Shown here one piece after another: positions 1-64,000 of a DNA stretch of 64,000 nucleotides (its first letter is position 1; each line of letters starts with the position of its first letter). The position numbers were made by a program, and so were the translations under genes. Where the stretch lies: positions 4,506 through 68,505 of the forward strand of contig JAHDBV010000001.1 in assembly GCA_020630195.1 (NCBI GenBank), written 5' to 3'. The stretch comes from Acidimicrobiales bacterium (GTDB taxonomy: Bacteria > Actinomycetota > Acidimicrobiia > Acidimicrobiales > SZUA-35). Under the pieces are notes generated by a model that saw nothing but the letters and a program-made list of their open reading frames with translations, was not told the origin of the DNA and did not search any database.

Positions 1-1257
1 GTAGCGGGGCACCGTGGCGTTGGCGACGGCGGCGACCATCTTGGCGCCGTTCTTCGCGATGCCACCGGCCTCGGAGTCCTTGCCGACCATGTACCCCGAG
101 GTGTTCTGGAGGAACAGCAGCGGCACCCGCCGCTGCTCGCAGAGCTCGATGAAGTGGGTCGCCTTGAGCGCCGACTCGGAGAAGATGATCCCGTTGTTGG
201 CGATGATGCCGACCTGGTGGCCCCAGATCCGGGCGAAGCCACACACGATCGAGGTGCCCCATTCGGGCTTGAACGCCCGGAACCGCGACCCGTCGACGAG
301 ACGGAGGATCACCTCGGTGGCGTCGAAGGGGATCCGGTCGTCGGCGGAGATGATGCCGTAGAGCTCGGCGGGGTCGAACACGGGGGGTTCCGGGTCGGAG
401 ACGTCGAGCCAACCGGTCGGCTCGTCGATGCGGCGCTGGTTGGTGTCCTCACACCAGCGACGCAGTCGCCCGTAGGCCTCGGCTTCGGTGGCCGCGATCT
501 CGTCGGAGACACCGGAGGTTCGGGTGTGGACGACGGCACCACCGAGTTCGTCGGCGTCGACGATCTCGCCGAGGGCCGCTTTCACGATCGGGGGGCCGCC
601 GAGGAAGATCCGGCCGATGCCCTCGACCATGATCACCTCGTCGGACAGCGCGGGCACGTAGGCGCCACCGGCGGTGCACCCGCCGAGCACGACCGAGAGC
701 TGTGGGAGACCGCGGGCCGACAGCCGGGCCTGGCGGTAGAAGCTGCCCCCGAAGTGGTCCTTGTCGGGGAAGATCTCGTCCTGGAGCGGGAGGAAGGCCC
801 CGCCGGAGTCGACGAGGTAGATGACCCCGAGGTCGTTCTCCTCCGCGATGTCCTGGGCCCGGACGTGTTTCTTGATCGCCATGGGCACGAGCGAGCCGCC
901 CTTGACCGTGGCGTCGTTGGCGATGAAGACGTAGGGCACGCCGTGGACGAGACCGATGCCGGTCACGATCCCCGCGCCGGGCACGGTGTCGTTGCCGTCG
1001 GCGTCGTCGTGTTGGCCGTAGCCGGCGAGTGTCGAGAACTCGAGGAACGGCGACCCCTCGTCGATCACCATGTCGATCCGGTCCCGGACCATCACCTTGC
1101 CCCGACCGAGATGGCGGTCGATCGAGCGTCGGCGCCCGGGCCCGCCGTCGATGGCGTACTGGAGCCGGTCGGCGAGGGTGGCGGCGAGTGCCCGGTTGGC
1201 GTCGGTGTTCTCGGCGAAGCCGGGTGAACCCGTGTCGATGCGGCTGGTGGGGGCCAT
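1..1257 (-). CDS. Acyl-CoA carboxylase carboxyltransferase (beta) subunit, partial at left edge
   Basis: Reverse translation from the ATG at 1257 gives MAPTSRIDTGSPGFAENTDANRALAATLADRLQ...GRGKVMVRDRIDMVIDEGSPFLEFS...GGCTAGGAYVPALSDEVIMVEG..., typical of propionyl/methylcrotonyl-CoA carboxylase beta subunits; runs off the left edge; ATGA overlap with the TetR stop. Confidence 0.9.
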   Translation of the reverse strand, partial: MAPTSRIDTGSPGFAENTDANRALAATLADRLQYAIDGGPGRRRSIDRHLGRGKVMVRDRIDMVIDEGSPFLEFSTLAGYGQHDDADGNDTVPGAGIVTGIGLVHGVPYVFIANDATVKGGSLVPMAIKKHVRAQDIAEENDLGVIYLVDSGGAFLPLQDEIFPDKDHFGGSFYRQARLSARGLPQLSVVLGGCTAGGAYVPALSDEVIMVEGIGRIFLGGPPIVKAALGEIVDADELGGAVVHTRTSGVSDEIAATEAEAYGRLRRWCEDTNQRRIDEPTGWLDVSDPEPPVFDPAELYGIISADDRIPFDATEVILRLVDGSRFRAFKPEWGTSIVCGFARIWGHQVGIIANNGIIFSESALKATHFIELCEQRRVPLLFLQNTSGYMVGKDSEAGGIAKNGAKMVAAVANATVPRY

Positions 1258-1895
1258 CAGCGGTCCTCTCGGGGATCGGGGGTGTGCTCGGCGGCGACGC
1301 CGGACCAGACCTGGCGGGCGAGGGCGGCGGCCACGGTGTCGAGGTCGCCGCGTTCGGGATCGAACCACTCGACCGAGGCGTTCATGGCTCCGAACAACGT
1401 GAGGCGGAGCACGGGGATCGACACGGTCGGGTCGAGGGCACCGTCGGTGACGAACGATTCGAGCAGGGCGGTCCAGCGTGCTTCGTAGGCGTCGCGGGCG
1501 GGGAGGATCTCGGCTCGCACCGCTGCCGGGGCGAGCCGGAAGGCGGTCACGTGGGCCGCCGTGTACGGGCCGTTCTCATAGAGGGCGGCGAGATGGGCAC
1601 GCACGTGGCGGGCGAATCGCTCGCCCGCCGCGTCGGCACGGGCGCCGGCTGCCGCCTCGTCGAAGGCGACCTCCATGATCTCCATGCCACGGTGGAACAC
1701 CGACGCCAGCAGGTCGTCCTTCGAGGCGAAGTGGTAGTAGATCGAGCCCGCCTTGATGCCCACGGCGGCGGCCACGTCCCGCAGGCTCGTCTCGGCGAAG
1801 CCCCGTTCGAGGAACATCGCCGCCGACGCGTCGAGGATGCGCTGCCGCCCCGGTGGAGCGGCGGTGCCGGCGGGTGGTGGGGTCGTGAGAGCCAC
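1257..1895 (-). CDS. TetR family transcriptional regulator
   Basis: N-terminal HTH RQRILDASAAMFLERGFAETSLRDVAAAVGIKAGSIYYHFASKDDLL. Confidence 0.92.
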   Translation of the reverse strand: MALTTPPPAGTAAPPGRQRILDASAAMFLERGFAETSLRDVAAAVGIKAGSIYYHFASKDDLLASVFHRGMEIMEVAFDEAAAGARADAAGERFARHVRAHLAALYENGPYTAAHVTAFRLAPAAVRAEILPARDAYEARWTALLESFVTDGALDPTVSIPVLRLTLFGAMNASVEWFDPERGDLDTVAAALARQVWSGVAAEHTPDPREDR

Positions 1896-1905
1896 ACCGC
1901 ACCCT

Positions 1906-1923
1906 ACCTAACGGCCGTTAGGT
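1906..1923. promoter_or_regulatory. Perfect 18-bp palindrome ACCTAACGGCCGTTAGGT, candidate TetR operator
   Basis: Self-complementary 18-mer directly upstream of the TetR start; adjoins the -10-like TAGGGT (1906..1901, minus). Confidence 0.65.
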
Positions 1924-3291
1924 GTCAAGCGCCGGGAGCTCGACGAGGAGCTCCGCTCCCCCGAGCGACGACGAGCCGACCGTGACCGCACCCCCGTGCT
2001 CGGCGACGATGCGCCGCACGATCGCGAGCCCCAGTCCCGAACCTCCGGCACCCCTGGTCCTCGCGTCGTCGAGCCGCGTGAAGCGGTCGAAGACCCGCTC
2101 CCGGTCGGCCGGTGCGATCCCGTCGCCGTCGTCGCCGACCCGGAGGACGGCCCGACCGTCGACGACGGCCAGGTCGAGGCGGACCCGCCCGTCCGCGTGC
2201 CGGGCGGCGTTGTCGAGCAGGTTCGCGACGACCCGTCCGAGGGGGCCGACCCGCCCCGCGACACGCACGGGCTCGACGCCGGCGACCTCGACGGTCACCC
2301 GGTCGTGACGCCGCTGGAGCCGCTCGGCCTCGTCGAACACCAGCTCCTCGAGATCCACCACCCCGGGCTCCTCGGTCGGGCCCGCCGCCGGCTCGGTCCG
2401 GGCCAGGTACAGCAGGTCGTCGACCAGGCGTTGCAGCCGCTCGGTCTCACCGACGAGGGTCGCCCGCTCGTCGGGGTGGGCCGCCAGACCGGGCGAGGTC
2501 TCCACCACCGCACGCAGGTTGGCCACCGGGCTCTTGAGTTCGTGGGAGGCATCCGCGATGAAGCGTCGCTGCTCGGCGGCGTGGGCCTCGGTCCGACCGA
2601 GCAGGCCGTTCATCGTCTCGGCGAGGTCGCTGATCTCGTCGTCGGTCGGGGGGACACCGACCCGGCCACCGGTCCCGGCGAGGCGGTCGACGTCGCGACG
2701 CAGCGCATCGACCGGTCGCAACGCCGCCCCGACGATCCGCCACGCACCGAGCCCGGCGGCGAGGGCCAACAACGGCACACCGATCGCGAGTGCCGTGCGT
2801 TCGACCCGACGGGGCCCGTCGAGTTGTTCGGTCTCCGATCCGACGACCACGGTTCCGGCGGACCCGTCGGCCACGGCGACCCGGAGGGTCTCGAGCTCGA
2901 TCTCGACGGTGCCGTCGTCCTCCACTCCCCGCACCGTGACCTCCTGATCCACCACCGAACCCGCCGGCGGCGCCACGTAGGCGGCCGGGTCGACGAGGCC
3001 GGCGGCGGCGAGCACCACACCGGAGGCGTCGTACACGACGACGAACTCCTCCTCGCCGAGGGTGTCGGCCAGGGTCGTCGGCGCGGCCCCGGCGGCGAGC
3101 AGTGCGACGCGATCGTCGACACGGGACACGAGCGCCCGATCGAACGCGTCACGGGCGGTGGCGGCGAGCAGGACGTCCAGGCCGATCGCGGCGACGACGA
3201 GTGCGACGAGCACCAGGGTCGTGGCCCCGAGGGTGATCCGGCCCTGCACCGTGGCGAGGGCCCGGCGCACCCTGACGACGACCGCCGTCAC
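1918..3291 (-). CDS. Sensor histidine kinase
   Basis: TM segments, HAMP-like region, H-box FIADASHELKSPVANLRAVVE, N-box NLLDNAARHA, G-box GGSGLGLAIVRRI. Confidence 0.92.
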   Translation of the reverse strand: MTAVVVRVRRALATVQGRITLGATTLVLVALVVAAIGLDVLLAATARDAFDRALVSRVDDRVALLAAGAAPTTLADTLGEEEFVVVYDASGVVLAAAGLVDPAAYVAPPAGSVVDQEVTVRGVEDDGTVEIELETLRVAVADGSAGTVVVGSETEQLDGPRRVERTALAIGVPLLALAAGLGAWRIVGAALRPVDALRRDVDRLAGTGGRVGVPPTDDEISDLAETMNGLLGRTEAHAAEQRRFIADASHELKSPVANLRAVVETSPGLAAHPDERATLVGETERLQRLVDDLLYLARTEPAAGPTEEPGVVDLEELVFDEAERLQRRHDRVTVEVAGVEPVRVAGRVGPLGRVVANLLDNAARHADGRVRLDLAVVDGRAVLRVGDDGDGIAPADRERVFDRFTRLDDARTRGAGGSGLGLAIVRRIVAEHGGAVTVGSSSLGGAELLVELPALDT

Positions 3292-3971
3292 GAGCGACCT
3301 CCGTCGACCCGCAGGCGATACCCGGCGCCCCGCACGGTCTCGATCGACCGGGTCCCGAACGGGTCGTCGATCTTCTTGCGCAACGATCGGACGTAGACCT
3401 CGACGATGTTGAGATCGCCGTCGAAGTGGAGGTCCCAGACCTTGTCGACGATCTCGCTCTTCGACACCACCTCGCCGAGGCGGCGGGCGAGCTGTTCGAG
3501 CACGGCGAACTCGCGGCTCGTGAGCCCGAGGTCGTCGTCACCCCGGCGGGCCGAGCGCGCCGCCGGGTCGACCACGAGGTCGCCGGCCGTGATCTCGGTC
3601 GGTGCGGCGCCACCCCGCCGGCGCAGCAGCGCCCGCAGCCGCGCCACGAGCACCACGAACGAGAACGGCTTCGTCAGGTAGTCGTCGGCACCGAGATCGA
3701 TGCCCTCCGCCTCGTCGAGCTCACCCCGCTTGGCGGTGAGCATCAGGATCGGCGTCCAGTTCTCCTCGGCCCGCAAGCTCCGACACACCTCGTAGCCGTT
3801 GCGGCCGGGCAGCATCAGGTCGAGCACGATCGCGTCGTAGGGGAACTCGCGGGCCATCCAGAGCCCGTCGTCGCCGTTGTCGGCCTCGTCGACGGCGAAG
3901 CCCTCGGCCTCGAGACCACGGCGCAGCGACGCCCGCATCGGGGCTTCGTCCTCGACGATCAACACGCGCAT
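3288..3971 (-). CDS. OmpR/PhoB-family response regulator
   Basis: MRVLIVEDEAPMRASLRRGLEAEGFAVDEADNGDDGLWMAREFPYDAIVLDLMLPG...KPFSF plus winged helix; ORF-track start at 4634 is too far upstream. Confidence 0.92.
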   Translation of the reverse strand: MRVLIVEDEAPMRASLRRGLEAEGFAVDEADNGDDGLWMAREFPYDAIVLDLMLPGRNGYEVCRSLRAEENWTPILMLTAKRGELDEAEGIDLGADDYLTKPFSFVVLVARLRALLRRRGGAAPTEITAGDLVVDPAARSARRGDDDLGLTSREFAVLEQLARRLGEVVSKSEIVDKVWDLHFDGDLNIVEVYVRSLRKKIDDPFGTRSIETVRGAGYRLRVDGGRS

Positions 3972-3982
3972 CGCTGCGGACC

Positions 3983-4546
3983 CTACGCGGCGACCGGCGC
4001 CGACCGGTCGACGAGGGCGCGCCACGCCGTCAGCCCGGTGACGAGACCGACCAGGGCGGCGAGACCGACGAGGGCGACGGGATGATCCGCGTCGGTCCCC
4101 GCGGCGATGCCGTGCACGGCGCCGGCGGCGAGCGCCAGATACGACGAGAGGTGGACGAGATGCCACAGGCGCCGGGGCAGGCGCCGCATCAGCAGCGACG
4201 TGACCTGGACCACGACGAGCAACCAGAACGAGACGACGCCCCAGGCGACCGCGACGGGCTGCCACTCCGAGGCGAACGGCACCAGCAGATCCACGGCGGT
4301 GAACGTCACGAACGAGTCGGCCACGAGTGCCCCCATGTGGGCGAGGGTGAACGCCACCGTGAGCCCGGCCAGCCATCGATGCAGATCGACCAACGCGGCC
4401 GCCCGGGCCGACGCCCCGAGGAAGCGGCTGTGGGCCAGCAGCCCCCACAGCACCGACGCCACCATCGCGACGAGTGCCACGATGCCGGTCGCCCGGGCGA
4501 CCCACCACCAGAGCTGCTCGGCGGCGAGCATCTCGGCGGGCGTCAC
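3983..4546 (-). CDS. Ferric reductase-like transmembrane domain protein
   Basis: Multi-TM protein with spaced His (DLHRWLAGLTVAFTLAHMG, LWHLVHLSSYLALAAGAVHG), cytochrome b/ferric reductase-like. Confidence 0.7.
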   Translation of the reverse strand: MTPAEMLAAEQLWWWVARATGIVALVAMVASVLWGLLAHSRFLGASARAAALVDLHRWLAGLTVAFTLAHMGALVADSFVTFTAVDLLVPFASEWQPVAVAWGVVSFWLLVVVQVTSLLMRRLPRRLWHLVHLSSYLALAAGAVHGIAAGTDADHPVALVGLAALVGLVTGLTAWRALVDRSAPVAA

Positions 4547-5604
4547 GATCCCGTCCCCGGGGCGAGGTGGATGTGGCCGACGGGAGCGTGGCCGAACAGG
4601 CGGCGCTCATCGCCCTCGGTGACGACCAGCGCACGGACGCCGAGCCCGATGGCGAGCCGATCGAGCGTGTCCCGCCCGGCGCCTCGCCCGGCGGTCACGA
4701 AGATCGCCTTCGATGCGACCTCGGCACCCACGGCGGTCGGCGCCAGCACGGTGACGACCGACGGACACCAGGGGGCACCGGTGGCGACCGGGCGCCCGGT
4801 TCCCGGATCGATCAGATGATGGCGTCCGTCGGCCCATCGCCGACGGCGGTTCGTCGTCGTGGCGCAGGCCCGCTCGATGGTCAGATCCACCGACACCCCG
4901 ACGCCGTCGGGGTGCACGGCGGGTTCCACCAGTCGGATCGGCCAGCCCGAGCCGTCGTCGGGCGGGCGCCCGGCGACGGCGATGTCGCCACCGAGGTCGA
5001 CGAGCGCACCGTCGACGCCGACGTGGCCCATCAGCATCGACACGACGAGATCGGCGGCGAGCCCCTTGCCGACCCCACCCGGGTCGATCCGACAACCCGC
5101 GGGCAGCCGGACCGTGCCCCGACGATGATCGAGCACGACACCGTCGAGTCCGGACGCCGCTGCGGGCTTCGGATCGACCGGGCGGCCGATCGGGTCGACC
5201 TCGTCGAAGGTCCGGTCGTACCCGAGGGCCTCGAGCACCGGCAGGACCGTCGGGTCGAAGACCCGACCCGAGGTCAACCAGCCACGACGGAGCTCGGCGA
5301 CGAGGCGGAGTGTGTCGGGGTGGACCGGCTCGGCCCATCCACCGGCCGCGTTGCAGCGGGAGATCTCCGAGTCGGGCAGGAAGCGACTCCATCGGGCCTC
5401 CAACTCGTCGAGCCGGGCCGCCGCGTCGTCCAGCAGACGCCGAGCCCACGCCCCGATCGGCTCGGACGACGTCGCCGGATCGACGACGACACCGAGGTGT
5501 GCGGTCGTGCCCATGACCGTTCGGCGACGTTCCATCCACACCCGACCGCCGGGCGCCCCGGTCGATCCGGCGCCCGCGGTCCGGGTGGTCACGTCAGCTT
5601 CCAT
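4543..5604 (-). CDS. apbE: FAD:protein FMN transferase (ApbE family)
   Basis: MGTTAHLGVV, RWSRFLPDSEISRCNAAGGW, IDPGGVGKGLAADLVV, DLGGDIAVAGRPP, HHLIDPGTGRPV. Confidence 0.85.
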   Translation of the reverse strand: MEADVTTRTAGAGSTGAPGGRVWMERRRTVMGTTAHLGVVVDPATSSEPIGAWARRLLDDAAARLDELEARWSRFLPDSEISRCNAAGGWAEPVHPDTLRLVAELRRGWLTSGRVFDPTVLPVLEALGYDRTFDEVDPIGRPVDPKPAAASGLDGVVLDHRRGTVRLPAGCRIDPGGVGKGLAADLVVSMLMGHVGVDGALVDLGGDIAVAGRPPDDGSGWPIRLVEPAVHPDGVGVSVDLTIERACATTTNRRRRWADGRHHLIDPGTGRPVATGAPWCPSVVTVLAPTAVGAEVASKAIFVTAGRGAGRDTLDRLAIGLGVRALVVTEGDERRLFGHAPVGHIHLAPGTGS

Positions 5605-6076
5605 GGGTCTCGGCCACCGGCTCGCGCGGCGCCGGTGCCTCCGCCGCGGGTGCCGCGGCGGGGGTCGGATCGGCGACGGGGACGGGCTCCGCGACGACGG
5701 CGGCCGCCGGCTCCATCGGTCCCGTCTGGTTGATGACGACGGGGGCCGGCTGGACGACCACCTGCGGCGCGGGGATCTCGACGACGATCGTGCGGGGTTC
5801 GGGCGGCGACGAGGCGGCGGAGCTCGTCTGGGCCGCGAGCAGCCCGACGATGCCGATGCCCATGGAGGTGGCGACCGAGGCCGCCATGATCCGGGCCGGG
5901 GTGACTCCCGGCCGGGCGGGGCGGCCGGTGGCGGCTGCCGCCGAGCGTGTGGTGGTGGGTGCGGGGGTGGGGCCGGTGACGGGTGTGGACGGGCCGGGTG
6001 GCCCCCCGTCGGCGGCGGCTCGTCGACGGGCGGCGAGCTCCCGGGCCCGGGCGATGGCGTCGTCCCGATCAGTCAT
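5594..6076 (-). CDS. Hypothetical single-TM protein with Pro/Ala/Val-rich C-terminal part
   Basis: Likely start MTDRDDAIARARELAARR (CAT at 6074-6076); TM IMAASVATSMGIGIVGLLAA; overlaps both neighbours in an apparent operon. Confidence 0.6.
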   Translation of the reverse strand: MTDRDDAIARARELAARRRAAADGGPPGPSTPVTGPTPAPTTTRSAAAATGRPARPGVTPARIMAASVATSMGIGIVGLLAAQTSSAASSPPEPRTIVVEIPAPQVVVQPAPVVINQTGPMEPAAAVVAEPVPVADPTPAAAPAAEAPAPREPVAETHGS

Positions 6077-6389
6077 CGTCCTCGTCCTCATCCTCGTACT
6101 CCTCCGGTTCGGTGGCGGGTGCCGTCGGGGGCGGCGTGGCCGCCATCGGGTCGGCGGCCGCGGCGACACCGGCCTCGGACTCCGGCGCCGGTTCGGCGGC
6201 AGCGGCCGGGGTGGGGTCGGCGGTGTCGTCGACCGGGTCGGCGGTGACCGTCTCGACCACGATCTCGGGATCGCCGGCGGGCACGGGGGCGGCGCCGCCG
6301 AGGGCGCCGAGTGCTCCCGCTGCGGTCACGCCGACGAGGGCCAGTCCGGCGATCGTCGCGCCGATCCGTGCGGTGGTGGGGGAAACCAT
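6069..6389 (-). CDS. Hypothetical small exported/TM protein with acidic C-terminus
   Basis: MVSPTTARIGATIAGLALVGVTAAGALG...EEYEDEDEDDD; SD-like aaagga upstream. Confidence 0.6.
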   Translation of the reverse strand: MVSPTTARIGATIAGLALVGVTAAGALGALGGAAPVPAGDPEIVVETVTADPVDDTADPTPAAAAEPAPESEAGVAAAADPMAATPPPTAPATEPEEYEDEDEDDD

Positions 6390-6452
6390 GTCGATTCCTT
6401 TCGAAGGCCGACCCCGGGTGGATCGGATGCCGACGACGATCGACCACCCCGC

Positions 6453-6510
6453 CTGAGGCCACGCTGAAGTTCCCTGAAGACCTCCTCAGCGGGCTTCAGC
6501 GGCGCTTCAG
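6453..6510. promoter_or_regulatory. Two inverted triplets of CTGA(A/G)G hexamers, candidate OmpR-type response regulator sites
   Basis: CTGAGG 6453-6458, CTGAAG 6464-6469, CTGAAG 6474-6479, then CCTCAG 6484-6489, CTTCAG 6494-6499, CTTCAG 6505-6510; 10-11 bp spacing within each triplet. Confidence 0.65.
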
Positions 6511-6533
6511 GTTCGGAGTCCGAAGGTGGGGCC

Positions 6534-8018
6534 ATGACCTCGACCGTGTCCCCCGACCCCACCTCGGCGCCGTCCGACGGCGGCACCAGCCCCACCCGGC
6601 GGGCCCGCGCGGCAGCCCCCGGCATCGCCCGCACGATGCTCGGCCGTCCCCGGGACTGGCGCCTTCCGCCCACCGGGCTGGTGCCCTCCCGGCGTCTGCG
6701 TCCCCACCTGGGCTGGCTCGGCCCGCTCGTGGTGCTCGCCTCGTGCCTCGCGATCTGGCCCGCCTTCGCCGGCGCCCGGGGCGAGGAGGGCGGCAGCGTC
6801 GCCTTCGGCCTCTACATCGGGGCGGTGTCGATCGTGCTCATGGCATGGAGCTTCGTGCTCGCCGTCCGCGCCCGCTGGATGGAGCCGTTCTTCGGCGGCA
6901 TGGACCGCATCTACCGGGCCCACCGTTGGGCCGGCGCACTCGCGATCCCCACCATGTTCCTGCACACCAGCATCGAACCCGAGATCGAGGGTGGCATCCG
7001 AGGGGCCGCCGAATCGGTCGCCGAATCGGCCGAGGGGCTCGCCGGCGTCGGCGAGTACATGCTCTACGCACTGGTCGCCATCAGCCTCGTCCGGTGGTTC
7101 CCCTACCGCTGGTGGCGCTGGACCCACAAGACCCTCGGGATCCCGTTCGCCTTCGCCAGTTGGCACTTCTACACCGCCGAGAAGACCTACGCGAACACCT
7201 CGGCGTGGGGATGGTTCTTCAACGGTGTCATGGTGGCCGGACTCGCCGCCTGGGTACACCGAGTCGGCCTCCGCGACATGTTCACCCGGGGCCACCGCTA
7301 CCGGATCACCCGGACCGAGGTCGACGCCTCGACGATCGAGATCGAGCTCGAACCCGTCGGCCGGAAGCTCGACCACCACGCCGGCCAGTTCGCGGTGCTC
7401 AAGCTCGACGCCCCCGGGCTGACCGAACCACACGTGTTCACCATCGCCTCGTCCCCCGACTCGCCGGTGATGCGCTTCTTCATCCGGGACCTCGGCGACT
7501 GGTCGCACAAGCTGCTCGCCGCCGACCTCGTCGGGACGACCGCACGGATCGAAGGCCCCTACGGCCACTTCGAACCCGTGCCGTCCTCCCCGGGCCGCAC
7601 GATCTGGGTCGCCGGAGGTGTCGGCATCACCCCGTTCCTGTCCCAGATCGACGCCCTGGCGCCCGGCGAACCCGGCCCGACCACCCCGCACCTCATCTAC
7701 TGCGTACCCGACGCATCGGCCGCCACCGCGAGGGCGGCGCTGCGGGCGGCCGCCGACGAGGGGCGGATCACGCTCGACGTGGTCGCCTCCCGCGACGGCC
7801 GCCGGTTCGGGCCCGACATGCTCACCGCCGCACTGGCGGGCCACGATCCGGCCACGGCACACGTCGCGACGTGCGGCCCGGCGGGCCTGGTGAAGGCCGC
7901 CGCCTCGGCCGCCGATCGGGCCGGGGTCACCTCGATCATGACCGAGGACTTCGACATCCGCTCCGGCGTCGGCCCCGATCTCTCCCGCCAGATCGACCGG
8001 CTGCTGCCGGTCGGCTGA
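6534..8018 (+). CDS. Ferric reductase-like membrane oxidoreductase with FAD/NAD(P)-binding ferredoxin-reductase module
   Basis: TM region with HRWAGALAIPTMFLHTS; FAD motif PHVFTIASSP; NAD motif WVAGGVGITPFLS; ATCGPAGLV. Confidence 0.82.
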   Translation: MTSTVSPDPTSAPSDGGTSPTRRARAAAPGIARTMLGRPRDWRLPPTGLVPSRRLRPHLGWLGPLVVLASCLAIWPAFAGARGEEGGSVAFGLYIGAVSIVLMAWSFVLAVRARWMEPFFGGMDRIYRAHRWAGALAIPTMFLHTSIEPEIEGGIRGAAESVAESAEGLAGVGEYMLYALVAISLVRWFPYRWWRWTHKTLGIPFAFASWHFYTAEKTYANTSAWGWFFNGVMVAGLAAWVHRVGLRDMFTRGHRYRITRTEVDASTIEIELEPVGRKLDHHAGQFAVLKLDAPGLTEPHVFTIASSPDSPVMRFFIRDLGDWSHKLLAADLVGTTARIEGPYGHFEPVPSSPGRTIWVAGGVGITPFLSQIDALAPGEPGPTTPHLIYCVPDASAATARAALRAAADEGRITLDVVASRDGRRFGPDMLTAALAGHDPATAHVATCGPAGLVKAAASAADRAGVTSIMTEDFDIRSGVGPDLSRQIDRLLPVG

Positions 8019-8026
8019 CGATCGGC

Positions 8027-10711
8027 TCAGTCCTTGGCGTCGGCCCAGGTGGCCCCGTAGGCGTGGTTGACCTCGAGCGGGACGTTCAGATCGAACGCTC
8101 CCGACATCTCCTCGAGGACGACACCCACCATGACGTCCCGCTCCGATGGCGGGACCTCGAGGATCACCTCGTCGTGGACCTGCAGGATCACCCGGCTGGC
8201 CGCACCATCGGCGGCCAGCCGCCGGTCGAGGCGGACGAGGGCGAGCTTGAAGATGTCGGCGGCCAGGCCCTGGATCCCGGCGTTCATCGCCTGGCGCTCA
8301 CCGGCCTGGCGGAGCCGGGGGTTGTCCGACATCAGCTCCGGGATCGGGCGGCGGCGACCGAACAGGGTCTCGGTGTAGCCACGGTTGCGAGCCTCGGTCA
8401 CGGTCCGGTCCATGTAGTCCCGGACCGCCGGGAACCCGGCGAAGTAGGCGTCGAGGATCTCGGCGGCCTCCCGGGTCGGGATGCCGAGCCGCTGACCGAG
8501 GCCGTAGGCCTCCATGCCGTAGGCGAGGCCGTAGGACACCATCTTCGCCTTCGAACGCTGCTCGAAGTCGACGTCGTCGGGAGCGACGTCGAACACGCGC
8601 CCGGCCACGACGCGGTGCACGTCGGTGCCGGAGGTGAATGCCTCGACGAGCCCCGGGTCCTCGGCGAGGTGAGCGATGCACCGCAACTCGATCTGGTTGT
8701 AGTCGGCGACCAGCAGCTCGTGGCCGGCCGAGGGCACGAACGCCTTGCGGAACGCCCGTCCCATCTCGGTGCGGACCGGGATGTTGTGCAGGTTGGGATG
8801 CTCGGACGACAACCGACCCGTCCGGGCCACCGTCTGGTTGAAGGTCGCGTGGATCCGACCGTCGTCGGCGACCTCGGCGAGCAACGACTCCCCGTAGGTC
8901 GACCGCAGCTTCTCGACCTCGCGGTAGCGGAGCAGATGCTCCACGATCTCGTGCTCGTGGCGGATCTTCTCCAACTGGGCCTGATCGGTCGTGTACCCGC
9001 TCTTCGTCTTCTTGCCCGGCGTGAGCTGGAGCTTCTCGTAGAGGATCTCGCGCAGCGCCTTGGTCGAGTTGACGTTGAACGGTTCGCCCGCGGCGTCCTG
9101 GATGGCCTGGCGGAGCCCGTCGGCCTCGACGGAGAGCTCGTCGTTGAGCCGTTGCAGCTCCTCCCGATCGACCCCGACACCGAGTGCCTCCATCCGGGCG
9201 AGCACCGAGATCAACGGGAGCTCGACGTCGGTGTTGAGCGACGTGAGTTCGGCCTCGTCGAGCGCTGCGCGCACGGGAGCCGCCATGGCGACCGTGGCCG
9301 CGGCGCGCTGTGCGGCGACGAGCCCGGCCGGGACGGCCGAGTCGCCGAAGTCGAGCTGGCCTTCGGGGGTGGCGTCGTCCTCGCCGCCGAGGCGGAGGTC
9401 GGTGTGGCGGGCGAGGGTGTCCTCGATCGGGTACGACGACGAGCTCGGGTCGAGCAGGTAGGCGGCGACGGCGGTGTCGAGCCCGACCACGACGTCGGCG
9501 ACACCGGCGGCGAACAGCGCACGCAACACGGGCTTGGTGCGATGGCCGACGACGACGGGTCCGTCGCCCGACAGCAGGCGGTCGAGCGCCGAGATCACGA
9601 TGGGGTCGGCGAGTTCGTCGGGAGTCACGGACACGGCGCGCTCGGCCGAGCCGGCCACGGCGAGGGCACCGAGGCGGGTCTCGCGATCGTCGTCGAAGGT
9701 GGCGGCGATGCCGACGATGTCGGCGTCCGCGAGACCGTCGAGTGCCGCGGCGACGTCCGCGGCACCGGTGGCCGGGTCGATCGTCACCTCGAGGGCTTCA
9801 CCCGCCGGTTCGGGTGCACCATCGCCGGAGAACGCCTCGTGGAAACGGGCCTCGAGGGTTCGGAACTCGAGGAAGTCGAAGAGCCGCTTCAACTCGTCGG
9901 GGTCCCACGGCTCGCGGTGCATGAGCTCGTCGAGCGAACGACCGATCTCGACGTCTCGCACGAGCTCCATCACCATCAGGTTGATGCGGACCTGGTCTTC
10001 GTTGGCGCCGAGATTCTCCCGGAGCTTCGGCGTCTGGTCGTCGAGGTGTTCGTAGATCCCCTCGATCCCGCCGTACTTGGTGATCAGCTTCGCCGCCGTC
10101 TTCTCCCCCACCCCGGGCACACCCGGCAGGTTGTCGGAGTTGTCGCCCCGCAGCGCGGCGTACTGGACGTAGGCGGTCGGGTGCACGCCGGTGCGCTCCA
10201 CGATCCCGGCCTCGTCGTAGAGGGCGTAGTCCGACACGCCGCGGCGGTTGTAGAGGACCTTGATGTGCGGGTCCCGCACGAGCTGGTAGCTGTCGCGATC
10301 CCCGGTGACGATGAGGGCGTCGATGCCGTTCGTCGCCGCTTCCTCGGCGAGGGTCGCGATGAGATCGTCGGCCTCGATGCCGGCCTGGTCGACGATCGGG
10401 ATGTTGATCGTCTCGACCACCTGACGGACGAGGCCCATCTGCTGGCGCAGGATGTCGGGCGCGGCCGACCGGTTGGCCTTGTAGGTCTCGACCTGCTGGT
10501 GGCGGAACGTCGGCTCGGGCCGGTCGAAGCAGACCACGATCCCGTCGGGTCGATGATCCCGGACGAGGTTGATCAGCATCGAGGTGAAGCCGAACACGGC
10601 ATTGGTGATCTGGCCCGATGCCGTGCCCAGGTCCTGGGGCAGGGCGTGGAAGGCGCGATAGGTCAGGGAGTTCCCGTCGACGAGCATGACGGAACGGTTC
10701 GTTGAGGCCAC
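8027..10711 (-). CDS. polA: DNA polymerase I
   Basis: 5' nuclease LVDGNSLTYRAFHALP...; polymerase motifs LLVADYNQIELRCIAHLAEDPGL, RSKAKMVSYGLAYGMEAYGL, LQVHDEVILEVP. Confidence 0.97.
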   Translation of the reverse strand: MASTNRSVMLVDGNSLTYRAFHALPQDLGTASGQITNAVFGFTSMLINLVRDHRPDGIVVCFDRPEPTFRHQQVETYKANRSAAPDILRQQMGLVRQVVETINIPIVDQAGIEADDLIATLAEEAATNGIDALIVTGDRDSYQLVRDPHIKVLYNRRGVSDYALYDEAGIVERTGVHPTAYVQYAALRGDNSDNLPGVPGVGEKTAAKLITKYGGIEGIYEHLDDQTPKLRENLGANEDQVRINLMVMELVRDVEIGRSLDELMHREPWDPDELKRLFDFLEFRTLEARFHEAFSGDGAPEPAGEALEVTIDPATGAADVAAALDGLADADIVGIAATFDDDRETRLGALAVAGSAERAVSVTPDELADPIVISALDRLLSGDGPVVVGHRTKPVLRALFAAGVADVVVGLDTAVAAYLLDPSSSSYPIEDTLARHTDLRLGGEDDATPEGQLDFGDSAVPAGLVAAQRAAATVAMAAPVRAALDEAELTSLNTDVELPLISVLARMEALGVGVDREELQRLNDELSVEADGLRQAIQDAAGEPFNVNSTKALREILYEKLQLTPGKKTKSGYTTDQAQLEKIRHEHEIVEHLLRYREVEKLRSTYGESLLAEVADDGRIHATFNQTVARTGRLSSEHPNLHNIPVRTEMGRAFRKAFVPSAGHELLVADYNQIELRCIAHLAEDPGLVEAFTSGTDVHRVVAGRVFDVAPDDVDFEQRSKAKMVSYGLAYGMEAYGLGQRLGIPTREAAEILDAYFAGFPAVRDYMDRTVTEARNRGYTETLFGRRRPIPELMSDNPRLRQAGERQAMNAGIQGLAADIFKLALVRLDRRLAADGAASRVILQVHDEVILEVPPSERDVMVGVVLEEMSGAFDLNVPLEVNHAYGATWADAKD

Positions 10712-10742
10712 GCCCCGATCCTAGGACTCGGACCTGACACTC

Positions 10743-10763
10743 GACGGCGGCGCCACCGCCGTC
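10743..10763 (-). terminator. Perfect hairpin GACGGCGG-N5-CCGCCGTC between ANTAR regulator and polA
   Basis: 8-bp perfect inverted repeat just 3' of the ANTAR gene; no U-tract. Confidence 0.35.
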
Positions 10764-10766
10764 ACC

Positions 10767-11357
10767 TCACTCCGCGAGGATGCGTTCCGCGACGGCCTTC
10801 ATCGTCGACCGCTCGGCCATGGCCGAGGTCTGGATCTCCCGGAACGCGTCCTGCTCGGAGAGGCCCTTGGTGTCCATCAGTCGCCCCTTGGCCCGGTCGA
10901 TCACCTTGCGGGCCTCGAGCTGGTCGCTGAGCTTCGAGGTCTCGGCCTCGAGCTCGTCGACCTGGGCCGTCATGGCACGCATCTCGACGAACCGGGCCCG
11001 GGCCAGTTCGATCGCCGGCACCAGGTCCTGGGCGCTGAACGGCTTGACGACATAGGCCATCACCCCGGCGTCGCGGGCCTGGGCGATGAGATCGCGCTGT
11101 GAGAACGCGGTGAGCAACACCACCGCGCAGGCCTGCTCGGCGAGCAGCGTGCGGGCGGCCGACAACCCGTCGGTGCCCGGCATCTTGATGTCGAGCACGG
11201 CCACGTCGGGACGGTGCTCGCGCACGAGGCGGACGGCCTCGTCGCCGTCGCCGGCCTCGGCCACGACCTCGTAGCCCTCCTCGGTCAGCAGCTCCGACAG
11301 ATCGAGGCGGATCAGGGCCTCGTCCTCGGCGATCACCAGACGCACCGGCTCACTCAT
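10767..11357 (-). CDS. ANTAR-domain response regulator (AmiR/NasT family)
   Basis: MSEPVRLVIAEDEALIRLDLSELLTEEGYEVVAEAGDGDEAV receiver; C-terminal ANTAR KVIDRAKGRLMDTKGLSEQDAFREIQTSAM. Confidence 0.9.
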   Translation of the reverse strand: MSEPVRLVIAEDEALIRLDLSELLTEEGYEVVAEAGDGDEAVRLVREHRPDVAVLDIKMPGTDGLSAARTLLAEQACAVVLLTAFSQRDLIAQARDAGVMAYVVKPFSAQDLVPAIELARARFVEMRAMTAQVDELEAETSKLSDQLEARKVIDRAKGRLMDTKGLSEQDAFREIQTSAMAERSTMKAVAERILAE

Positions 11358-11362
11358 GTCGC

Positions 11363-11650
11363 TCAGTTCCCCATCAGTTCGTCGAGCAGTTCGTCCTGGG
11401 TCCGCTCGAGCTTCTCGAGCCGGGCGGCCTTCGCCTCCCGGTCGGACCGCAGCCCGGCGACCGTGCGTTCGGCGGCACGGTGCTCCCGGCCCGCCTCGGC
11501 GGTCTCGGCCACCATGGCCCGCAGTCGGAGATCGTCGGCATCGGCCCGGAAGTGGGCCAGCTGCTCGTCGAGCACGGCGAGCTCCTCGCGGAGTCGGCGC
11601 GCCTCGGTCGACACGTCGGTCAATCGGCGTTCGATGGACGCTCTCGACAC
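11363..11650 (-). CDS. Small coiled-coil protein
   Basis: VSRASIERRLTDVSTEARRLREELAVLDEQLAHFRADADDLRLRAMVAETAEAGREHRAAERTVAGLRSDREAKAARLEKLERTQDELLDELMGN; same strand upstream of the ANTAR gene. Confidence 0.55.
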   Translation of the reverse strand: MSRASIERRLTDVSTEARRLREELAVLDEQLAHFRADADDLRLRAMVAETAEAGREHRAAERTVAGLRSDREAKAARLEKLERTQDELLDELMGN

Positions 11651-11725
11651 GGTGGAGACTCCGGGGCGATCGGTCGGACAGGACGGTGGATCGCCGCCAC
11701 GGCTCGACGTTGAACGTGCGACGGT

Positions 11726-11812
11726 TGGTGCCCGGAGTGGGACTTGAACCCACACGACCTCGCGGCCAGCGGATTTTGAGTCCGCCGCGTCTGCCAATTC
11801 CGCCATCCGGGC
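11726..11812 (-). tRNA. tRNA-Leu (anticodon CAA), CCA encoded
   Basis: Reverse complement GCCCGGATGGCGGAATTGGCAGACGCGGCGGACTCAAAATCCGCTGGCCGCGAGGTCGTGTGGGTTCAAGTCCCACTCCGGGC-A-CCA; class II variable arm; anticodon loop CTCAAAA. Confidence 0.95.
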
Positions 11813-11998
11813 CCGGAAGGCAGCCGCCATCGTACCGCCCGACACCCGCCGGACGGCGGGCCATTCCCCCCGGACGAGCCCCACCGACGGTCCCGGCCCG
11901 TGACTACCGACACAGCGCTCTCTACTGCAAGCACGTGCGTACGAAGAATGGCACCCGCAGGATGAAACCCTTGTCGCCCGGAACGAGTCACACCCCAC

Positions 11999-13201
11999 GT
12001 GACCGAGCAGATGACCGCGTTCACGTTCCCGGGGCAGGGCTCACAGAAGCCCGGCATGGGAGCGGCCTGGCAGGACCACCCGTCGTGGGAGATCGTCGAG
12101 GAGGCCTCCGACGCCTCCGGCCGAGACGTCGCCCAACTCCTCCTCGACGCCGACGCCGAGACCCTCACCCAGACACACAACTCGCAGCTGGCGACGTTCG
12201 TGACGTCGATGATCGTGCTCGACGCCGTCGAGCGGGTCGGGATCGAGCCGGGCATCCACGCCGGGCACTCCCTCGGCGAGTACTCCGCGCTCACCGCCGC
12301 GGGCACCCTGTCGCTGGCCGACGGCGTCCGTCTGGTCACCGAGCGGGGCAACGCCATGCAGGCCGCCGCCGAGGAACGCCCCGGCACCATGGCCGCCGTG
12401 CTCGGCCTCGAACCCGAACTCGTCGAACAAGCCTGTGCGTCCACCGACGGCGACGCCTGGGTGGCCAACGACAACGCGCCGGGCCAGGTCGTCATCGCCG
12501 GTGACCCCGACGCCCTCGACGCCGCCGCGGCCCAGGCCAAGGAACTCGGTGCCAAGCGGGTCATGCCGATCAAGGTCGGCGGCGCCTTCCACACGCCGTT
12601 CATGTCGCCGGCCCGGGATCGCCTCCGCAAGGCGCTCGCGGATGTCGAGATCCGCTCCCCCAACCGACCGGTCGTCGCCAACGTCGACGCGGCGGTGCAC
12701 ACCGACGGCGCGGAGTGGTCACGCCTGCTCGCCGCACAGCTCACCTCGCCGGTCCGCTGGCGCCGCAGCCTCGCCACGTTGCACGACGCCGGCGCCTCGG
12801 TCTTCCTCGAGCTCGGTCCCGGCACGGTGCTCACCGGCATGGCCAAGCGCACCCTCACCGGCACCACCAACATCGCGGTGGGATCACCCGGCGACGTCGA
12901 GCAGCTGCTCGAGACCCTCGCCGGACTGGAGGGCGACAGACGCGCCCTCCGTCTGACCACCACCGAGGGCGAGTTCCTCCAGGCCGTCGAGCGGCTCGTC
13001 GTGAGCCCGGCCAACGGCAACTTCACGCCGGTGCCCGACCTCGACGCCGGTGCCGCCCTGTCCCGTGGCCAACTCGTCGGCCACGTCGGCGACATCGAGG
13101 TGCGCTCCCCCTTCGAGGGTGAACTCCAGGGTCTCGTCGCCGTCACCGGCGAACGCGTCATGACCTCCCAGCCCGTCGCCTGGCTGCGGGTGCGCTCGTG
13201 A
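11999..13201 (+). CDS. fabD: Malonyl-CoA:ACP transacylase with C-terminal biotinyl/lipoyl-like domain
   Basis: FTFPGQGSQKPGMG, AGHSLGEYSALTAAG, GGAFHTPFMSPA; extra ~70 aa SPANGNFTPVPDLDAGAALSRGQLVGHVGDIEVRSPFEGELQGLVAVTGERVMTSQPVAWLRVRS. Confidence 0.92.
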   Translation: MTEQMTAFTFPGQGSQKPGMGAAWQDHPSWEIVEEASDASGRDVAQLLLDADAETLTQTHNSQLATFVTSMIVLDAVERVGIEPGIHAGHSLGEYSALTAAGTLSLADGVRLVTERGNAMQAAAEERPGTMAAVLGLEPELVEQACASTDGDAWVANDNAPGQVVIAGDPDALDAAAAQAKELGAKRVMPIKVGGAFHTPFMSPARDRLRKALADVEIRSPNRPVVANVDAAVHTDGAEWSRLLAAQLTSPVRWRRSLATLHDAGASVFLELGPGTVLTGMAKRTLTGTTNIAVGSPGDVEQLLETLAGLEGDRRALRLTTTEGEFLQAVERLVVSPANGNFTPVPDLDAGAALSRGQLVGHVGDIEVRSPFEGELQGLVAVTGERVMTSQPVAWLRVRS

Positions 13202-14157
13202 TCCCCGCCGGCCCCACGGGCCTCCGCTTCCTCGGCGTCGGCTCCGCGCTGCCACCGAAGATCCTGACCAACGACGACTTGACCGCGTCGATGGACACCT
13301 CCGACGAGTGGATCCGCGAGCGGACCGGGATCGGCCAGCGCCACATCGGCGGCACGACCTCCGGTCTCGCCACCGAAGCGGCCGCCGTGGCGATGACGCG
13401 GGCCGGGGTCGATCCGGCCGACATCGACCTCGTCATCCTCGCGACCACCTCGCCGGACTACATCTGCCCCGGCACCGCACCGGCCGTCGCCCGCGAGCTC
13501 GGCCTCGATTGCGGTGCGTTCGACGTGTCGGCCGCCTGTTCGGGCTGGGTCTACGGCCTGACCATCGCCCAGGGCTACCTCATGCAGGGCATGGGCCGGA
13601 TCCTCGTGATCGGGTCCGAGACCCTCGACCGGATCACCGACTACACCGACCGCGGCACCGGGATCCTGTTCGGCAACGGCGCCGGCGCGGCCGTCGTCGA
13701 GGCCGATCCCCGCGGGCCGGACGCCGGTGGCGGTGCCCTGCTCGGTTGGGACACCGGCGCGGACGGCAACTACGTGCACATCCTCTACTCCGAACACGAC
13801 GGTGTGCTCCAGATGGACGGCAAGGAGGTGTTCCGCCAGGCCGTGAAGGCCATCGTGCGGTCCACCACCCGCACCCTGGAGATGGCCGGGCTCGGCATCG
13901 ACGACGTCGATCTCGTCATCCCCCATCAGGCCAACGTGCGGATCCTCGAAGCCGCCTGGAAGAAGCTGGGCTTCTCGATGGACGACACCGTCGAGATCCT
14001 CGAACGCACCGGCAACACCTCGGGCGCCACCATCCCGATGGCCCTCGACCAGGCCCTGCACGACGACCGCATCGCCCCCGGCGACAACGTCCTCTTCCTC
14101 GGCTTCGGTGCCGGCATGACCTGGGCGTCCGCCCTCGTCCGGTGGGCGGAGTCGTGA
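13198..14157 (+). CDS. fabH: 3-oxoacyl-ACP synthase III
   Basis: GSALPPKILTNDDL, DVSAACSGWVYGL, IPHQANVRILEAA, GNTSGATIPMAL. Confidence 0.95.
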   Translation: MIPAGPTGLRFLGVGSALPPKILTNDDLTASMDTSDEWIRERTGIGQRHIGGTTSGLATEAAAVAMTRAGVDPADIDLVILATTSPDYICPGTAPAVARELGLDCGAFDVSAACSGWVYGLTIAQGYLMQGMGRILVIGSETLDRITDYTDRGTGILFGNGAGAAVVEADPRGPDAGGGALLGWDTGADGNYVHILYSEHDGVLQMDGKEVFRQAVKAIVRSTTRTLEMAGLGIDDVDLVIPHQANVRILEAAWKKLGFSMDDTVEILERTGNTSGATIPMALDQALHDDRIAPGDNVLFLGFGAGMTWASALVRWAES

Positions 14158-14870
14158 GCGAGTCACGGGTCGCGTTCGTCACCGGCGGCAGCCGGGGCAT
14201 CGGCCTCGCCTGCGCCCGGGAGCTCGCCGCCGCCGGCCACACCGTGGTCGTCGGCTCCCGCTCGGAGCCGGCCGAGCTCGACGCCGGGTTGTTCTGGGTT
14301 CCGTGCGACGTGACCTCCGCCGAGTCGATCGATGCGGCCTTCTCGACGATCGAGGACGCCCACGGCCCGGCCACCATCGTGGTCGCCAACGCCGGCATCA
14401 CCCGCGACACGCTGCTGCTCCGGATGAACGAGGATGATTTCACCGACGTGGTCGACGCCAACCTGACCGGGTCCTGGCGGATCGCGAAGCGGGCGATCCG
14501 CCCGATGATGAAGGCCCGCTGGGGCCGCATCGTGTTGATGTCGTCGGTCGTCGGCGCCGCCGGCCAGGTCGGGCAGGCCAACTACGCCGCCTCCAAGGCC
14601 GGCCTCGTCGGCCTCGGACGATCGCTCGCCCGGGAGTTCGCCTCGCGGAACGTGACGGTGAACCTCGTGGCGCCCGGACCGATCGCCACCGACATGCTCG
14701 CCGCGCTCGACGACGCCACGACCGAGGCCATCGTCGAGACCGTGCCGCTCGGTCGGGTCGGCCAGGCCGAGGAGGTCGCCGCGACGGTGGCCTTCCTCGC
14801 GTCCGAGCCGGCCGGCTACATCACCGGCGCCGTGATCCCCGTCGACGGGGGCCTCGGCATGGGGGCCTGA
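14154..14870 (+). CDS. fabG: 3-oxoacyl-ACP reductase
   Basis: GTG start 14154; VTGGSRGIGLACA, NAGITRDTLLLRM, YAASKAGLVGLGRSLARE. Confidence 0.93.
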   Translation: MSESRVAFVTGGSRGIGLACARELAAAGHTVVVGSRSEPAELDAGLFWVPCDVTSAESIDAAFSTIEDAHGPATIVVANAGITRDTLLLRMNEDDFTDVVDANLTGSWRIAKRAIRPMMKARWGRIVLMSSVVGAAGQVGQANYAASKAGLVGLGRSLAREFASRNVTVNLVAPGPIATDMLAALDDATTEAIVETVPLGRVGQAEEVAATVAFLASEPAGYITGAVIPVDGGLGMGA

Positions 14871-14892
14871 ACGGGCCCCCGCCCAGCAACGC

Positions 14893-14929
14893 TCACACCT
14901 CCCGTCACGGCCACGTGGCCGGGGTGTGA
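14893..14929. promoter_or_regulatory. Nested palindrome TCACACC...CGGCCACGTGGCCG...GGTGTGA upstream of acpP
   Basis: Perfect 14-bp palindrome 14908-14921 inside a 7-bp inverted repeat (14893-14899 / 14923-14929). Confidence 0.45.
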
Positions 14930-15014
14930 ACCGTGTCCCGTCCCACCGACGAGCCGTCGCCGGTGGGTAGTCTTTCCCGGTCCGGGAGACCGGCGGTTCA
15001 GGAGGAACCAAGCA

Positions 15015-15251
15015 ATGAGTGATCAGAACTTCGAACGATTCGTCAAGTGCGCCGTGGAGGTGCTGTCCGTCGAGGCCAGCGTCGTCACCAAGGAGGCCCG
15101 GTTCGCCGAGGACCTCGACGCCGACAGCCTCGACCTCGTCGAGCTCGTCATGGAGCTCGAGGAAGAGTTCGGCGTGAGCGTGGAGGAAGAGGAGCTGGAG
15201 GGCATCGAGACCGCCGGCGCCGCCTTCGATCTCATCCAGGGCAAGCTCTGA
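15015..15251 (+). CDS. acpP: Acyl carrier protein
   Basis: [45 protein letters not shown]; strong SD aggaggaa. Confidence 0.95.
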
Positions 15252-16423
15252 TGCAGGGTCGCCGCGTTGCCGTCACCGGCATCGGTGTCGTCGCCCCGTG
15301 CGGCGTCGGCGTCGAGGCGTTCTGGAACGGCCTGCTGGCCGAACCGGCAGCCGGCGACCGCTACATGGAGGACTGGGATCCCACCCCGTTCTTCGACAAT
15401 CCCAAGGACGCCCGCCGCACGGACCGGTTCGGGCAGTTCGCCCTCGCCGCCGCGGCGGAGGCGTTCGAGATGGCCGGCGACGTCGGCGTCGACCCCGCCC
15501 GCTTCGGGTCGTTGGTCGGCACCGGCATCGGCGGCATCGGCACCACCGAGACCCAGATCGTGGTCCAGCACGAGAAGGGCGACCGCCGTGTCTCCCCTTT
15601 CCTCGTGCCGATGATGATGCCGAACGCGGCTGCCGCCGCGATCTCGATGAAGTACGGCCTCCAGGGCCTGTGTGAGGCCACCGTGACGGCGTGTGCGGCC
15701 GGGACCCACGCCATCGGCAACGCCGCTCGTGCGATCGCCGACGGCCGCTGCGACGCGATGGTGGCCGGCGGCTCCGAGGCGCCGCTGACCCCCACCGCCC
15801 GCGCCGGGTTCGCGAACATGACGGCCCTGTCGAACAGCGGGGTCTCCCGTCCGTTCTCGGCCGACCGCGACGGGTTCGTCATCGCCGAGGGCTGCGGTGT
15901 GCTCATCCTCGAGGAGTGGGAGCACGCGGTCGCCCGCGGAGCGACGATCCTCGGCGAGGTGCTCGGTTCGGCCTCCACGGCCGACGCTCACCACATCACC
16001 GCTCCCGCCCCCGGTGGGAGTGGCGCCATCCGGTGCATGGAGCTCGCGCTCGACGACGCGGGGATCGCCGCCGCCGACGTGGCGAGCATCAACGCCCACG
16101 GCACGTCCACCTCGCTCAACGACGCGGCCGAGGCCGATGCGATGACCAAGGTGTTCGGCGAGAACGGTCCGATCATCACCTCGACCAAGGGTGTGACCGG
16201 ACACGCACTCGGCGGTGCCGGCGCCCTCGAGGCGGTCGCCGTGTTGCTCTCCATGCAGCACGGACTCGTGCCGCCGACGATGGGCACCGCGGAGCAGGAT
16301 CCGGAGATGCCGCCGATCGATCTCGTGCTCGGCGAGGCCCGAGCCTGGGAGCCCGGGCCGACGCTGTCGAACAGCTTCGGCTTCGGCGGCCACAACGGCA
16401 CGTTGGTCCTCGGCCCGGCCTGA
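15251..16423 (+). CDS. fabF: Beta-ketoacyl-ACP synthase II
   Basis: [69 protein letters not shown]. Confidence 0.95.
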   Translation: MQGRRVAVTGIGVVAPCGVGVEAFWNGLLAEPAAGDRYMEDWDPTPFFDNPKDARRTDRFGQFALAAAAEAFEMAGDVGVDPARFGSLVGTGIGGIGTTETQIVVQHEKGDRRVSPFLVPMMMPNAAAAAISMKYGLQGLCEATVTACAAGTHAIGNAARAIADGRCDAMVAGGSEAPLTPTARAGFANMTALSNSGVSRPFSADRDGFVIAEGCGVLILEEWEHAVARGATILGEVLGSASTADAHHITAPAPGGSGAIRCMELALDDAGIAAADVASINAHGTSTSLNDAAEADAMTKVFGENGPIITSTKGVTGHALGGAGALEAVAVLLSMQHGLVPPTMGTAEQDPEMPPIDLVLGEARAWEPGPTLSNSFGFGGHNGTLVLGPA

Positions 16424-16488
16424 CGGCCGGCGCGTGGTCCTCGGCCCGGCCTGACGGCCGGCGCGTGGTCCCCAGCCCGGCCTGACGG
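16405..16488 (+). repeat. 31-bp tandem repeat (2.7 copies) spanning the fabF stop codon
   Basis: GGTCCTCGGCCCGGCCTGACGGCCGGCGCGT at 16405-16435 and 16436-16466, diverged partial copy 16467-16488; each has hairpin CCGGCC-TGAC-GGCCGG. Confidence 0.9.
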
Positions 16489-16501
16489 GTCTCGATCCCG
16501 A

Positions 16502-16933
16502 TCAGGGGTCGACGATGACGAAGAGCAGCTTGGCCTGGCACGCCAGCTCGTCACCGACGAGGGCACGACCGGTGCCCTTACCGGCGCGCCGTCCGAGCTT
16601 GTCGAGTGTCACCTCGAGTCGGAGGGTCTCCCCCGGTCCGACCTGACGACGGAACTTGACGTCGTCGACGCCGCCGAAGAGGGGCAGACGGCCGGCGAAG
16701 TCCGGGTTCGACAACACCGCGCACGCACCGGTCTGTGCGAGCGCCTCCACCTGGAGCACCCCGGGCAGGGTCGGTCGCCCCGGGAAGTGGCCGGGATAGA
16801 AGTACTCGTCGCCCGTCGTGGTCCACTCCGCCACGATCCGCTCGCCCGGCACCAACTCGACGAGCCGGTCGACCAACAGGAACGGCGGTCGGTGCGGGAG
16901 GAGATCGATCGGTGCGGGCAACTCGTCGGCCAT
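16502..16933 (-). CDS. fabZ: 3-hydroxyacyl-ACP dehydratase (FabZ-like)
   Basis: IDLLPHRPPFLLVDRLVELVPG, GHFPGRPTLPGVLQVEALAQTGA. Confidence 0.9.
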   Translation of the reverse strand: MADELPAPIDLLPHRPPFLLVDRLVELVPGERIVAEWTTTGDEYFYPGHFPGRPTLPGVLQVEALAQTGACAVLSNPDFAGRLPLFGGVDDVKFRRQVGPGETLRLEVTLDKLGRRAGKGTGRALVGDELACQAKLLFVIVDP

Positions 16934-17059
16934 GGCCGCACCGTAGCGCCGACGCCCACACACGACCGGAAGCCTCCGGGCACGGGCGCGTCGATGCCCC
17001 GACCACGGGGCCGGGGCATCGACGGATTCCGTGGACCGGGCACGTGGCCCGGAACCGGA

Positions 17060-17335
17060 TCAGCCCTTCGCGGCAGCCTTGAGCTTGGCGCCGGCGGTGA
17101 CCTTCACGGCCTTCTGTGCCGGGATGGAGATGGGCTCCTTCGTCTGGGGGTTGAAGCCCTGACGAGCGGCGCGCTGCACCTGCTCGAACGAGAGGAAACC
17201 GGGAATGGTGACCTTCTCGCCCTTGGCGACCGCGCCCATCACGGTCTCGACGAGACCGTCGACGACGGCGCCCGCGTCCTTCTTGCTCACACCGCTCGCT
17301 TCGGCGACAGCGTCGACCAGTTCGCTCTTGTTCAT
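17060..17335 (-). CDS. HU family DNA-binding protein
   Basis: MNKSELVDAVAEASGVSKKDAGAVVDGLVETV...GFLSFEQVQRAARQGFNPQTKEPISIPAQKAVKVTAG; SD aaggag. Confidence 0.93.
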   Translation of the reverse strand: MNKSELVDAVAEASGVSKKDAGAVVDGLVETVMGAVAKGEKVTIPGFLSFEQVQRAARQGFNPQTKEPISIPAQKAVKVTAGAKLKAAAKG

Positions 17336-17413
17336 GGGGACTCCTTCAAGCGCCCTGCACGCGTGACCCGGACGGATCACGCTCGTCCACCCGCCTTGGG
17401 GGACCGGGGGGAC

Positions 17414-17442
17414 AGTGGAGCGAACACGAATGACAAAGTCAA
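17414..17442 (-). promoter_or_regulatory. Candidate sigma70-type promoter for HU gene (TTGACT-N17-TCCACT)
   Basis: Minus-strand TTGACTTTGTCATTCGTGTTCGCTCCACT. Confidence 0.35.
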
Positions 17443-17544
17443 GCATCCCCCCGCAGAAATCTCGTCCGAAACCCGCTCCAACAGCGGGCGGTCGACGCCC
17501 GGGAGCGAATCACACACCCCCGATGCCGGCTCCGCCGACCCGCG

Positions 17545-18012
17545 TCAGGGACGGTTCATCATCGCCGTCGCCCCACGTTCGAAGTAGTCGACCATGGCAC
17601 CGCGCACCTGGGCGGCGAGGTCGCTCGCGGCGATGACGGGCGGTTGCGCCGCGGGATCGTCGAGCGGGAGCACGACGTCGAGCGCGGCGAGCATGTGGCC
17701 GACCCAGGCGTCGCGTTCGGGCCGCCCGATCGCGAACGGTGCGTGACGCATCCGCAGGCGCGGGTGCCCACGCTCCTCGCTGTAGTGCGGCGGCCCACCC
17801 CAGAACTGGGCGAGAAAGCCGGCCGTGGTCCGCCGGGGCTCGGACAGGTCGTCGGGGTACACGGCCATCAACAGCTCGTCGGCCGCCACCCGGTCGTAGA
17901 AGTCGTCGACGAGACGCACGAAGAACTCGGCGCCGCCGACGGCGTCGAACACGGTCAGCTGCACGGTCTCGGTGGGGTCGGCGGGCCCACCTGGTGTCGC
18001 CGCATCGGTCAC
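17545..18012 (-). CDS. Truncated hemoglobin (group II-like)
   Basis: GGAEFFVRLVDDFYDRVAADELLMAVYPDDLSEPRRTTAGFLAQFWGGPPHYSEERGHPRLRMRHAPFAIGRPERDAWVGHM. Confidence 0.88.
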   Translation of the reverse strand: MTDAATPGGPADPTETVQLTVFDAVGGAEFFVRLVDDFYDRVAADELLMAVYPDDLSEPRRTTAGFLAQFWGGPPHYSEERGHPRLRMRHAPFAIGRPERDAWVGHMLAALDVVLPLDDPAAQPPVIAASDLAAQVRGAMVDYFERGATAMMNRP

Positions 18013-18104
18013 GAGGCCGGACCCTACCGGCGCCGTCGACGCCGCTGCCGTCGCCGGGTCGCCCGCCGCGGAATAGGGTGCGGGCACCCCCGGTTCCGCT
18101 GACG

Positions 18105-18709
18105 ATGGTGCTGCTCATGGAACGACCACAACAGGCCACGGCGTTCGAGCGTTACGTGGTGCCCGAGATCGACGTGCTCTACCGCACGGCCCGGTCGCTC
18201 ACGCGCAACAACGCCGACGCCGAGGACCTCGTGCAGGACACCATGCTGCGGGCCTACCGGGCGATCGACCGGTTCGACGGCCGCTACCCGCGGGCGTGGC
18301 TGTTGACGATCATGCGCAACGCCAACATCAATCGGGTCCGTAAGAAGACCCCGGACCTGTTGGACGACCCCGACGCCACCTTCGAGCGCTCGGCCGAGTT
18401 CGCCGACCACGTCGATCCGGAAGCCGTCGTCGTCGAGCCCGTCTTCGACGCCGCGTTGGAGACCGCGTTCGAGTCGTTGCCCGACATCTTCCACGAGGTC
18501 GTCGAGCTGGTCGACGTGAACGGGTTGGCCTACGCCGAGGCCGCCGAGGTGCTCGGTGTCCCGGTCGGCACCGTGATGAGTCGACTGCACCGGGCACGCA
18601 GGCGCATGCGTGACCACCTCGCCGCGGCGGCCGCCGACGGCGACACCGTGCCGTTCCGGCAACAGCGAGCGGCCCTGGGCGGGGCCGGCGAGACCGAGGG
18701 GGCTTCCTG

Positions 18710-18710
<1 letters not shown>
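18105..18710 (+). CDS. RNA polymerase sigma-70 family (ECF) factor, SigR/SigH-like
   Basis: YRTARSLTRNNADAEDLVQDTMLRAYRAIDRFDGRYPRAWLLTIMRNANINRVRKK...GLAYAEAAEVLGVPVGTVMSRLHRARRRM; start could be 18117. Confidence 0.88.
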
Positions 18711-20852
<2,142 letters not shown>

Positions 20853-20884
20853 CGGACCAGACCCACCTGGGCCCGACGGCTCAT

Positions 20885-20934
20885 TGAGGTCCCCAATACG
20901 GGGGTGGGACCTCACGGTGACCATCCGGTCACCG
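20885..20934 (+). promoter_or_regulatory. Two consecutive perfect inverted repeats upstream of giant surface-protein gene
   Basis: TGAGGTCCC-N12-GGGACCTCA (20885-20914) and CGGTGACC-ATCC-GGTCACCG (20915-20934), ending about 11 bp before the likely GTG start. Confidence 0.6.
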
Positions 20935-20945
20935 ACGGGCACCGG

Positions 20946-23900
20946 GTGCACCCCTCGTCTGTCTTCGCGCCGATCCGGCTCCATCGCCACGCCGCAGCGT
21001 TCCTCGCGCTCACCCTCGTGGCATCGCTCACCCAGGCCATCCTCCTGCCCGGCCGCGCCCTCGCGGCCGACGACGCCACCATCAGTGGTGTCCTGTGGGA
21101 CGACGTCAACGGGGACGGCGTGCGGGACGGCGGCGAAGGGGTGCGCCCGGGCCTGACCGTCCAACTCCGGGACGCGACGACGCTCGCACTGCTCGACACG
21201 ACCACGACCGACCCCTCGGGCGCCTACTCGTTCACGGTGGATGGTGCACTCCTGCCGCTGGACCTCCGAGTGCGCGCCCTCGACATCGAGGTGGGTGAGT
21301 CGTTCTCGACCGGCCCCGACGCCGACCTCGGTCCGATCTTCATCAAGCCGATCGACCAGACCTCCAACACCAACCGGGGTGTCGCCGACCGCACCGTCGA
21401 CAAGAACGACGTCGTCGAGCTCGACGGCGGTGTGCGCCCGACCCCGACCGTCTCGGGTCGGGTCTGGAAGGACACGAACGTGAACGGTGTCGAGGACACC
21501 GCTCCCCCGGCCGACGGCGCCGCCGTCGAGGGCCCCATGGCCGGTGTGCCCGTCTCGCTCGTGCACCCGACCACCGGCGAGGTCATCGCGACCACGACCA
21601 CCGCCGCCGACGGCACCTACCTGCTCGACTCATTGCCCGACGGCAACTGGCTCGTGAAGATCGACTCGCCCGACTTCTGGTACGAGGTCAACGAGGCCGC
21701 CGCCGACAACGACATCACCCAGCAGCCCGAGGTCCTCGGTGAGGAGCTCCACGGCACCGCACCCGTGGCGCTGTCCGGCTCCGGCGACACCGCCGTCGAC
21801 GCCGTGCTCGCCCCGCGGGTCACGATCACGACCGAGATCATCCCCACCGTCGGGATCCAGGACGGCACCGCGCCGTTCAACACCTTCGGCACCTGCCCGA
21901 CCCTCACCGCCGGCGACGACTGCGCCGACGACGACGGCGTGGTCCGGACCAACGACGTCGTGACCTTCCCGATCGCCGTCACCGTCGACAACATCCCCGA
22001 CGTCGACGGCAGCGGCAACATCGAAGACGCCGAGATGATCGACGACGTCGTGTTCGAGATGACGATCGTGCCGAGCCAGGCCCCCGACCCCGTCGCCATC
22101 GTCGGCTTCGACAACCTGCCCGCCATCTGCGAGACCACCGGCGGCGCCGACCCGGTCTCGACGATCGTCACGAACCCCGACCAGTCGGTGACCCTCACCT
22201 GCAACCTGGGCTCGTTCAAGAACGAGCTGAAGTTCTTCTCGGCGAGCGTCAAGGTCTACGGCGGCTCCGACAACCTGTCGTCGCTCACCACGACCTCCCG
22301 GATCTACCAGAGCCGCGACGAAGCCGTGCCGGCCGAGCCGCTCCCCGCCGTCGAGACCGACGTGTCGGCCTCCCCGCAGTTCAACCTGACCAAGAACAAC
22401 AACGCCGTCGCCCAGAACCGCCACACCGGCCCCTACCCGCAGTCGCGAGTGAACCCGCTGACCGGCGAGACCGAGTACGGCTACCTCATGCGCTACGAGC
22501 AGTCGATCGTGGTGCCCGACGGCGGCCGTGGTCTCGAGCCCGTCGGCGGCGACATCACCTGGACCGACGACATCGACGATCGCCTCCCCGGCGGCCTCGT
22601 CGTGGAGTGCTGGAACCGCCCGATCGACGGCAACTCCTACATCCCCCACGGCGTCAACGCCCCCGACGGCGACCCGAGCACGCAGCTCAACCAGACCCAG
22701 GACAACGGCAACTGGAGCTGTGTCCGTGAAGCCGACGGTGACATCCAGATCACCGTCACCGACGCCGACACCTCCGGCGCCCGCATCGCCCAGCAGGGTT
22801 GGCGTGGCAACGACCTCACTGCCGGCCCGTACTACGTGATCACCGGCACCGTCGGCATCTGGTACCCGGCATCGGAGCTCTACGACGTGCTCGACGACGG
22901 CGAGGACAACGGATCGTGGGACCCCGACGTCGACGACCCGATCTCCGGCACCGTCAACGTCACCAACTGCGTGGGCGACTTCGAGCCCACCTCCGAAGGC
23001 GGCACCCCGAACTTCGGCGGCACCGGTGAACCCGACGGTGGCACCTCCGACCAGGCCGCCGACCCCGCGGATCGCCCGACCGGCGACAACTGCAAGGTCC
23101 ACTCCCTCGTCGTGACCACGAGCGGTTCCTACTGGAAGCGCTACTACAAGGAGTCCTACAGCTGGAGTGCCGGTCGCCCGTGGCTGCGCAACTACCCCTC
23201 CGGTCAGGCCACGGCCGACACCGGTGACGGCACCGTGTTCCCCGGTGAGAAGTGGTCGGCCGCCGCCTACTGGTACAACCGCAGCCTCGAGGACCACACC
23301 GGCGTGGTGATCTGCGAGACCATCGACCAGCAGACCACGAAGCTGTCGCCGTTCCTCGGCTACCTCGAGAACGACCTCGACCCGGCCGGCAACGGCCCGC
23401 TCGTGGCGACCGTCGGCTTCCACCAGAACGGCACCGGCAACTACAAGGTCCAGTACTACGCGGACGCCGGCGGCTTCAACATCGACCACGGCCACGACCA
23501 GACGCCCGACCCCATCACGGGCCGCCTGCCGATCGACTCCTCCGCCATGAGCGCCGGCACCGACTGCTCCGACGCCGGCACCACCGGCATCTGGCACGAC
23601 GACCCCTATGCCGTGCCCGGAGGCCTCGACGCCATCACCCGCCTCCGGTTGATCCCGGTCGACTACGACGAGACGGCCGATCCCGTCTCGACCATCGGCG
23701 TCGCCCCCGGCACCTACCTCGCCCTCATCATCGGCCTCGAGGCCCGTGACACGTTCAACGGTGGCCCCGCCGACGAGGACGGCGAGCTCATCCCCACCGG
23801 CACCCTGCTCGTCGACCACTCCGGCTACCGCCACACCAACGGCAGCTGGGTGCAGTCGTCCTACAACCCGAACGACCACTCGGGCGCCGGCACCGGCGAC

Positions 23901-26900
23901 CGTGTGACGCTCACCCGGGTCCAGGTCCGCATCGACAAGAAGGCCGACGACGCCGTGCTCGGCGACGACAACGAGAACGCCGTCGCCGCCGGTGACCCGA
24001 TCAAGTGGTCGTTGTGGCCGTCGGTCACCGCGGGAGCCGAGAACGGTGTGGCCGAGAACGTCCGCATCGTCGACGTGTTGCCCGAGTACACCGCCTACGA
24101 CCCGTCGTGTACCCCGGCCCCACCCGCCGGCTACGCCGGTCCGCTGATCACCGACAACGGCGACGGCACGACGACCCTCGAGTGGTCGCTCGGCGATCGC
24201 CCCGCCAACGTCGCCCTCGATCCGATCGAGATCTGCACCTCGACCGATCCCCTCGCCCCGAACGGTGTCGACGTCGTGAACTCGGTCGAGATCATCGCCG
24301 ACAACGACGCCTCCAACCCCGACATCCGCTCGGACGACCGCGGCGTCGAACTCCAGCAGGTCGGCGGCTTCAAGCTCGGCAAGGAGGTCGACCAGCCGCT
24401 CGACTTCGAGGACGACCAGCAGGTCTGGACCCTCACCTGGGCCAACTTCTCCGCCGTCATCCCGATCGACGTGCCCTACATCTACGAGCTGTTCCCCTAC
24501 AACGGCGACGGCCCGGGCGACCTGTCGACCAAGCCGATCACCTCGAACTTCACCGGCCACTACGAGCTGACGGCCGAGCCGACGGCCGACGTCGCCGGCG
24601 CCTTCGAGTACACCGCGGACGACCCCGAGACGGTCTCGTTCATCCACCAGCACCCCTCGAACGATCCGACCACCGGCACCACCACCTGGTGCTCCTATGA
24701 CGGGGCGACCTTCGCCGTCGTCCAGGGCCCCGGCTCCTGCCCGACCGATCTCGGCGACTCGACCGGCTTCCGGTTCGTCTCCGACGACCCGCTGCCGCCC
24801 TCGGGTGTCGCCAACATCGAGTTCACGATGGACGCGGGCGACTCGGCCGGTACCGGTGACCCGGTGAACGACGCCGGCGACCGCTACGCGAACCGGTTCG
24901 CCGCCTACTCGCCGAGCTTCCCGACCCAGGAGATCCGTTCGAACACCACGGTCGTCCAGGTCGTGGCGTTCACCCTCGGTGACCTCGTCTTCGCCGACGC
25001 GAACGACAACGGCGTGTTCGACGGTGCCGACCGCACCGCCCCCGCCGGGGTCGACGTCGAACTGTGGGACGTCTCGGGCGCCCCGGTCCTGGTCGACACC
25101 GTGCAGACCAACGACGACGGCCGCTACGTGTTCGTCGACATCGGCGGCGGCGACCTCGAGGTCCGGATCCCGGCCACCGAGTTCCAGGGCGGCGGTCCGC
25201 TCGAGAACTGGGTCGTGACCACCGCCCCCGAAGCCGACCCGAACACCGACGAGAACGAGGACGTCGACCACCACGCACAGACCTCGGGGACCGAGGCCAC
25301 CACCGGCATCGCGTCCGGCACCGTGACGCTCTCGGCGATCGCCAACCCGAACCCGTCGGGCGGCGAGCCGCTCTTCGACGACGTCTATCCCTTCTCGATC
25401 CCGTTCTTCGGTGACGCCTTCACCAACTACACGGTCGACTTCGGCCTCGCCGGGCCCCCGGCGATCGAGATCGTCAAGGACATCTGCACCGCCGCCGACC
25501 TCGCCGACTGTGATCCCGAGGACGACGACGTGTGGGACCAGACCACGGAGATCGGTTGGTACACCGACGCCATCTGGCGGATCACGGTGACCAACACCGG
25601 CTGGCAGAACCTCTCGTCGGTCGTCATCGACGACGACCTCGAGAACGACTGCGACGCCGCCTCCACCTCCGGCGCCCTCCCGTCCTCACCCGAGGGTCAG
25701 GTCGTCAACGAGCTCGGTGTCCTGACCCTCGACGAGACGGTCCGGTACACCTGCACGAGCACGAACGTGCTCGCGGAGTTCACCAACACCGCCGCCGTCG
25801 ATGCGATCTCCGCCAACGGCACCGAGGTCGACGACGCCGACGACGCCGAGGTGACCCTGCCTCCGCCGGCCCCCGGCATCGACGTCGAGAAGGCGACGAA
25901 CACGATCGACGCCGACGATCCGACCGGGCCCTACCTGCCCACCGGTGACCCGGTCACGTGGACCTACGTCGTGACCAACACCGGCAACATGCCGCTGTCC
26001 GACGTGACCGTCGTCGACGACAACGGCACCCCCGGTGACGCGGGCGACGACCTCACCGGCACCTACGTCTCCGGTGACGACGACGGCGACGACCTGCTCG
26101 ACCTCGACGAGACGTGGACCTTCACCGCCACCGGAACCGCCACGTCGGGCCAGTACGCCAACGACGCCGAGGCGACCGGCTCGCCGGTGCTCACGAGCCT
26201 CGACGACGTGACCGACAACGACGCCTCGCACCACTTCGGCCTCGATGCCGTGAGTGCGATCCGCCTCGAGAAGGCCACGAACGGCGTCGACGCCGACACC
26301 GCGCCCGGCCCGTACGTCGCCGAAGGCGGCAACGTGGAGTGGACCTACGTGGTCACCACCGACGGCTCGAACGTGCCGCTGTCCGACATCGAGGTGATCG
26401 ACGACAACGGCACGCCGGGCGACACCGACGACGATCTGACCGCCGTCTACCTGGCCGGCGACGACGACGGTGACGACATCCTCGACGGTGACGAGACGTG
26501 GACCTTCCGGATCACGGGCCTCGCCACCGCAGGTCAGTACCGCAACGAAGCGAGCGTCACGGGTACGACCCCGACGACGACCGCCGCGAACGGCAACGAG
26601 ACCCCCGGTGTCGAACTGACCGATGACGATCCGTCGCACTACTACGGCGTCACCACCGGCATCACCATCGAGAAGTCCACGAACGGCACCGACGCCGACA
26701 CCGCCCCGGGTGTGTACGTCGACAACGGCGGTGACGTGACCTGGACCTACCTCATCACCAACACCGGCAACACCCCGCTCGGTGCGGTCACCGTCCTCGA
26801 CGACCAGATCGCCGACGACGCGACCGAGATCGACTGCGGCAACGGCACGAACGTGGCGGCGCTGTCGCTCGCGGCGGGCGCCCAGCTGACCTGCACCGCG

Positions 26901-29897
26901 ACGGGAACGGCGACGCCGGGTGCGTACGTCAACACCGGGTCGGTGACCGGCAACCCGCTGGAGCTCGACGGTGACGACCTCACCGGCTTCGACGACGTCA
27001 CCGACGACGACCCGTCGAACCACTACGGCGTCACCACGGGCGTGACGATCGAGAAGTCGACCAACGGTGTCGACGCCGACACCGCACCGGGCCCCTACAT
27101 CGAGGTCGGTGACACGGTGACCTGGACCTACGAGGTCACCAACACCGGCAACACCCCGCTCGGTGCGGTCACCGTCCTCGACGACCAGATCGCCGACGAC
27201 GCGACCATCGACTGTGGCACCCGTGCCGACGACACCGATGCGGACAACGTCATCGTGACCCTCGGTGCCGGCGCCTCCGTCACCTGTTCGGTGTCGGCCA
27301 CCGCCGTCGCCGGTGCCTACGTGAACACGGGCTCGGTCACGGGCAACCCGCTCGACCTCGACGGCGACGACCTGCCCGGCGCCGACGACGTCACCGACGA
27401 CGACCCGTCGAACCACTACGGCGTGCAGACCGGTCTCGACATCGAGAAGTCGACCCAGACCTTCGACGCCGACACCGGCGTCGACCCGCTCGTCGCCGTC
27501 GGCGACGACGTGCGCTGGGTCTACACGGTCACCAACACCGGCAACGTCGACCTCGAGAACGTGACGGTCACCGACGACCAGATCGCCGATGACACCACCA
27601 TCGACTGCGGCACCCGCCCCGACGACACCGAGGGCGACAACGTCATCGTGCTGCTCGAGGCCGGCGACAGCGTCGACTGCCGTGCCGACGGCGTCGCCAC
27701 GGCCGGGGCCTACACCAACGTCGGCTCCGCGACGGGCAACCCGCTCGACCTCGACGGCGACGACCTGCCCGACGTCGACGACCCGACCGACGACGACACG
27801 TCGAACCACTACGGCGTGGTCGTCGGCATCGACATCGAGAAGTCGACCCAGACCCTGTTCGACGCCGACACCGAGACCGGGCCGACGATCGCCACCAGCG
27901 AGGCCGTGTTGTGGACCTACGAGGTCACCAACACCGGCAATGTCGGCCTGTCGAGCGTCGACGTCACCGACGACCAGATCGCCGATGACACCACCATCGA
28001 CTGTGGCACCCGTCCCGACGACACCACGGCCGACAACGACATCGTGCTGATCGCCCCCGGCGAGACCATCACCTGCACGGCGACCGGCACCGCCATCGTC
28101 GGTCAGTACGAGAACGAGGGCACCGCCACCGGCTCCGGCCCGACCACCTACGACGTCGACGGCAACGCCGTCGACCCGGAGGTCGTCACCGACTCGGACC
28201 TGTCCCACTACTGGGGTGCGAACCCCGTGATCGGGCTCGAGAAGGCAACGAACGGCGTCGACGCCGATGACGATCCGGTGCTGCTCCTCGACGACAGCCC
28301 GATCACGTGGACCTACACGGTCACGAACACCGGCCAGGCGTCGTTGACCGACGTCGAGCTCGTCGACGACGCCGGCACCCCGGCCGACGACGGTGACGAC
28401 TGGACGCTCACCGCGGCCGACCTCGTGTCGGGCGACGACGACGATGACGACGAGCTGGATCCTGGTGAGACCTGGATCCTGACCGCCACCGGCGTGGCGA
28501 GCGAGCTCGTCTACGAGAACACCGCCGTCGTGACCGGCACCGGCCCGGACACCACCATCACCACCGGTGTGATCGAGACCGGCCCGACCTACACCGACGG
28601 TGATCCGTCGGGCTACACGATCGTGTCGCCCTCCGTCACCGTGGCGAAGTTCGTCAACGGTGTCGACGCCAACGACGCACCCGGCCCGGAGATCGCGGTC
28701 GGCACGCTCGCCGAGTGGACCTACGTGGTCACCAACACCGGCGACGTCCCGCTCATCGGCATCCAGGTCACCGACGACCAGGGTGTGGCCGTGACCTGCC
28801 CGGTCGATCGCCTCGCCCCCGGCGAGGACACGACCTGCACCGGCTCGGCCGAGGTGGTCGACGGCGACTACGTCAACATCGGCACCGTGTCGGGCCAGCC
28901 CGCCACGGGCGACCCGGCCGACCCCGACGGCTGGACCGCCATCGTCGATCCGATCACCGACGAGCCCATCGACCGGGTCAGCGACGACGACCCGGCCCAC
29001 CACCACGGCTTCAGCCCGTCGTTCGAGGTGTCGAAGCAGATCTGCTCGACCCCCGACATCGACGACTGCGACCCGGACGACGACGACCTGTGGCTCGACG
29101 AGGGCCCGGTCATGTCGACCGAGCCGCTCGTGTGGCGGGTCACGGTGACGAACGACGGCACCATCGGGTTGGCCGACGTGACGATCGTCGACGCCGACGC
29201 CCCGGGCTGCTCGACCGTGGTCGACACGCTCGCCCCGGGTGAGTCGACCGTCGTCACCTGTCAGCAGCCCGCACCCTCGGCCCTGCCGGTGACCAACTCG
29301 GTGACCGTCGGCGTGACGGTCGACTGCCCCGAGTGCCCGCCGGATTGCCCCGAGTGTGAGCTGCCCGAGATCAGCGACGAGTCGACCGCCGTCGACCCGC
29401 CGTCGTTCGACCTCGACAAGCAGGTCGACGACGACACACCCATCGTCGGCCAGATCGTCGAGTTCACGGTGACCGCCATCAACATCGGTGGCTACGTCGC
29501 CGAGGAGGCCATCTTCGAGGACCAGCTGCCGCCGTCACTCGAGTTCGTCGAGTTCGAGGGTGAGCCGACCGCGACGGTCGACACCTCGACCGGCCTGATC
29601 ACCTGGGAGATCCCCGAGCTCCAGCCGGGCGACGAGGCGGTCATCGTGTACCGCACCAAGGTGGTCTCGGCCGGCACGACCGAGAACATCGTGACCCAGC
29701 GCAACCTGACGACGTTCGTGCTCGGCAACAACGCCGCCCAGGCGACCGAGGGCCTCGAAGCCGTCGCTCCCCCGGCGACGCTGGCCTTCACCGGGTCGAC
29801 GTTGTCGTGGACGATCGGGCTGGCGCTGGCGCTGCTCACCGCCGGTGTGGCGTTCCTCCTCATCGGTGGCCGCCGCCGCAACCGCTCGACCGACTGA
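20946..29897 (+). CDS. Giant cell-surface protein: signal peptide, SdrD-B-like domains, multiple DUF11-like repeats, LAFTG anchor
   Basis: FLALTLVASLTQAILLPGRALA signal; ISGVLWDDVNGDGVRDGGEG, VSGRVWKDTNVNGVED, LGDLVFADANDNGVFDGADR; repeated (I)EK(S/A)TNGVDADTAPGPY...TWTYVVTNTGN; LAFTGSTLSWTIGLALALLTAGVAFLLIGGRRRNRSTD. Start codon uncertain. Confidence 0.85.
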   Translation: MHPSSVFAPIRLHRHAAAFLALTLVASLTQAILLPGRALAADDATISGVLWDDVNGDGVRDGGEGVRPGLTVQLRDATTLALLDTTTTDPSGAYSFTVDGALLPLDLRVRALDIEVGESFSTGPDADLGPIFIKPIDQTSNTNRGVADRTVDKNDVVELDGGVRPTPTVSGRVWKDTNVNGVEDTAPPADGAAVEGPMAGVPVSLVHPTTGEVIATTTTAADGTYLLDSLPDGNWLVKIDSPDFWYEVNEAAADNDITQQPEVLGEELHGTAPVALSGSGDTAVDAVLAPRVTITTEIIPTVGIQDGTAPFNTFGTCPTLTAGDDCADDDGVVRTNDVVTFPIAVTVDNIPDVDGSGNIEDAEMIDDVVFEMTIVPSQAPDPVAIVGFDNLPAICETTGGADPVSTIVTNPDQSVTLTCNLGSFKNELKFFSASVKVYGGSDNLSSLTTTSRIYQSRDEAVPAEPLPAVETDVSASPQFNLTKNNNAVAQNRHTGPYPQSRVNPLTGETEYGYLMRYEQSIVVPDGGRGLEPVGGDITWTDDIDDRLPGGLVVECWNRPIDGNSYIPHGVNAPDGDPSTQLNQTQDNGNWSCVREADGDIQITVTDADTSGARIAQQGWRGNDLTAGPYYVITGTVGIWYPASELYDVLDDGEDNGSWDPDVDDPISGTVNVTNCVGDFEPTSEGGTPNFGGTGEPDGGTSDQAADPADRPTGDNCKVHSLVVTTSGSYWKRYYKESYSWSAGRPWLRNYPSGQATADTGDGTVFPGEKWSAAAYWYNRSLEDHTGVVICETIDQQTTKLSPFLGYLENDLDPAGNGPLVATVGFHQNGTGNYKVQYYADAGGFNIDHGHDQTPDPITGRLPIDSSAMSAGTDCSDAGTTGIWHDDPYAVPGGLDAITRLRLIPVDYDETADPVSTIGVAPGTYLALIIGLEARDTFNGGPADEDGELIPTGTLLVDHSGYRHTNGSWVQSSYNPNDHSGAGTGDRVTLTRVQVRIDKKADDAVLGDDNENAVAAGDPIKWSLWPSVTAGAENGVAENVRIVDVLPEYTAYDPSCTPAPPAGYAGPLITDNGDGTTTLEWSLGDRPANVALDPIEICTSTDPLAPNGVDVVNSVEIIADNDASNPDIRSDDRGVELQQVGGFKLGKEVDQPLDFEDDQQVWTLTWANFSAVIPIDVPYIYELFPYNGDGPGDLSTKPITSNFTGHYELTAEPTADVAGAFEYTADDPETVSFIHQHPSNDPTTGTTTWCSYDGATFAVVQGPGSCPTDLGDSTGFRFVSDDPLPPSGVANIEFTMDAGDSAGTGDPVNDAGDRYANRFAAYSPSFPTQEIRSNTTVVQVVAFTLGDLVFADANDNGVFDGADRTAPAGVDVELWDVSGAPVLVDTVQTNDDGRYVFVDIGGGDLEVRIPATEFQGGGPLENWVVTTAPEADPNTDENEDVDHHAQTSGTEATTGIASGTVTLSAIANPNPSGGEPLFDDVYPFSIPFFGDAFTNYTVDFGLAGPPAIEIVKDICTAADLADCDPEDDDVWDQTTEIGWYTDAIWRITVTNTGWQNLSSVVIDDDLENDCDAASTSGALPSSPEGQVVNELGVLTLDETVRYTCTSTNVLAEFTNTAAVDAISANGTEVDDADDAEVTLPPPAPGIDVEKATNTIDADDPTGPYLPTGDPVTWTYVVTNTGNMPLSDVTVVDDNGTPGDAGDDLTGTYVSGDDDGDDLLDLDETWTFTATGTATSGQYANDAEATGSPVLTSLDDVTDNDASHHFGLDAVSAIRLEKATNGVDADTAPGPYVAEGGNVEWTYVVTTDGSNVPLSDIEVIDDNGTPGDTDDDLTAVYLAGDDDGDDILDGDETWTFRITGLATAGQYRNEASVTGTTPTTTAANGNETPGVELTDDDPSHYYGVTTGITIEKSTNGTDADTAPGVYVDNGGDVTWTYLITNTGNTPLGAVTVLDDQIADDATEIDCGNGTNVAALSLAAGAQLTCTATGTATPGAYVNTGSVTGNPLELDGDDLTGFDDVTDDDPSNHYGVTTGVTIEKSTNGVDADTAPGPYIEVGDTVTWTYEVTNTGNTPLGAVTVLDDQIADDATIDCGTRADDTDADNVIVTLGAGASVTCSVSATAVAGAYVNTGSVTGNPLDLDGDDLPGADDVTDDDPSNHYGVQTGLDIEKSTQTFDADTGVDPLVAVGDDVRWVYTVTNTGNVDLENVTVTDDQIADDTTIDCGTRPDDTEGDNVIVLLEAGDSVDCRADGVATAGAYTNVGSATGNPLDLDGDDLPDVDDPTDDDTSNHYGVVVGIDIEKSTQTLFDADTETGPTIATSEAVLWTYEVTNTGNVGLSSVDVTDDQIADDTTIDCGTRPDDTTADNDIVLIAPGETITCTATGTAIVGQYENEGTATGSGPTTYDVDGNAVDPEVVTDSDLSHYWGANPVIGLEKATNGVDADDDPVLLLDDSPITWTYTVTNTGQASLTDVELVDDAGTPADDGDDWTLTAADLVSGDDDDDDELDPGETWILTATGVASELVYENTAVVTGTGPDTTITTGVIETGPTYTDGDPSGYTIVSPSVTVAKFVNGVDANDAPGPEIAVGTLAEWTYVVTNTGDVPLIGIQVTDDQGVAVTCPVDRLAPGEDTTCTGSAEVVDGDYVNIGTVSGQPATGDPADPDGWTAIVDPITDEPIDRVSDDDPAHHHGFSPSFEVSKQICSTPDIDDCDPDDDDLWLDEGPVMSTEPLVWRVTVTNDGTIGLADVTIVDADAPGCSTVVDTLAPGESTVVTCQQPAPSALPVTNSVTVGVTVDCPECPPDCPECELPEISDESTAVDPPSFDLDKQVDDDTPIVGQIVEFTVTAINIGGYVAEEAIFEDQLPPSLEFVEFEGEPTATVDTSTGLITWEIPELQPGDEAVIVYRTKVVSAGTTENIVTQRNLTTFVLGNNAAQATEGLEAVAPPATLAFTGSTLSWTIGLALALLTAGVAFLLIGGRRRNRSTD
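25880..28215 (+). repeat. Tandem DUF11-like domain repeats, nucleotide-level similarity
   Basis: The 60-nt segment beginning acaccggcaacaccccgctcggtgcggtcacc occurs at 26761 and 27142 (381-bp offset); related units continue to about 28.2 kb. Confidence 0.8.
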
Positions 29898-29905
29898 CCG
29901 CCCGG

Positions 29906-29939
29906 CCCGGGGTCGGCGCCGTGAGGCGTCGACCCCGGG
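29906..29939 (+). terminator. Strong hairpin after the giant surface-protein gene
   Basis: CCCGGGGTCG GCGCC-GTGA-GGCGT CGACCCCGGG, 15-bp stem (one GU), GTGA loop; no U-tract. Confidence 0.6.
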
Positions 29940-29989
29940 ATGGGGTGGGCTCCATCGGCGAGGGGTCCGGGATTCCTAGAGTGTCCGAC

Positions 29990-31729
29990 GTGAACGAGAT
30001 CGCGGGTCTGAGCGAACGCATCGTCGAAGCCCGCCGCCGCGGCCTCGAACCGGAGGAACGGCGCCGTGTCATGGAGGCCGTCGCCCTGAAGCGCGACGAA
30101 CGCTGGGTGGTGCAGTTCGGCATCATGCTCGGCCTCTCGGTCCTCATCGCGACGATGGGCCTCTCGGCGAACTCCGCCGCGGTCGTGATCGGCGCGATGC
30201 TCGTCGCCCCGCTCATGACGCCGGTGCTCGGCATGGCGGCGGCGCTCGCGATGTCGCTCGTCCGCCATCTCGGCCGGTCCGCCCTCGTCGTGGCCGGCGG
30301 CACGTTCGGCTCGATCGCCCTGGCCTTCCTGCTCGCCGCGTTCCTGCCCGATGGTGAGCTCTCCAACGAGGTCGTGTCCCGCACGAGCCCCGACCTCCGC
30401 GACCTGATGGTCGCCGTGGCCGCGGGGGCCGCCGGCGCCTACGCGACGGTGCAGAAGAACGCCTCGAGCAGCCTGCCCGGTGTCGCCGTGGCCGTGGCGC
30501 TCGTCCCACCGCTCGCGGCGGTCGGCATGACCCTCGAGGCGGGTCGGACGGATCTCGCGTACGGCGCGATGCTGCTCTACCTCGCGAACCTCGCCGGCAT
30601 CATCGTCGTGGCGACCGCCGTGTTCCTCATCACGGGGTTCGTGCCGCCCCGTCGACTGTCGGAGACGAAGGGACGCCTGGTCGTCGGAGGTGTGCTGGTA
30701 GTGGCGTTCTTCGCCCTCATCGCGATCCCGCTCACGGTGGCGAGTGTGTCGGCGGCCTCCGACGGACGCGAACGTGCCGCCGTGCGCTCCGCCGTGCTCG
30801 ACTGGCTGCCCACCGGCGACGAACTCGACGACGTGCGCATCGTGACCGAGGAGGGCGGGACGTTCGTCGACATCGTCGTCAACGGACCGAACGCCCCCGA
30901 GTCCGACGAGGCACTCGAGGAGCTGAACCGTTCGCTGCAGGACATCCTCGGGGTCGGCGCCGAGGCCCGGGTCCGCTGGATCCGGACCCAGGGGGCGGCC
31001 GAGCCGGCCACCGAGGTGACGATCGATCCCGCGCTCGAGGACGCCCGCGAGCGCGACGCCGCGATCCGCGACGTCGTCCAGGCCTGGCTCCTCAACCCGA
31101 CCGACGGCTACGCCTCGGTGGCGTCGTTCGATCTCGAGATCACCGACATCACCGACGACGAGGTGAGCCTCGTCGTCTCCGCGGCCACCTCACCGCCCGC
31201 CGTGGAGGACCTGACCCGGCGCCTCACCGACGAGCTCGGCTACACCGGCGGTGTCCGGGCCGAGTGGGTGCAGCGCACCCGGCTCGAGACCACCACGACC
31301 GTCGGCGAGGCCGCCGACGACGCGACGACCACCACGGTCGACTCCATCGCCGAGCAACGCCGGGCGATCACCGAACTCGCCTCCACCTGGGCGGCCGCGA
31401 TCTCGACGCCTGATCTGCCCTTGCGGGTCGACAGCGTCACCTACGACGGCCTCGTCGTCGTCGTGGAACTGGTGGGGCCCCGGGCCCCCGTCACCGACGA
31501 TCTCCACGAGGGCATCGGACGGCTCGTGCCCGATGCGGCGATCGAGGTGTACTTCACCCAGCGGGTCCGTCTCGATCCGTCCCCCGACCCCGACGCCGAG
31601 CCGGGCCTGATCGTCGGCGACGACGACGATCCCGAGGCCGGCCAGGTCACCGACCCACCGACCACCACCGTCGACGTCGGGCCCGACGAGCTCCTCGAGG
31701 AACTCGGCACCACGACGACGACGGGGTGA
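29990..31729 (+). CDS. DUF389 domain-containing membrane protein
   Basis: FGIMLGLSVLIATMGLSANSAAVVIGAMLVAPLMTPVLGMAAALAMS...KNASSSLPGVAVAVALVPPLAAVG; TAGAGT-N7-GTG supports the start at 29990. Confidence 0.82.
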   Translation: MNEIAGLSERIVEARRRGLEPEERRRVMEAVALKRDERWVVQFGIMLGLSVLIATMGLSANSAAVVIGAMLVAPLMTPVLGMAAALAMSLVRHLGRSALVVAGGTFGSIALAFLLAAFLPDGELSNEVVSRTSPDLRDLMVAVAAGAAGAYATVQKNASSSLPGVAVAVALVPPLAAVGMTLEAGRTDLAYGAMLLYLANLAGIIVVATAVFLITGFVPPRRLSETKGRLVVGGVLVVAFFALIAIPLTVASVSAASDGRERAAVRSAVLDWLPTGDELDDVRIVTEEGGTFVDIVVNGPNAPESDEALEELNRSLQDILGVGAEARVRWIRTQGAAEPATEVTIDPALEDARERDAAIRDVVQAWLLNPTDGYASVASFDLEITDITDDEVSLVVSAATSPPAVEDLTRRLTDELGYTGGVRAEWVQRTRLETTTTVGEAADDATTTTVDSIAEQRRAITELASTWAAAISTPDLPLRVDSVTYDGLVVVVELVGPRAPVTDDLHEGIGRLVPDAAIEVYFTQRVRLDPSPDPDAEPGLIVGDDDDPEAGQVTDPPTTTVDVGPDELLEELGTTTTTG

Positions 31730-31756
31730 GTCGACGACCCGTCGACCGGGACGCAC

Positions 31757-33046
31757 TCAGGCGTCGCCGTCGAGGAGCACCGTGTTCGGCCGGTAGGTCG
31801 CCCAGGCGAACCAGAACGTGTCGAGGTGCACCACGGCCTCGAGCTGCTCACCCACGAGGGCGCCGTCGACCGCTCGGCCGGTGAGATCCCAGGTCGTGCC
31901 GGTCTGGTCGTCGACGAACCCGGCGTCGGTGCGGGCGAACGTCAGCTCCGTGCCATCCGCCGACACCGGCACGAACACACCGCTCGCCCCGACGTCGCGA
32001 CCGTCGGCCACGTCGCCCTGTTCGAGCGCGGACGCCAGGCCCGGTTCGGTCCACACGGTCAGGGTGCGACCGTCGACGGTGACCTCGACCACCCCACCGG
32101 CGTCTTCGACGGTCTGGTTGCGGATGGCGGCCGTGGCGGGTTCGGCGACGTCCGCACCACCCGCGCCGTCGGCCACGATGCCGATCACGCGGGCCTTGGC
32201 GGCGAGACGCTCGTCGACGGGACCGTTGAAGAACCCGCCGATCGGCCCCGAGTTCTCCTCGTCGTACCCGGTGTAGGGGTTGGCGCCGTAGGGCCGATCG
32301 TGGCCGGTCTCCTGGGTCAGGACGGTGCCGTCCGGATAGCGCTCGGCGAACTGGTCGAACGACAGGGTCTGGGCCGGCAGGAGCTCGAGGCGGGTCCCGG
32401 CGAGGTGGCCGACGATCGCCTGGCCGGTGAAGTGGGCCCACAACGAGTTGGTCTGGCGGTCGTACATCACCAGGGCCGACTGGTAGAGCTCCCCCGAGGT
32501 GCCGAAGGTGAAGGTCTCGAACGAGCCGTCGGGCTGCTCCACCCGGCCGTCGTAGGCGATGGCGGAGTTGCACAGCGGGCAGTAGGTGACGGTCACCGGC
32601 ACGTCACCGAAGGTGTCGTTGACGATCTCGTGCCAGATCAGGATCCGGATCGGATAGGCCCGGGCCTCGCCGTCGACCTCGAGCGCGATCACCGCCTCGT
32701 CCCCGTCGTCGAGGAAGTCGACGTCGGCGACCGGGACGAACCGTGGGTCGTCGATCGGCGGGATGCCGTCGGGTGGCGGCCCGCCCGAGACGATGAGCGC
32801 CGGGTCGACCACGGGCGGCGGGAACGACGGATGGTTCCGATCGCCGAAGAGGGCCGAATGGGGTGTCTCGATCTCGGTCAGGGGGTTGACGGTGGTCGAC
32901 GACTCACCGTCGGTTGCGTCGCTCGCGGTGTCGTCCGCCGACACGGTCGTGGCGGCATCGGCGGTCTCACCGCCGTCGGAGCTGCACGCCGCCGCGACGA
33001 GCGCGACGGCGACCAGCAGGAGGAACGGGCGTCGAAGGGGGTGCAT
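31757..33046 (-). CDS. DUF3179 domain-containing lipoprotein
   Basis: Lipobox LVAAACSS; DDPRFVPVADVDFLDDGDEAVIALEVDGEARAYPIRILIWHEIVNDTFGDVPVTVTYCPLCNSAIAYDGRV. Confidence 0.85.
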   Translation of the reverse strand: MHPLRRPFLLLVAVALVAAACSSDGGETADAATTVSADDTASDATDGESSTTVNPLTEIETPHSALFGDRNHPSFPPPVVDPALIVSGGPPPDGIPPIDDPRFVPVADVDFLDDGDEAVIALEVDGEARAYPIRILIWHEIVNDTFGDVPVTVTYCPLCNSAIAYDGRVEQPDGSFETFTFGTSGELYQSALVMYDRQTNSLWAHFTGQAIVGHLAGTRLELLPAQTLSFDQFAERYPDGTVLTQETGHDRPYGANPYTGYDEENSGPIGGFFNGPVDERLAAKARVIGIVADGAGGADVAEPATAAIRNQTVEDAGGVVEVTVDGRTLTVWTEPGLASALEQGDVADGRDVGASGVFVPVSADGTELTFARTDAGFVDDQTGTTWDLTGRAVDGALVGEQLEAVVHLDTFWFAWATYRPNTVLLDGDA

Positions 33047-33048
33047 AC

Positions 33049-33094
33049 CCGACGAACCGGGCGGAGGGTCGATTCCTTCCGCCCGGCTCGTCGG
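33049..33094 (-). promoter_or_regulatory. ~20-bp hairpin ending 2 nt before the DUF3179 gene ATG, also 3' of the giant surface-protein gene
   Basis: CCGACGA a CCGGGCGGA g GG-TCGATT-CC t TCCGCCCGG c TCGTCGG. Confidence 0.65.
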
Positions 33095-33106
33095 ATCGCA
33101 TGAGGA

Positions 33107-36100
33107 TCAGTCGTCGGAACGCTGCGACCGGGCGCCCACGGGGACGGTCCGACGAGTGCGCGACAGCAGCAGGGCACCCACGATCATCAGGATCAACGCA
33201 CCCGAGACCATGAGCCAGGTGGTGACACCCGTGAAGGCGAGCGTGTCGCCTTCGTCGCCGCCATCGGCGACGGCGCCGTTGTTGTTGGTCGACGGGTTCA
33301 CGATGGCCGAGCCGGTGTTGTTCGAGACGACGAGTTCGAGCCCGAACGACAGCACCGACGCCGTGTTGGTCACGTTCCCGGTGCCGCTGATCTGGGTGGT
33401 GAGCTGGAGCAACGGCGTGGTCTCGCCGACGGCGAGGGTCCGGTCGAGCACACACTCGATGGTGGTGGTCCCGCTGCAGATCCAGCCCTCACCGCGGGAG
33501 GCCTGGAAGCTCAGCGCCGACGGCAGCTCGTCCCGCACGGTGATCGGACCCGGATCCGGGTCGGGACCGTTGTTGCGGACCGTGATGTCCCACACCGCGA
33601 TCGCACCGATCGACTCCTCGGTGTTGAGGGTCTTCGAGATCACGAGGTCGATCTCGGCGGGGTGGACGCCGAGGTCCCACGTCGGATCGAACTCGCCGGG
33701 GTCGAGCACCGTGGTGATCGTCGCGCCGGTGGCCGGATCGCCGTCGGAGTCGGTGGCGTCGGTCGCCACGTCGACATCGCGGGTCGTGACCCGGTAGCCG
33801 TCGGGCAACGTCGACAGCTCGAACACGACGCCGTAGGTGCCCGGCATGAGGTCACGGAACTCGTAGCGCCCGTCGGCGTCGGTGTTGGTCTCGGTCACGA
33901 CGTTGCCGCCCTGGTCGACCAGCTGGACGACGACACCGGCCACGCCGGTCTCGCCGTCGTCCTGGACACCGTCGCGGTCGGTGTCGAGGAACACCAGGTC
34001 ACCGAGGCCGGCGAGCGGGATGAACCCGAAGTCGACCGACAGGTTCGACCGGTCGTCGGGCTGGCCGACACCGGTGTCGTCGTCGGTCGGATCGTCCGAA
34101 CGCAGCGTCTCGTCGGTCGGCTCGGTGCCGCCGAGGGTCACGGTGCCGCTCAGGACCTCCGTGAGCGGGCGGCTCTGTTCGCCGTTGTCGTCGTTGTCGA
34201 CGTCGTCGTCGGGATCGGCAACCGTCGGGGTCGTCGAGCCGTGTCCGGCGAGCGCGGTCTGGGCGCCGTCGATGCGCACGCGGTAGTCGCCGGCCGACAG
34301 GCCACCGAACACGTAGTGACCGTCGCCGTTGGTGACGGTGTCAGTCACGACGTCGCCGTCGGCGTCGAGCAACTCGACGGTGACCCCGGACAGCCCGGGT
34401 TCGCCATCATCGGCGATGCCGTCGGCGTCGAGATCGAGCCAGACGAGGTTGCCGAGCTGGTAGAGCGGTGCGGGCGAGACCACCACGATGTCGTGGTCGT
34501 CGGAGTCGCCGACCTGGTTGTCGATGGTGATGTCGCTCTCGAGGAGGCGGTCGATCACGGGGTCGTTGCCGAGGTCGGGGTCCGGCGTCGAGTCGTCGTC
34601 GGCCTCCGGCCCGGTGTCGGCGGTGATCTCCGCGGTGAGGGTGAACGACGGAACGAGCGCACCCGTGCCGTCGGTGACGTCGTCGACCCGGATGGTGGTC
34701 AGGATCGAGACCTGCTCACCGGGGTCGAGGTTGTCGATGCTCCACTGCGGCTCGCCGTCGGGGCCCGGGGCCACCGTCGTGATGACCGCACCGGTCGCAC
34801 CGACCTCGGCGGTCGCGCCGGTCAGCGTGAGCCCGTCGGGCAGCAGGTCGCGGATGGTCGCACCGCCGGGGGTCTGTCCCTGGTTGGCGACCGTGATCCG
34901 GGCCTGGAAGCTGTCGCCGACCTCGAGCGGCGACGGGTCGGCGCCCACGATCGTGTGGATCAGGGCGAGGTCGAACTCGGGGTCGACGTAGCCGACGTCC
35001 ACGGTCATGTTCGAGGCGTCGTCCGCGATCGAGTTGCCCGGATGGTCGTCGGTCGGATCGTCCGATCGGAGCGTCTCGTTCGTCGGCTCGGTGCCGCCGA
35101 GGGTGACGATGCCGGTGCGGACCTCCGAGCCCGCGATGGTCGGCGCCACGGCGAGTCCGTTGTCGTCGTTGTCGACGTCGCCGCCGGCGTCGGGATCCGA
35201 CACGTCGGGCAGGGTCGAGAACACCGTGGCGAGCTCGGTCTGGCCGCCCGGCACGACCACCTGGTAGTCGCCGGCGGTCAGGCCGGTCACGACCCAGTGG
35301 CCGTCGCCGTCGGTGGTGACCTGGGCCACGAAGTCGTCGCCGACCCCGTCGGCGCCGGTCTCGCGCCACACCTGGACGTCGACCCCGGCGATGCCGGGTT
35401 CGCCGTCATCCGCGATGCCGTCGGCGTCGAGGTCGAGCCAGACGAGGTTGCCGAGCTCGTAGAGGGTCTCGGGGGTGAGCACGGCGATGTCGTGGTCGTC
35501 GGAGTCACCGGCCTCGTCGTCGATGGTGACGTCGGTGCGCTCGGTCCGGTCGATGACGTCGTCGTCGCCGGGGTCGAGGTCGGGGCTCGAGTCGGCGTCG
35601 GCGCCGTTGTCGATGGCGATCTCGGCGACGTTGCGGAACTCGGTCAGCATCGGCTGGCCGACACTCGCCTCGTCGGCACGGAAGGTCCCGGTGGGCACCT
35701 CGGTCACGGAGAAGACCTCGGCGGTGTAGGTCAGTTCGACCTCCTCGCCGGGATCGAGCTCGTCGCCACCGGCCGGCACGGTCCACCCGAGGGTGCCGCC
35801 GCCGCTGTCGGTGTAGGAGCAGAACGTGCCACCCGTCGGCGGGGCGCCGGCGGCCGGGGCGCACGACAGGCCCACCGGGTCGGCGTCGGAGTCGTCGAGC
35901 TGGATCGGGTCGGTGGACGACCCGCCCGCCGCCACACCCGCGATGGTGCTGGCGACGTAGTTCATGCCCTCGGGGATCGTGTCGATCACGCTGAACGCCG
36001 CCGGGGCGGCGCCCTGGTTGCGCACCACGATCGTGACGTCGATCTGGTCGCCCACCGAGACGGGGCCGGGGTCGCCACCGTCGATGAGCTTGACGAGGGC

Positions 36101-38995
36101 GAGGTCGTACTCGGCGGCCGGGGTGGTCACGGTGACCGAGGCGCCGTCGTGGTCGTCCTCGTCACCACCGGCGTTGTCGACCTCGTCGTCGACCGGGGAC
36201 TCGGTGGTGGTGCCGTTCGTGGTGTCGGGCGTCGAGTCGGCGTCGTCGCCGTCGTCGACGGAGATCTCGGCCCAGTTGGTGAGGATGCCGGTCGCGCCGA
36301 CGTCGACGGTCGCGAGCACCTGGTAGGTCACCTGGTCGTCGACCGCGATCGCCGAGATCGTGACGTCGGGTGCGGTGCCACCGAAGGTGACGGCGTTGCC
36401 GTCGTCGGAGGTCGCCGGGGTCACGAGCGAGTCGTAGGTCAGCCCGGTCGGCAGGTACTCGGTCACCTCGACGTCCGCCGCGGGGAGGTCGCCCTGGTTG
36501 ATGACGGTGACGTCGAAGGTGACGGTCTCACCGACCGTCACGTTGACCGACTGTCCGGCGGCGAGGGTCTTCACCAGTGCGAGGTCGTACCGGTCGGTCG
36601 TGAAGCCGGCGTCGATGCTGTGGTCGTTCGCGCCGGCCGCACCGGTGGTGTAGGCGACACGGGACAGACCACCGCCGACGTCGGTGGCGTCGGAGTCGGT
36701 CTGGTCGCCACCGGAGGTGTTGGCCGTGGTCAGCTCGATCGCTTCGCCCGCGGGCCCGGTCACGCTGTTGGTGGCCACGTCGAACTCGACGACGTAGTCG
36801 GTGTTCGGTGCGATACCGGCCGGAACGGAGATGTTCGTGAACAGGTACCGGCCGGCGGCGTCGGTGGTGACCTGGCCCAGGCTGGGGCCGTTCGGGTCGC
36901 CGTCACCGTCGGTGTCGGCGAAGAGTCGCACGATCACGTCGGCGAGCGCCGGCTCCGACGGGTCGGCCTGGCCGTCACCGTCGGCGTCGAACCAGACGTA
37001 GTTGCCGATCTCGAGCGGCGCGGAACACATCCAGACGGCGTCACCGAGGCCGTTGGCCTTGCCGAACACGTTGCCGTCGGTGCCGTTCGAGGTGCCCTCG
37101 TAGAGCTCGTAGCGCTGCGGGGCGTCGCCGGCGTTCGCACCGGAGGACTCGAAGAACAGCACACCACCGGTCTGCACGTCGCGGGGGTCCATCGCCGTCA
37201 CGGCGACCCGGTCGGAACCGGGGATGAGGGCGAGGCCACCGAAGGCGACCTCGTCGTGGAGGGCGTTCAGTGCGTAGTCGCCGAAGTAGAACTCACCGGA
37301 CGGGGTGCCGTCGGAGGTGCCGGGCCCGACGGCCGGGTCGTCGGGGCCCTGGCCGGTGCCGGCGCCGCTGGTGGTGACCCCACCACACGACCCGTCGACC
37401 TCGAGGTCCCAGCCACTGGCGCCGTCGTCACACATCCGCAGGATGTCGCCGGAGCCGAAGGCCTCGTAGAGCTGGGGGTCGGAGAGGTCGGGCGAACGGT
37501 CGAACGAACCGATCTGGTCGCCGAACCGGTCCCGCAGACCGATGATGAGGTCGTCGCCGTCGAACTCGAGGTCGGCGAACATGGGCTGGGGATGGGCGAG
37601 CGAGTCGTCGGGCTGGGGGATGTTGGCCCAGACGTCCTCCCACGGCTCCCAGTCGGCATCGCGGTCGGCCGAGCAGGTGGACGCCACGTAGGCGGTGGCG
37701 GCGGCCGCGGTGCTGTTCGACGAGCCGGCGCAACGCCGGTTGTAGCCGAGGTTGAACGAGGTGACCTCGGTGAACCCGGGGGCGTCGAAGCGCATCACGT
37801 GGGCGGTGAGGTCCTGATCGCAGACGCCACCGACGAAGACGTTCGTGCCGTCGTGGGCGACGGCCATCGGACGCCACTGGGTCGCCACCGAGCAGGGGCT
37901 CGTGATGGCGGTCGCATCGGTGGCGGCGGTGAGGGCGGTGCCGGCCGCATCGAGCGGCAGGCGCACGAGGGTCTTGTCCTCCATGTGCACGGCCCAGAGG
38001 GTGTCGCCACCCGGGCCGAGCTCGAGGTCGCCGAGACCGGTCTTGCCGACCGCGGCGAACGCGTCGACGTCACGGTCCCAGCCGCTCGTGCCGCGGGGCA
38101 CCGCGGTGGCGTCCGCACCGGCGCCGAGGTCGACCAGCAACACCGGCGTGCCCGGTGAGGTGGTGACGGTGGGCACGACGTAGATGGCGCCCTCGCCGTT
38201 CGGGCCGTAGCCCGCGTGGCGCTTGGTGTAGGCACCGGCGTACAGGGTGTCCGAGCCCGGCCGGTAGGCCAGACCGTAGGTCGTGCCGATCTCGCCGGCG
38301 TCGCCGAGGAAGTCGGGGGTGGTGTGGCCCGGCTCACCGATGTAGCCACTCGAGGTCTCGTCGAAGCCGACGAGCACGTGCTCGTCCGCCGCGTCGACCC
38401 CCGACTGGTCGCCGCGCACGAAACAGGACGTGGCGAGTGCATAGGTGCCGCAGCGGTAGTCCGCCGGGTCGTGGAAGCCGAACACGAGGCCACCGACGGC
38501 GGCGTCGACGTTCTCGAGCCAGATCACACCGGTCTCGGCCTGCGGGCCGTCGGTCGTCGGCTGGTGTCCCGCCGGCGCCGTGGCCGGGTCGACCACGACC
38601 CGACAGTCGGCGCCCTCCACCGAGGCGAGGGAGAACGTGCCACTGACTCCCGTCGTCACGGTGTCGGTCGACACCTGGGGGGCCGTCGCCGGATCGCTGT
38701 CGTGGTCGTAGTCGCAGACGACGGTGACCTCGACACCCGACAGACCCGACTCGCCGGTGTCGAACTCACCGTCCGCGATGTCGGCCGGGGTCTGGTTGGT
38801 GCCGCCGTTGTCGTCGAAGACGATGCCGCCGATCGTGCCGGGGTCGCCGGGAGAGGCCGCCGCCGGGGTCGGTGCGGCGCCGGAGAGCAGCGCGGCGAAC
38901 ACGCCGATGGCGGCGCCGACACGCCAGCGCGAGCCGACGGATCGGGAGGTCGACGATGTCGACCCCCGGGGATTCGGGGAGATGGAGCGAGCCAT
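33107..38995 (-). CDS. Giant cell-surface protein: SdrD-B-like and DUF11-like domains, LAFTG anchor
   Basis: IGNYVWFDADGDGQADPSEPAL, LGNLVWLDLDADGIADDGEPG (twice), LGDLVFLDTDRDGVQDDGETG; C-terminal LAFTGVTTWLMVSGALILMIVGALLLSRTRR. Start inferred at MARSISPNPRG. Confidence 0.83.
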   Translation of the reverse strand: MARSISPNPRGSTSSTSRSVGSRWRVGAAIGVFAALLSGAAPTPAAASPGDPGTIGGIVFDDNGGTNQTPADIADGEFDTGESGLSGVEVTVVCDYDHDSDPATAPQVSTDTVTTGVSGTFSLASVEGADCRVVVDPATAPAGHQPTTDGPQAETGVIWLENVDAAVGGLVFGFHDPADYRCGTYALATSCFVRGDQSGVDAADEHVLVGFDETSSGYIGEPGHTTPDFLGDAGEIGTTYGLAYRPGSDTLYAGAYTKRHAGYGPNGEGAIYVVPTVTTSPGTPVLLVDLGAGADATAVPRGTSGWDRDVDAFAAVGKTGLGDLELGPGGDTLWAVHMEDKTLVRLPLDAAGTALTAATDATAITSPCSVATQWRPMAVAHDGTNVFVGGVCDQDLTAHVMRFDAPGFTEVTSFNLGYNRRCAGSSNSTAAAATAYVASTCSADRDADWEPWEDVWANIPQPDDSLAHPQPMFADLEFDGDDLIIGLRDRFGDQIGSFDRSPDLSDPQLYEAFGSGDILRMCDDGASGWDLEVDGSCGGVTTSGAGTGQGPDDPAVGPGTSDGTPSGEFYFGDYALNALHDEVAFGGLALIPGSDRVAVTAMDPRDVQTGGVLFFESSGANAGDAPQRYELYEGTSNGTDGNVFGKANGLGDAVWMCSAPLEIGNYVWFDADGDGQADPSEPALADVIVRLFADTDGDGDPNGPSLGQVTTDAAGRYLFTNISVPAGIAPNTDYVVEFDVATNSVTGPAGEAIELTTANTSGGDQTDSDATDVGGGLSRVAYTTGAAGANDHSIDAGFTTDRYDLALVKTLAAGQSVNVTVGETVTFDVTVINQGDLPAADVEVTEYLPTGLTYDSLVTPATSDDGNAVTFGGTAPDVTISAIAVDDQVTYQVLATVDVGATGILTNWAEISVDDGDDADSTPDTTNGTTTESPVDDEVDNAGGDEDDHDGASVTVTTPAAEYDLALVKLIDGGDPGPVSVGDQIDVTIVVRNQGAAPAAFSVIDTIPEGMNYVASTIAGVAAGGSSTDPIQLDDSDADPVGLSCAPAAGAPPTGGTFCSYTDSGGGTLGWTVPAGGDELDPGEEVELTYTAEVFSVTEVPTGTFRADEASVGQPMLTEFRNVAEIAIDNGADADSSPDLDPGDDDVIDRTERTDVTIDDEAGDSDDHDIAVLTPETLYELGNLVWLDLDADGIADDGEPGIAGVDVQVWRETGADGVGDDFVAQVTTDGDGHWVVTGLTAGDYQVVVPGGQTELATVFSTLPDVSDPDAGGDVDNDDNGLAVAPTIAGSEVRTGIVTLGGTEPTNETLRSDDPTDDHPGNSIADDASNMTVDVGYVDPEFDLALIHTIVGADPSPLEVGDSFQARITVANQGQTPGGATIRDLLPDGLTLTGATAEVGATGAVITTVAPGPDGEPQWSIDNLDPGEQVSILTTIRVDDVTDGTGALVPSFTLTAEITADTGPEADDDSTPDPDLGNDPVIDRLLESDITIDNQVGDSDDHDIVVVSPAPLYQLGNLVWLDLDADGIADDGEPGLSGVTVELLDADGDVVTDTVTNGDGHYVFGGLSAGDYRVRIDGAQTALAGHGSTTPTVADPDDDVDNDDNGEQSRPLTEVLSGTVTLGGTEPTDETLRSDDPTDDDTGVGQPDDRSNLSVDFGFIPLAGLGDLVFLDTDRDGVQDDGETGVAGVVVQLVDQGGNVVTETNTDADGRYEFRDLMPGTYGVVFELSTLPDGYRVTTRDVDVATDATDSDGDPATGATITTVLDPGEFDPTWDLGVHPAEIDLVISKTLNTEESIGAIAVWDITVRNNGPDPDPGPITVRDELPSALSFQASRGEGWICSGTTTIECVLDRTLAVGETTPLLQLTTQISGTGNVTNTASVLSFGLELVVSNNTGSAIVNPSTNNNGAVADGGDEGDTLAFTGVTTWLMVSGALILMIVGALLLSRTRRTVPVGARSQRSDD

Positions 38996-39092
38996 GGCGG
39001 GACCTCGGGCACGGGAGGGGAACCCGGTGCCAGTCGGCACCGCCGCCCCCGGGTTGAGGTCGCCGCCCGGGTCGTGGACCCCGGCGGCCGGC

Positions 39093-39833
39093 TCAGCGCA
39101 GGCTGACGCTCACCGAGGCGCTCTCGATCGCCGGGCCGCAGCTGCCGCCCGTCGTCGACTCGATGCGCAGGGTGCCGAGCTCTCCACCGTTCGGCGGCAG
39201 CTCGGCGGTCACGAGGTCGAACTCGCCGAAGTCGGTGTCGACCGAGAAGGTCTGCACGACCTCACCGTTCCAGAGCACCTGGCCCGTCTTCGCCCGACCG
39301 TCGGCCGTGGTCGAACCCTGACAGAAGTGGTTCTCCGAGGCGAGGAAGGTCAGCGTGTAGGGAGCGTTGCGGGCGACCCGGAGCTCGGTCTCGATGGCGC
39401 CGGGTTCGTTGCCGTTGAGATCGAGGATCTTCTCCCCGTTCGGTGCCGCGGCTCCGGTGTTGCGCCAGCGGGCGGACAGGGTCGGCTGGTCGACCCGGAA
39501 CGGATCGACGGATCCCTCCGCCACGGTCCAGATCCCGATGGTCTCGCCTTCGTCGTAGACGATGTAGAAGTCGTCCTCGCCGTCCTCGAACGACTGCGAC
39601 GCCGCGGCACCGCCACCGAAGCTGCCGCCCGAGTTGGTGGAACCGAAACCGCCGGACGCGCCAGCGTCGCCGTTGTCGAGCACTTCACCCTCGATGACCG
39701 CGGCGGTGTACTGCAGGTCCTCGTCGGCCGAGTCGCCGGTGTTCCGGAGTGCGAACACGACGACGCCCGCGATCACGGCGATGATCAGTCCGTACTCGAT
39801 GGCGCCGGCGCCACGCTCGTTCCTGCGTGCCAT
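39093..39833 (-). CDS. Flp/Fap-type pilin N-terminus fused to DUF642/choice-of-anchor-like domain
   Basis: MARRNERGAGAIEYGLIIAVIAGVVVFAL (class III prepilin-like); C-terminal IGIWTVAEGSVDP...NGEKILDLNGNEPGAIETELRVARNAPYTLTFLASEN...GTLRIESTTGGSCGPAIESASVSVSLR. Confidence 0.7.
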   Translation of the reverse strand: MARRNERGAGAIEYGLIIAVIAGVVVFALRNTGDSADEDLQYTAAVIEGEVLDNGDAGASGGFGSTNSGGSFGGGAAASQSFEDGEDDFYIVYDEGETIGIWTVAEGSVDPFRVDQPTLSARWRNTGAAAPNGEKILDLNGNEPGAIETELRVARNAPYTLTFLASENHFCQGSTTADGRAKTGQVLWNGEVVQTFSVDTDFGEFDLVTAELPPNGGELGTLRIESTTGGSCGPAIESASVSVSLR

Positions 39834-39882
39834 ACCGGCTGGTAACGGCAACGGATCGAGCCGGCTTGAGCCGAGCGGTCGA

Positions 39883-41280
39883 TCAGGCCCGGGCCGGCCG
39901 GGCCGTTCGACCCTCGACGGTGGTGAAGAACTGGCCGATGGCCTTCGGGATCCCGTAGCTCCACGTCGGATACGGATGGATCGCCTGCGCCAGGCGACCG
40001 GTGAAGGCACCGAGGCGCATCGCCAGGGAGATCTCGGCGATCATCTCGCCGGCTCGGGGGGCGACGATCGTGGCGCCCACGATCCGACCGCCACCACGCA
40101 TCCCGAGACCCGGGCGGGGTGCGGCGACGATCCGGATGACACCGTCGGTGTGCCCGGCGGCGAGGGCCCGGTCGTGTTCGTCGAGGGGGAGCTCGGCCAC
40201 CATCGCACCCTCGAACCGGGACGCCGCCTCGGCTTCGGTCACGCCGATCCGGGCCACCTCCGGATCGGTGAAGGTCACCCACGGCACGAGGTCGGTGTCG
40301 AAGGTCTCGGGACGGAATCGTTGGACACGGCCGAGGGCGTTCGTGGCCGCGGTCCGCCCCATGGCGTCGGCGGCGTGGGTGAACGGCATGAGCCCCGTCA
40401 CGTCGCCGACGGCCCAGACCCGGTCGACCGAGGTGGCGAGGCCGTCGTCGACGTCGATCGCCCCGCGGTCGGTGAGTTCGATGCCCGCCTCGGCGAGGTC
40501 CGTGCCATCGGTGCGGGGACGCCGACCGACGGCCACGAGCAGGACGTCGGCCTCGACTCCGGTGGTGCCGTCGATCGCGAGGGCGAGTCCCGTCGGAGTC
40601 CCGGTGACGCCGGCCAGACCGACGCCGAGGACCCGCCGGACGCCCATGGCCTCGAGTCGGGCGTCGATGATCGCCGACACGTCGGGCTCTTCCCGGGACA
40701 GCACGCGGGGCGCGAGATCGACGAGGGTCACCTCGACACCGAGTCGGGCACATGCCATCGCCAGCTCACACCCGATGGCGCCCGCACCGAGGACGGCGAG
40801 CCGGGCCGGCAGCGCGTCCAGTTCCCAGAAGGTGTCGGTGGTGCGCGCCGTGCCGGCGGCCATCGCCTCGGCCAACCCGGGAATCGGCGGCACGGCCGCC
40901 GAGGCACCGAGGGCGAGCACCGTGCCGCGCCGGGGCCGGAGGCGACGCCCGTCGACCTCGACCGACCCGTCACCGTGCAGGCGCCCGCGGCCATCCACCA
41001 CCTCGACACCCTCGGCCCGGAGCACCTCGGCCGACTCGCTCCCGGCGACGTGTGCGACGACGCGGTGCACGGCGGCGAGCGCGTCGTCGGCGGAACGGCC
41101 GGCCGCCGCCGCTTCGATCAGCGTCTTCGACGGGACACAGCCGGTGAACGTGCAGTCACCACCGAGTGGGGCGTCGGCGACGAGCGCCACGTCGTGGCCG
41201 CGGCGTCGGGCCTCGCGGGCGGCCGCGAGGCCACCGGCGCCACCACCGACGACGATCAGATCCCATTCGTTCGTGCTCAT
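39883..41280 (-). CDS. FAD-dependent pyridine nucleotide-disulphide oxidoreductase (mercuric reductase/dihydrolipoamide dehydrogenase-like)
   Basis: DLIVVGGGAGGLAAAREARRRGHDVALV, GGDCTFTGCVPSKTLIE, VWAVGDVTGLMPFTHAA. Confidence 0.85.
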   Translation of the reverse strand: MSTNEWDLIVVGGGAGGLAAAREARRRGHDVALVADAPLGGDCTFTGCVPSKTLIEAAAAGRSADDALAAVHRVVAHVAGSESAEVLRAEGVEVVDGRGRLHGDGSVEVDGRRLRPRRGTVLALGASAAVPPIPGLAEAMAAGTARTTDTFWELDALPARLAVLGAGAIGCELAMACARLGVEVTLVDLAPRVLSREEPDVSAIIDARLEAMGVRRVLGVGLAGVTGTPTGLALAIDGTTGVEADVLLVAVGRRPRTDGTDLAEAGIELTDRGAIDVDDGLATSVDRVWAVGDVTGLMPFTHAADAMGRTAATNALGRVQRFRPETFDTDLVPWVTFTDPEVARIGVTEAEAASRFEGAMVAELPLDEHDRALAAGHTDGVIRIVAAPRPGLGMRGGGRIVGATIVAPRAGEMIAEISLAMRLGAFTGRLAQAIHPYPTWSYGIPKAIGQFFTTVEGRTARPARA

Positions 41281-41347
41281 GGCTCCTCAACCGATCGGGT
41301 GGTGGAGGCCTTCCCCCGCCGGGGCCCGGGATCGAACGGACGCCGGC

Positions 41348-42115
41348 TCAGCTGTCGGCGGACCAGTCGTAGAGCTCGCCGTCACCGGAGGACGTCGGAC
41401 GCGCCGGCGCGGGAGGCGGCTCCTCGGCGGGGGGCCGATCGAGGTCGATCGTGGGGGACGGCACGTCGAAGGCCTGGTCGTCGAAGCCGATGGATCGTGA
41501 ACCGTCGTCGTCCGGGGCGGCGGCGCGTGCATTCGTGATGAAGTGCCGCAGTTTCGTCGGGTCCTTCCGCCCCGGGGCCGCCTCGACGCCGGAGGCGACG
41601 TCGACGCCCCACGGCCGCACGATCCGGATGGCCTCGGCCACGTTGTCCGGATCGAGACCACCGGCGAGGAGGTACGGGCGGTCGATGCGACGCTCGGCGA
41701 GGGCGTGCCAGTCGACCGGAAGCCCCGAACCGGGGGCCGGACCGTCGACCATCGGGCGGACACCGCCGTAGGCCAACACGTCGTCGAGGCCGGGGTCGGA
41801 CATCGAGAACGCCTTGATCACACCGGGGACCCTGCGGGCGAGCCACTGCGTCTCGGTCGGGCTCTCACGACCGTGGAGCTGGACGACCCGCAGGCCGATC
41901 TGGTTGGCGAGCTCGGCCACCCGCTCGGGTCGTTCATCACGGAACACCCCGACCGAGATGATCTCGGGCGGGAGCCGGCGAACGACATCGCGTGCGAGCG
42001 CCGCGGTGACCTGGCGCTTCGAGGGGGCGAAGATCATGCCCACGGCATCGGCGCCGAGTCCGGCGGCGAGCAGTGCGTCCTCCACCGAGGTGATGCCACA
42101 GATCTTCACGAACAC
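41348..42115 (-). CDS. trpF: Phosphoribosylanthranilate isomerase with C-terminal low-complexity extension
   Basis: VFVKICGITSVEDALLAAGLGADAVGMIFAPSKRQV, VVQLHGRESP, LAGGLDPDNVAEAIRIVRPWGVDVASGVEAAPGRKD; ~50 aa extra C-terminus. Confidence 0.93.
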   Translation of the reverse strand: MFVKICGITSVEDALLAAGLGADAVGMIFAPSKRQVTAALARDVVRRLPPEIISVGVFRDERPERVAELANQIGLRVVQLHGRESPTETQWLARRVPGVIKAFSMSDPGLDDVLAYGGVRPMVDGPAPGSGLPVDWHALAERRIDRPYLLAGGLDPDNVAEAIRIVRPWGVDVASGVEAAPGRKDPTKLRHFITNARAAAPDDDGSRSIGFDDQAFDVPSPTIDLDRPPAEEPPPAPARPTSSGDGELYDWSADS

Positions 42116-42181
42116 GACGACGACCCTACTCGCCGTGCCGGTCCGGCCCGGGAGCATTCCCGACCGGATGTCGCCGCCCGG

Positions 42182-42964
42182 TCAGCCGGCGGCCCGCATG
42201 GCCGCCACGGCGGCGGCCGGGTCGCCGGACCGCACGAGCGACTCTCCCACCAGCACGGCGTGATAGCCGGCGTCGGCGAGCACGGCGGCGTCGTCGGGGC
42301 CCGAGACGCCCGATTCGGCCACCCGCACGACATCGGGCGGCAGGCTGGCGCCCACCCGCACGGCGCGGTCGGTGTCGACCTCGAAGGTGACGAGGTCCCG
42401 CTGGTTCACGCCGACGAGTGTCGCTCCGACGGCGAGTGCGCCGTCGACCTCGGCCTCGTCGTGGGTCTCCACGAGCACGTCGAGGCCGAGTTCGGTGGCG
42501 AGGCCGTGGAAGTCGGCCAGCTCCACGTCGTCGAGTGCGGCCACGATCAGCAGCACACAGTCGGCCCCCATGAGGCGGGCATCGACGACGTCGTGGGCCG
42601 AGACCGTGAAGTCCTTGCGGATCACCGGCAGCTGTGTGGCCGCACGAGCGGCGCGTAGATCATCGGGGTGACCGCCGAAGAACTCGATGTCGGTGAGCAC
42701 CGACATCGCGGCGGCACCACCACGTTCGTAGCTCGCCGCCCAGTCGGCCGGCTCGAGATCGGGGCGCAGCGCACCCTTGGAGGGGCTGCGGCGTTTGATC
42801 TCGGCGATCACCGCGAGCCCGTCGGCGCCGGCGAGTGCGTCACGGAACCCGCGGGTCGGCTCGAGCCCGTCGGCCTCGGCGATCAGTGCGTCGAGCGACC
42901 GGGTGTCGTGGCGCGCGGCCTCCCGGTGCGCGTCGAGGATGCGGTCGAGATAGGTGGTGGCCAC
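42182..42964 (-). CDS. trpC: Indole-3-glycerol phosphate synthase
   Basis: AVIAEIKRRSPSKGAL, AMSVLTDIEFFGGHPDDLRAAR, LPVIRKDFTV, VGVNQRDLVTFEVD. Confidence 0.95.
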   Translation of the reverse strand: MATTYLDRILDAHREAARHDTRSLDALIAEADGLEPTRGFRDALAGADGLAVIAEIKRRSPSKGALRPDLEPADWAASYERGGAAAMSVLTDIEFFGGHPDDLRAARAATQLPVIRKDFTVSAHDVVDARLMGADCVLLIVAALDDVELADFHGLATELGLDVLVETHDEAEVDGALAVGATLVGVNQRDLVTFEVDTDRAVRVGASLPPDVVRVAESGVSGPDDAAVLADAGYHAVLVGESLVRSGDPAAAVAAMRAAG

Positions 42965-42996
42965 GACCGATCAGGTTAGAGCCGAGCCGGGTCGGC

Positions 42997-43308
42997 TCAG
43001 AGCTCGACCCCCTTCGCCACCACGGGCCGGCACATCATGATCTCGGGACGGGCGGCCATGAACGGACCGAGAGCACCCATGGCGGCCTTCATCTCGTCGC
43101 CCTTGCCGTGCACGGCGAGGGCCTGGTCGTCGGTGTAGATCTCGTAGAACCAGTAGGTCTGGGCGTCGCCGGTGTCGGCGTTCGCCGCGTAGACCTCGAG
43201 ACCGTCCTCGGTGGCCGACGCGGCGATGAGGTCGGCGAGGGCCGCCTCGAACTCGGCGTTGGCACCTTCGTTGATGGTGAGCTTGGCGATCAGCGAGAGC
43301 TTCGACAT
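42997..43308 (-). CDS. Antibiotic biosynthesis monooxygenase (ABM)-fold protein
   Basis: MSKLSLIAKLTINEGANAEFEAALADLIAASATEDGLEVYAANADTGDAQTYWFYEIYTDDQALAVHGKGDEMK. Confidence 0.8.
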   Translation of the reverse strand: MSKLSLIAKLTINEGANAEFEAALADLIAASATEDGLEVYAANADTGDAQTYWFYEIYTDDQALAVHGKGDEMKAAMGALGPFMAARPEIMMCRPVVAKGVEL

Positions 43309-43374
43309 GGCGCCGAACGTACCGGAGCGGACCCGATCGGAGCGAGACGACGGCCGACCACCGGCACCGCAGTG

Positions 43375-43406
43375 TTCACGATCTCCTCACACGGGCGTCG
43401 TAGCAT
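43375..43406 (+). promoter_or_regulatory. Candidate promoter with 11-bp-spaced GTTCAC/CCTCAC direct repeat and -10 TAGCAT
   Basis: gTTCACGATCTCCTCACACGGGCGTCGTAGCAT-N7-GTG(43414). Confidence 0.4.
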
Positions 43407-43413
43407 CGCCGCC

Positions 43414-44094
43414 GTGAGCCTCCAGATCGTCGTCGTCGAGGACGACCCCGACATCGCCGACGTGCTCGTCCTCTACCTCCAGCGGGAGGGCTGGTCGGTG
43501 TCGGTCGCCGGCGACGGGGCCCGGGCCCTCGACGTGATCCGGGCCCGACAGCCCGATCTCGTGCTGCTCGACATCGGACTGCCCGGCGACCTCGACGGCA
43601 CCGACGTGTGCCGCGAGCTCCGACGGTTCTCCGATGTGCCCGTGATGTTCCTGACCGCCCGCGACGACGAGGTCGACCGGATCCTCGGCCTCGAGCTCGG
43701 GGCCGACGACTACGTGACGAAGCCGTTCTCGGCCCGTGAGGTCGTCGCCCGCATCAAGGCGATCCTCCGTCGGGGCGAACGTGGTGCCCCGGCCGACGGC
43801 GACGCCCCGCTCCGCTACGAGCGGGCCGGCATCGTGGTCGACGGGGCACGCCGCGAGGTCACCGTCGAGGGCGACGTGGTGCCCCTCGCGGCCCAGGAGT
43901 TCGCCCTCATCGAGTTCCTCTGCCGCAATCTCGGCATCGCCCTGTCCCGCCAGCAGATCCTCGACGGCGCGTGGGGTGAGGGCTGGATCGGTGACATCCG
44001 CACCGTCGACGTGCACATCCGCCAGCTGCGCCGCAAGGTCGGCGACGCCCTCCCGCTCGAGACCGTACGCGGCGTCGGCTACCGGCTCGACTGA
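43414..44094 (+). CDS. OmpR-family response regulator
   Basis: VSLQIVVVEDDPDIADVLVLYLQREGWSVSVAGDG...VTKPFSAREVVARIKAILRRG...TVDVHIRQLRRKVGDALPLETVRGVGYRLD. Confidence 0.93.
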   Translation: MSLQIVVVEDDPDIADVLVLYLQREGWSVSVAGDGARALDVIRARQPDLVLLDIGLPGDLDGTDVCRELRRFSDVPVMFLTARDDEVDRILGLELGADDYVTKPFSAREVVARIKAILRRGERGAPADGDAPLRYERAGIVVDGARREVTVEGDVVPLAAQEFALIEFLCRNLGIALSRQQILDGAWGEGWIGDIRTVDVHIRQLRRKVGDALPLETVRGVGYRLD

Positions 44095-44096
44095 CG

Positions 44097-45482
44097 ATGC
44101 GTCGCCGCCTGCTCCTCGCGTTCCTCGGGATCGCCCTCCTCGCCGTCGTCCTCGTCGGTGCCGGCGTGTTGCTGCTCGCCGGAGTCGGAGCCCGGGGTGA
44201 GGCGCGCGAGCGGGTGGCCGAGCGGGTCGAGGCCCTCGCCGACGGACTCGCCGGCGTCACCGACCCCGGCACCCTCACCCGACAGCTCGAACGCCAGCGC
44301 GACGCCTTCGACCTGAGCGATCTCGAGATCGTCCTGATCGATGACGACGGGACACTCCAGCGGATCGTGCCGCTCAACCGCCGGGAACCGGGTGTGACGG
44401 ATGCGACCGTCATCGGTGTGCTCGACGCCGAGGCGCTCGCCCTGCTCGCCGACGGCGCGGTGGCGACGTTCGACCGTGACGACGATGTCGCCGCCGTGAC
44501 GGTGGTCGACGTCGAGACCCGCCGCCCGGCCGCCGGCCGGGTCGGCCTGCTGCTCGCGGAGCAGGTCACGCCCCTGTCGCCACGGGCCCGGCAGTGGTTC
44601 GTGCTCTCGGCGATCGCGGTCCTGCTCGGAGCGGCACTCGCCGCGCTGTTGCTGTCCACACGGTTCGTGGCCCCGATCCGCTCGATCGAAGCGACCACAC
44701 GACGCCTCGCCGACGGCGATCTGTCGGCCCGGGTGGACGTCCCGGGTGACGACGAGGTGGCCGAGCTCGGCCGGTCGGTCAACACGATGGCCGCCGACCT
44801 GGAACGCTCGAGGCAGCTCGAGCAGCAGTTCCTCCTCTCGGTGTCCCACGACCTCCGCACCCCCCTCACGGCCATCCGGGGCTACGGCGAGGCCCTCGCG
44901 GACGGCGCCGTGCCCGACACGGCCCGTGCCGGGGAGGTCATCGTCGGACAGTCGGATCGACTCGGCCGGCTCGTCGCCGACCTGTTGCAGCTCGCCCGGC
45001 TCGATGCCCGTCAGTTCGGCCTCGACACCGCCCCGATCGACCTCGGCGAGGCCGTCGCTCGCCACGTCGACGCCGTCCGCCCCACCGCGGCCACCCACGA
45101 CCTCACACTCACGGTCGACGCCGAGCCGGGGGTGCGGGTCGAAGCCGACGCCGATCGGGTCGGCCAGATGGTGTCGAACCTCGTGGAGAACGCCGTGAAG
45201 TACGCCGCGACGACGATCGTGGTGTCGGTCCGCACGATCGACGGCCACGGGGTGGTCGCCGTCACCGACGACGGCGCCGGGATCCCCGAAGCCGACCTGG
45301 CCCACGTCTTCGAGCGTCTCTACGTGACCCAGGCCCGCCCGGTTCGTGAGGAACAGTCGTCCGGCCTCGGCCTCGCGATCGTCGCCCAACTCGCCGCCGC
45401 CATGGGCGGAGGTGTCGCGGCCCACTCCCCTGTCGACGACGGCCGGGGCACGAGTGTGGGCTTCCGCATCCCGCTGATCTGA
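44097..45482 (+). CDS. Sensor histidine kinase
   Basis: FLLSVSHDLRTPLTAIRGYGEAL, NLVENAVKYA, SGLGLAIVAQLAAAMGG; HAMP-like ATTRRLADGDLSARVDVPGDDEVAELGRSVN. Confidence 0.93.
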   Translation: MRRRLLLAFLGIALLAVVLVGAGVLLLAGVGARGEARERVAERVEALADGLAGVTDPGTLTRQLERQRDAFDLSDLEIVLIDDDGTLQRIVPLNRREPGVTDATVIGVLDAEALALLADGAVATFDRDDDVAAVTVVDVETRRPAAGRVGLLLAEQVTPLSPRARQWFVLSAIAVLLGAALAALLLSTRFVAPIRSIEATTRRLADGDLSARVDVPGDDEVAELGRSVNTMAADLERSRQLEQQFLLSVSHDLRTPLTAIRGYGEALADGAVPDTARAGEVIVGQSDRLGRLVADLLQLARLDARQFGLDTAPIDLGEAVARHVDAVRPTAATHDLTLTVDAEPGVRVEADADRVGQMVSNLVENAVKYAATTIVVSVRTIDGHGVVAVTDDGAGIPEADLAHVFERLYVTQARPVREEQSSGLGLAIVAQLAAAMGGGVAAHSPVDDGRGTSVGFRIPLI

Positions 45483-45520
45483 GCGAACGTCAGACCGCGA
45501 CTCCGGTCGCCCCCAACGTC

Positions 45521-47044
45521 TCAGAGCGGGAGCGTTGCGGGGGTGCTGCGTCGGCGGCTTCGGGGTCGGTGTCTCGGTCGGGACGTCGCCGGGGTGGTCG
45601 TCGCCGTGCTCGGTGTCGAGTTGTCCGTGATCGGGTTCGAGTCGTTCGTGATCGTATTCGGTGTGGTCGTGGTCGGGGTTGCTGTGGGGGCGGCCTCGTT
45701 CGGGTCGGGAGCCGGCGCCGGTGGGTTCGTGTCCGCTGGTGCGCCACGAGGCACGGCTCGGTCTCGGTTCGTGTCGGCTGGTGACGGTTCGGAGTGCGGT
45801 GGCGCGGGGCTTCGTCGACGTTGTCGTTGGTGTTGGTCGGCGGTGGCGGGTGGGTTGGTGGTCTGCCAGAGCGAGCCGTCGGGTCGGTGGTAGGCGACCC
45901 GGTTGCCGGGGAGGACCTGCATGGTCCAGCCGCCTTCGTGCACGTCGTGGTGATGCCGCACACACAGCGGTCGGAGGTTCGACAGGTCGGTGGGGCCGCC
46001 GTGTTCCCACTCGTGGAGGTGGTGGATGTGGGTGGCCCGGAACGGTTGATCGCATCCGGGCCAGCAGCATCCGCCGTAGAGGGCTTCGAGGGCGGCTCGT
46101 TGCGCTGGTGTGGCGTCGCGGACCTTGCGGCCGACGTCGAGGACTTCGCCGTCGGTGTCGAGCACGACTCGTCGCAGGGTCGAGTCACACAGGAGCCGTC
46201 CGGCGGTGGTGGGTGGGAGGTCGGTCGGGCCGAGCCGGCACACGCCACCATCGGCAAGCTCTCCGGTGGCTGCGGTGTCGGCGTCGACGACGATGATCCC
46301 GGCGTACCGGGCAGGGCCGGACTCTCCTGTCGCTCCGCGCCGCATGAGTTCGTAGAGGGCTTCGGCTCGGAGGTTGGGTGACCACTGCCGGGTGCCTTTG
46401 TCGGCTCGTTTGAGGATGGAGCGGCATTCGTCGTCGAGCATCTTGTCGATCGTGGTGCCGCGGACTTCGTCGAACTCGGCCCGCAGACACGTCATCCCCG
46501 ACGACGCATCGGTCCACGTCTTGGCCTGACTCTTCGCTTCCCGAGCAGCGAGTTCTCTTGCTCGTCGGTCGGTGTCGACCTGGTCGGCGATCCCGTTCAC
46601 CCACTTCGTGAACGACTCCGGTGGCATCTCCCCGGAACGCTCCGCCGCTCCGGCGGATACGAGGCGTTCCTCGAACACGGATCGATCGTCGTCGGAGAGT
46701 GATCCGCCGGCTCGGGTGATCGCGTCGAACGCACCCGATGACAGGTCACCGGAACGGGTGGCGTCGGACAGAGCGTCGTAGTCAGCCAACGCTTCCGATC
46801 GGCGCGCGTACTCGGCGGCCTCCCGACGACTCACAGCACCAGCGGAGCGGATCACATCCGCCGCCGGGGCATCCGAAACCGACGAGGCGATCTCGGCACA
46901 CCGGGTCAACCAGGTCCCACACACCCGGCGCATCGTGTGCAGGTCGGACACAAACGCAGCCAGGCCGGGCTCGTCGAGCACACCCGCCTCCACCCGTTCG
47001 ATCCCATCTCGCACCCGTTGTGCGAGCTCCACCACATCCGCCAC
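45521..47044 (-). CDS. DUF222 + HNH endonuclease (13E12-type) protein
   Basis: ASSVSDAPAADVIRSAGAVSRREAAEYARRSEAL...; HNH CCWPGCDQPFRATHIHHLHEWEHGGPTDLSNLRPLCVRHHHDVHEGGW; start moved to GTG 47044 from TAATGT-N7-GTG (ORF track gives 47080). Confidence 0.85.
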   Translation of the reverse strand: MADVVELAQRVRDGIERVEAGVLDEPGLAAFVSDLHTMRRVCGTWLTRCAEIASSVSDAPAADVIRSAGAVSRREAAEYARRSEALADYDALSDATRSGDLSSGAFDAITRAGGSLSDDDRSVFEERLVSAGAAERSGEMPPESFTKWVNGIADQVDTDRRARELAAREAKSQAKTWTDASSGMTCLRAEFDEVRGTTIDKMLDDECRSILKRADKGTRQWSPNLRAEALYELMRRGATGESGPARYAGIIVVDADTAATGELADGGVCRLGPTDLPPTTAGRLLCDSTLRRVVLDTDGEVLDVGRKVRDATPAQRAALEALYGGCCWPGCDQPFRATHIHHLHEWEHGGPTDLSNLRPLCVRHHHDVHEGGWTMQVLPGNRVAYHRPDGSLWQTTNPPATADQHQRQRRRSPAPPHSEPSPADTNRDRAVPRGAPADTNPPAPAPDPNEAAPTATPTTTTPNTITNDSNPITDNSTPSTATTTPATSRPRHRPRSRRRSTPATLPL

Positions 47045-47057
47045 ACCCACAACATTA

Positions 47058-47073
47058 TCGAACAAGTGTTCGA
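47058..47073. promoter_or_regulatory. Candidate LexA/SOS box TCGAAC-AAGT-GTTCGA
   Basis: Perfect match to the actinobacterial TCGAACN4GTTCGA consensus; directly abuts minus-strand -10 TAATGT (47057-47052). Confidence 0.85.
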
Positions 47074-47098
47074 TGCACAACTTCCAGCTATTGGCGCC

Positions 47099-47950
47099 TC
47101 AGCCAGGCACACCCAGCTCGACGGTGATCCCGTCGACGGTCGCCGACGTCGCCTCCGCCGCCGAGCGCTTCAGGTAGCCGAGGCCGACGGTGCCGGTCTC
47201 GTCGGTGGCGACCGAGGTCACCTCACCGACCTCGTCACCATCGACGACGAGCGCCGTGCCCGCAGCCGGGGCCGCTCCACCGAAGTGCAGCACCCGGAGC
47301 GACCGGGGCGCGGCAGCCCCGCGGGCGTCCATGCGGGCCACCAGCTCCTGGCCCGTGTAACACCCCTTGGTGAAACTCGCCGAGACGTCGACGATGCCGG
47401 CCTCGGCGGGGATCGTCCGGTCGTCGAGCTCCGCGCCGTATGCGGGGCGACCGGCCCGGATCCGGCGGGCCCGGAGGGCGTCGGCATCGACGACGGTCGC
47501 CTCGGCGCCCGTGGGCACCGTGGCGCCGAGCATCTCGACGGCCCGGTCGCCGCCGAAGCCGACGTCGATCACCACGACCTCGTCGGATGCCTCCACCGCG
47601 CCCGCCGCCGGGCCGTGGATCGCCACCGATCGGACGGTCCGCAGCTCGAACGAGGCGTCGGTGCGGAGCAGGAACCGTCGGAGACGGGCGAGCGCCGGCT
47701 CGCCGGCGCCGGCGTCGAACACGAGCAGGAACGAGGTGTCACCCGCACGGTGCAGGCGGAACCACCCGTCGAGGCGACCCGTCGGCTGCAGCACCATCGA
47801 CCACACCGAGGCTCCCACCGCGAGGGCGTCCACGTCGGCGGAGATCTGGCCCTGGAGGTAGGCGACGACATCAGGACCCGATGCGTCGATCACATCGACC
47901 TCGTGCGCCGCGGCGATCGAGGTCGACGGGACGGGGGTGGCGGAGCTCAT
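47099..47950 (-). CDS. Folate-binding YgfZ/GcvT-like protein
   Basis: VDVIDASGPDVVAYLQGQISADVDAL...VDVSASFTKGCYTGQELVARMDARG (KGCYxGQE motif). Confidence 0.88.
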   Translation of the reverse strand: MSSATPVPSTSIAAAHEVDVIDASGPDVVAYLQGQISADVDALAVGASVWSMVLQPTGRLDGWFRLHRAGDTSFLLVFDAGAGEPALARLRRFLLRTDASFELRTVRSVAIHGPAAGAVEASDEVVVIDVGFGGDRAVEMLGATVPTGAEATVVDADALRARRIRAGRPAYGAELDDRTIPAEAGIVDVSASFTKGCYTGQELVARMDARGAAAPRSLRVLHFGGAAPAAGTALVVDGDEVGEVTSVATDETGTVGLGYLKRSAAEATSATVDGITVELGVPG

Positions 47951-47968
47951 GGGCGTGAGTATGCCAGC

Positions 47969-49459
47969 ATGGCCCGGGCCGCCCGGAGCCCGCCGGAGGG
48001 CGAGCGAGCCCGCCTGTCGCTCGTGCTGTTCCCCACCCTCACCTTCGCCGTCTTCTTCGTCGTCGTCTTCGGCGTCTCGACGCTCACCCGGTCCCGCCCG
48101 GTGCTCTGGACCGTGTCGATGGTGGCGGCCTCGTGGGTGTTCTACGGCTGGTGGGACGTCCGCTTCGTGAGCCTGCTGGCCGGCTCGGCGTCACTCAACT
48201 GGTGGTTCGGCGTGCGGGTCGCCGGGAGCCGTGCCGCCGGCGACGAGGCGGCCCGACGATGGTGGGTCCGAGCGGCGGTGGGGGCGAACCTCGGGGTGCT
48301 CGGCCTGTTCAAGTACCACGACTTCTTCGTCGAGTCCCTCGCCGACCGGCTCGGTGTCACCCCGGGACTCGTGCTCGGGCTCGTGCTGCCCGTGGGCATC
48401 TCCTTCTTCACGTTCCAGGCCATCTCCTACGTGGTCGACATCGGCCGGGGCGAACTCGAACCGGCCCCGCTGCTCGACGTGGCCCTCTACCTGTCGTTCT
48501 TCCCCCAACTCGTCGCCGGTCCCATCGTGCGGGCCGGGGACTTCCTCCCGATCCTCGCCGCCCGCCGCCGGGGCGACGGCCCGGTCGATCCGCCGGTCGG
48601 CACCGCGTTCCGGCTCATCGGTGCCGGCCTGTTCAAGAAGGTCGTGATCTCGTCGTATCTGGCCGACGCCGCCGTGGACGACGTGTTCGCCGCACCCGGC
48701 GTGGCGAACCTCTTCGACCGGCTGCTCGCCGTCTACGCCTACGCCATCCAGATCTACGCCGACTTCTCCGGCTACACCGACATCGCCATCGGCTGTGCCC
48801 TGCTCCTCGGGTTCCGCTTCCCCACCAACTTCGACGCCCCCTACCGGGCGGCGAGCTTCCAGGACTTCTGGCGACGCTGGCACATCAGCCTCTCGACCTG
48901 GCTCCGGGACTACCTCTACATCCCGCTCGGCGGCAACCGTGGCGGACCCTTCCGCACCTACCGGAACCTCACCCTCACCATGCTGCTCGGCGGGCTCTGG
49001 CACGGCGCCAACTGGACCTTCGTGGTGTGGGGCGCCATCCACGGCGCCGCACTCGCCGCCGAGCGACTGCTCGTCGACCGGCGGCGCCGGACCGCACGGC
49101 CCGCCTCCGCCGCGATGGCCGACACCGGGCTCGGGCTCGCGGTGCGGTGGGTCGTCACCTTCCACGTGGTGTGTCTCGCGTGGGTCTGCTTCCGGGCCGA
49201 GACGCTCGGCGACGCATGGGCCCTGCTGACGAGTCTCGAGGCGGCCGCGGCGGTGCCCTCGATCTCGCCCTGGGTCGCCGGGGTGGTCGCCGCCGCACTC
49301 GCACTCCAGGCATGCCCGGACGACCTCGCCGACCGAGGCCGGACCCGGGTCGACACCCTCTCCCCCGCCACACTCGCCATCACCGGCGGGGTGTGGGTGG
49401 CCGTCGTCGTCGCGCTGGCCCCGGCCGGCGTGGCCCCGTTCATCTACTTCCAGTTCTGA
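47969..49459 (+). CDS. MBOAT family O-acyltransferase (AlgI-like)
   Basis: FVVVFGVSTLTRSRPVLWTVSMVAASWVFYGWWD, FFTFQAISYVVDIGRGE, FRFPTNFDAPYRAASFQDFWRRWHISLSTWLRDYLYIPLGGNRGG, LGGLWHGANWTFVVWGAIHG. Confidence 0.92.
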   Translation: MARAARSPPEGERARLSLVLFPTLTFAVFFVVVFGVSTLTRSRPVLWTVSMVAASWVFYGWWDVRFVSLLAGSASLNWWFGVRVAGSRAAGDEAARRWWVRAAVGANLGVLGLFKYHDFFVESLADRLGVTPGLVLGLVLPVGISFFTFQAISYVVDIGRGELEPAPLLDVALYLSFFPQLVAGPIVRAGDFLPILAARRRGDGPVDPPVGTAFRLIGAGLFKKVVISSYLADAAVDDVFAAPGVANLFDRLLAVYAYAIQIYADFSGYTDIAIGCALLLGFRFPTNFDAPYRAASFQDFWRRWHISLSTWLRDYLYIPLGGNRGGPFRTYRNLTLTMLLGGLWHGANWTFVVWGAIHGAALAAERLLVDRRRRTARPASAAMADTGLGLAVRWVVTFHVVCLAWVCFRAETLGDAWALLTSLEAAAAVPSISPWVAGVVAAALALQACPDDLADRGRTRVDTLSPATLAITGGVWVAVVVALAPAGVAPFIYFQF

Positions 49460-49464
49460 GTCCC

Positions 49465-50586
49465 GTGTCCGACCCCGCCACCCCCACGACGTCACCCCGA
49501 CCGACCGTCGTCGGACCCGGCCGGGCGGTCGTCATGGTGCTCGTCGCCCTCGCCATCGGCGGGCTCGGATCGACGGCCCGGCTCGTCGACATCGCCGAGC
49601 GGCGTGAACTCGGACCCGACCGCGACCGTTGGGTGGCGGGCGCGGAACGACTCGACCGGGCCGCATCGGGTATCGGTGCCGACCGCCCCGCCGCATGGCT
49701 CGGTCGGCTGGTGGAGCGGGACCGGACGGTCCGCACCGACCTCCGACTCGGCGACCTCGCCGGCACGCCCACCACGACGACCCAGGCCGCCGCCACCACC
49801 GCCTCCACCCCACCGACGACGAGCCGCGACGCCACCCCGTCGACCGCCATCGACCGCCCGACGACCACCACCACGACGATGCAGCTGCCGCCGACCACGA
49901 TGCGCCGCCCCACCGCGGAGGCTCCGCTGCGGATCTGGGTCGGGGGCGACTCGCTCGGCGAGTACGTCGGCTCGGCGTTCCTCAACGACCACGCCCGGGC
50001 CGACGACCTCACCGTCACCCTCGACCACCACATCGCCACGGGCCTCGCCCGCCCCGACTACTTCGACTGGCCCGCCCGATTGGCGGAGGCCATGGCCGAC
50101 CCGGCGACCCGACCCGAGGTGATCGTGTTCATGGTGGGCGGCAACGACGATCAGGCGATGCGGGGCAGCGGCGCCGATCCCGACGTCGACACCCGAGCGC
50201 TCGGGGTCGGCACCCCGGGGTGGTTCGAGGAGTACTCCCGACGGGTCGCGACGGTCATGGACGTCGCCGCCTACGACGGGGTGCACCTCTACTGGCTCCG
50301 CCTGCCGCCGATGGCCGACCCGGAGCGGGATCGGATCAGCCGGAGGATCAACGACGCCATCGACGCCGCCGCGGCGGAGCGTGCCTGGGTCACCTCGATC
50401 GACCTCGACCCGTTGCTCGCCGGCGCCGACGGCGCCTACGAGGCCCGCCGACCCGACCCCTCCGACGGTGAGATCCGCACGGTGCGCCAGACCGACGGGA
50501 TCCACGTCAACCGCCGGGGCAGCGGCTGGATCGCCGACATCGTGCTCGACGCCGTCGATGCACGATGGGGCCGCTCCGACGGGTGA
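49465..50586 (+). CDS. SGNH/GDSL hydrolase-family protein (DUF459-like), membrane anchored with Thr-rich linker
   Basis: N-terminal TM; PTTTTQAAATTASTPPTTS linker; IWVGGDSLGEYVG, VFMVGGNDDQAM, TDGIHVNRRGSGWIAD. Confidence 0.85.
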   Translation: MSDPATPTTSPRPTVVGPGRAVVMVLVALAIGGLGSTARLVDIAERRELGPDRDRWVAGAERLDRAASGIGADRPAAWLGRLVERDRTVRTDLRLGDLAGTPTTTTQAAATTASTPPTTSRDATPSTAIDRPTTTTTTMQLPPTTMRRPTAEAPLRIWVGGDSLGEYVGSAFLNDHARADDLTVTLDHHIATGLARPDYFDWPARLAEAMADPATRPEVIVFMVGGNDDQAMRGSGADPDVDTRALGVGTPGWFEEYSRRVATVMDVAAYDGVHLYWLRLPPMADPERDRISRRINDAIDAAAAERAWVTSIDLDPLLAGADGAYEARRPDPSDGEIRTVRQTDGIHVNRRGSGWIADIVLDAVDARWGRSDG

Positions 50587-50602
50587 GCGGGCCTCGTCGG
50601 GT

Positions 50603-52111
50603 TCAACCGCCGTGGTTGCGGGCCGCGGTCATCCGGCGAGCCGGCTCGACCGCCCGGAGCAGCGCCTGGGCCTTGTTCCAACACTCGAGGTTCTCGAGTT
50701 CGGGCCGGGAGTCGGCGACGACACCGGCACCGGCCTGGATCGACGCCTTGCCGTCGGCGCACAACAACGTGCGGATCACGATCGCCGTGTCGAGGTTGCC
50801 GGAGAAGTCGACGTAGCCGACCACGCCGCCGTAGGGGCCCCGTGCCGCGGGTTCGAGCTCGTCGATGATCTCCATCGCCCGGACCTTCGGCGCCCCCGAC
50901 AACGTCCCCGCGGGCAGCGTGGCCCGGATCACGTCGACGACCGACACATCGGGACGGCGGGTGGCCTGCACCTCGGAGGTGAGGTGCATCACGTGGCTGT
51001 ACCGCTCGAGCGTCATCATCTCGGCGACCTCGAGCGAGCCGAACTCCGCGACCCGACCGAGGTCGTTCCGGGCGAGATCGACGAGCATCACGTGCTCCGC
51101 GATCTCCTTCGGGTCCTCCGCGAGCTCGGACGCCATCCGGCGGTCCTCCGCATCGGTCCGGCCACGTCGACGGGTCCCGGCGATGGGGCGGGAGATCACC
51201 CGATCACCCTCGACCCGAACGAGTGGCTCCGGCGAGCACCCGACGATCGTCAGATCGGGCTGACGCACGAGGTACATGTAGGGGCTCGGGTTGATCTGGC
51301 GGAGCACCCGGTAGAGGTCGACGGGGTCGGCGTCGAGATCGAGATCGAACCGCTTCGACAACACGACCTGGAAGATGTCGCCGGCCCGGATGTACTCCTT
51401 GGCCACCTCGACCGCCCGCATGTAGTCGTCGTCGCTGATCGAGGCCCGCACGTCGGGTGGCGGATCGTCGGTGGGTGGCGCGAGCATCGGCTCGTCGATC
51501 GGGCGTGCACCGTCGACCGCCAGCTGATCGAGCCGGGCCACGGCATCGTCGTAGGCGGCGTCGATCGTCGCGGCATCCGCCTGCTCCGGGAGCAACGACA
51601 CCGCGATGAGCACGACCCGCTGACGCCAGTGGTCGTACACCGCGAGTTCGCCGATCACCTCGATCACGGCATCGGCGAAGCCCAGCTGGTCGTCCGGGCG
51701 GTCCGGGAGGTGTTCGACCTCACGCACCACGTCGTAGCCCAGGTAGCCGACGAGGCCGGCGTGCAGCGGCGGAAGCCCCTCGATGGGTGGCGCCGCGAAC
51801 CGATCGAGGAGGTCGTCGAGCACGGCGAGCATGCCCCGGTCGACGGCCACCGGATCACCGGGGATCGAACCGGTCTGGGTGACGACGCCGCCGCGGGAGG
51901 TGAACGTGGCGTGAGGCCGCCGTCCGACGAAGCTGTAGCGGCTCCATCGCTCACCGTTCTCGACCGACTCGAGCAGGAACCCCGGCTCGTCGCCGACGCA
52001 GCGCAGGAAGGCACCCACCGGCGTGGTCAGGTCGGCCAGGAGCTCCCGGCTCACCGGCACCGCACGATGGGTGCGGGCGAGGGCGTGGAACGCATCACGT
52101 GACGTCGTCAT
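50603..52111 (-). CDS. trpE: Anthranilate synthase component I
   Basis: LLESVENGERWSRYSFVGRRP, GDIFQVVLSKRF, RPIAGTRRRGRTDAEDRRMASELAEDPKEIAEHVMLVDLARNDLGRV, LPAGTLSGAPKVRAMEIIDELE. Confidence 0.95.
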   Translation of the reverse strand: MTTSRDAFHALARTHRAVPVSRELLADLTTPVGAFLRCVGDEPGFLLESVENGERWSRYSFVGRRPHATFTSRGGVVTQTGSIPGDPVAVDRGMLAVLDDLLDRFAAPPIEGLPPLHAGLVGYLGYDVVREVEHLPDRPDDQLGFADAVIEVIGELAVYDHWRQRVVLIAVSLLPEQADAATIDAAYDDAVARLDQLAVDGARPIDEPMLAPPTDDPPPDVRASISDDDYMRAVEVAKEYIRAGDIFQVVLSKRFDLDLDADPVDLYRVLRQINPSPYMYLVRQPDLTIVGCSPEPLVRVEGDRVISRPIAGTRRRGRTDAEDRRMASELAEDPKEIAEHVMLVDLARNDLGRVAEFGSLEVAEMMTLERYSHVMHLTSEVQATRRPDVSVVDVIRATLPAGTLSGAPKVRAMEIIDELEPAARGPYGGVVGYVDFSGNLDTAIVIRTLLCADGKASIQAGAGVVADSRPELENLECWNKAQALLRAVEPARRMTAARNHGG

Positions 52112-52167
52112 CGTGCCCGAGCCTAGAGTCGCACCCGCCCGCCGGGAGCGGGATTCCCCGTCGCCGA

Positions 52168-53076
52168 TCAGCGACGTCGGAGGAAGCGGAGGAGACCCCG
52201 GGGTTCGTCGGCCGTGGCGGAGGTCTGCCAGACCCACTCGCCGCCGCGGTCGGGATCATCGTCGCCCTCGGAGGCCTCGAACAGCGCGACCGGTTCGGGC
52301 ACGACCTCGGCGGCGGAATCGACCGCGGGCGTCGCCGGCGCCGTCGTGACGGGAGCGGCGGCCGCGGCCGCGAGCTCCTCATCGGTCTCGGGGAGGATCC
52401 GGCGGATCGTGTCGAGCGCTTCGCGCAGGGTGTCGATCGTCGACTGGCGCTCGGCGGCCAATGCCTCGGCCACGGCGGCCTTGCGCCGGAACTCGGCCAG
52501 CTCGGCCCGCAGGCCGCGCTCGAGTTCCGGATCGAGGGTCGCCGGCCGCACGTCCATCAGGTCCGCCCGCACGTCGACGACGGGCGGGGCGAGGACCGTG
52601 ACGGTGTCGCCTTCGGTCTCGGCAGCGGTCCCGGGGTCGGTGGCGGTCGCGGTGTCGACCGAGGGCGCCTCGACGACATCGACCTCGATCACCTCGTCGG
52701 CATCGTCGGTGTCCACCTCGGCTGCCTCGTCGTCGAGCTCGATGACCTCGACCTCGGTCGCCGTGGCGGACGATGCCTCCACGGCCGTGTCCGCCACGGA
52801 GTCCGCGCCCCCGGAGGTCTTCGAGGACAACACCTCGTCGACCGCCGAGTCGGGGATCACCCATTGCCCGTCGTCCCGTCGGGTCGCACCCGAGATATCT
52901 CCGCTCCTCAGCCGACGGAGCACCGCCGACCGGGACAGACCGGTGCGTCGGGAGAGTTCCGTGAGCGAGAGGTCGGTTCCGCCAGAAGCCGCCGCCGTCA
53001 TCAGGCGCCGAGAATACCGGCGCGCGGCGGCGACGGCATCGCCGATGCCCAGATCGTTGTCGGAATCGCCCCGCAT
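52168..53076 (-). CDS. HTH-domain protein with acidic linker, coiled coil and basic C-terminal tail
   Basis: LTELSRRTGLSRSAVLRRLRSGDISGATRRDDGQWVIP; acidic ELDDEAAEVDTDDADEVIEVD; coiled-coil LERGLRAELAEFRRKAAVAEALAAERQSTIDTLREALDTIRRI; terminal LLRFLRRR. Confidence 0.6.
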   Translation of the reverse strand: MRGDSDNDLGIGDAVAAARRYSRRLMTAAASGGTDLSLTELSRRTGLSRSAVLRRLRSGDISGATRRDDGQWVIPDSAVDEVLSSKTSGGADSVADTAVEASSATATEVEVIELDDEAAEVDTDDADEVIEVDVVEAPSVDTATATDPGTAAETEGDTVTVLAPPVVDVRADLMDVRPATLDPELERGLRAELAEFRRKAAVAEALAAERQSTIDTLREALDTIRRILPETDEELAAAAAAPVTTAPATPAVDSAAEVVPEPVALFEASEGDDDPDRGGEWVWQTSATADEPRGLLRFLRRR

Positions 53077-53219
53077 GGGCGGCGAACGTACCGACTCCGG
53101 CCACCGGGATCGGGCGCCGGAGCCGGATGGGCGTGGCGATTCCCCCCGCTCGCGGGGCGCCGGCGGGGAACCCGCGACCCGGCACCTCCGACCAGCGTCG
53201 GTACGGGCCAGCCCGGGCG

Positions 53220-53585
53220 CTACAGGTAGAGCCCGGTGTGGCCCTCGTCGAGGCGCTCGGCCGCCACGGCGTGCACGTCGCGCTCACGCAGGATGATGTA
53301 GTCCTTGCCCGCCACGTCGACCTCGTAGCGGTCCTCCGGGTTGAACAAGACCCGGTCACCCACCTGCATCGACCGCACGTTCGGGCCGGCCTCGACCACC
53401 TCGGCCCAGGTGAGCCGCTTGCCGACCTGCGCCGTGGCCGGGATGAGGATCCCGCCCGTCGACGTGCGCTCCCCGTCGGTCTCCATCGAGACGAGGATCC
53501 GATCGTTGAGCATCTTGATCGGCAGGCGACTGTCGTGGCCGCTCATCGGACCGGACTCGGCGTTCGTCTGGGCATCGATCGTCAC
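53220..53585 (-). CDS. GroES-fold co-chaperonin paralog
   Basis: LPIKMLNDRILVSMETDGERTSTGGILIPATAQVGKRLTWAEVVEAGPNVRSMQVGDRVLFNPEDRYEVDVAGKDYIILRERDVHAV; GTG start 53585 from TACCGT-N8-GTG (alternative ATG 53546). Confidence 0.8.
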   Translation of the reverse strand: MTIDAQTNAESGPMSGHDSRLPIKMLNDRILVSMETDGERTSTGGILIPATAQVGKRLTWAEVVEAGPNVRSMQVGDRVLFNPEDRYEVDVAGKDYIILRERDVHAVAAERLDEGHTGLYL

Positions 53586-53592
53586 GGAGCCG

Positions 53593-53604
53593 AACGGTAC
53601 CGTT
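53593..53604. promoter_or_regulatory. 12-bp perfect palindrome AACGGTACCGTT with overlapping divergent -10 elements (TACCGT on both strands)
   Basis: Plus TACCGT 53598-53603 then 6 nt then ATG 53610; minus TACCGT 53599-53594 then 8 nt then GTG 53585. Confidence 0.6.
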
Positions 53605-53609
53605 GCCGG

Positions 53610-54266
53610 ATGCCGACGACCCGCCCGGGCCCGCCCCCACCACACGAGCCGGTCCGCCGCTCGGTGCTGACCACCCGGGACGGGCTCGACCTCCGCGCCG
53701 AATGGCGTGAGGTCCCCTCGCCGAGCGCCGCCGCGGTCGTGTGCCACCCGCATCCGCTGCACGGCGGCACCATGCACGCACCGGTCGTCGACGCGTTGTT
53801 CCACGCGCTGCCCGCCGACGACGTGACGACGCTGCGGTTCAACTTCCGCGGGGTGCAGGGTTCGGAGGGCCGCTTCGACCACGGCCGCGGCGAGCGACTC
53901 GACGTCGAGGCCGCGTTGATGGCCCTGGCCGAACGGCACCCGGGCATCCCGATCTGGCTCGCCGGTTGGAGCTTCGGCGCCGATGTCTCCCTCGCGGTCG
54001 ACGGGCCGGCCGTGGCCGGGTGGTTCGCCGTCGCCCCACCGCTCGCCCTCGTCGGCCCCGAGGAGATGGTGGCGGGACGAGACGATCGGCCGACGCTGCT
54101 CGTGTGCCCGGAACACGACCAGTTCCGCACCCCCGAGGCCGCGACCGCCGTCACGGCCGACTGGGCGGCGACCGAGGTCATGACGGTCCCGATGGCCGAT
54201 CACTTCCTCCTCACCGGTCTCGACGTCGTCGTCGACGCCGCCCGCCGACGACTCGGCCACGGATGA
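53610..54266 (+). CDS. Alpha/beta hydrolase
   Basis: AAVVCHPHPLHGGTMHAPVVDALFHALP, TLRFNFRGVQGSEGRFDHGRGE, LAGWSFGADVSLAV. Confidence 0.85.
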   Translation: MPTTRPGPPPPHEPVRRSVLTTRDGLDLRAEWREVPSPSAAAVVCHPHPLHGGTMHAPVVDALFHALPADDVTTLRFNFRGVQGSEGRFDHGRGERLDVEAALMALAERHPGIPIWLAGWSFGADVSLAVDGPAVAGWFAVAPPLALVGPEEMVAGRDDRPTLLVCPEHDQFRTPEAATAVTADWAATEVMTVPMADHFLLTGLDVVVDAARRRLGHG

Positions 54267-55696
54267 CCGGCGACGTCCCGGACGGGCGGGCCCGCAACGT
54301 CCTGCTGATCGTCGCCGACGAATGGAACCACCGGTTCCTCGGTGCGGCCGGCCATCCCCTCGCCACCACACCGCACCTCGACGCGCTGGCCGCCCGCGGC
54401 ACCCGGTTCGAGACCGCCTGGACGCCCTCACCGATCTGTGTGCCCGCCCGGGCCTCGCTCGCCACGGGCCGTCGGGTGCACGAGCTCGGCACGTGGGACT
54501 CGGCGGCGCCCTACGACGGCTCGGTCCGGGGCTGGGCGCATGTGGCCCGCGATGCCGGAGCCCACGCCGTGAGCATCGGCAAGCTGCACTTCCGGTCATC
54601 CGAGGACGACGTCGGCTTCACCGACGCCGAGCTGGCCATGCACGTCCCGGGTGGCATCGGGTGGGTGCAGGCCCTGGATCGACGCACCGTGCTCCCCTAC
54701 CCCGACGCAGCGGAGCTCGCCGCGGACGTCGGAGTGGGCGCCACCACCTACACCCGCTACGACGACCGGATCGCGGACCGGGCCGAGGCCTGGCTCGAGA
54801 CCCACGGCGGCGGCGACCGACCGTGGGCGCTGCAGGTGGGGTTCGTGGCACCCCACTATCCGCTCGCCGCACCGGCGGCCGACGTCGCCCCGTTCCTCGA
54901 CGACCCCACGGTGGCCGACCTCGAGATCGAACCGACCCCGCTCGACCATCCGGCCGTCGCGGATCTCGCCGCCTCGCTCGACTACCACACCCACTTCGAC
55001 GACGACCTCGTCCGCCGTGGTCGTGCCGCCTACCTCGCGCTCGTGGCCCGGTTCGACCGCCACGTCGGACGCCTGCTCGACGCACTCGACCGGTCCGGCG
55101 GCGCCTCCGAGACCCTCGTGATCGTCACCTCCGACCACGGCGAGATGGCCGGGAACCGCGGCCTGTGGTGCAAGTCGTTCCTCTACCGCGACTCGGTGCG
55201 GATCCCGATGATCGTGGCCGGCCCGGGCGTCGCCACCGGCGCCGAGTGCACGACCCCGGTCGACCTGCTCGACGTCGCTCCCACGATCACCGCCGTGCTG
55301 GCCCCGGAAGCGGAGCCGCTCGGGGGCCCCGGCCGCTCACTCGTCGAACTGGCCGACGGCGCCGACCCCGACCGGTCGATCTTCAGCGAGTACCACGACG
55401 GTGGCTCGACCTGTGGCTCGTTCGCACTGCGATCCGACCGGTGGACCCACGTGCATCACGTGGGCCATCGACCCCAGCTCTTCGACCACGTCGCCGATCC
55501 CGACGAACTCGTCGATCTCGGCACCGAACCGGAGCTGGCCGGTGTGCGAGCCGACCTCGACGCACAACTGCGGTCGATCGTCGACCCCGAGGCGACGAAC
55601 GAGCGCATCTTCGGCGATCAGCTCGAGCGGCTCGCCGCGCTCGGCGATCGGGCGTTCCTCCGGTTCAACCACACCCCGGTCCCGACCGGCGAGTGA
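54263..55696 (+). CDS. Sulfatase family protein (choline-sulfatase/arylsulfatase-like)
   Basis: NVLLIVADEWNHRFLGAAGHPLATTPHLDALAARGTRFETAWTPSPICVPARASLATGR (C-x-P-x-R), VTSDHGEMAGNRGLWCKS. Confidence 0.9.
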   Translation: MTGDVPDGRARNVLLIVADEWNHRFLGAAGHPLATTPHLDALAARGTRFETAWTPSPICVPARASLATGRRVHELGTWDSAAPYDGSVRGWAHVARDAGAHAVSIGKLHFRSSEDDVGFTDAELAMHVPGGIGWVQALDRRTVLPYPDAAELAADVGVGATTYTRYDDRIADRAEAWLETHGGGDRPWALQVGFVAPHYPLAAPAADVAPFLDDPTVADLEIEPTPLDHPAVADLAASLDYHTHFDDDLVRRGRAAYLALVARFDRHVGRLLDALDRSGGASETLVIVTSDHGEMAGNRGLWCKSFLYRDSVRIPMIVAGPGVATGAECTTPVDLLDVAPTITAVLAPEAEPLGGPGRSLVELADGADPDRSIFSEYHDGGSTCGSFALRSDRWTHVHHVGHRPQLFDHVADPDELVDLGTEPELAGVRADLDAQLRSIVDPEATNERIFGDQLERLAALGDRAFLRFNHTPVPTGE

Positions 55697-55710
55697 GACG
55701 GGCCCGCTCG

Positions 55711-56480
<770 letters not shown>

Positions 56481-56484
<4 letters not shown>

Positions 56485-57236
56485 GCCGCACCTCCGTCCC
56501 GCTCGGCGGCCGCTCGATCCAGGGCGGCCCGGGCCTCGGCCACGGTGAAGCGCCCCTCGTAGATCGCTCGACCGCAGATGGCGCCGTCGAAGCGACGGCC
56601 GTCGACCGTGACGGCGTCGAGTGTGTGGAGATGCTCGATCGTGCCGACACCACCCGAGGCGATAACGGGGATCTCGGTGGCCCCGAGCAGCCGGGTCAGA
56701 CCGTCGACGTCGGGCCCGGCCAGGGTGCCGTCGACGCCGATCTCGGTGACGACGAGCGCGGCGACACCGGCATCGGCGAACTCGGCCGCCAGATCGCCCA
56801 CCGTGCGGCCGGTGCGTTCGGTCCAGCCGTGGGTGGCCACCTCGTCGCCGCGTGCGTCGAGGCCGACCGCCACGGGATGGTCGGCGGCGACGGCACGGAC
56901 CAGATCGGGGTCGTCGACGGCCGCGGAGCCGATGACAACGCGGGCGACACCGAGCTCGAACAGGGCCTTCGCCGCATCGACCGAACGGACACCACCACCG
57001 ACCTGCACGGGCACGGACACCGACGCACAGATCGACCGGATGACCTCACGGTTCACCGGGTCGCCCGAGCGCGCCGCGTCGAGGTCGACGACGTGGATCC
57101 ACTCCGCACCCTCGGCTTCGAAGGCCCGGGCCTGGGCGGCCGGGTCCTCGCCGTAGACGGTCTCCCGGTCGTAGTCGCCCTGATAGAGGCGCACGGCGTT
57201 CCCGCCGCGGATGTCGATGGCCGGATAGAGCTTCAT
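56481..57236 (-). CDS. hisA: ProFAR isomerase HisA (or PriA-type)
   Basis: [62 protein letters not shown]. Confidence 0.95.
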
Positions 57237-57889
57237 GCGGGGACCTCGGTCCGGTCGTCGGCCCCGGCTCGGGCCAGGTCGACGAAGTTCGTGAGCAGAC
57301 GGAGGCCGGAGCGGGCCGACTTCTCCGGGTGGAACTGGGTCGCCCACACCGTGCCCCGTCGGGCGGCCGCGGTCACCGGACCGGCGTAGTCGCAGGTGGC
57401 GATCACGTCATCGGTCGCCGGCGCGGCGAACGAGTGCACGAAGTACATCCACGCCCCGTCGAGCCCGGCGAGCAACGGCTCGTCGGCCACGGTCGGCCGG
57501 AGCTCGTTCCACTGCATCTGGGGCAGAACCAGGCCCGGTTCGGACGAGGTGTCGATCCGGTCGATCGTGCCCGGCAGGATCCCGAGCCCGGCGACACCGG
57601 GGGCTTCGGTCGAACCCTCGTAGAGCATCTGCATCCCCACGCAGATCCCGATGAACGGCCGGTCGTCGGCCGCGGCGGCGAGCGTCGACTCCACCAGACC
57701 ACTGTCGTGCAGCGCCTGCATGCAGGCGCCGAAGTGCCCCACACCCGGCAACACCACCGCATCCGCCTCGGCGATCAGCCCCGGGTCCGCCGTCAAGCGG
57801 GCATCGGCGCCGACGTGGTTGAAGCTCTGGTGGGCCGAGTGGAGGTTGCCGATGCCGTAGTCGAGCACGGCCAGCAGCGGCGCACTCAC
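57233..57889 (-). CDS. hisH: Imidazole glycerol phosphate synthase subunit HisH
   Basis: LDYGIGNLHSAHQSF, LPGVGHFGACMQAL, PFIGICVGMQMLYEGSTEAPG, WATQFHPEKS. Confidence 0.96.
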   Translation of the reverse strand: MSAPLLAVLDYGIGNLHSAHQSFNHVGADARLTADPGLIAEADAVVLPGVGHFGACMQALHDSGLVESTLAAAADDRPFIGICVGMQMLYEGSTEAPGVAGLGILPGTIDRIDTSSEPGLVLPQMQWNELRPTVADEPLLAGLDGAWMYFVHSFAAPATDDVIATCDYAGPVTAAARRGTVWATQFHPEKSARSGLRLLTNFVDLARAGADDRTEVPA

Positions 57890-58509
57890 GAGCCGGCGTC
57901 CGAGGCGTCGGACTGCACCGCGAGCGACCCCTTCGTCGACGGCACCCCACCACCCTCGACCCGCACGGCGTCACGCAGGCAGCGGGCGAGACCCTTGAAC
58001 GAGGCCTCGACGACGTGATGGCTGTTCCGCCCCGACTTCGATCGCATGTGGAGGGTGATGCCCGCCGCGGTGGCGAACGACTGGAAGACGTGCTCGGCGA
58101 GCTGCGGGTCGAACGGCGGCGTCCCGAGCGGGATCGACTCGGGCATGTCGACCTCCCACACGAAGAACGGCCGACCCGAGAGGTCGAGTGCCACCTCGAT
58201 CAGCGCCTCGTCGAGGGGATACAGACCACTGGCGAAGCGTCGGACACCCTTCTTGTCCCCGACCGCCTGGGCGAACGCCTCTCCCAGCAGGATCGAGGTG
58301 TCCTCCACGGTGTGGTGACTGTCGACCTCGAGATCGCCGTCGGCCTTCACCGTGAGATCGAACCCCCCGTGACGGCCGATCTGGTCGAGCATGTGATCGA
58401 AGAACGGCAGCCCGGTGGCGATGTCGGTCGTGCCCGATCCGTCGAGGTCGATCGAGACCTCGATCGAGGTCTCCTTCGTGGTCCGGCTGAGGCTGGCGGT
58501 TCGGGACAC
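57886..58509 (-). CDS. hisB: Imidazoleglycerol-phosphate dehydratase
   Basis: TGLPFFDHMLDQIGRHGGFDLTVKADGDLEVDSHHTVEDTSILLGEAF. Confidence 0.97.
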   Translation of the reverse strand: MSRTASLSRTTKETSIEVSIDLDGSGTTDIATGLPFFDHMLDQIGRHGGFDLTVKADGDLEVDSHHTVEDTSILLGEAFAQAVGDKKGVRRFASGLYPLDEALIEVALDLSGRPFFVWEVDMPESIPLGTPPFDPQLAEHVFQSFATAAGITLHMRSKSGRNSHHVVEASFKGLARCLRDAVRVEGGGVPSTKGSLAVQSDASDAGS

Positions 58510-58521
58510 GGGGAGCTCCGA

Positions 58522-59616
58522 TCAGTCGCCCGAGCCGAGCACGTCGGCGAGGGCATCGAGGAAGACGGTGTTGTCGGCGGCCGTCCCGATCGTCACCCGG
58601 AGGCAACCGTCGAGACCCGGCCACGAGGCGGTGTTGCGGACGAGGACCGAGCGATCGACGAGGCCCTGCCAGACGGCGGCGCCATCGCCGCTCGGCGGCC
58701 TGAACAGGATGAAGTTCGAACCGGAGGGCCACACGTGGCAGCCGAGCTCGGTGAGCCGGGCCGAGACACGGCCCCGCTCCTCGACGATCGCGGCCACCCG
58801 CTCGTCCATCTCGTCGACGAAGTCGAGGGCGGCGAGACCGGCCGCCTGCTTCATCGCGTCCAGGTGGTAGGGCAAGACGACCTTGTCGAGTTCGGCGATC
58901 AGCCAGGCCGGGCCGATGAGATACCCGAGCCGGGCGCCGGCCATGGCCCAGGTCTTCGAGTAGGTCCGGCTCACGACGAGGGGCACGTCGTCGGCGATGC
59001 GACCGATGGCCGAGGTCGGGTTGAACTGTCCGTAGGCCTCGTCGACCACGAGCAGGCCGTCGACGGCGTCGACCGCGTCGAGGGCCACGTCGACGAGCAC
59101 CTCCGGATCGACCATGCCGGTCGGGTTGTTCGGCGAACACAGGAACGTCACCGACGGCCGGTGCTCGGCGACCACGCTGCGGATCTCGTCGGCGTCGAGG
59201 GTGAAGTCGTCGTTGCGCTGCCCCTCCACCCCGACGGCACCGACGAGGCGGGTGATGTGCTGGTGGAGGGCGTAGGTCGGTTCGAACGTCGCCACGGTCC
59301 GGCCGGGGCCGGCGAAGGTCAGCAGCACCGTCTGGAGCACCTCGTTGGAGCCGTTGGCCACGAACACCTGCGACGGGTCGACCGTGACGCCGTCGACGCT
59401 GTGCAGCTCGGCGATCCGGCGGCGGAGCTCCGTGGCTCCCCGGTCGGGGTAGCGGTGCCATTCGATCTCGGTTGCCGCGGCGGCCACGGCCTCGGCGAAG
59501 GCCACCGGCGGTGCGGCCGGCGCCTCGTTCGTGTTCAGCCGGACGGTGACGTCGAGCTGGGGCGAGTGGTACCCCTCGAGGGCACGGAGGTCGTCGCGGA
59601 CCGTCGGGCGCCCCAT
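58522..59616 (-). CDS. hisC: Histidinol-phosphate aminotransferase
   Basis: VRLNTNEAPAAPP, VFVANGSNEVLQTVLLTFAGPG, SPNNPTGMVDPEVL, VSRTYSKTWAMAGARLGYLIG. Confidence 0.96.
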   Translation of the reverse strand: MGRPTVRDDLRALEGYHSPQLDVTVRLNTNEAPAAPPVAFAEAVAAAATEIEWHRYPDRGATELRRRIAELHSVDGVTVDPSQVFVANGSNEVLQTVLLTFAGPGRTVATFEPTYALHQHITRLVGAVGVEGQRNDDFTLDADEIRSVVAEHRPSVTFLCSPNNPTGMVDPEVLVDVALDAVDAVDGLLVVDEAYGQFNPTSAIGRIADDVPLVVSRTYSKTWAMAGARLGYLIGPAWLIAELDKVVLPYHLDAMKQAAGLAALDFVDEMDERVAAIVEERGRVSARLTELGCHVWPSGSNFILFRPPSGDGAAVWQGLVDRSVLVRNTASWPGLDGCLRVTIGTAADNTVFLDALADVLGSGD

Positions 59617-59617
59617 C

Positions 59618-60940
59618 TCAGGCCCCGCCCGCTGCGTCGAGGCGCGAGTCCGTCGCTGCGTCGAGGCGCAGACGAATGCTGGTGGCGTGGGCGTCGAGCC
59701 CCTCGGTGTCGGCCAGTGCGATCACATGAGGACCCATCCGGCGGATGCCCTCGTCGGTGATCGACACGATGTGGTGGTCCTTCACGAAGTCGCCGACCGT
59801 CAACGCCGAGGCGAACCGGGCCGAGCCGTAGGTCGGGAGCACGTGCGACGGACCGGCCACGTAGTCCCCCACCGAGGCCGGGGCCGCATTGCCACAGAAG
59901 ATGGCGCCGGCGTTGCGGACCCGTTCGGCAAGCGCTTCGGCATCGCGACACTGGAACTCGAGATGTTCCGGCGCGATCGCATCGGCCACGGCGAGCGCGG
60001 CTTCCGGATCGTCGACGAGGGCGACGTACCCACCGGCGGCCAGCGTCGCCCGGATGTCATCGGCCCGGGGGGCCGCGGCGAGCAGGTCGTCTCCGGCGGC
60101 ACACACCGCGTCGGCCACGGCCTCGTCCCACGTCACGAGCCAGGCGAGGCCGTCGGGGCCGTGCTCGGCCTGCACCATGACGTCGATGGCGGCATAGGCG
60201 GGCACCGCGGTGTCGTCGGCGACGACCACCACCTCGGACGGTCCGGCGAACGCCGCCGCCACGCCGACGTCGCCGGCGACCTGTTGCTTGGCGAGCGCCA
60301 CGAACACGTTGCCGGGTCCGGCGATCACGTCGACCGGGGCGATCGACTCGGTGCCGTAGGCCATCGCGGCGATGGCCTGGGCGCCGCCCACGGCGTAGAC
60401 CTCGTCGACCCCGGCGAGCCGGGCGGCGGCGAGCACCGACGACGACACCGCGCCGGTCGCGCGATCGGGCGGGACACACAGCGCGATCGACTCGACCCCG
60501 GCCACCCGGGCCGGCACCGCGGTCATGATCACGGTCGACGGGTACTCGGCACGTCCACCGGGCACGTAGAGCCCGGCACGATCGATCGGCCGCTGGTAGG
60601 CCCGGATCCGCATCCCCGGCGACTCGATGACCTCCTCGGCCCGCACCTGGTGGCGGTGGAAGGCCTCGACGGCCTCGATCGAGGCGTCGATCGCCGCCCG
60701 CAGCTCCGGGCTCAGCGCGGCGACGGCCGCGTCGAGCTCGGCGTCGGGCACCCGCAGCGTGTCGAGATCGACACCGTCGAACCTCGCGGTGAGCTCACGC
60801 AGCACGGCATCACCCTCGGCCCGGACCCGGGCGATGATGTCGGCCACCACCTGCACGGGATCGTCACCGTCGAGGGTCGGCCGCGGCAACAGATGGGCGA
60901 CGTTCGTCCCCTGGCCGGTCAGATCGAGACGGTTCAGCAT
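59618..60940 (-). CDS. hisD: Histidinol dehydrogenase
   Basis: GLYVPGGRAEYPSTVIMTAVPARVAGV, GPGNVFVALAKQQVAGDVGVAAAFAGPSEVVVVAD, VGDYVAGPSHVLPTYGSARFASAL. Confidence 0.97.
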   Translation of the reverse strand: MLNRLDLTGQGTNVAHLLPRPTLDGDDPVQVVADIIARVRAEGDAVLRELTARFDGVDLDTLRVPDAELDAAVAALSPELRAAIDASIEAVEAFHRHQVRAEEVIESPGMRIRAYQRPIDRAGLYVPGGRAEYPSTVIMTAVPARVAGVESIALCVPPDRATGAVSSSVLAAARLAGVDEVYAVGGAQAIAAMAYGTESIAPVDVIAGPGNVFVALAKQQVAGDVGVAAAFAGPSEVVVVADDTAVPAYAAIDVMVQAEHGPDGLAWLVTWDEAVADAVCAAGDDLLAAAPRADDIRATLAAGGYVALVDDPEAALAVADAIAPEHLEFQCRDAEALAERVRNAGAIFCGNAAPASVGDYVAGPSHVLPTYGSARFASALTVGDFVKDHHIVSITDEGIRRMGPHVIALADTEGLDAHATSIRLRLDAATDSRLDAAGGA

Positions 60941-61005
60941 CGGTGTCCTCCAGCCGGACTCGTGCGGGGTTCCACGAGGTCGGGGTACGAGGCGAAGTGT
61001 CGCAT
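60934..61005 (-). CDS. Candidate 23-codon upstream ORF overlapping hisD start
   Basis: MRHFASYPDLVEPRTSPAGGHRC*; stop overlaps hisD start (ATGCTGA); ATG about 15 nt below a -10-like TACCGT. Confidence 0.35.
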   Translation of the reverse strand: MRHFASYPDLVEPRTSPAGGHRC

Positions 61006-61064
61006 CGCTCCGACGTCCTTACGGTACCGGGCAGCCCTGTTCGCTTCGACGGAGTTCTGACGCC

Positions 61065-61250
61065 GTGAGCCTCGACGCCGCATCCCTGTCCTCGATCGCC
61101 TGGTCGCTCGAGGATCTCACCCGCCGCATCTCGGAGATGACCGGCACGCTCGACGAAGAAGACGAGTTCGGACTCGAGATGCTCGAGGTCGAACGGCTGC
61201 TCCAGGGGGCGGGCCGGCGCCTCGACCGGATCTCCCGCCGGATCTCCTAG
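61065..61250 (+). CDS. Small hypothetical protein
   Basis: VSLDAASLSSIAWSLEDLTRRISEMTGTLDEEDEFGLEMLEVERLLQGAGRRLDRISRRIS; SD-like ggag upstream. Confidence 0.5.
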   Translation: MSLDAASLSSIAWSLEDLTRRISEMTGTLDEEDEFGLEMLEVERLLQGAGRRLDRISRRIS

Positions 61251-61326
61251 AAGAAATCCACGAGACCCGGGAGGGTTTCGTCCACCCGGCCGCACCAGGG
61301 GGTATGGCGCAGCCGAGGACGGAACC

Positions 61327-61938
61327 GTGAACGGAACGATCGAGATGGCATCAGGCAGTCCCCCCGACCCGGGAGCCGACCTCGTCGGGCTGGCCCGCGG
61401 AGGCGACGCGGATGCCGTCGTGGCCCTCATTCGGCGATGCTCCGCCCGGATCGCCGCCGGGATCGAGATCGCCGGCGTCGCACGACACGACGCCGACCAC
61501 GACGATGCCCACAACCAGGCGTTGTTCGAGATCTGGCAACGCATCGACACGCTCCGTGACGACGACGCCGTGTGCGGCTGGATGCACCGCATCGCCCGCC
61601 GCACCGCCGCGAGCCGCATCATCGATCCGGCGATCCGACACCGCCGCCGGGCCGAGCGGGTCGCCGCGCTCGAACCCCGACGGACCGAACCCGGGCCGGG
61701 CGAGGCCGTCGCCCGCCGGGATCTGCTCGGTGCCGTCTTGGGGCGGCTGAGCCTCGAGCACCGTGAGGTACTCGTGCTGCGGTTCCTCGAGGGCCACTCC
61801 GAAGCCGAGACCGCCGAGCTGCTCGGGATCGGCACCAAGACCGTGAGCAGCCGAACCACGCGGGCCAAGCGGGCCGCACTGACCGCGCTCGACGAGCTGG
61901 AGCGCGACACCGACGAGACGACCGGGACCGAACGATGA
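61327..61938 (+). CDS. ECF-type RNA polymerase sigma factor
   Basis: DAHNQALFEIWQRIDTLRDDDAVCGWMHRIARRTAASRIID...VLGRLSLEHREVLVLRFLEGHSEAETAELLGIGTKTVSSRTTRAKRAAL. Confidence 0.87.
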   Translation: MNGTIEMASGSPPDPGADLVGLARGGDADAVVALIRRCSARIAAGIEIAGVARHDADHDDAHNQALFEIWQRIDTLRDDDAVCGWMHRIARRTAASRIIDPAIRHRRRAERVAALEPRRTEPGPGEAVARRDLLGAVLGRLSLEHREVLVLRFLEGHSEAETAELLGIGTKTVSSRTTRAKRAALTALDELERDTDETTGTER

Positions 61939-63734
61939 ACGACGAGACCACCCTGCAGCTGACCGACGACGAAGAACGACGCTTCGCCGAACTGTTCGAC
62001 GAGCCCACACGGCTCGACCTCGGCGACCGCTGGGAGCCCGTGCTCCGGGCCGCCATCGCCCGCGACGGGGCCCCCGAGAACCAGGACCGGGTCGACGTGC
62101 TCGACCTCACGGCCGCCCGGGAACGGCGGAGCGCTCGATCACCCCGGTGGTTCGCCGCAGCCGCGGCCGCCCTGGCCGTCGTGGTCGGCGTCGCCGCCGT
62201 CGGGCTCCGTGGCGTCGGGGGTCCCTCGACCGAGCAGGTCGAGGTCCTCGCACCGTCACGACAGATCGCCGCACCCGCGGTGGCCGACCTCGACCTCCCG
62301 GCGGACACGGTCGGGGTGACCGTGCTCGGCGAGGAGATCGTCGCCGTGGCTGAGACGGCATCGAGCACGATGCTCCGGGTCCGCACCGACGGCGCGTGGG
62401 TGGAGCGGTCCGAACTCGACCTCGTCGACGCCCAACTCCTGGTCGACGGTGATCAGTGGGTCATCGCCGGCGTCGACGCGACCACCCGGGTCGAGCGACC
62501 CGGAGTCGAGGGCACGTTCCTCGCCACCAGCCTCGTGGTCGCCACCAGCCTCGACGCGGGGGTCACCTGGACCTCGATGCCGATCGTTCCGGAGCAGATC
62601 GCCGTGCGGGACCAGATCGTCCTCGACGCCTTCCCCGAGGGCAGCCGGACCATCATCCGGGACCTGACGCTCGCCACCCACGACGGCACCGTCGCCGTGT
62701 TGTACGACACCGCCGTGCACGTCGACCTGACCGCGACCGCCCGGGCGGCGGGCCTCGTGGAGGCCGACGACACCGTGGTCTTCGTCGCCGAGGGCGGCTT
62801 CGATGTCTCGACCGTCGTGGTCGGGCCGGGTCGACCCGGTCCGATCGACGTGGCGCCCGCCGTCGTCGGGACGACGCGGACCGGCCTCGACGCCCTGTTC
62901 GCCGAGGTGACCGCCTCCCGCTTCCACCTCGTCGTCGGTGATGGCGGTGACCTCACCGAGGTCGAGCTGCCGGGGGTGCTCGGCAACGAACCGTTCACCT
63001 TCGACGAGTGGCGGGCCTCGATGCTCGGAGCCGACGACGACGGCTTCGTCGTGAGCGACCTCAACGGCAACCAGGCATTCCGCTCGGCCGACGGTCGGAA
63101 CTGGACCGCCACCGAGCTCGAGCCGCCCGTGCTCGATCTCGGGAACGGCTGGGCGGTGTCGTTCGACGACGACGGCGAGGTCCGCCAGTCGATCGACGGT
63201 GGCCCGTTCCGCCGGATTCCCGTGCCGACCGACTCGACGACGGTGGCGGCCCTGGCCCCGACGTCGTTCGGCGGTGCGGTCGTGTGGCAGGACGTGCCGT
63301 CCATCGTGCGGGGCCTGCTCGACGCCCGTGTGGTGTCGAACGGCTGGCTCATCGAGCGGACGATCACCGGTGGCCTCGTGTTCACCGGGCCGGACGGCGA
63401 GTCGTTCTCCCCGCCGAACGGGACCGGCCAGTTCGACGGCGGGTTCGTGGTCACCGATCTCGACGGCACCGTGCAGGTCTTCGACGACACCGGCGACCGG
63501 GTCGTGTTCGCCGAGCGCGACGACTTCCGGGTCGACGTGGAGGGGCTGCGACCCTCGGAGCAGTTCGTCGGCTGGTCGACCGACGGGGCCGACTGGCGCT
63601 ACGCCGAGATCGACGCGCTGGAGCCGGGGCTGTGGGGCTACACCGAGACCCCCGAAGGGCTGCTCGGGTTCGAGGTACTCCGGGCCGACCGGGCCGTGCT
63701 CATCGAGTGGCCCGACGAGTACGCCGGCAACTAG
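61935..63734 (+). CDS. Single-TM protein with large extracytoplasmic domain, overlapping the ECF sigma gene (candidate anti-sigma)
   Basis: Cytoplasmic N-terminus, TM WFAAAAAALAVVVGVAAVGLRGV, ~500 aa outside; ATGA overlap with sigma gene. Confidence 0.7.
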   Translation: MNDETTLQLTDDEERRFAELFDEPTRLDLGDRWEPVLRAAIARDGAPENQDRVDVLDLTAARERRSARSPRWFAAAAAALAVVVGVAAVGLRGVGGPSTEQVEVLAPSRQIAAPAVADLDLPADTVGVTVLGEEIVAVAETASSTMLRVRTDGAWVERSELDLVDAQLLVDGDQWVIAGVDATTRVERPGVEGTFLATSLVVATSLDAGVTWTSMPIVPEQIAVRDQIVLDAFPEGSRTIIRDLTLATHDGTVAVLYDTAVHVDLTATARAAGLVEADDTVVFVAEGGFDVSTVVVGPGRPGPIDVAPAVVGTTRTGLDALFAEVTASRFHLVVGDGGDLTEVELPGVLGNEPFTFDEWRASMLGADDDGFVVSDLNGNQAFRSADGRNWTATELEPPVLDLGNGWAVSFDDDGEVRQSIDGGPFRRIPVPTDSTTVAALAPTSFGGAVVWQDVPSIVRGLLDARVVSNGWLIERTITGGLVFTGPDGESFSPPNGTGQFDGGFVVTDLDGTVQVFDDTGDRVVFAERDDFRVDVEGLRPSEQFVGWSTDGADWRYAEIDALEPGLWGYTETPEGLLGFEVLRADRAVLIEWPDEYAGN

Positions 63735-63746
63735 CCGGACACAGGG

Positions 63747-63869
63747 GAGAAAAAGCACCGGAGAAAAAGCACCGGCCGTCGTTCGCCTCGCTGGCGCTCG
63801 GCTCACTCACCGAGTTGCTCGCCGGGGCTCGCAACTCGCATCGCATGGCTGTGGCGAAAAAGCACCGGC
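63747..63869. repeat. GAAAAAGCACCGG direct repeats (3 copies) flanking a ~80-bp hairpin-containing segment
   Basis: gaaaaagcaccgg at 63749, 63763 and 63856; between copies 2 and 3 lies GAGTTGC-N12-GCAACTC. Confidence 0.6.
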
Positions 63870-63888
63870 GCCCTCCGAGGAGGGCGCC
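63857..63888 (-). terminator. Minus-strand intrinsic terminator
   Basis: Minus strand GGCGCCCTCCTCGGAGGGCGCC followed by GGTGCTTTTT. Confidence 0.75.
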
Positions 63889-63925
63889 GGCGGCGCGACG
63901 CGGGCGGCGGATCCCATCGTCGCAG

Positions 63926-64000
63926 CTACCAGGTGGCGGGAACCTGGCTGCGGCCAAGGTAAACCAGCGTCGGGGGCGAGTGGGTGACCTCACCCACCTT
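63926..64000 (-). CDS. 3' end of a CDS entering from the right edge
   Basis: Minus frame from 64000: KVGEVTHSPPTLVYLGRSQVPATW*; followed about 40 nt later by the minus-strand terminator. Confidence 0.4.
   Translation of the reverse strand, partial: KVGEVTHSPPTLVYLGRSQVPATW

What the first reader, a model, noticed from the sequence alone, without database searches (positions are those of the whole stretch)
39093..39833. Flp-type pilin fused to a DUF642/choice-of-anchor-like carbohydrate-binding-type domain
Seen: class III prepilin N-terminus ERGAGAIEYGLIIAVIAGVVVFAL followed by ~200 aa with WTVAEGSVDP...LDLNGNEPGAIETEL...YTLTFLASEN...TLRIESTTGGSCGPAIESASVSV. Established: canonical Flp pilins are about 50-80 aa, and DUF642/choice-of-anchor proteins are extracellular beta-sandwich proteins. 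Inference: a pilin-adhesin placing a sugar-binding domain on a Tad pilus, encoded just upstream of a giant surface protein.
Basis: partly seen in the sequence, partly recalled or inferred. Interest (0 to 1): 0.7.

Follow-up and report, generated by a model that had tools for sequence, protein, structure and literature searches.

The report
Tad-type pilin carrying a carbohydrate-binding-like domain
An actinobacterium related to the Acidimicrobiales encodes a tiny pilus-building helix joined by a flexible linker to a domain shaped like a sugar-binding module, which suggests that some bacteria hang different sticky domains on their thin Tad pili; the sticking itself has not been shown.

Summary
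On the minus strand, 39833-39093, lies a 246-aa gene: leader MARRNERG, a Flp-type helix (Pfam Flp_Fap above cut-off), a Gly/Ser linker, and a C-terminal domain related to DUF642/choice-of-anchor C. That domain is mostly well predicted, and Foldseek places it among carbohydrate-binding jelly rolls (CBM35/6/16/22/4). The fusion is a conserved family: nine full-length copies in five genomes of the order, dN/dS about 0.23 between two orthologues. All five genomes carry TadB/TadC-like genes and an A24 prepilin peptidase; the window's genome has a canonical Tad cluster with two ordinary 40-residue Flp pilins. The same genome has further Flp-headed fusions; one (weak ricin-B-like match) lies inside a Tad/TadE/TadE cluster, syntenic in the sister genome. 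So Flp helices appear to carry interchangeable modules, as known for Streptococcus PilB/PilC and TadG-like tips, but not found described for Flp pilins in the papers I could search. Sugar binding and presence in a pilus are inferred. The neighbouring giant surface protein is absent at this site in the sister genome, so that link is not conserved. Verdict: real, a new variant of modular pilins.

The parts
39093..39833 (-). Flp-DUF642 modular pilin gene, 246 aa
39810..39833 (-). leader peptide MARRNERG, predicted prepilin-peptidase cleavage after Gly8
   Evidence: sequence; Gly-1 / Glu+5 / Tyr+6 pattern
39747..39809 (-). Flp hydrophobic helix AGAIEYGLIIAVIAGVVVFAL (residues 9-29; Pfam match aa 4-34)
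   Evidence: profile matches Tad PilA/Flp structures 8u1k and 8u2b, E about 1.5e-4
39594..39746 (-). residues 30-80: second short predicted helix (36-47), then Gly/Ser/Asp-rich linker, low confidence
39096..39593 (-). residues 81-246: DUF642 / choice-of-anchor C domain, beta-sandwich with CBM-like jelly-roll fold

Best explanation
This is a modular Tad (type IVc) pilin. Steps: (1) the protein enters the membrane through its hydrophobic Flp helix; (2) a prepilin peptidase cuts after Gly8, leaving AGAIEYGL... with Glu at +5; (3) the helix is packed into, or at the tip of, a Tad pilus built mainly of the ordinary 40-residue Flp pilins by TadA/TadB/TadC; (4) the linker lets the CBM-like domain project from the filament, where it binds a glycan (cell wall, exopolysaccharide or particle surface), giving the thin pilus an adhesive function. 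Shown here: the architecture, its conservation, the fold prediction, the co-existence of Tad machinery and peptidase, and the recurrence of the design with other modules. Inferred: cleavage, incorporation (low copy, tip or shaft), and glycan binding.
For: Flp_Fap above cut-off; profile finds Tad pilus PilA/Flp structures 8u1k and 8u2b; Gly-1 in 9 of 9 and Glu+5 in 8 of 9 homologues. C-terminal domain mostly well predicted (most pLDDT block means 83-95 outside loops), nearest PDB folds largely CBM35/6/16/22/4, E about 1e-6 to 1e-5. Full-length fusion in five genomes of three families of the order, dN/dS about 0.23. Tad cluster with two normal Flp pilins in G000:C40 and the matching G108:C110; T2SSF pairs and A24 peptidase in G108, G278, G027, G171 and in G000. 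Same genome: Flp helix joined to a ricin-B-like module inside a Tad/TadE/TadE cluster, syntenic in G108, and to another beta-type module on C132. Precedent: PilC of S. sanguinis is a modular minor pilin with a proven glycan-binding module (PMC9934059); Tad tips expose variable domains (PMC12075869).
Against: The window gene, its C99 paralogue and the C132 gene lie apart from any tad or tadE gene. One homologue has Gln instead of Glu at +5, and Tyr+6 is kept in only 4 of 9. The fusion is rare: 5 of 398 genomes of the order, none further in a 398-genome phylum sample. I found no proven ligand for bacterial DUF642. The N-terminal half of the model has low confidence.
Confidence: 0.6

Rival explanations
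1. Membrane-anchored surface lectin: the Flp helix is only an anchor (cleaved or not) that holds the CBM-like domain at the outer face of the cytoplasmic membrane or in the cell wall, and the protein never joins a pilus.
For: Orphan gene position; Tyr+6 mostly lost and Glu+5 lost in one copy; the domain of about 160 aa dwarfs the 40-residue Flp subunit; long low-confidence linker.
Against: Gly-1 is invariant and Glu+5 kept in 8 of 9, beyond what a simple anchor needs; a Flp fusion of the same design is encoded inside a Tad/TadE/TadE cluster; every genome with the fusion has Tad-type genes.
Confidence: 0.22
2. It is assembled into the pilus, but the DUF642-type domain is structural or binds protein or DNA rather than sugar, for example capping, spacing or partner recruitment.
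For: DUF642 remains a domain of unknown function; jelly-roll folds serve many roles, and the Foldseek list also holds the cyclase HpiC1 and other non-CBM proteins; ligand residues could not be assigned.
Against: Many of the top Foldseek hits are carbohydrate-binding modules; homologue G171 also matches CBM_6 weakly, E=9e-4; a second module type in the same genome resembles a ricin-B lectin.
Confidence: 0.15
3. Chance or mis-assembly: a Flp gene and a DUF642 gene joined by an assembly or frame artefact.
For: The genome is a draft in 200 contigs, 82% complete, 4% contaminated.
Against: Nine full-length copies in five genomes, with an open frame and purifying selection.
Confidence: 0.02

Closest known systems
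Modular type IV pilins PilB and PilC of Streptococcus sanguinis (PMC8179133, PMC9934059)
   Same: N-terminal class III signal and pilin helix with an extra, non-pilin binding module grafted on; PilC carries a proven glycan-binding lectin module.
   Different: Those carry the IPR012902 (N_methyl) motif and a pilin module. Here the carrier is a Flp/Tad helix and the module is DUF642/CBM-like. The published survey searched only IPR012902, so it would not have covered Flp-headed proteins.
Tad pilus tip complexes: KilL/M/N and TadEFG minor pilins with Flp adapters KilK/KilO (PMC12075869); CpaL of Caulobacter (PMC12607857)
   Same: Tad pili carrying variable C-terminal domains for contact; the Flp-trefoil relative sits in a Tad/TadE/TadE cluster like such tips.
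   Different: There the domain is on a TadG-like or CpaL pilin, and the Flp adapter KilO is a bare 59-aa helix. Here the domain is on the Flp helix itself, and the window protein has no TadE or Tad (PF13400) match.
Canonical Flp/Tad major pilins (PDB 8u1k, 8u2b; G000:C40 Flp)
   Same: Leader ending in Gly, Glu+5, Tyr+6, one hydrophobic helix.
   Different: About 40 mature residues against 238 here.
Free-standing choice-of-anchor C / DUF642 proteins (for example Streptomyces plasmid proteins)
   Same: Same C-terminal domain family.
   Different: The match covers only the domain (query residues 82-244), not the Flp helix.

Membership tests
Flp/Tad (type IVc) pilin | Leader ending in Gly, Glu at +5, Tyr at +6, then about 20 hydrophobic residues | tested here: met
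   MARRNERG/AGAIEYGLIIAVIAGVVVFAL
Flp/Tad (type IVc) pilin | Pfam Flp_Fap above curated cut-off | tested here: met
   35.7 bits against 32.2, (matches positions 3-33 of 46)
Flp/Tad (type IVc) pilin | Short pilin, about 50-80 aa precursor | tested here: not met
   246 aa; the extra length is the linker and the DUF642 domain
Flp/Tad (type IVc) pilin | Gene inside a tad locus | tested here: not met
   Neighbours are an oxidoreductase gene and the giant gene, then DUF3179; the tad cluster is on contig C40
Flp/Tad (type IVc) pilin | Tad assembly genes and prepilin peptidase in the genome | tested here: met
Flp/Tad (type IVc) pilin | Cleaved and incorporated in a filament | not testable with these tools
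   needs an experiment
Modular type IV pilin (S. [quoted passage not shown]
Modular type IV pilin (S. sanguinis PilB/PilC type) | N_methyl (IPR012902) motif | tested here: not met
   Pfam scan lists Flp_Fap and Class_IIIsignal, no N_methyl
Modular type IV pilin (S. sanguinis PilB/PilC type) | Globular pilin head between helix and module | tested here: inconclusive
   No strand predicted before residue 93, but pLDDT below 50 over 27-81
DUF642 / choice-of-anchor C | Curated score cut-off | tested here: inconclusive
   Window protein below both cut-offs (20 of 27 bits; 40 of 120 bits); two full-length homologues above the DUF642 cut-off (36.6 and 33.8 bits)
DUF642 / choice-of-anchor C | Galactose-binding/CBM-like jelly-roll fold | tested here: met
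   Foldseek: CBM35, CBM6, CBM16, CBM22, CBM4; E about 1e-6 to 1e-5, target TM up to 0.68
DUF642 / choice-of-anchor C | Carbohydrate binding | not testable with these tools
   no ligand site could be assigned
TadE/TadG-type tip minor pilin | TadE (PF07811) or Tad (PF13400) match | tested here: not met
   no match for the window protein at E up to 10

The most novel reading that the evidence does not exclude
Flp pilins are a general display platform: Acidimicrobiia (and perhaps other bacteria) decorate their Tad pili with a set of interchangeable binding modules carried directly on Flp helices (DUF642/CBM-like, ricin-B-like, Ig-like and others), a lineage of modular pilins separate from the IPR012902 type and from TadG-type tips, giving one cell several differently adhesive Tad pili or tips.
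Probability: 0.4. Interest if true: 0.7.

Novelty: new variant of a known kind. Interest (0 to 1): 0.5.

Why it matters
The two Tad pilin chains found in the PDB are only 45 residues long, so how pili of such small subunits stick to targets is a live question; the published answer so far is TadG/CpaL-like tip proteins. A Flp helix that carries its own CBM-like domain would be a second answer, would widen the definition of modular pilins beyond the motif used in the published survey, and offers small, probably soluble domains on which glycan binding can be tested directly.

Tried and rejected
Link to the giant SdrD_B/DUF11 protein (likely 38995-33107, minus): rejected as conserved, since in G108 the orthologous pilin gene is followed directly by the DUF3179 gene and the giant gene is absent there. 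Structure of the Flp-ricin-B relative: predicted from only two sequences, mean pLDDT 41, unusable, so no fold search was run; the ricin-B assignment rests on two weak matches, E=0.0019 and 0.0017. Most long open frames around Flp matches in the class survey were ordinary Flp pilins with the frame extended upstream, so open-frame length is not a count of fusions. Phage collection: no match. Plasmids: only domain-only choice-of-anchor C matches in Streptomyces. PADLOC: no match. Promoter/terminator scan: no promoter-like site, one terminator-like site inside the gene, uninformative. PMC10710030, cited for Tad pilus structures, was not held.

Full report
Observation. The gene is real and at the stated coordinates, on the minus strand. 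It encodes 246 aa: leader MARRNERG, then AGAIEYGLIIAVIAGVVVFAL, a second short predicted helix, a Gly/Ser/Asp-rich linker to about residue 80, and a C-terminal domain. Pfam gives Flp_Fap above its cut-off (E=7e-9) and DUF642 below it (E=6e-4, aa 95-238); NCBIfam gives choice-of-anchor C at E=3e-10, below its curated cut-off. The giant gene follows 97 nt downstream if its ATG at 38995 is the start.

Conservation. G000, the window's genome, is a 4.9-Mb draft in 200 contigs, 82% complete. A related contig is titled 'Acidimicrobiales bacterium'; its length and match are those of contig C116 of genome G108, so I take the two as one source and do not count them twice. Searches of 398 genomes of the order found nine full-length Flp-DUF642 proteins in five genomes: G000 (two), G108 (three), G278 (two in tandem), G027 and G171. 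A 398-genome sample of the phylum gave no further full-length copy. They align from leader to C-terminus, with ERGA at the cleavage site invariant. The leader's last Gly is present in all nine, Glu+5 in eight (Gln in G108:C65), Tyr+6 in four. The G108 orthologue is 80% identical with dN 0.16 and dS 0.71. DUF642 exceeds its cut-off in two homologues.

Structure. AlphaFold2 with the nine-sequence alignment gave mean pLDDT 67: helix 11-31 and the linker at low confidence, the C-terminal beta-sandwich mostly at 83-95 with weaker loops. Foldseek against the PDB returned CBM35, CBM6, CBM16, CBM22, CBM4, xyloglucan- and porphyran-binding modules, and the cyclase HpiC1, at E about 1e-6 to 1e-5 and target TM-scores up to 0.68. 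The alignment profile also hits the Tad pilin structures 8u1k and 8u2b through the helix (E about 1.5e-4). A jelly-roll fold allows but does not prove sugar binding.

Machinery. G000 has T2SSF and T2SSE genes on several contigs. Contig C40 holds two ordinary Flp pilins (about 40 mature residues) and TadC-, TadB- and TadA-like genes; G108:C110 has the same block followed by two further genes at the place where TadZ- and CpaB-like genes are expected, read from position and sequence start only. One A24 prepilin peptidase was found, on C193. G108, G278, G027 and G171 all have paired T2SSF genes and an A24 peptidase. TadE-type genes form several clusters in G000 and G108.

A wider pattern. G000 carries more proteins headed by a Flp-type helix. 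Contig C3 has one followed by a ricin-B-like module (E=0.0019), encoded between a Tad (PF13400) gene and two TadE-type genes; G108:C51 has the syntenic orthologue, 48% identical, E=0.0017. Contig C132 has one with a beta-type domain of no clear family. Contig C138 has one with a Thr/Pro-rich tail beside TadE-type genes. Other genomes show Flp helices followed by linkers and different domains (G564, G128, G095, G878, G045). Most Flp genes are ordinary, so these are a minority, and I have no unbiased count.

Mechanism. The best reading is a modular Tad pilin: processed like a Flp pilin, packed by its helix at low copy in or at the tip of a Tad filament, with the CBM-like domain exposed on a linker as an adhesin. 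Cleavage, assembly and binding are inferred. The main rival is a membrane-anchored surface lectin that never joins a pilus; the orphan gene position speaks for it, the strict Gly-1/Glu+5 pattern and the relative inside a Tad/TadE cluster speak against it.

Literature. Modular pilins are known: PilB and PilC of S. [quoted passage not shown] Tad pili with variable tip domains on TadG-like pilins, coupled by Flp adapters (KilO is a 59-aa Flp), are known (PMC12075869), as is CpaL, a minor pilin-like protein with a vWA domain (PMC12607857). In seven full-text searches of an open-access library I found no description of a Flp helix fused to a binding module; absence there is not proof of novelty, and the library lacks most subscription papers. 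I therefore call it a new variant of a known kind.

Giant neighbour. In the window the order on the minus strand is pilin, giant (SdrD_B and DUF11 domains, ending in LAFTG and a hydrophobic segment), DUF3179 gene. In G108 it is pilin, DUF3179 gene. The giant gene was gained or lost at this site, so adjacency carries little functional weight. The DUF3179 gene is the downstream neighbour shared by both.

Noticed in passing
L105 1498-2115 + (G000:C3); L183 5336-5959 - (G108:C51): Flp-type helix joined to a weak ricin-B-like (beta-trefoil) module, encoded inside a Tad/TadE/TadE gene cluster and syntenic in both genomes.
   Followed up: partly
L106 1456-2184 + (G000:C132): Flp-type helix followed by a Gly-rich linker and a beta-type domain of no clear Pfam family; the next gene on the strand looks GGDEF/EAL-like by eye.
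   Followed up: partly
L007 (G000:C138), minus strand: Flp-type helix followed by a long Thr/Pro-rich tail, next to two sets of TadE-type genes.
   Followed up: no
L152, L156, L080, L071, L070: Flp helices followed by acidic, Gly/Ser, Thr/Pro or collagen-like linkers and small beta-type domains in other genomes of the class.
   Followed up: partly
window 33107-38995 (-) and 20946-29897 (+): Two giant surface proteins with SdrD_B and DUF11 domains (the second also DUF7507); the first ends in LAFTG plus a hydrophobic segment like a sortase signal. The first is absent at this site in G108, the second has a counterpart there.
   Followed up: partly
window 31757-33046 (-): DUF3179 lipoprotein-like gene; in G108 its counterpart directly follows the Flp-DUF642 gene (short gap) and may be its conserved operon partner.
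   Followed up: no
L058 8397-10040 - (G278): Two Flp-DUF642 genes in tandem, a local duplication.
   Followed up: no
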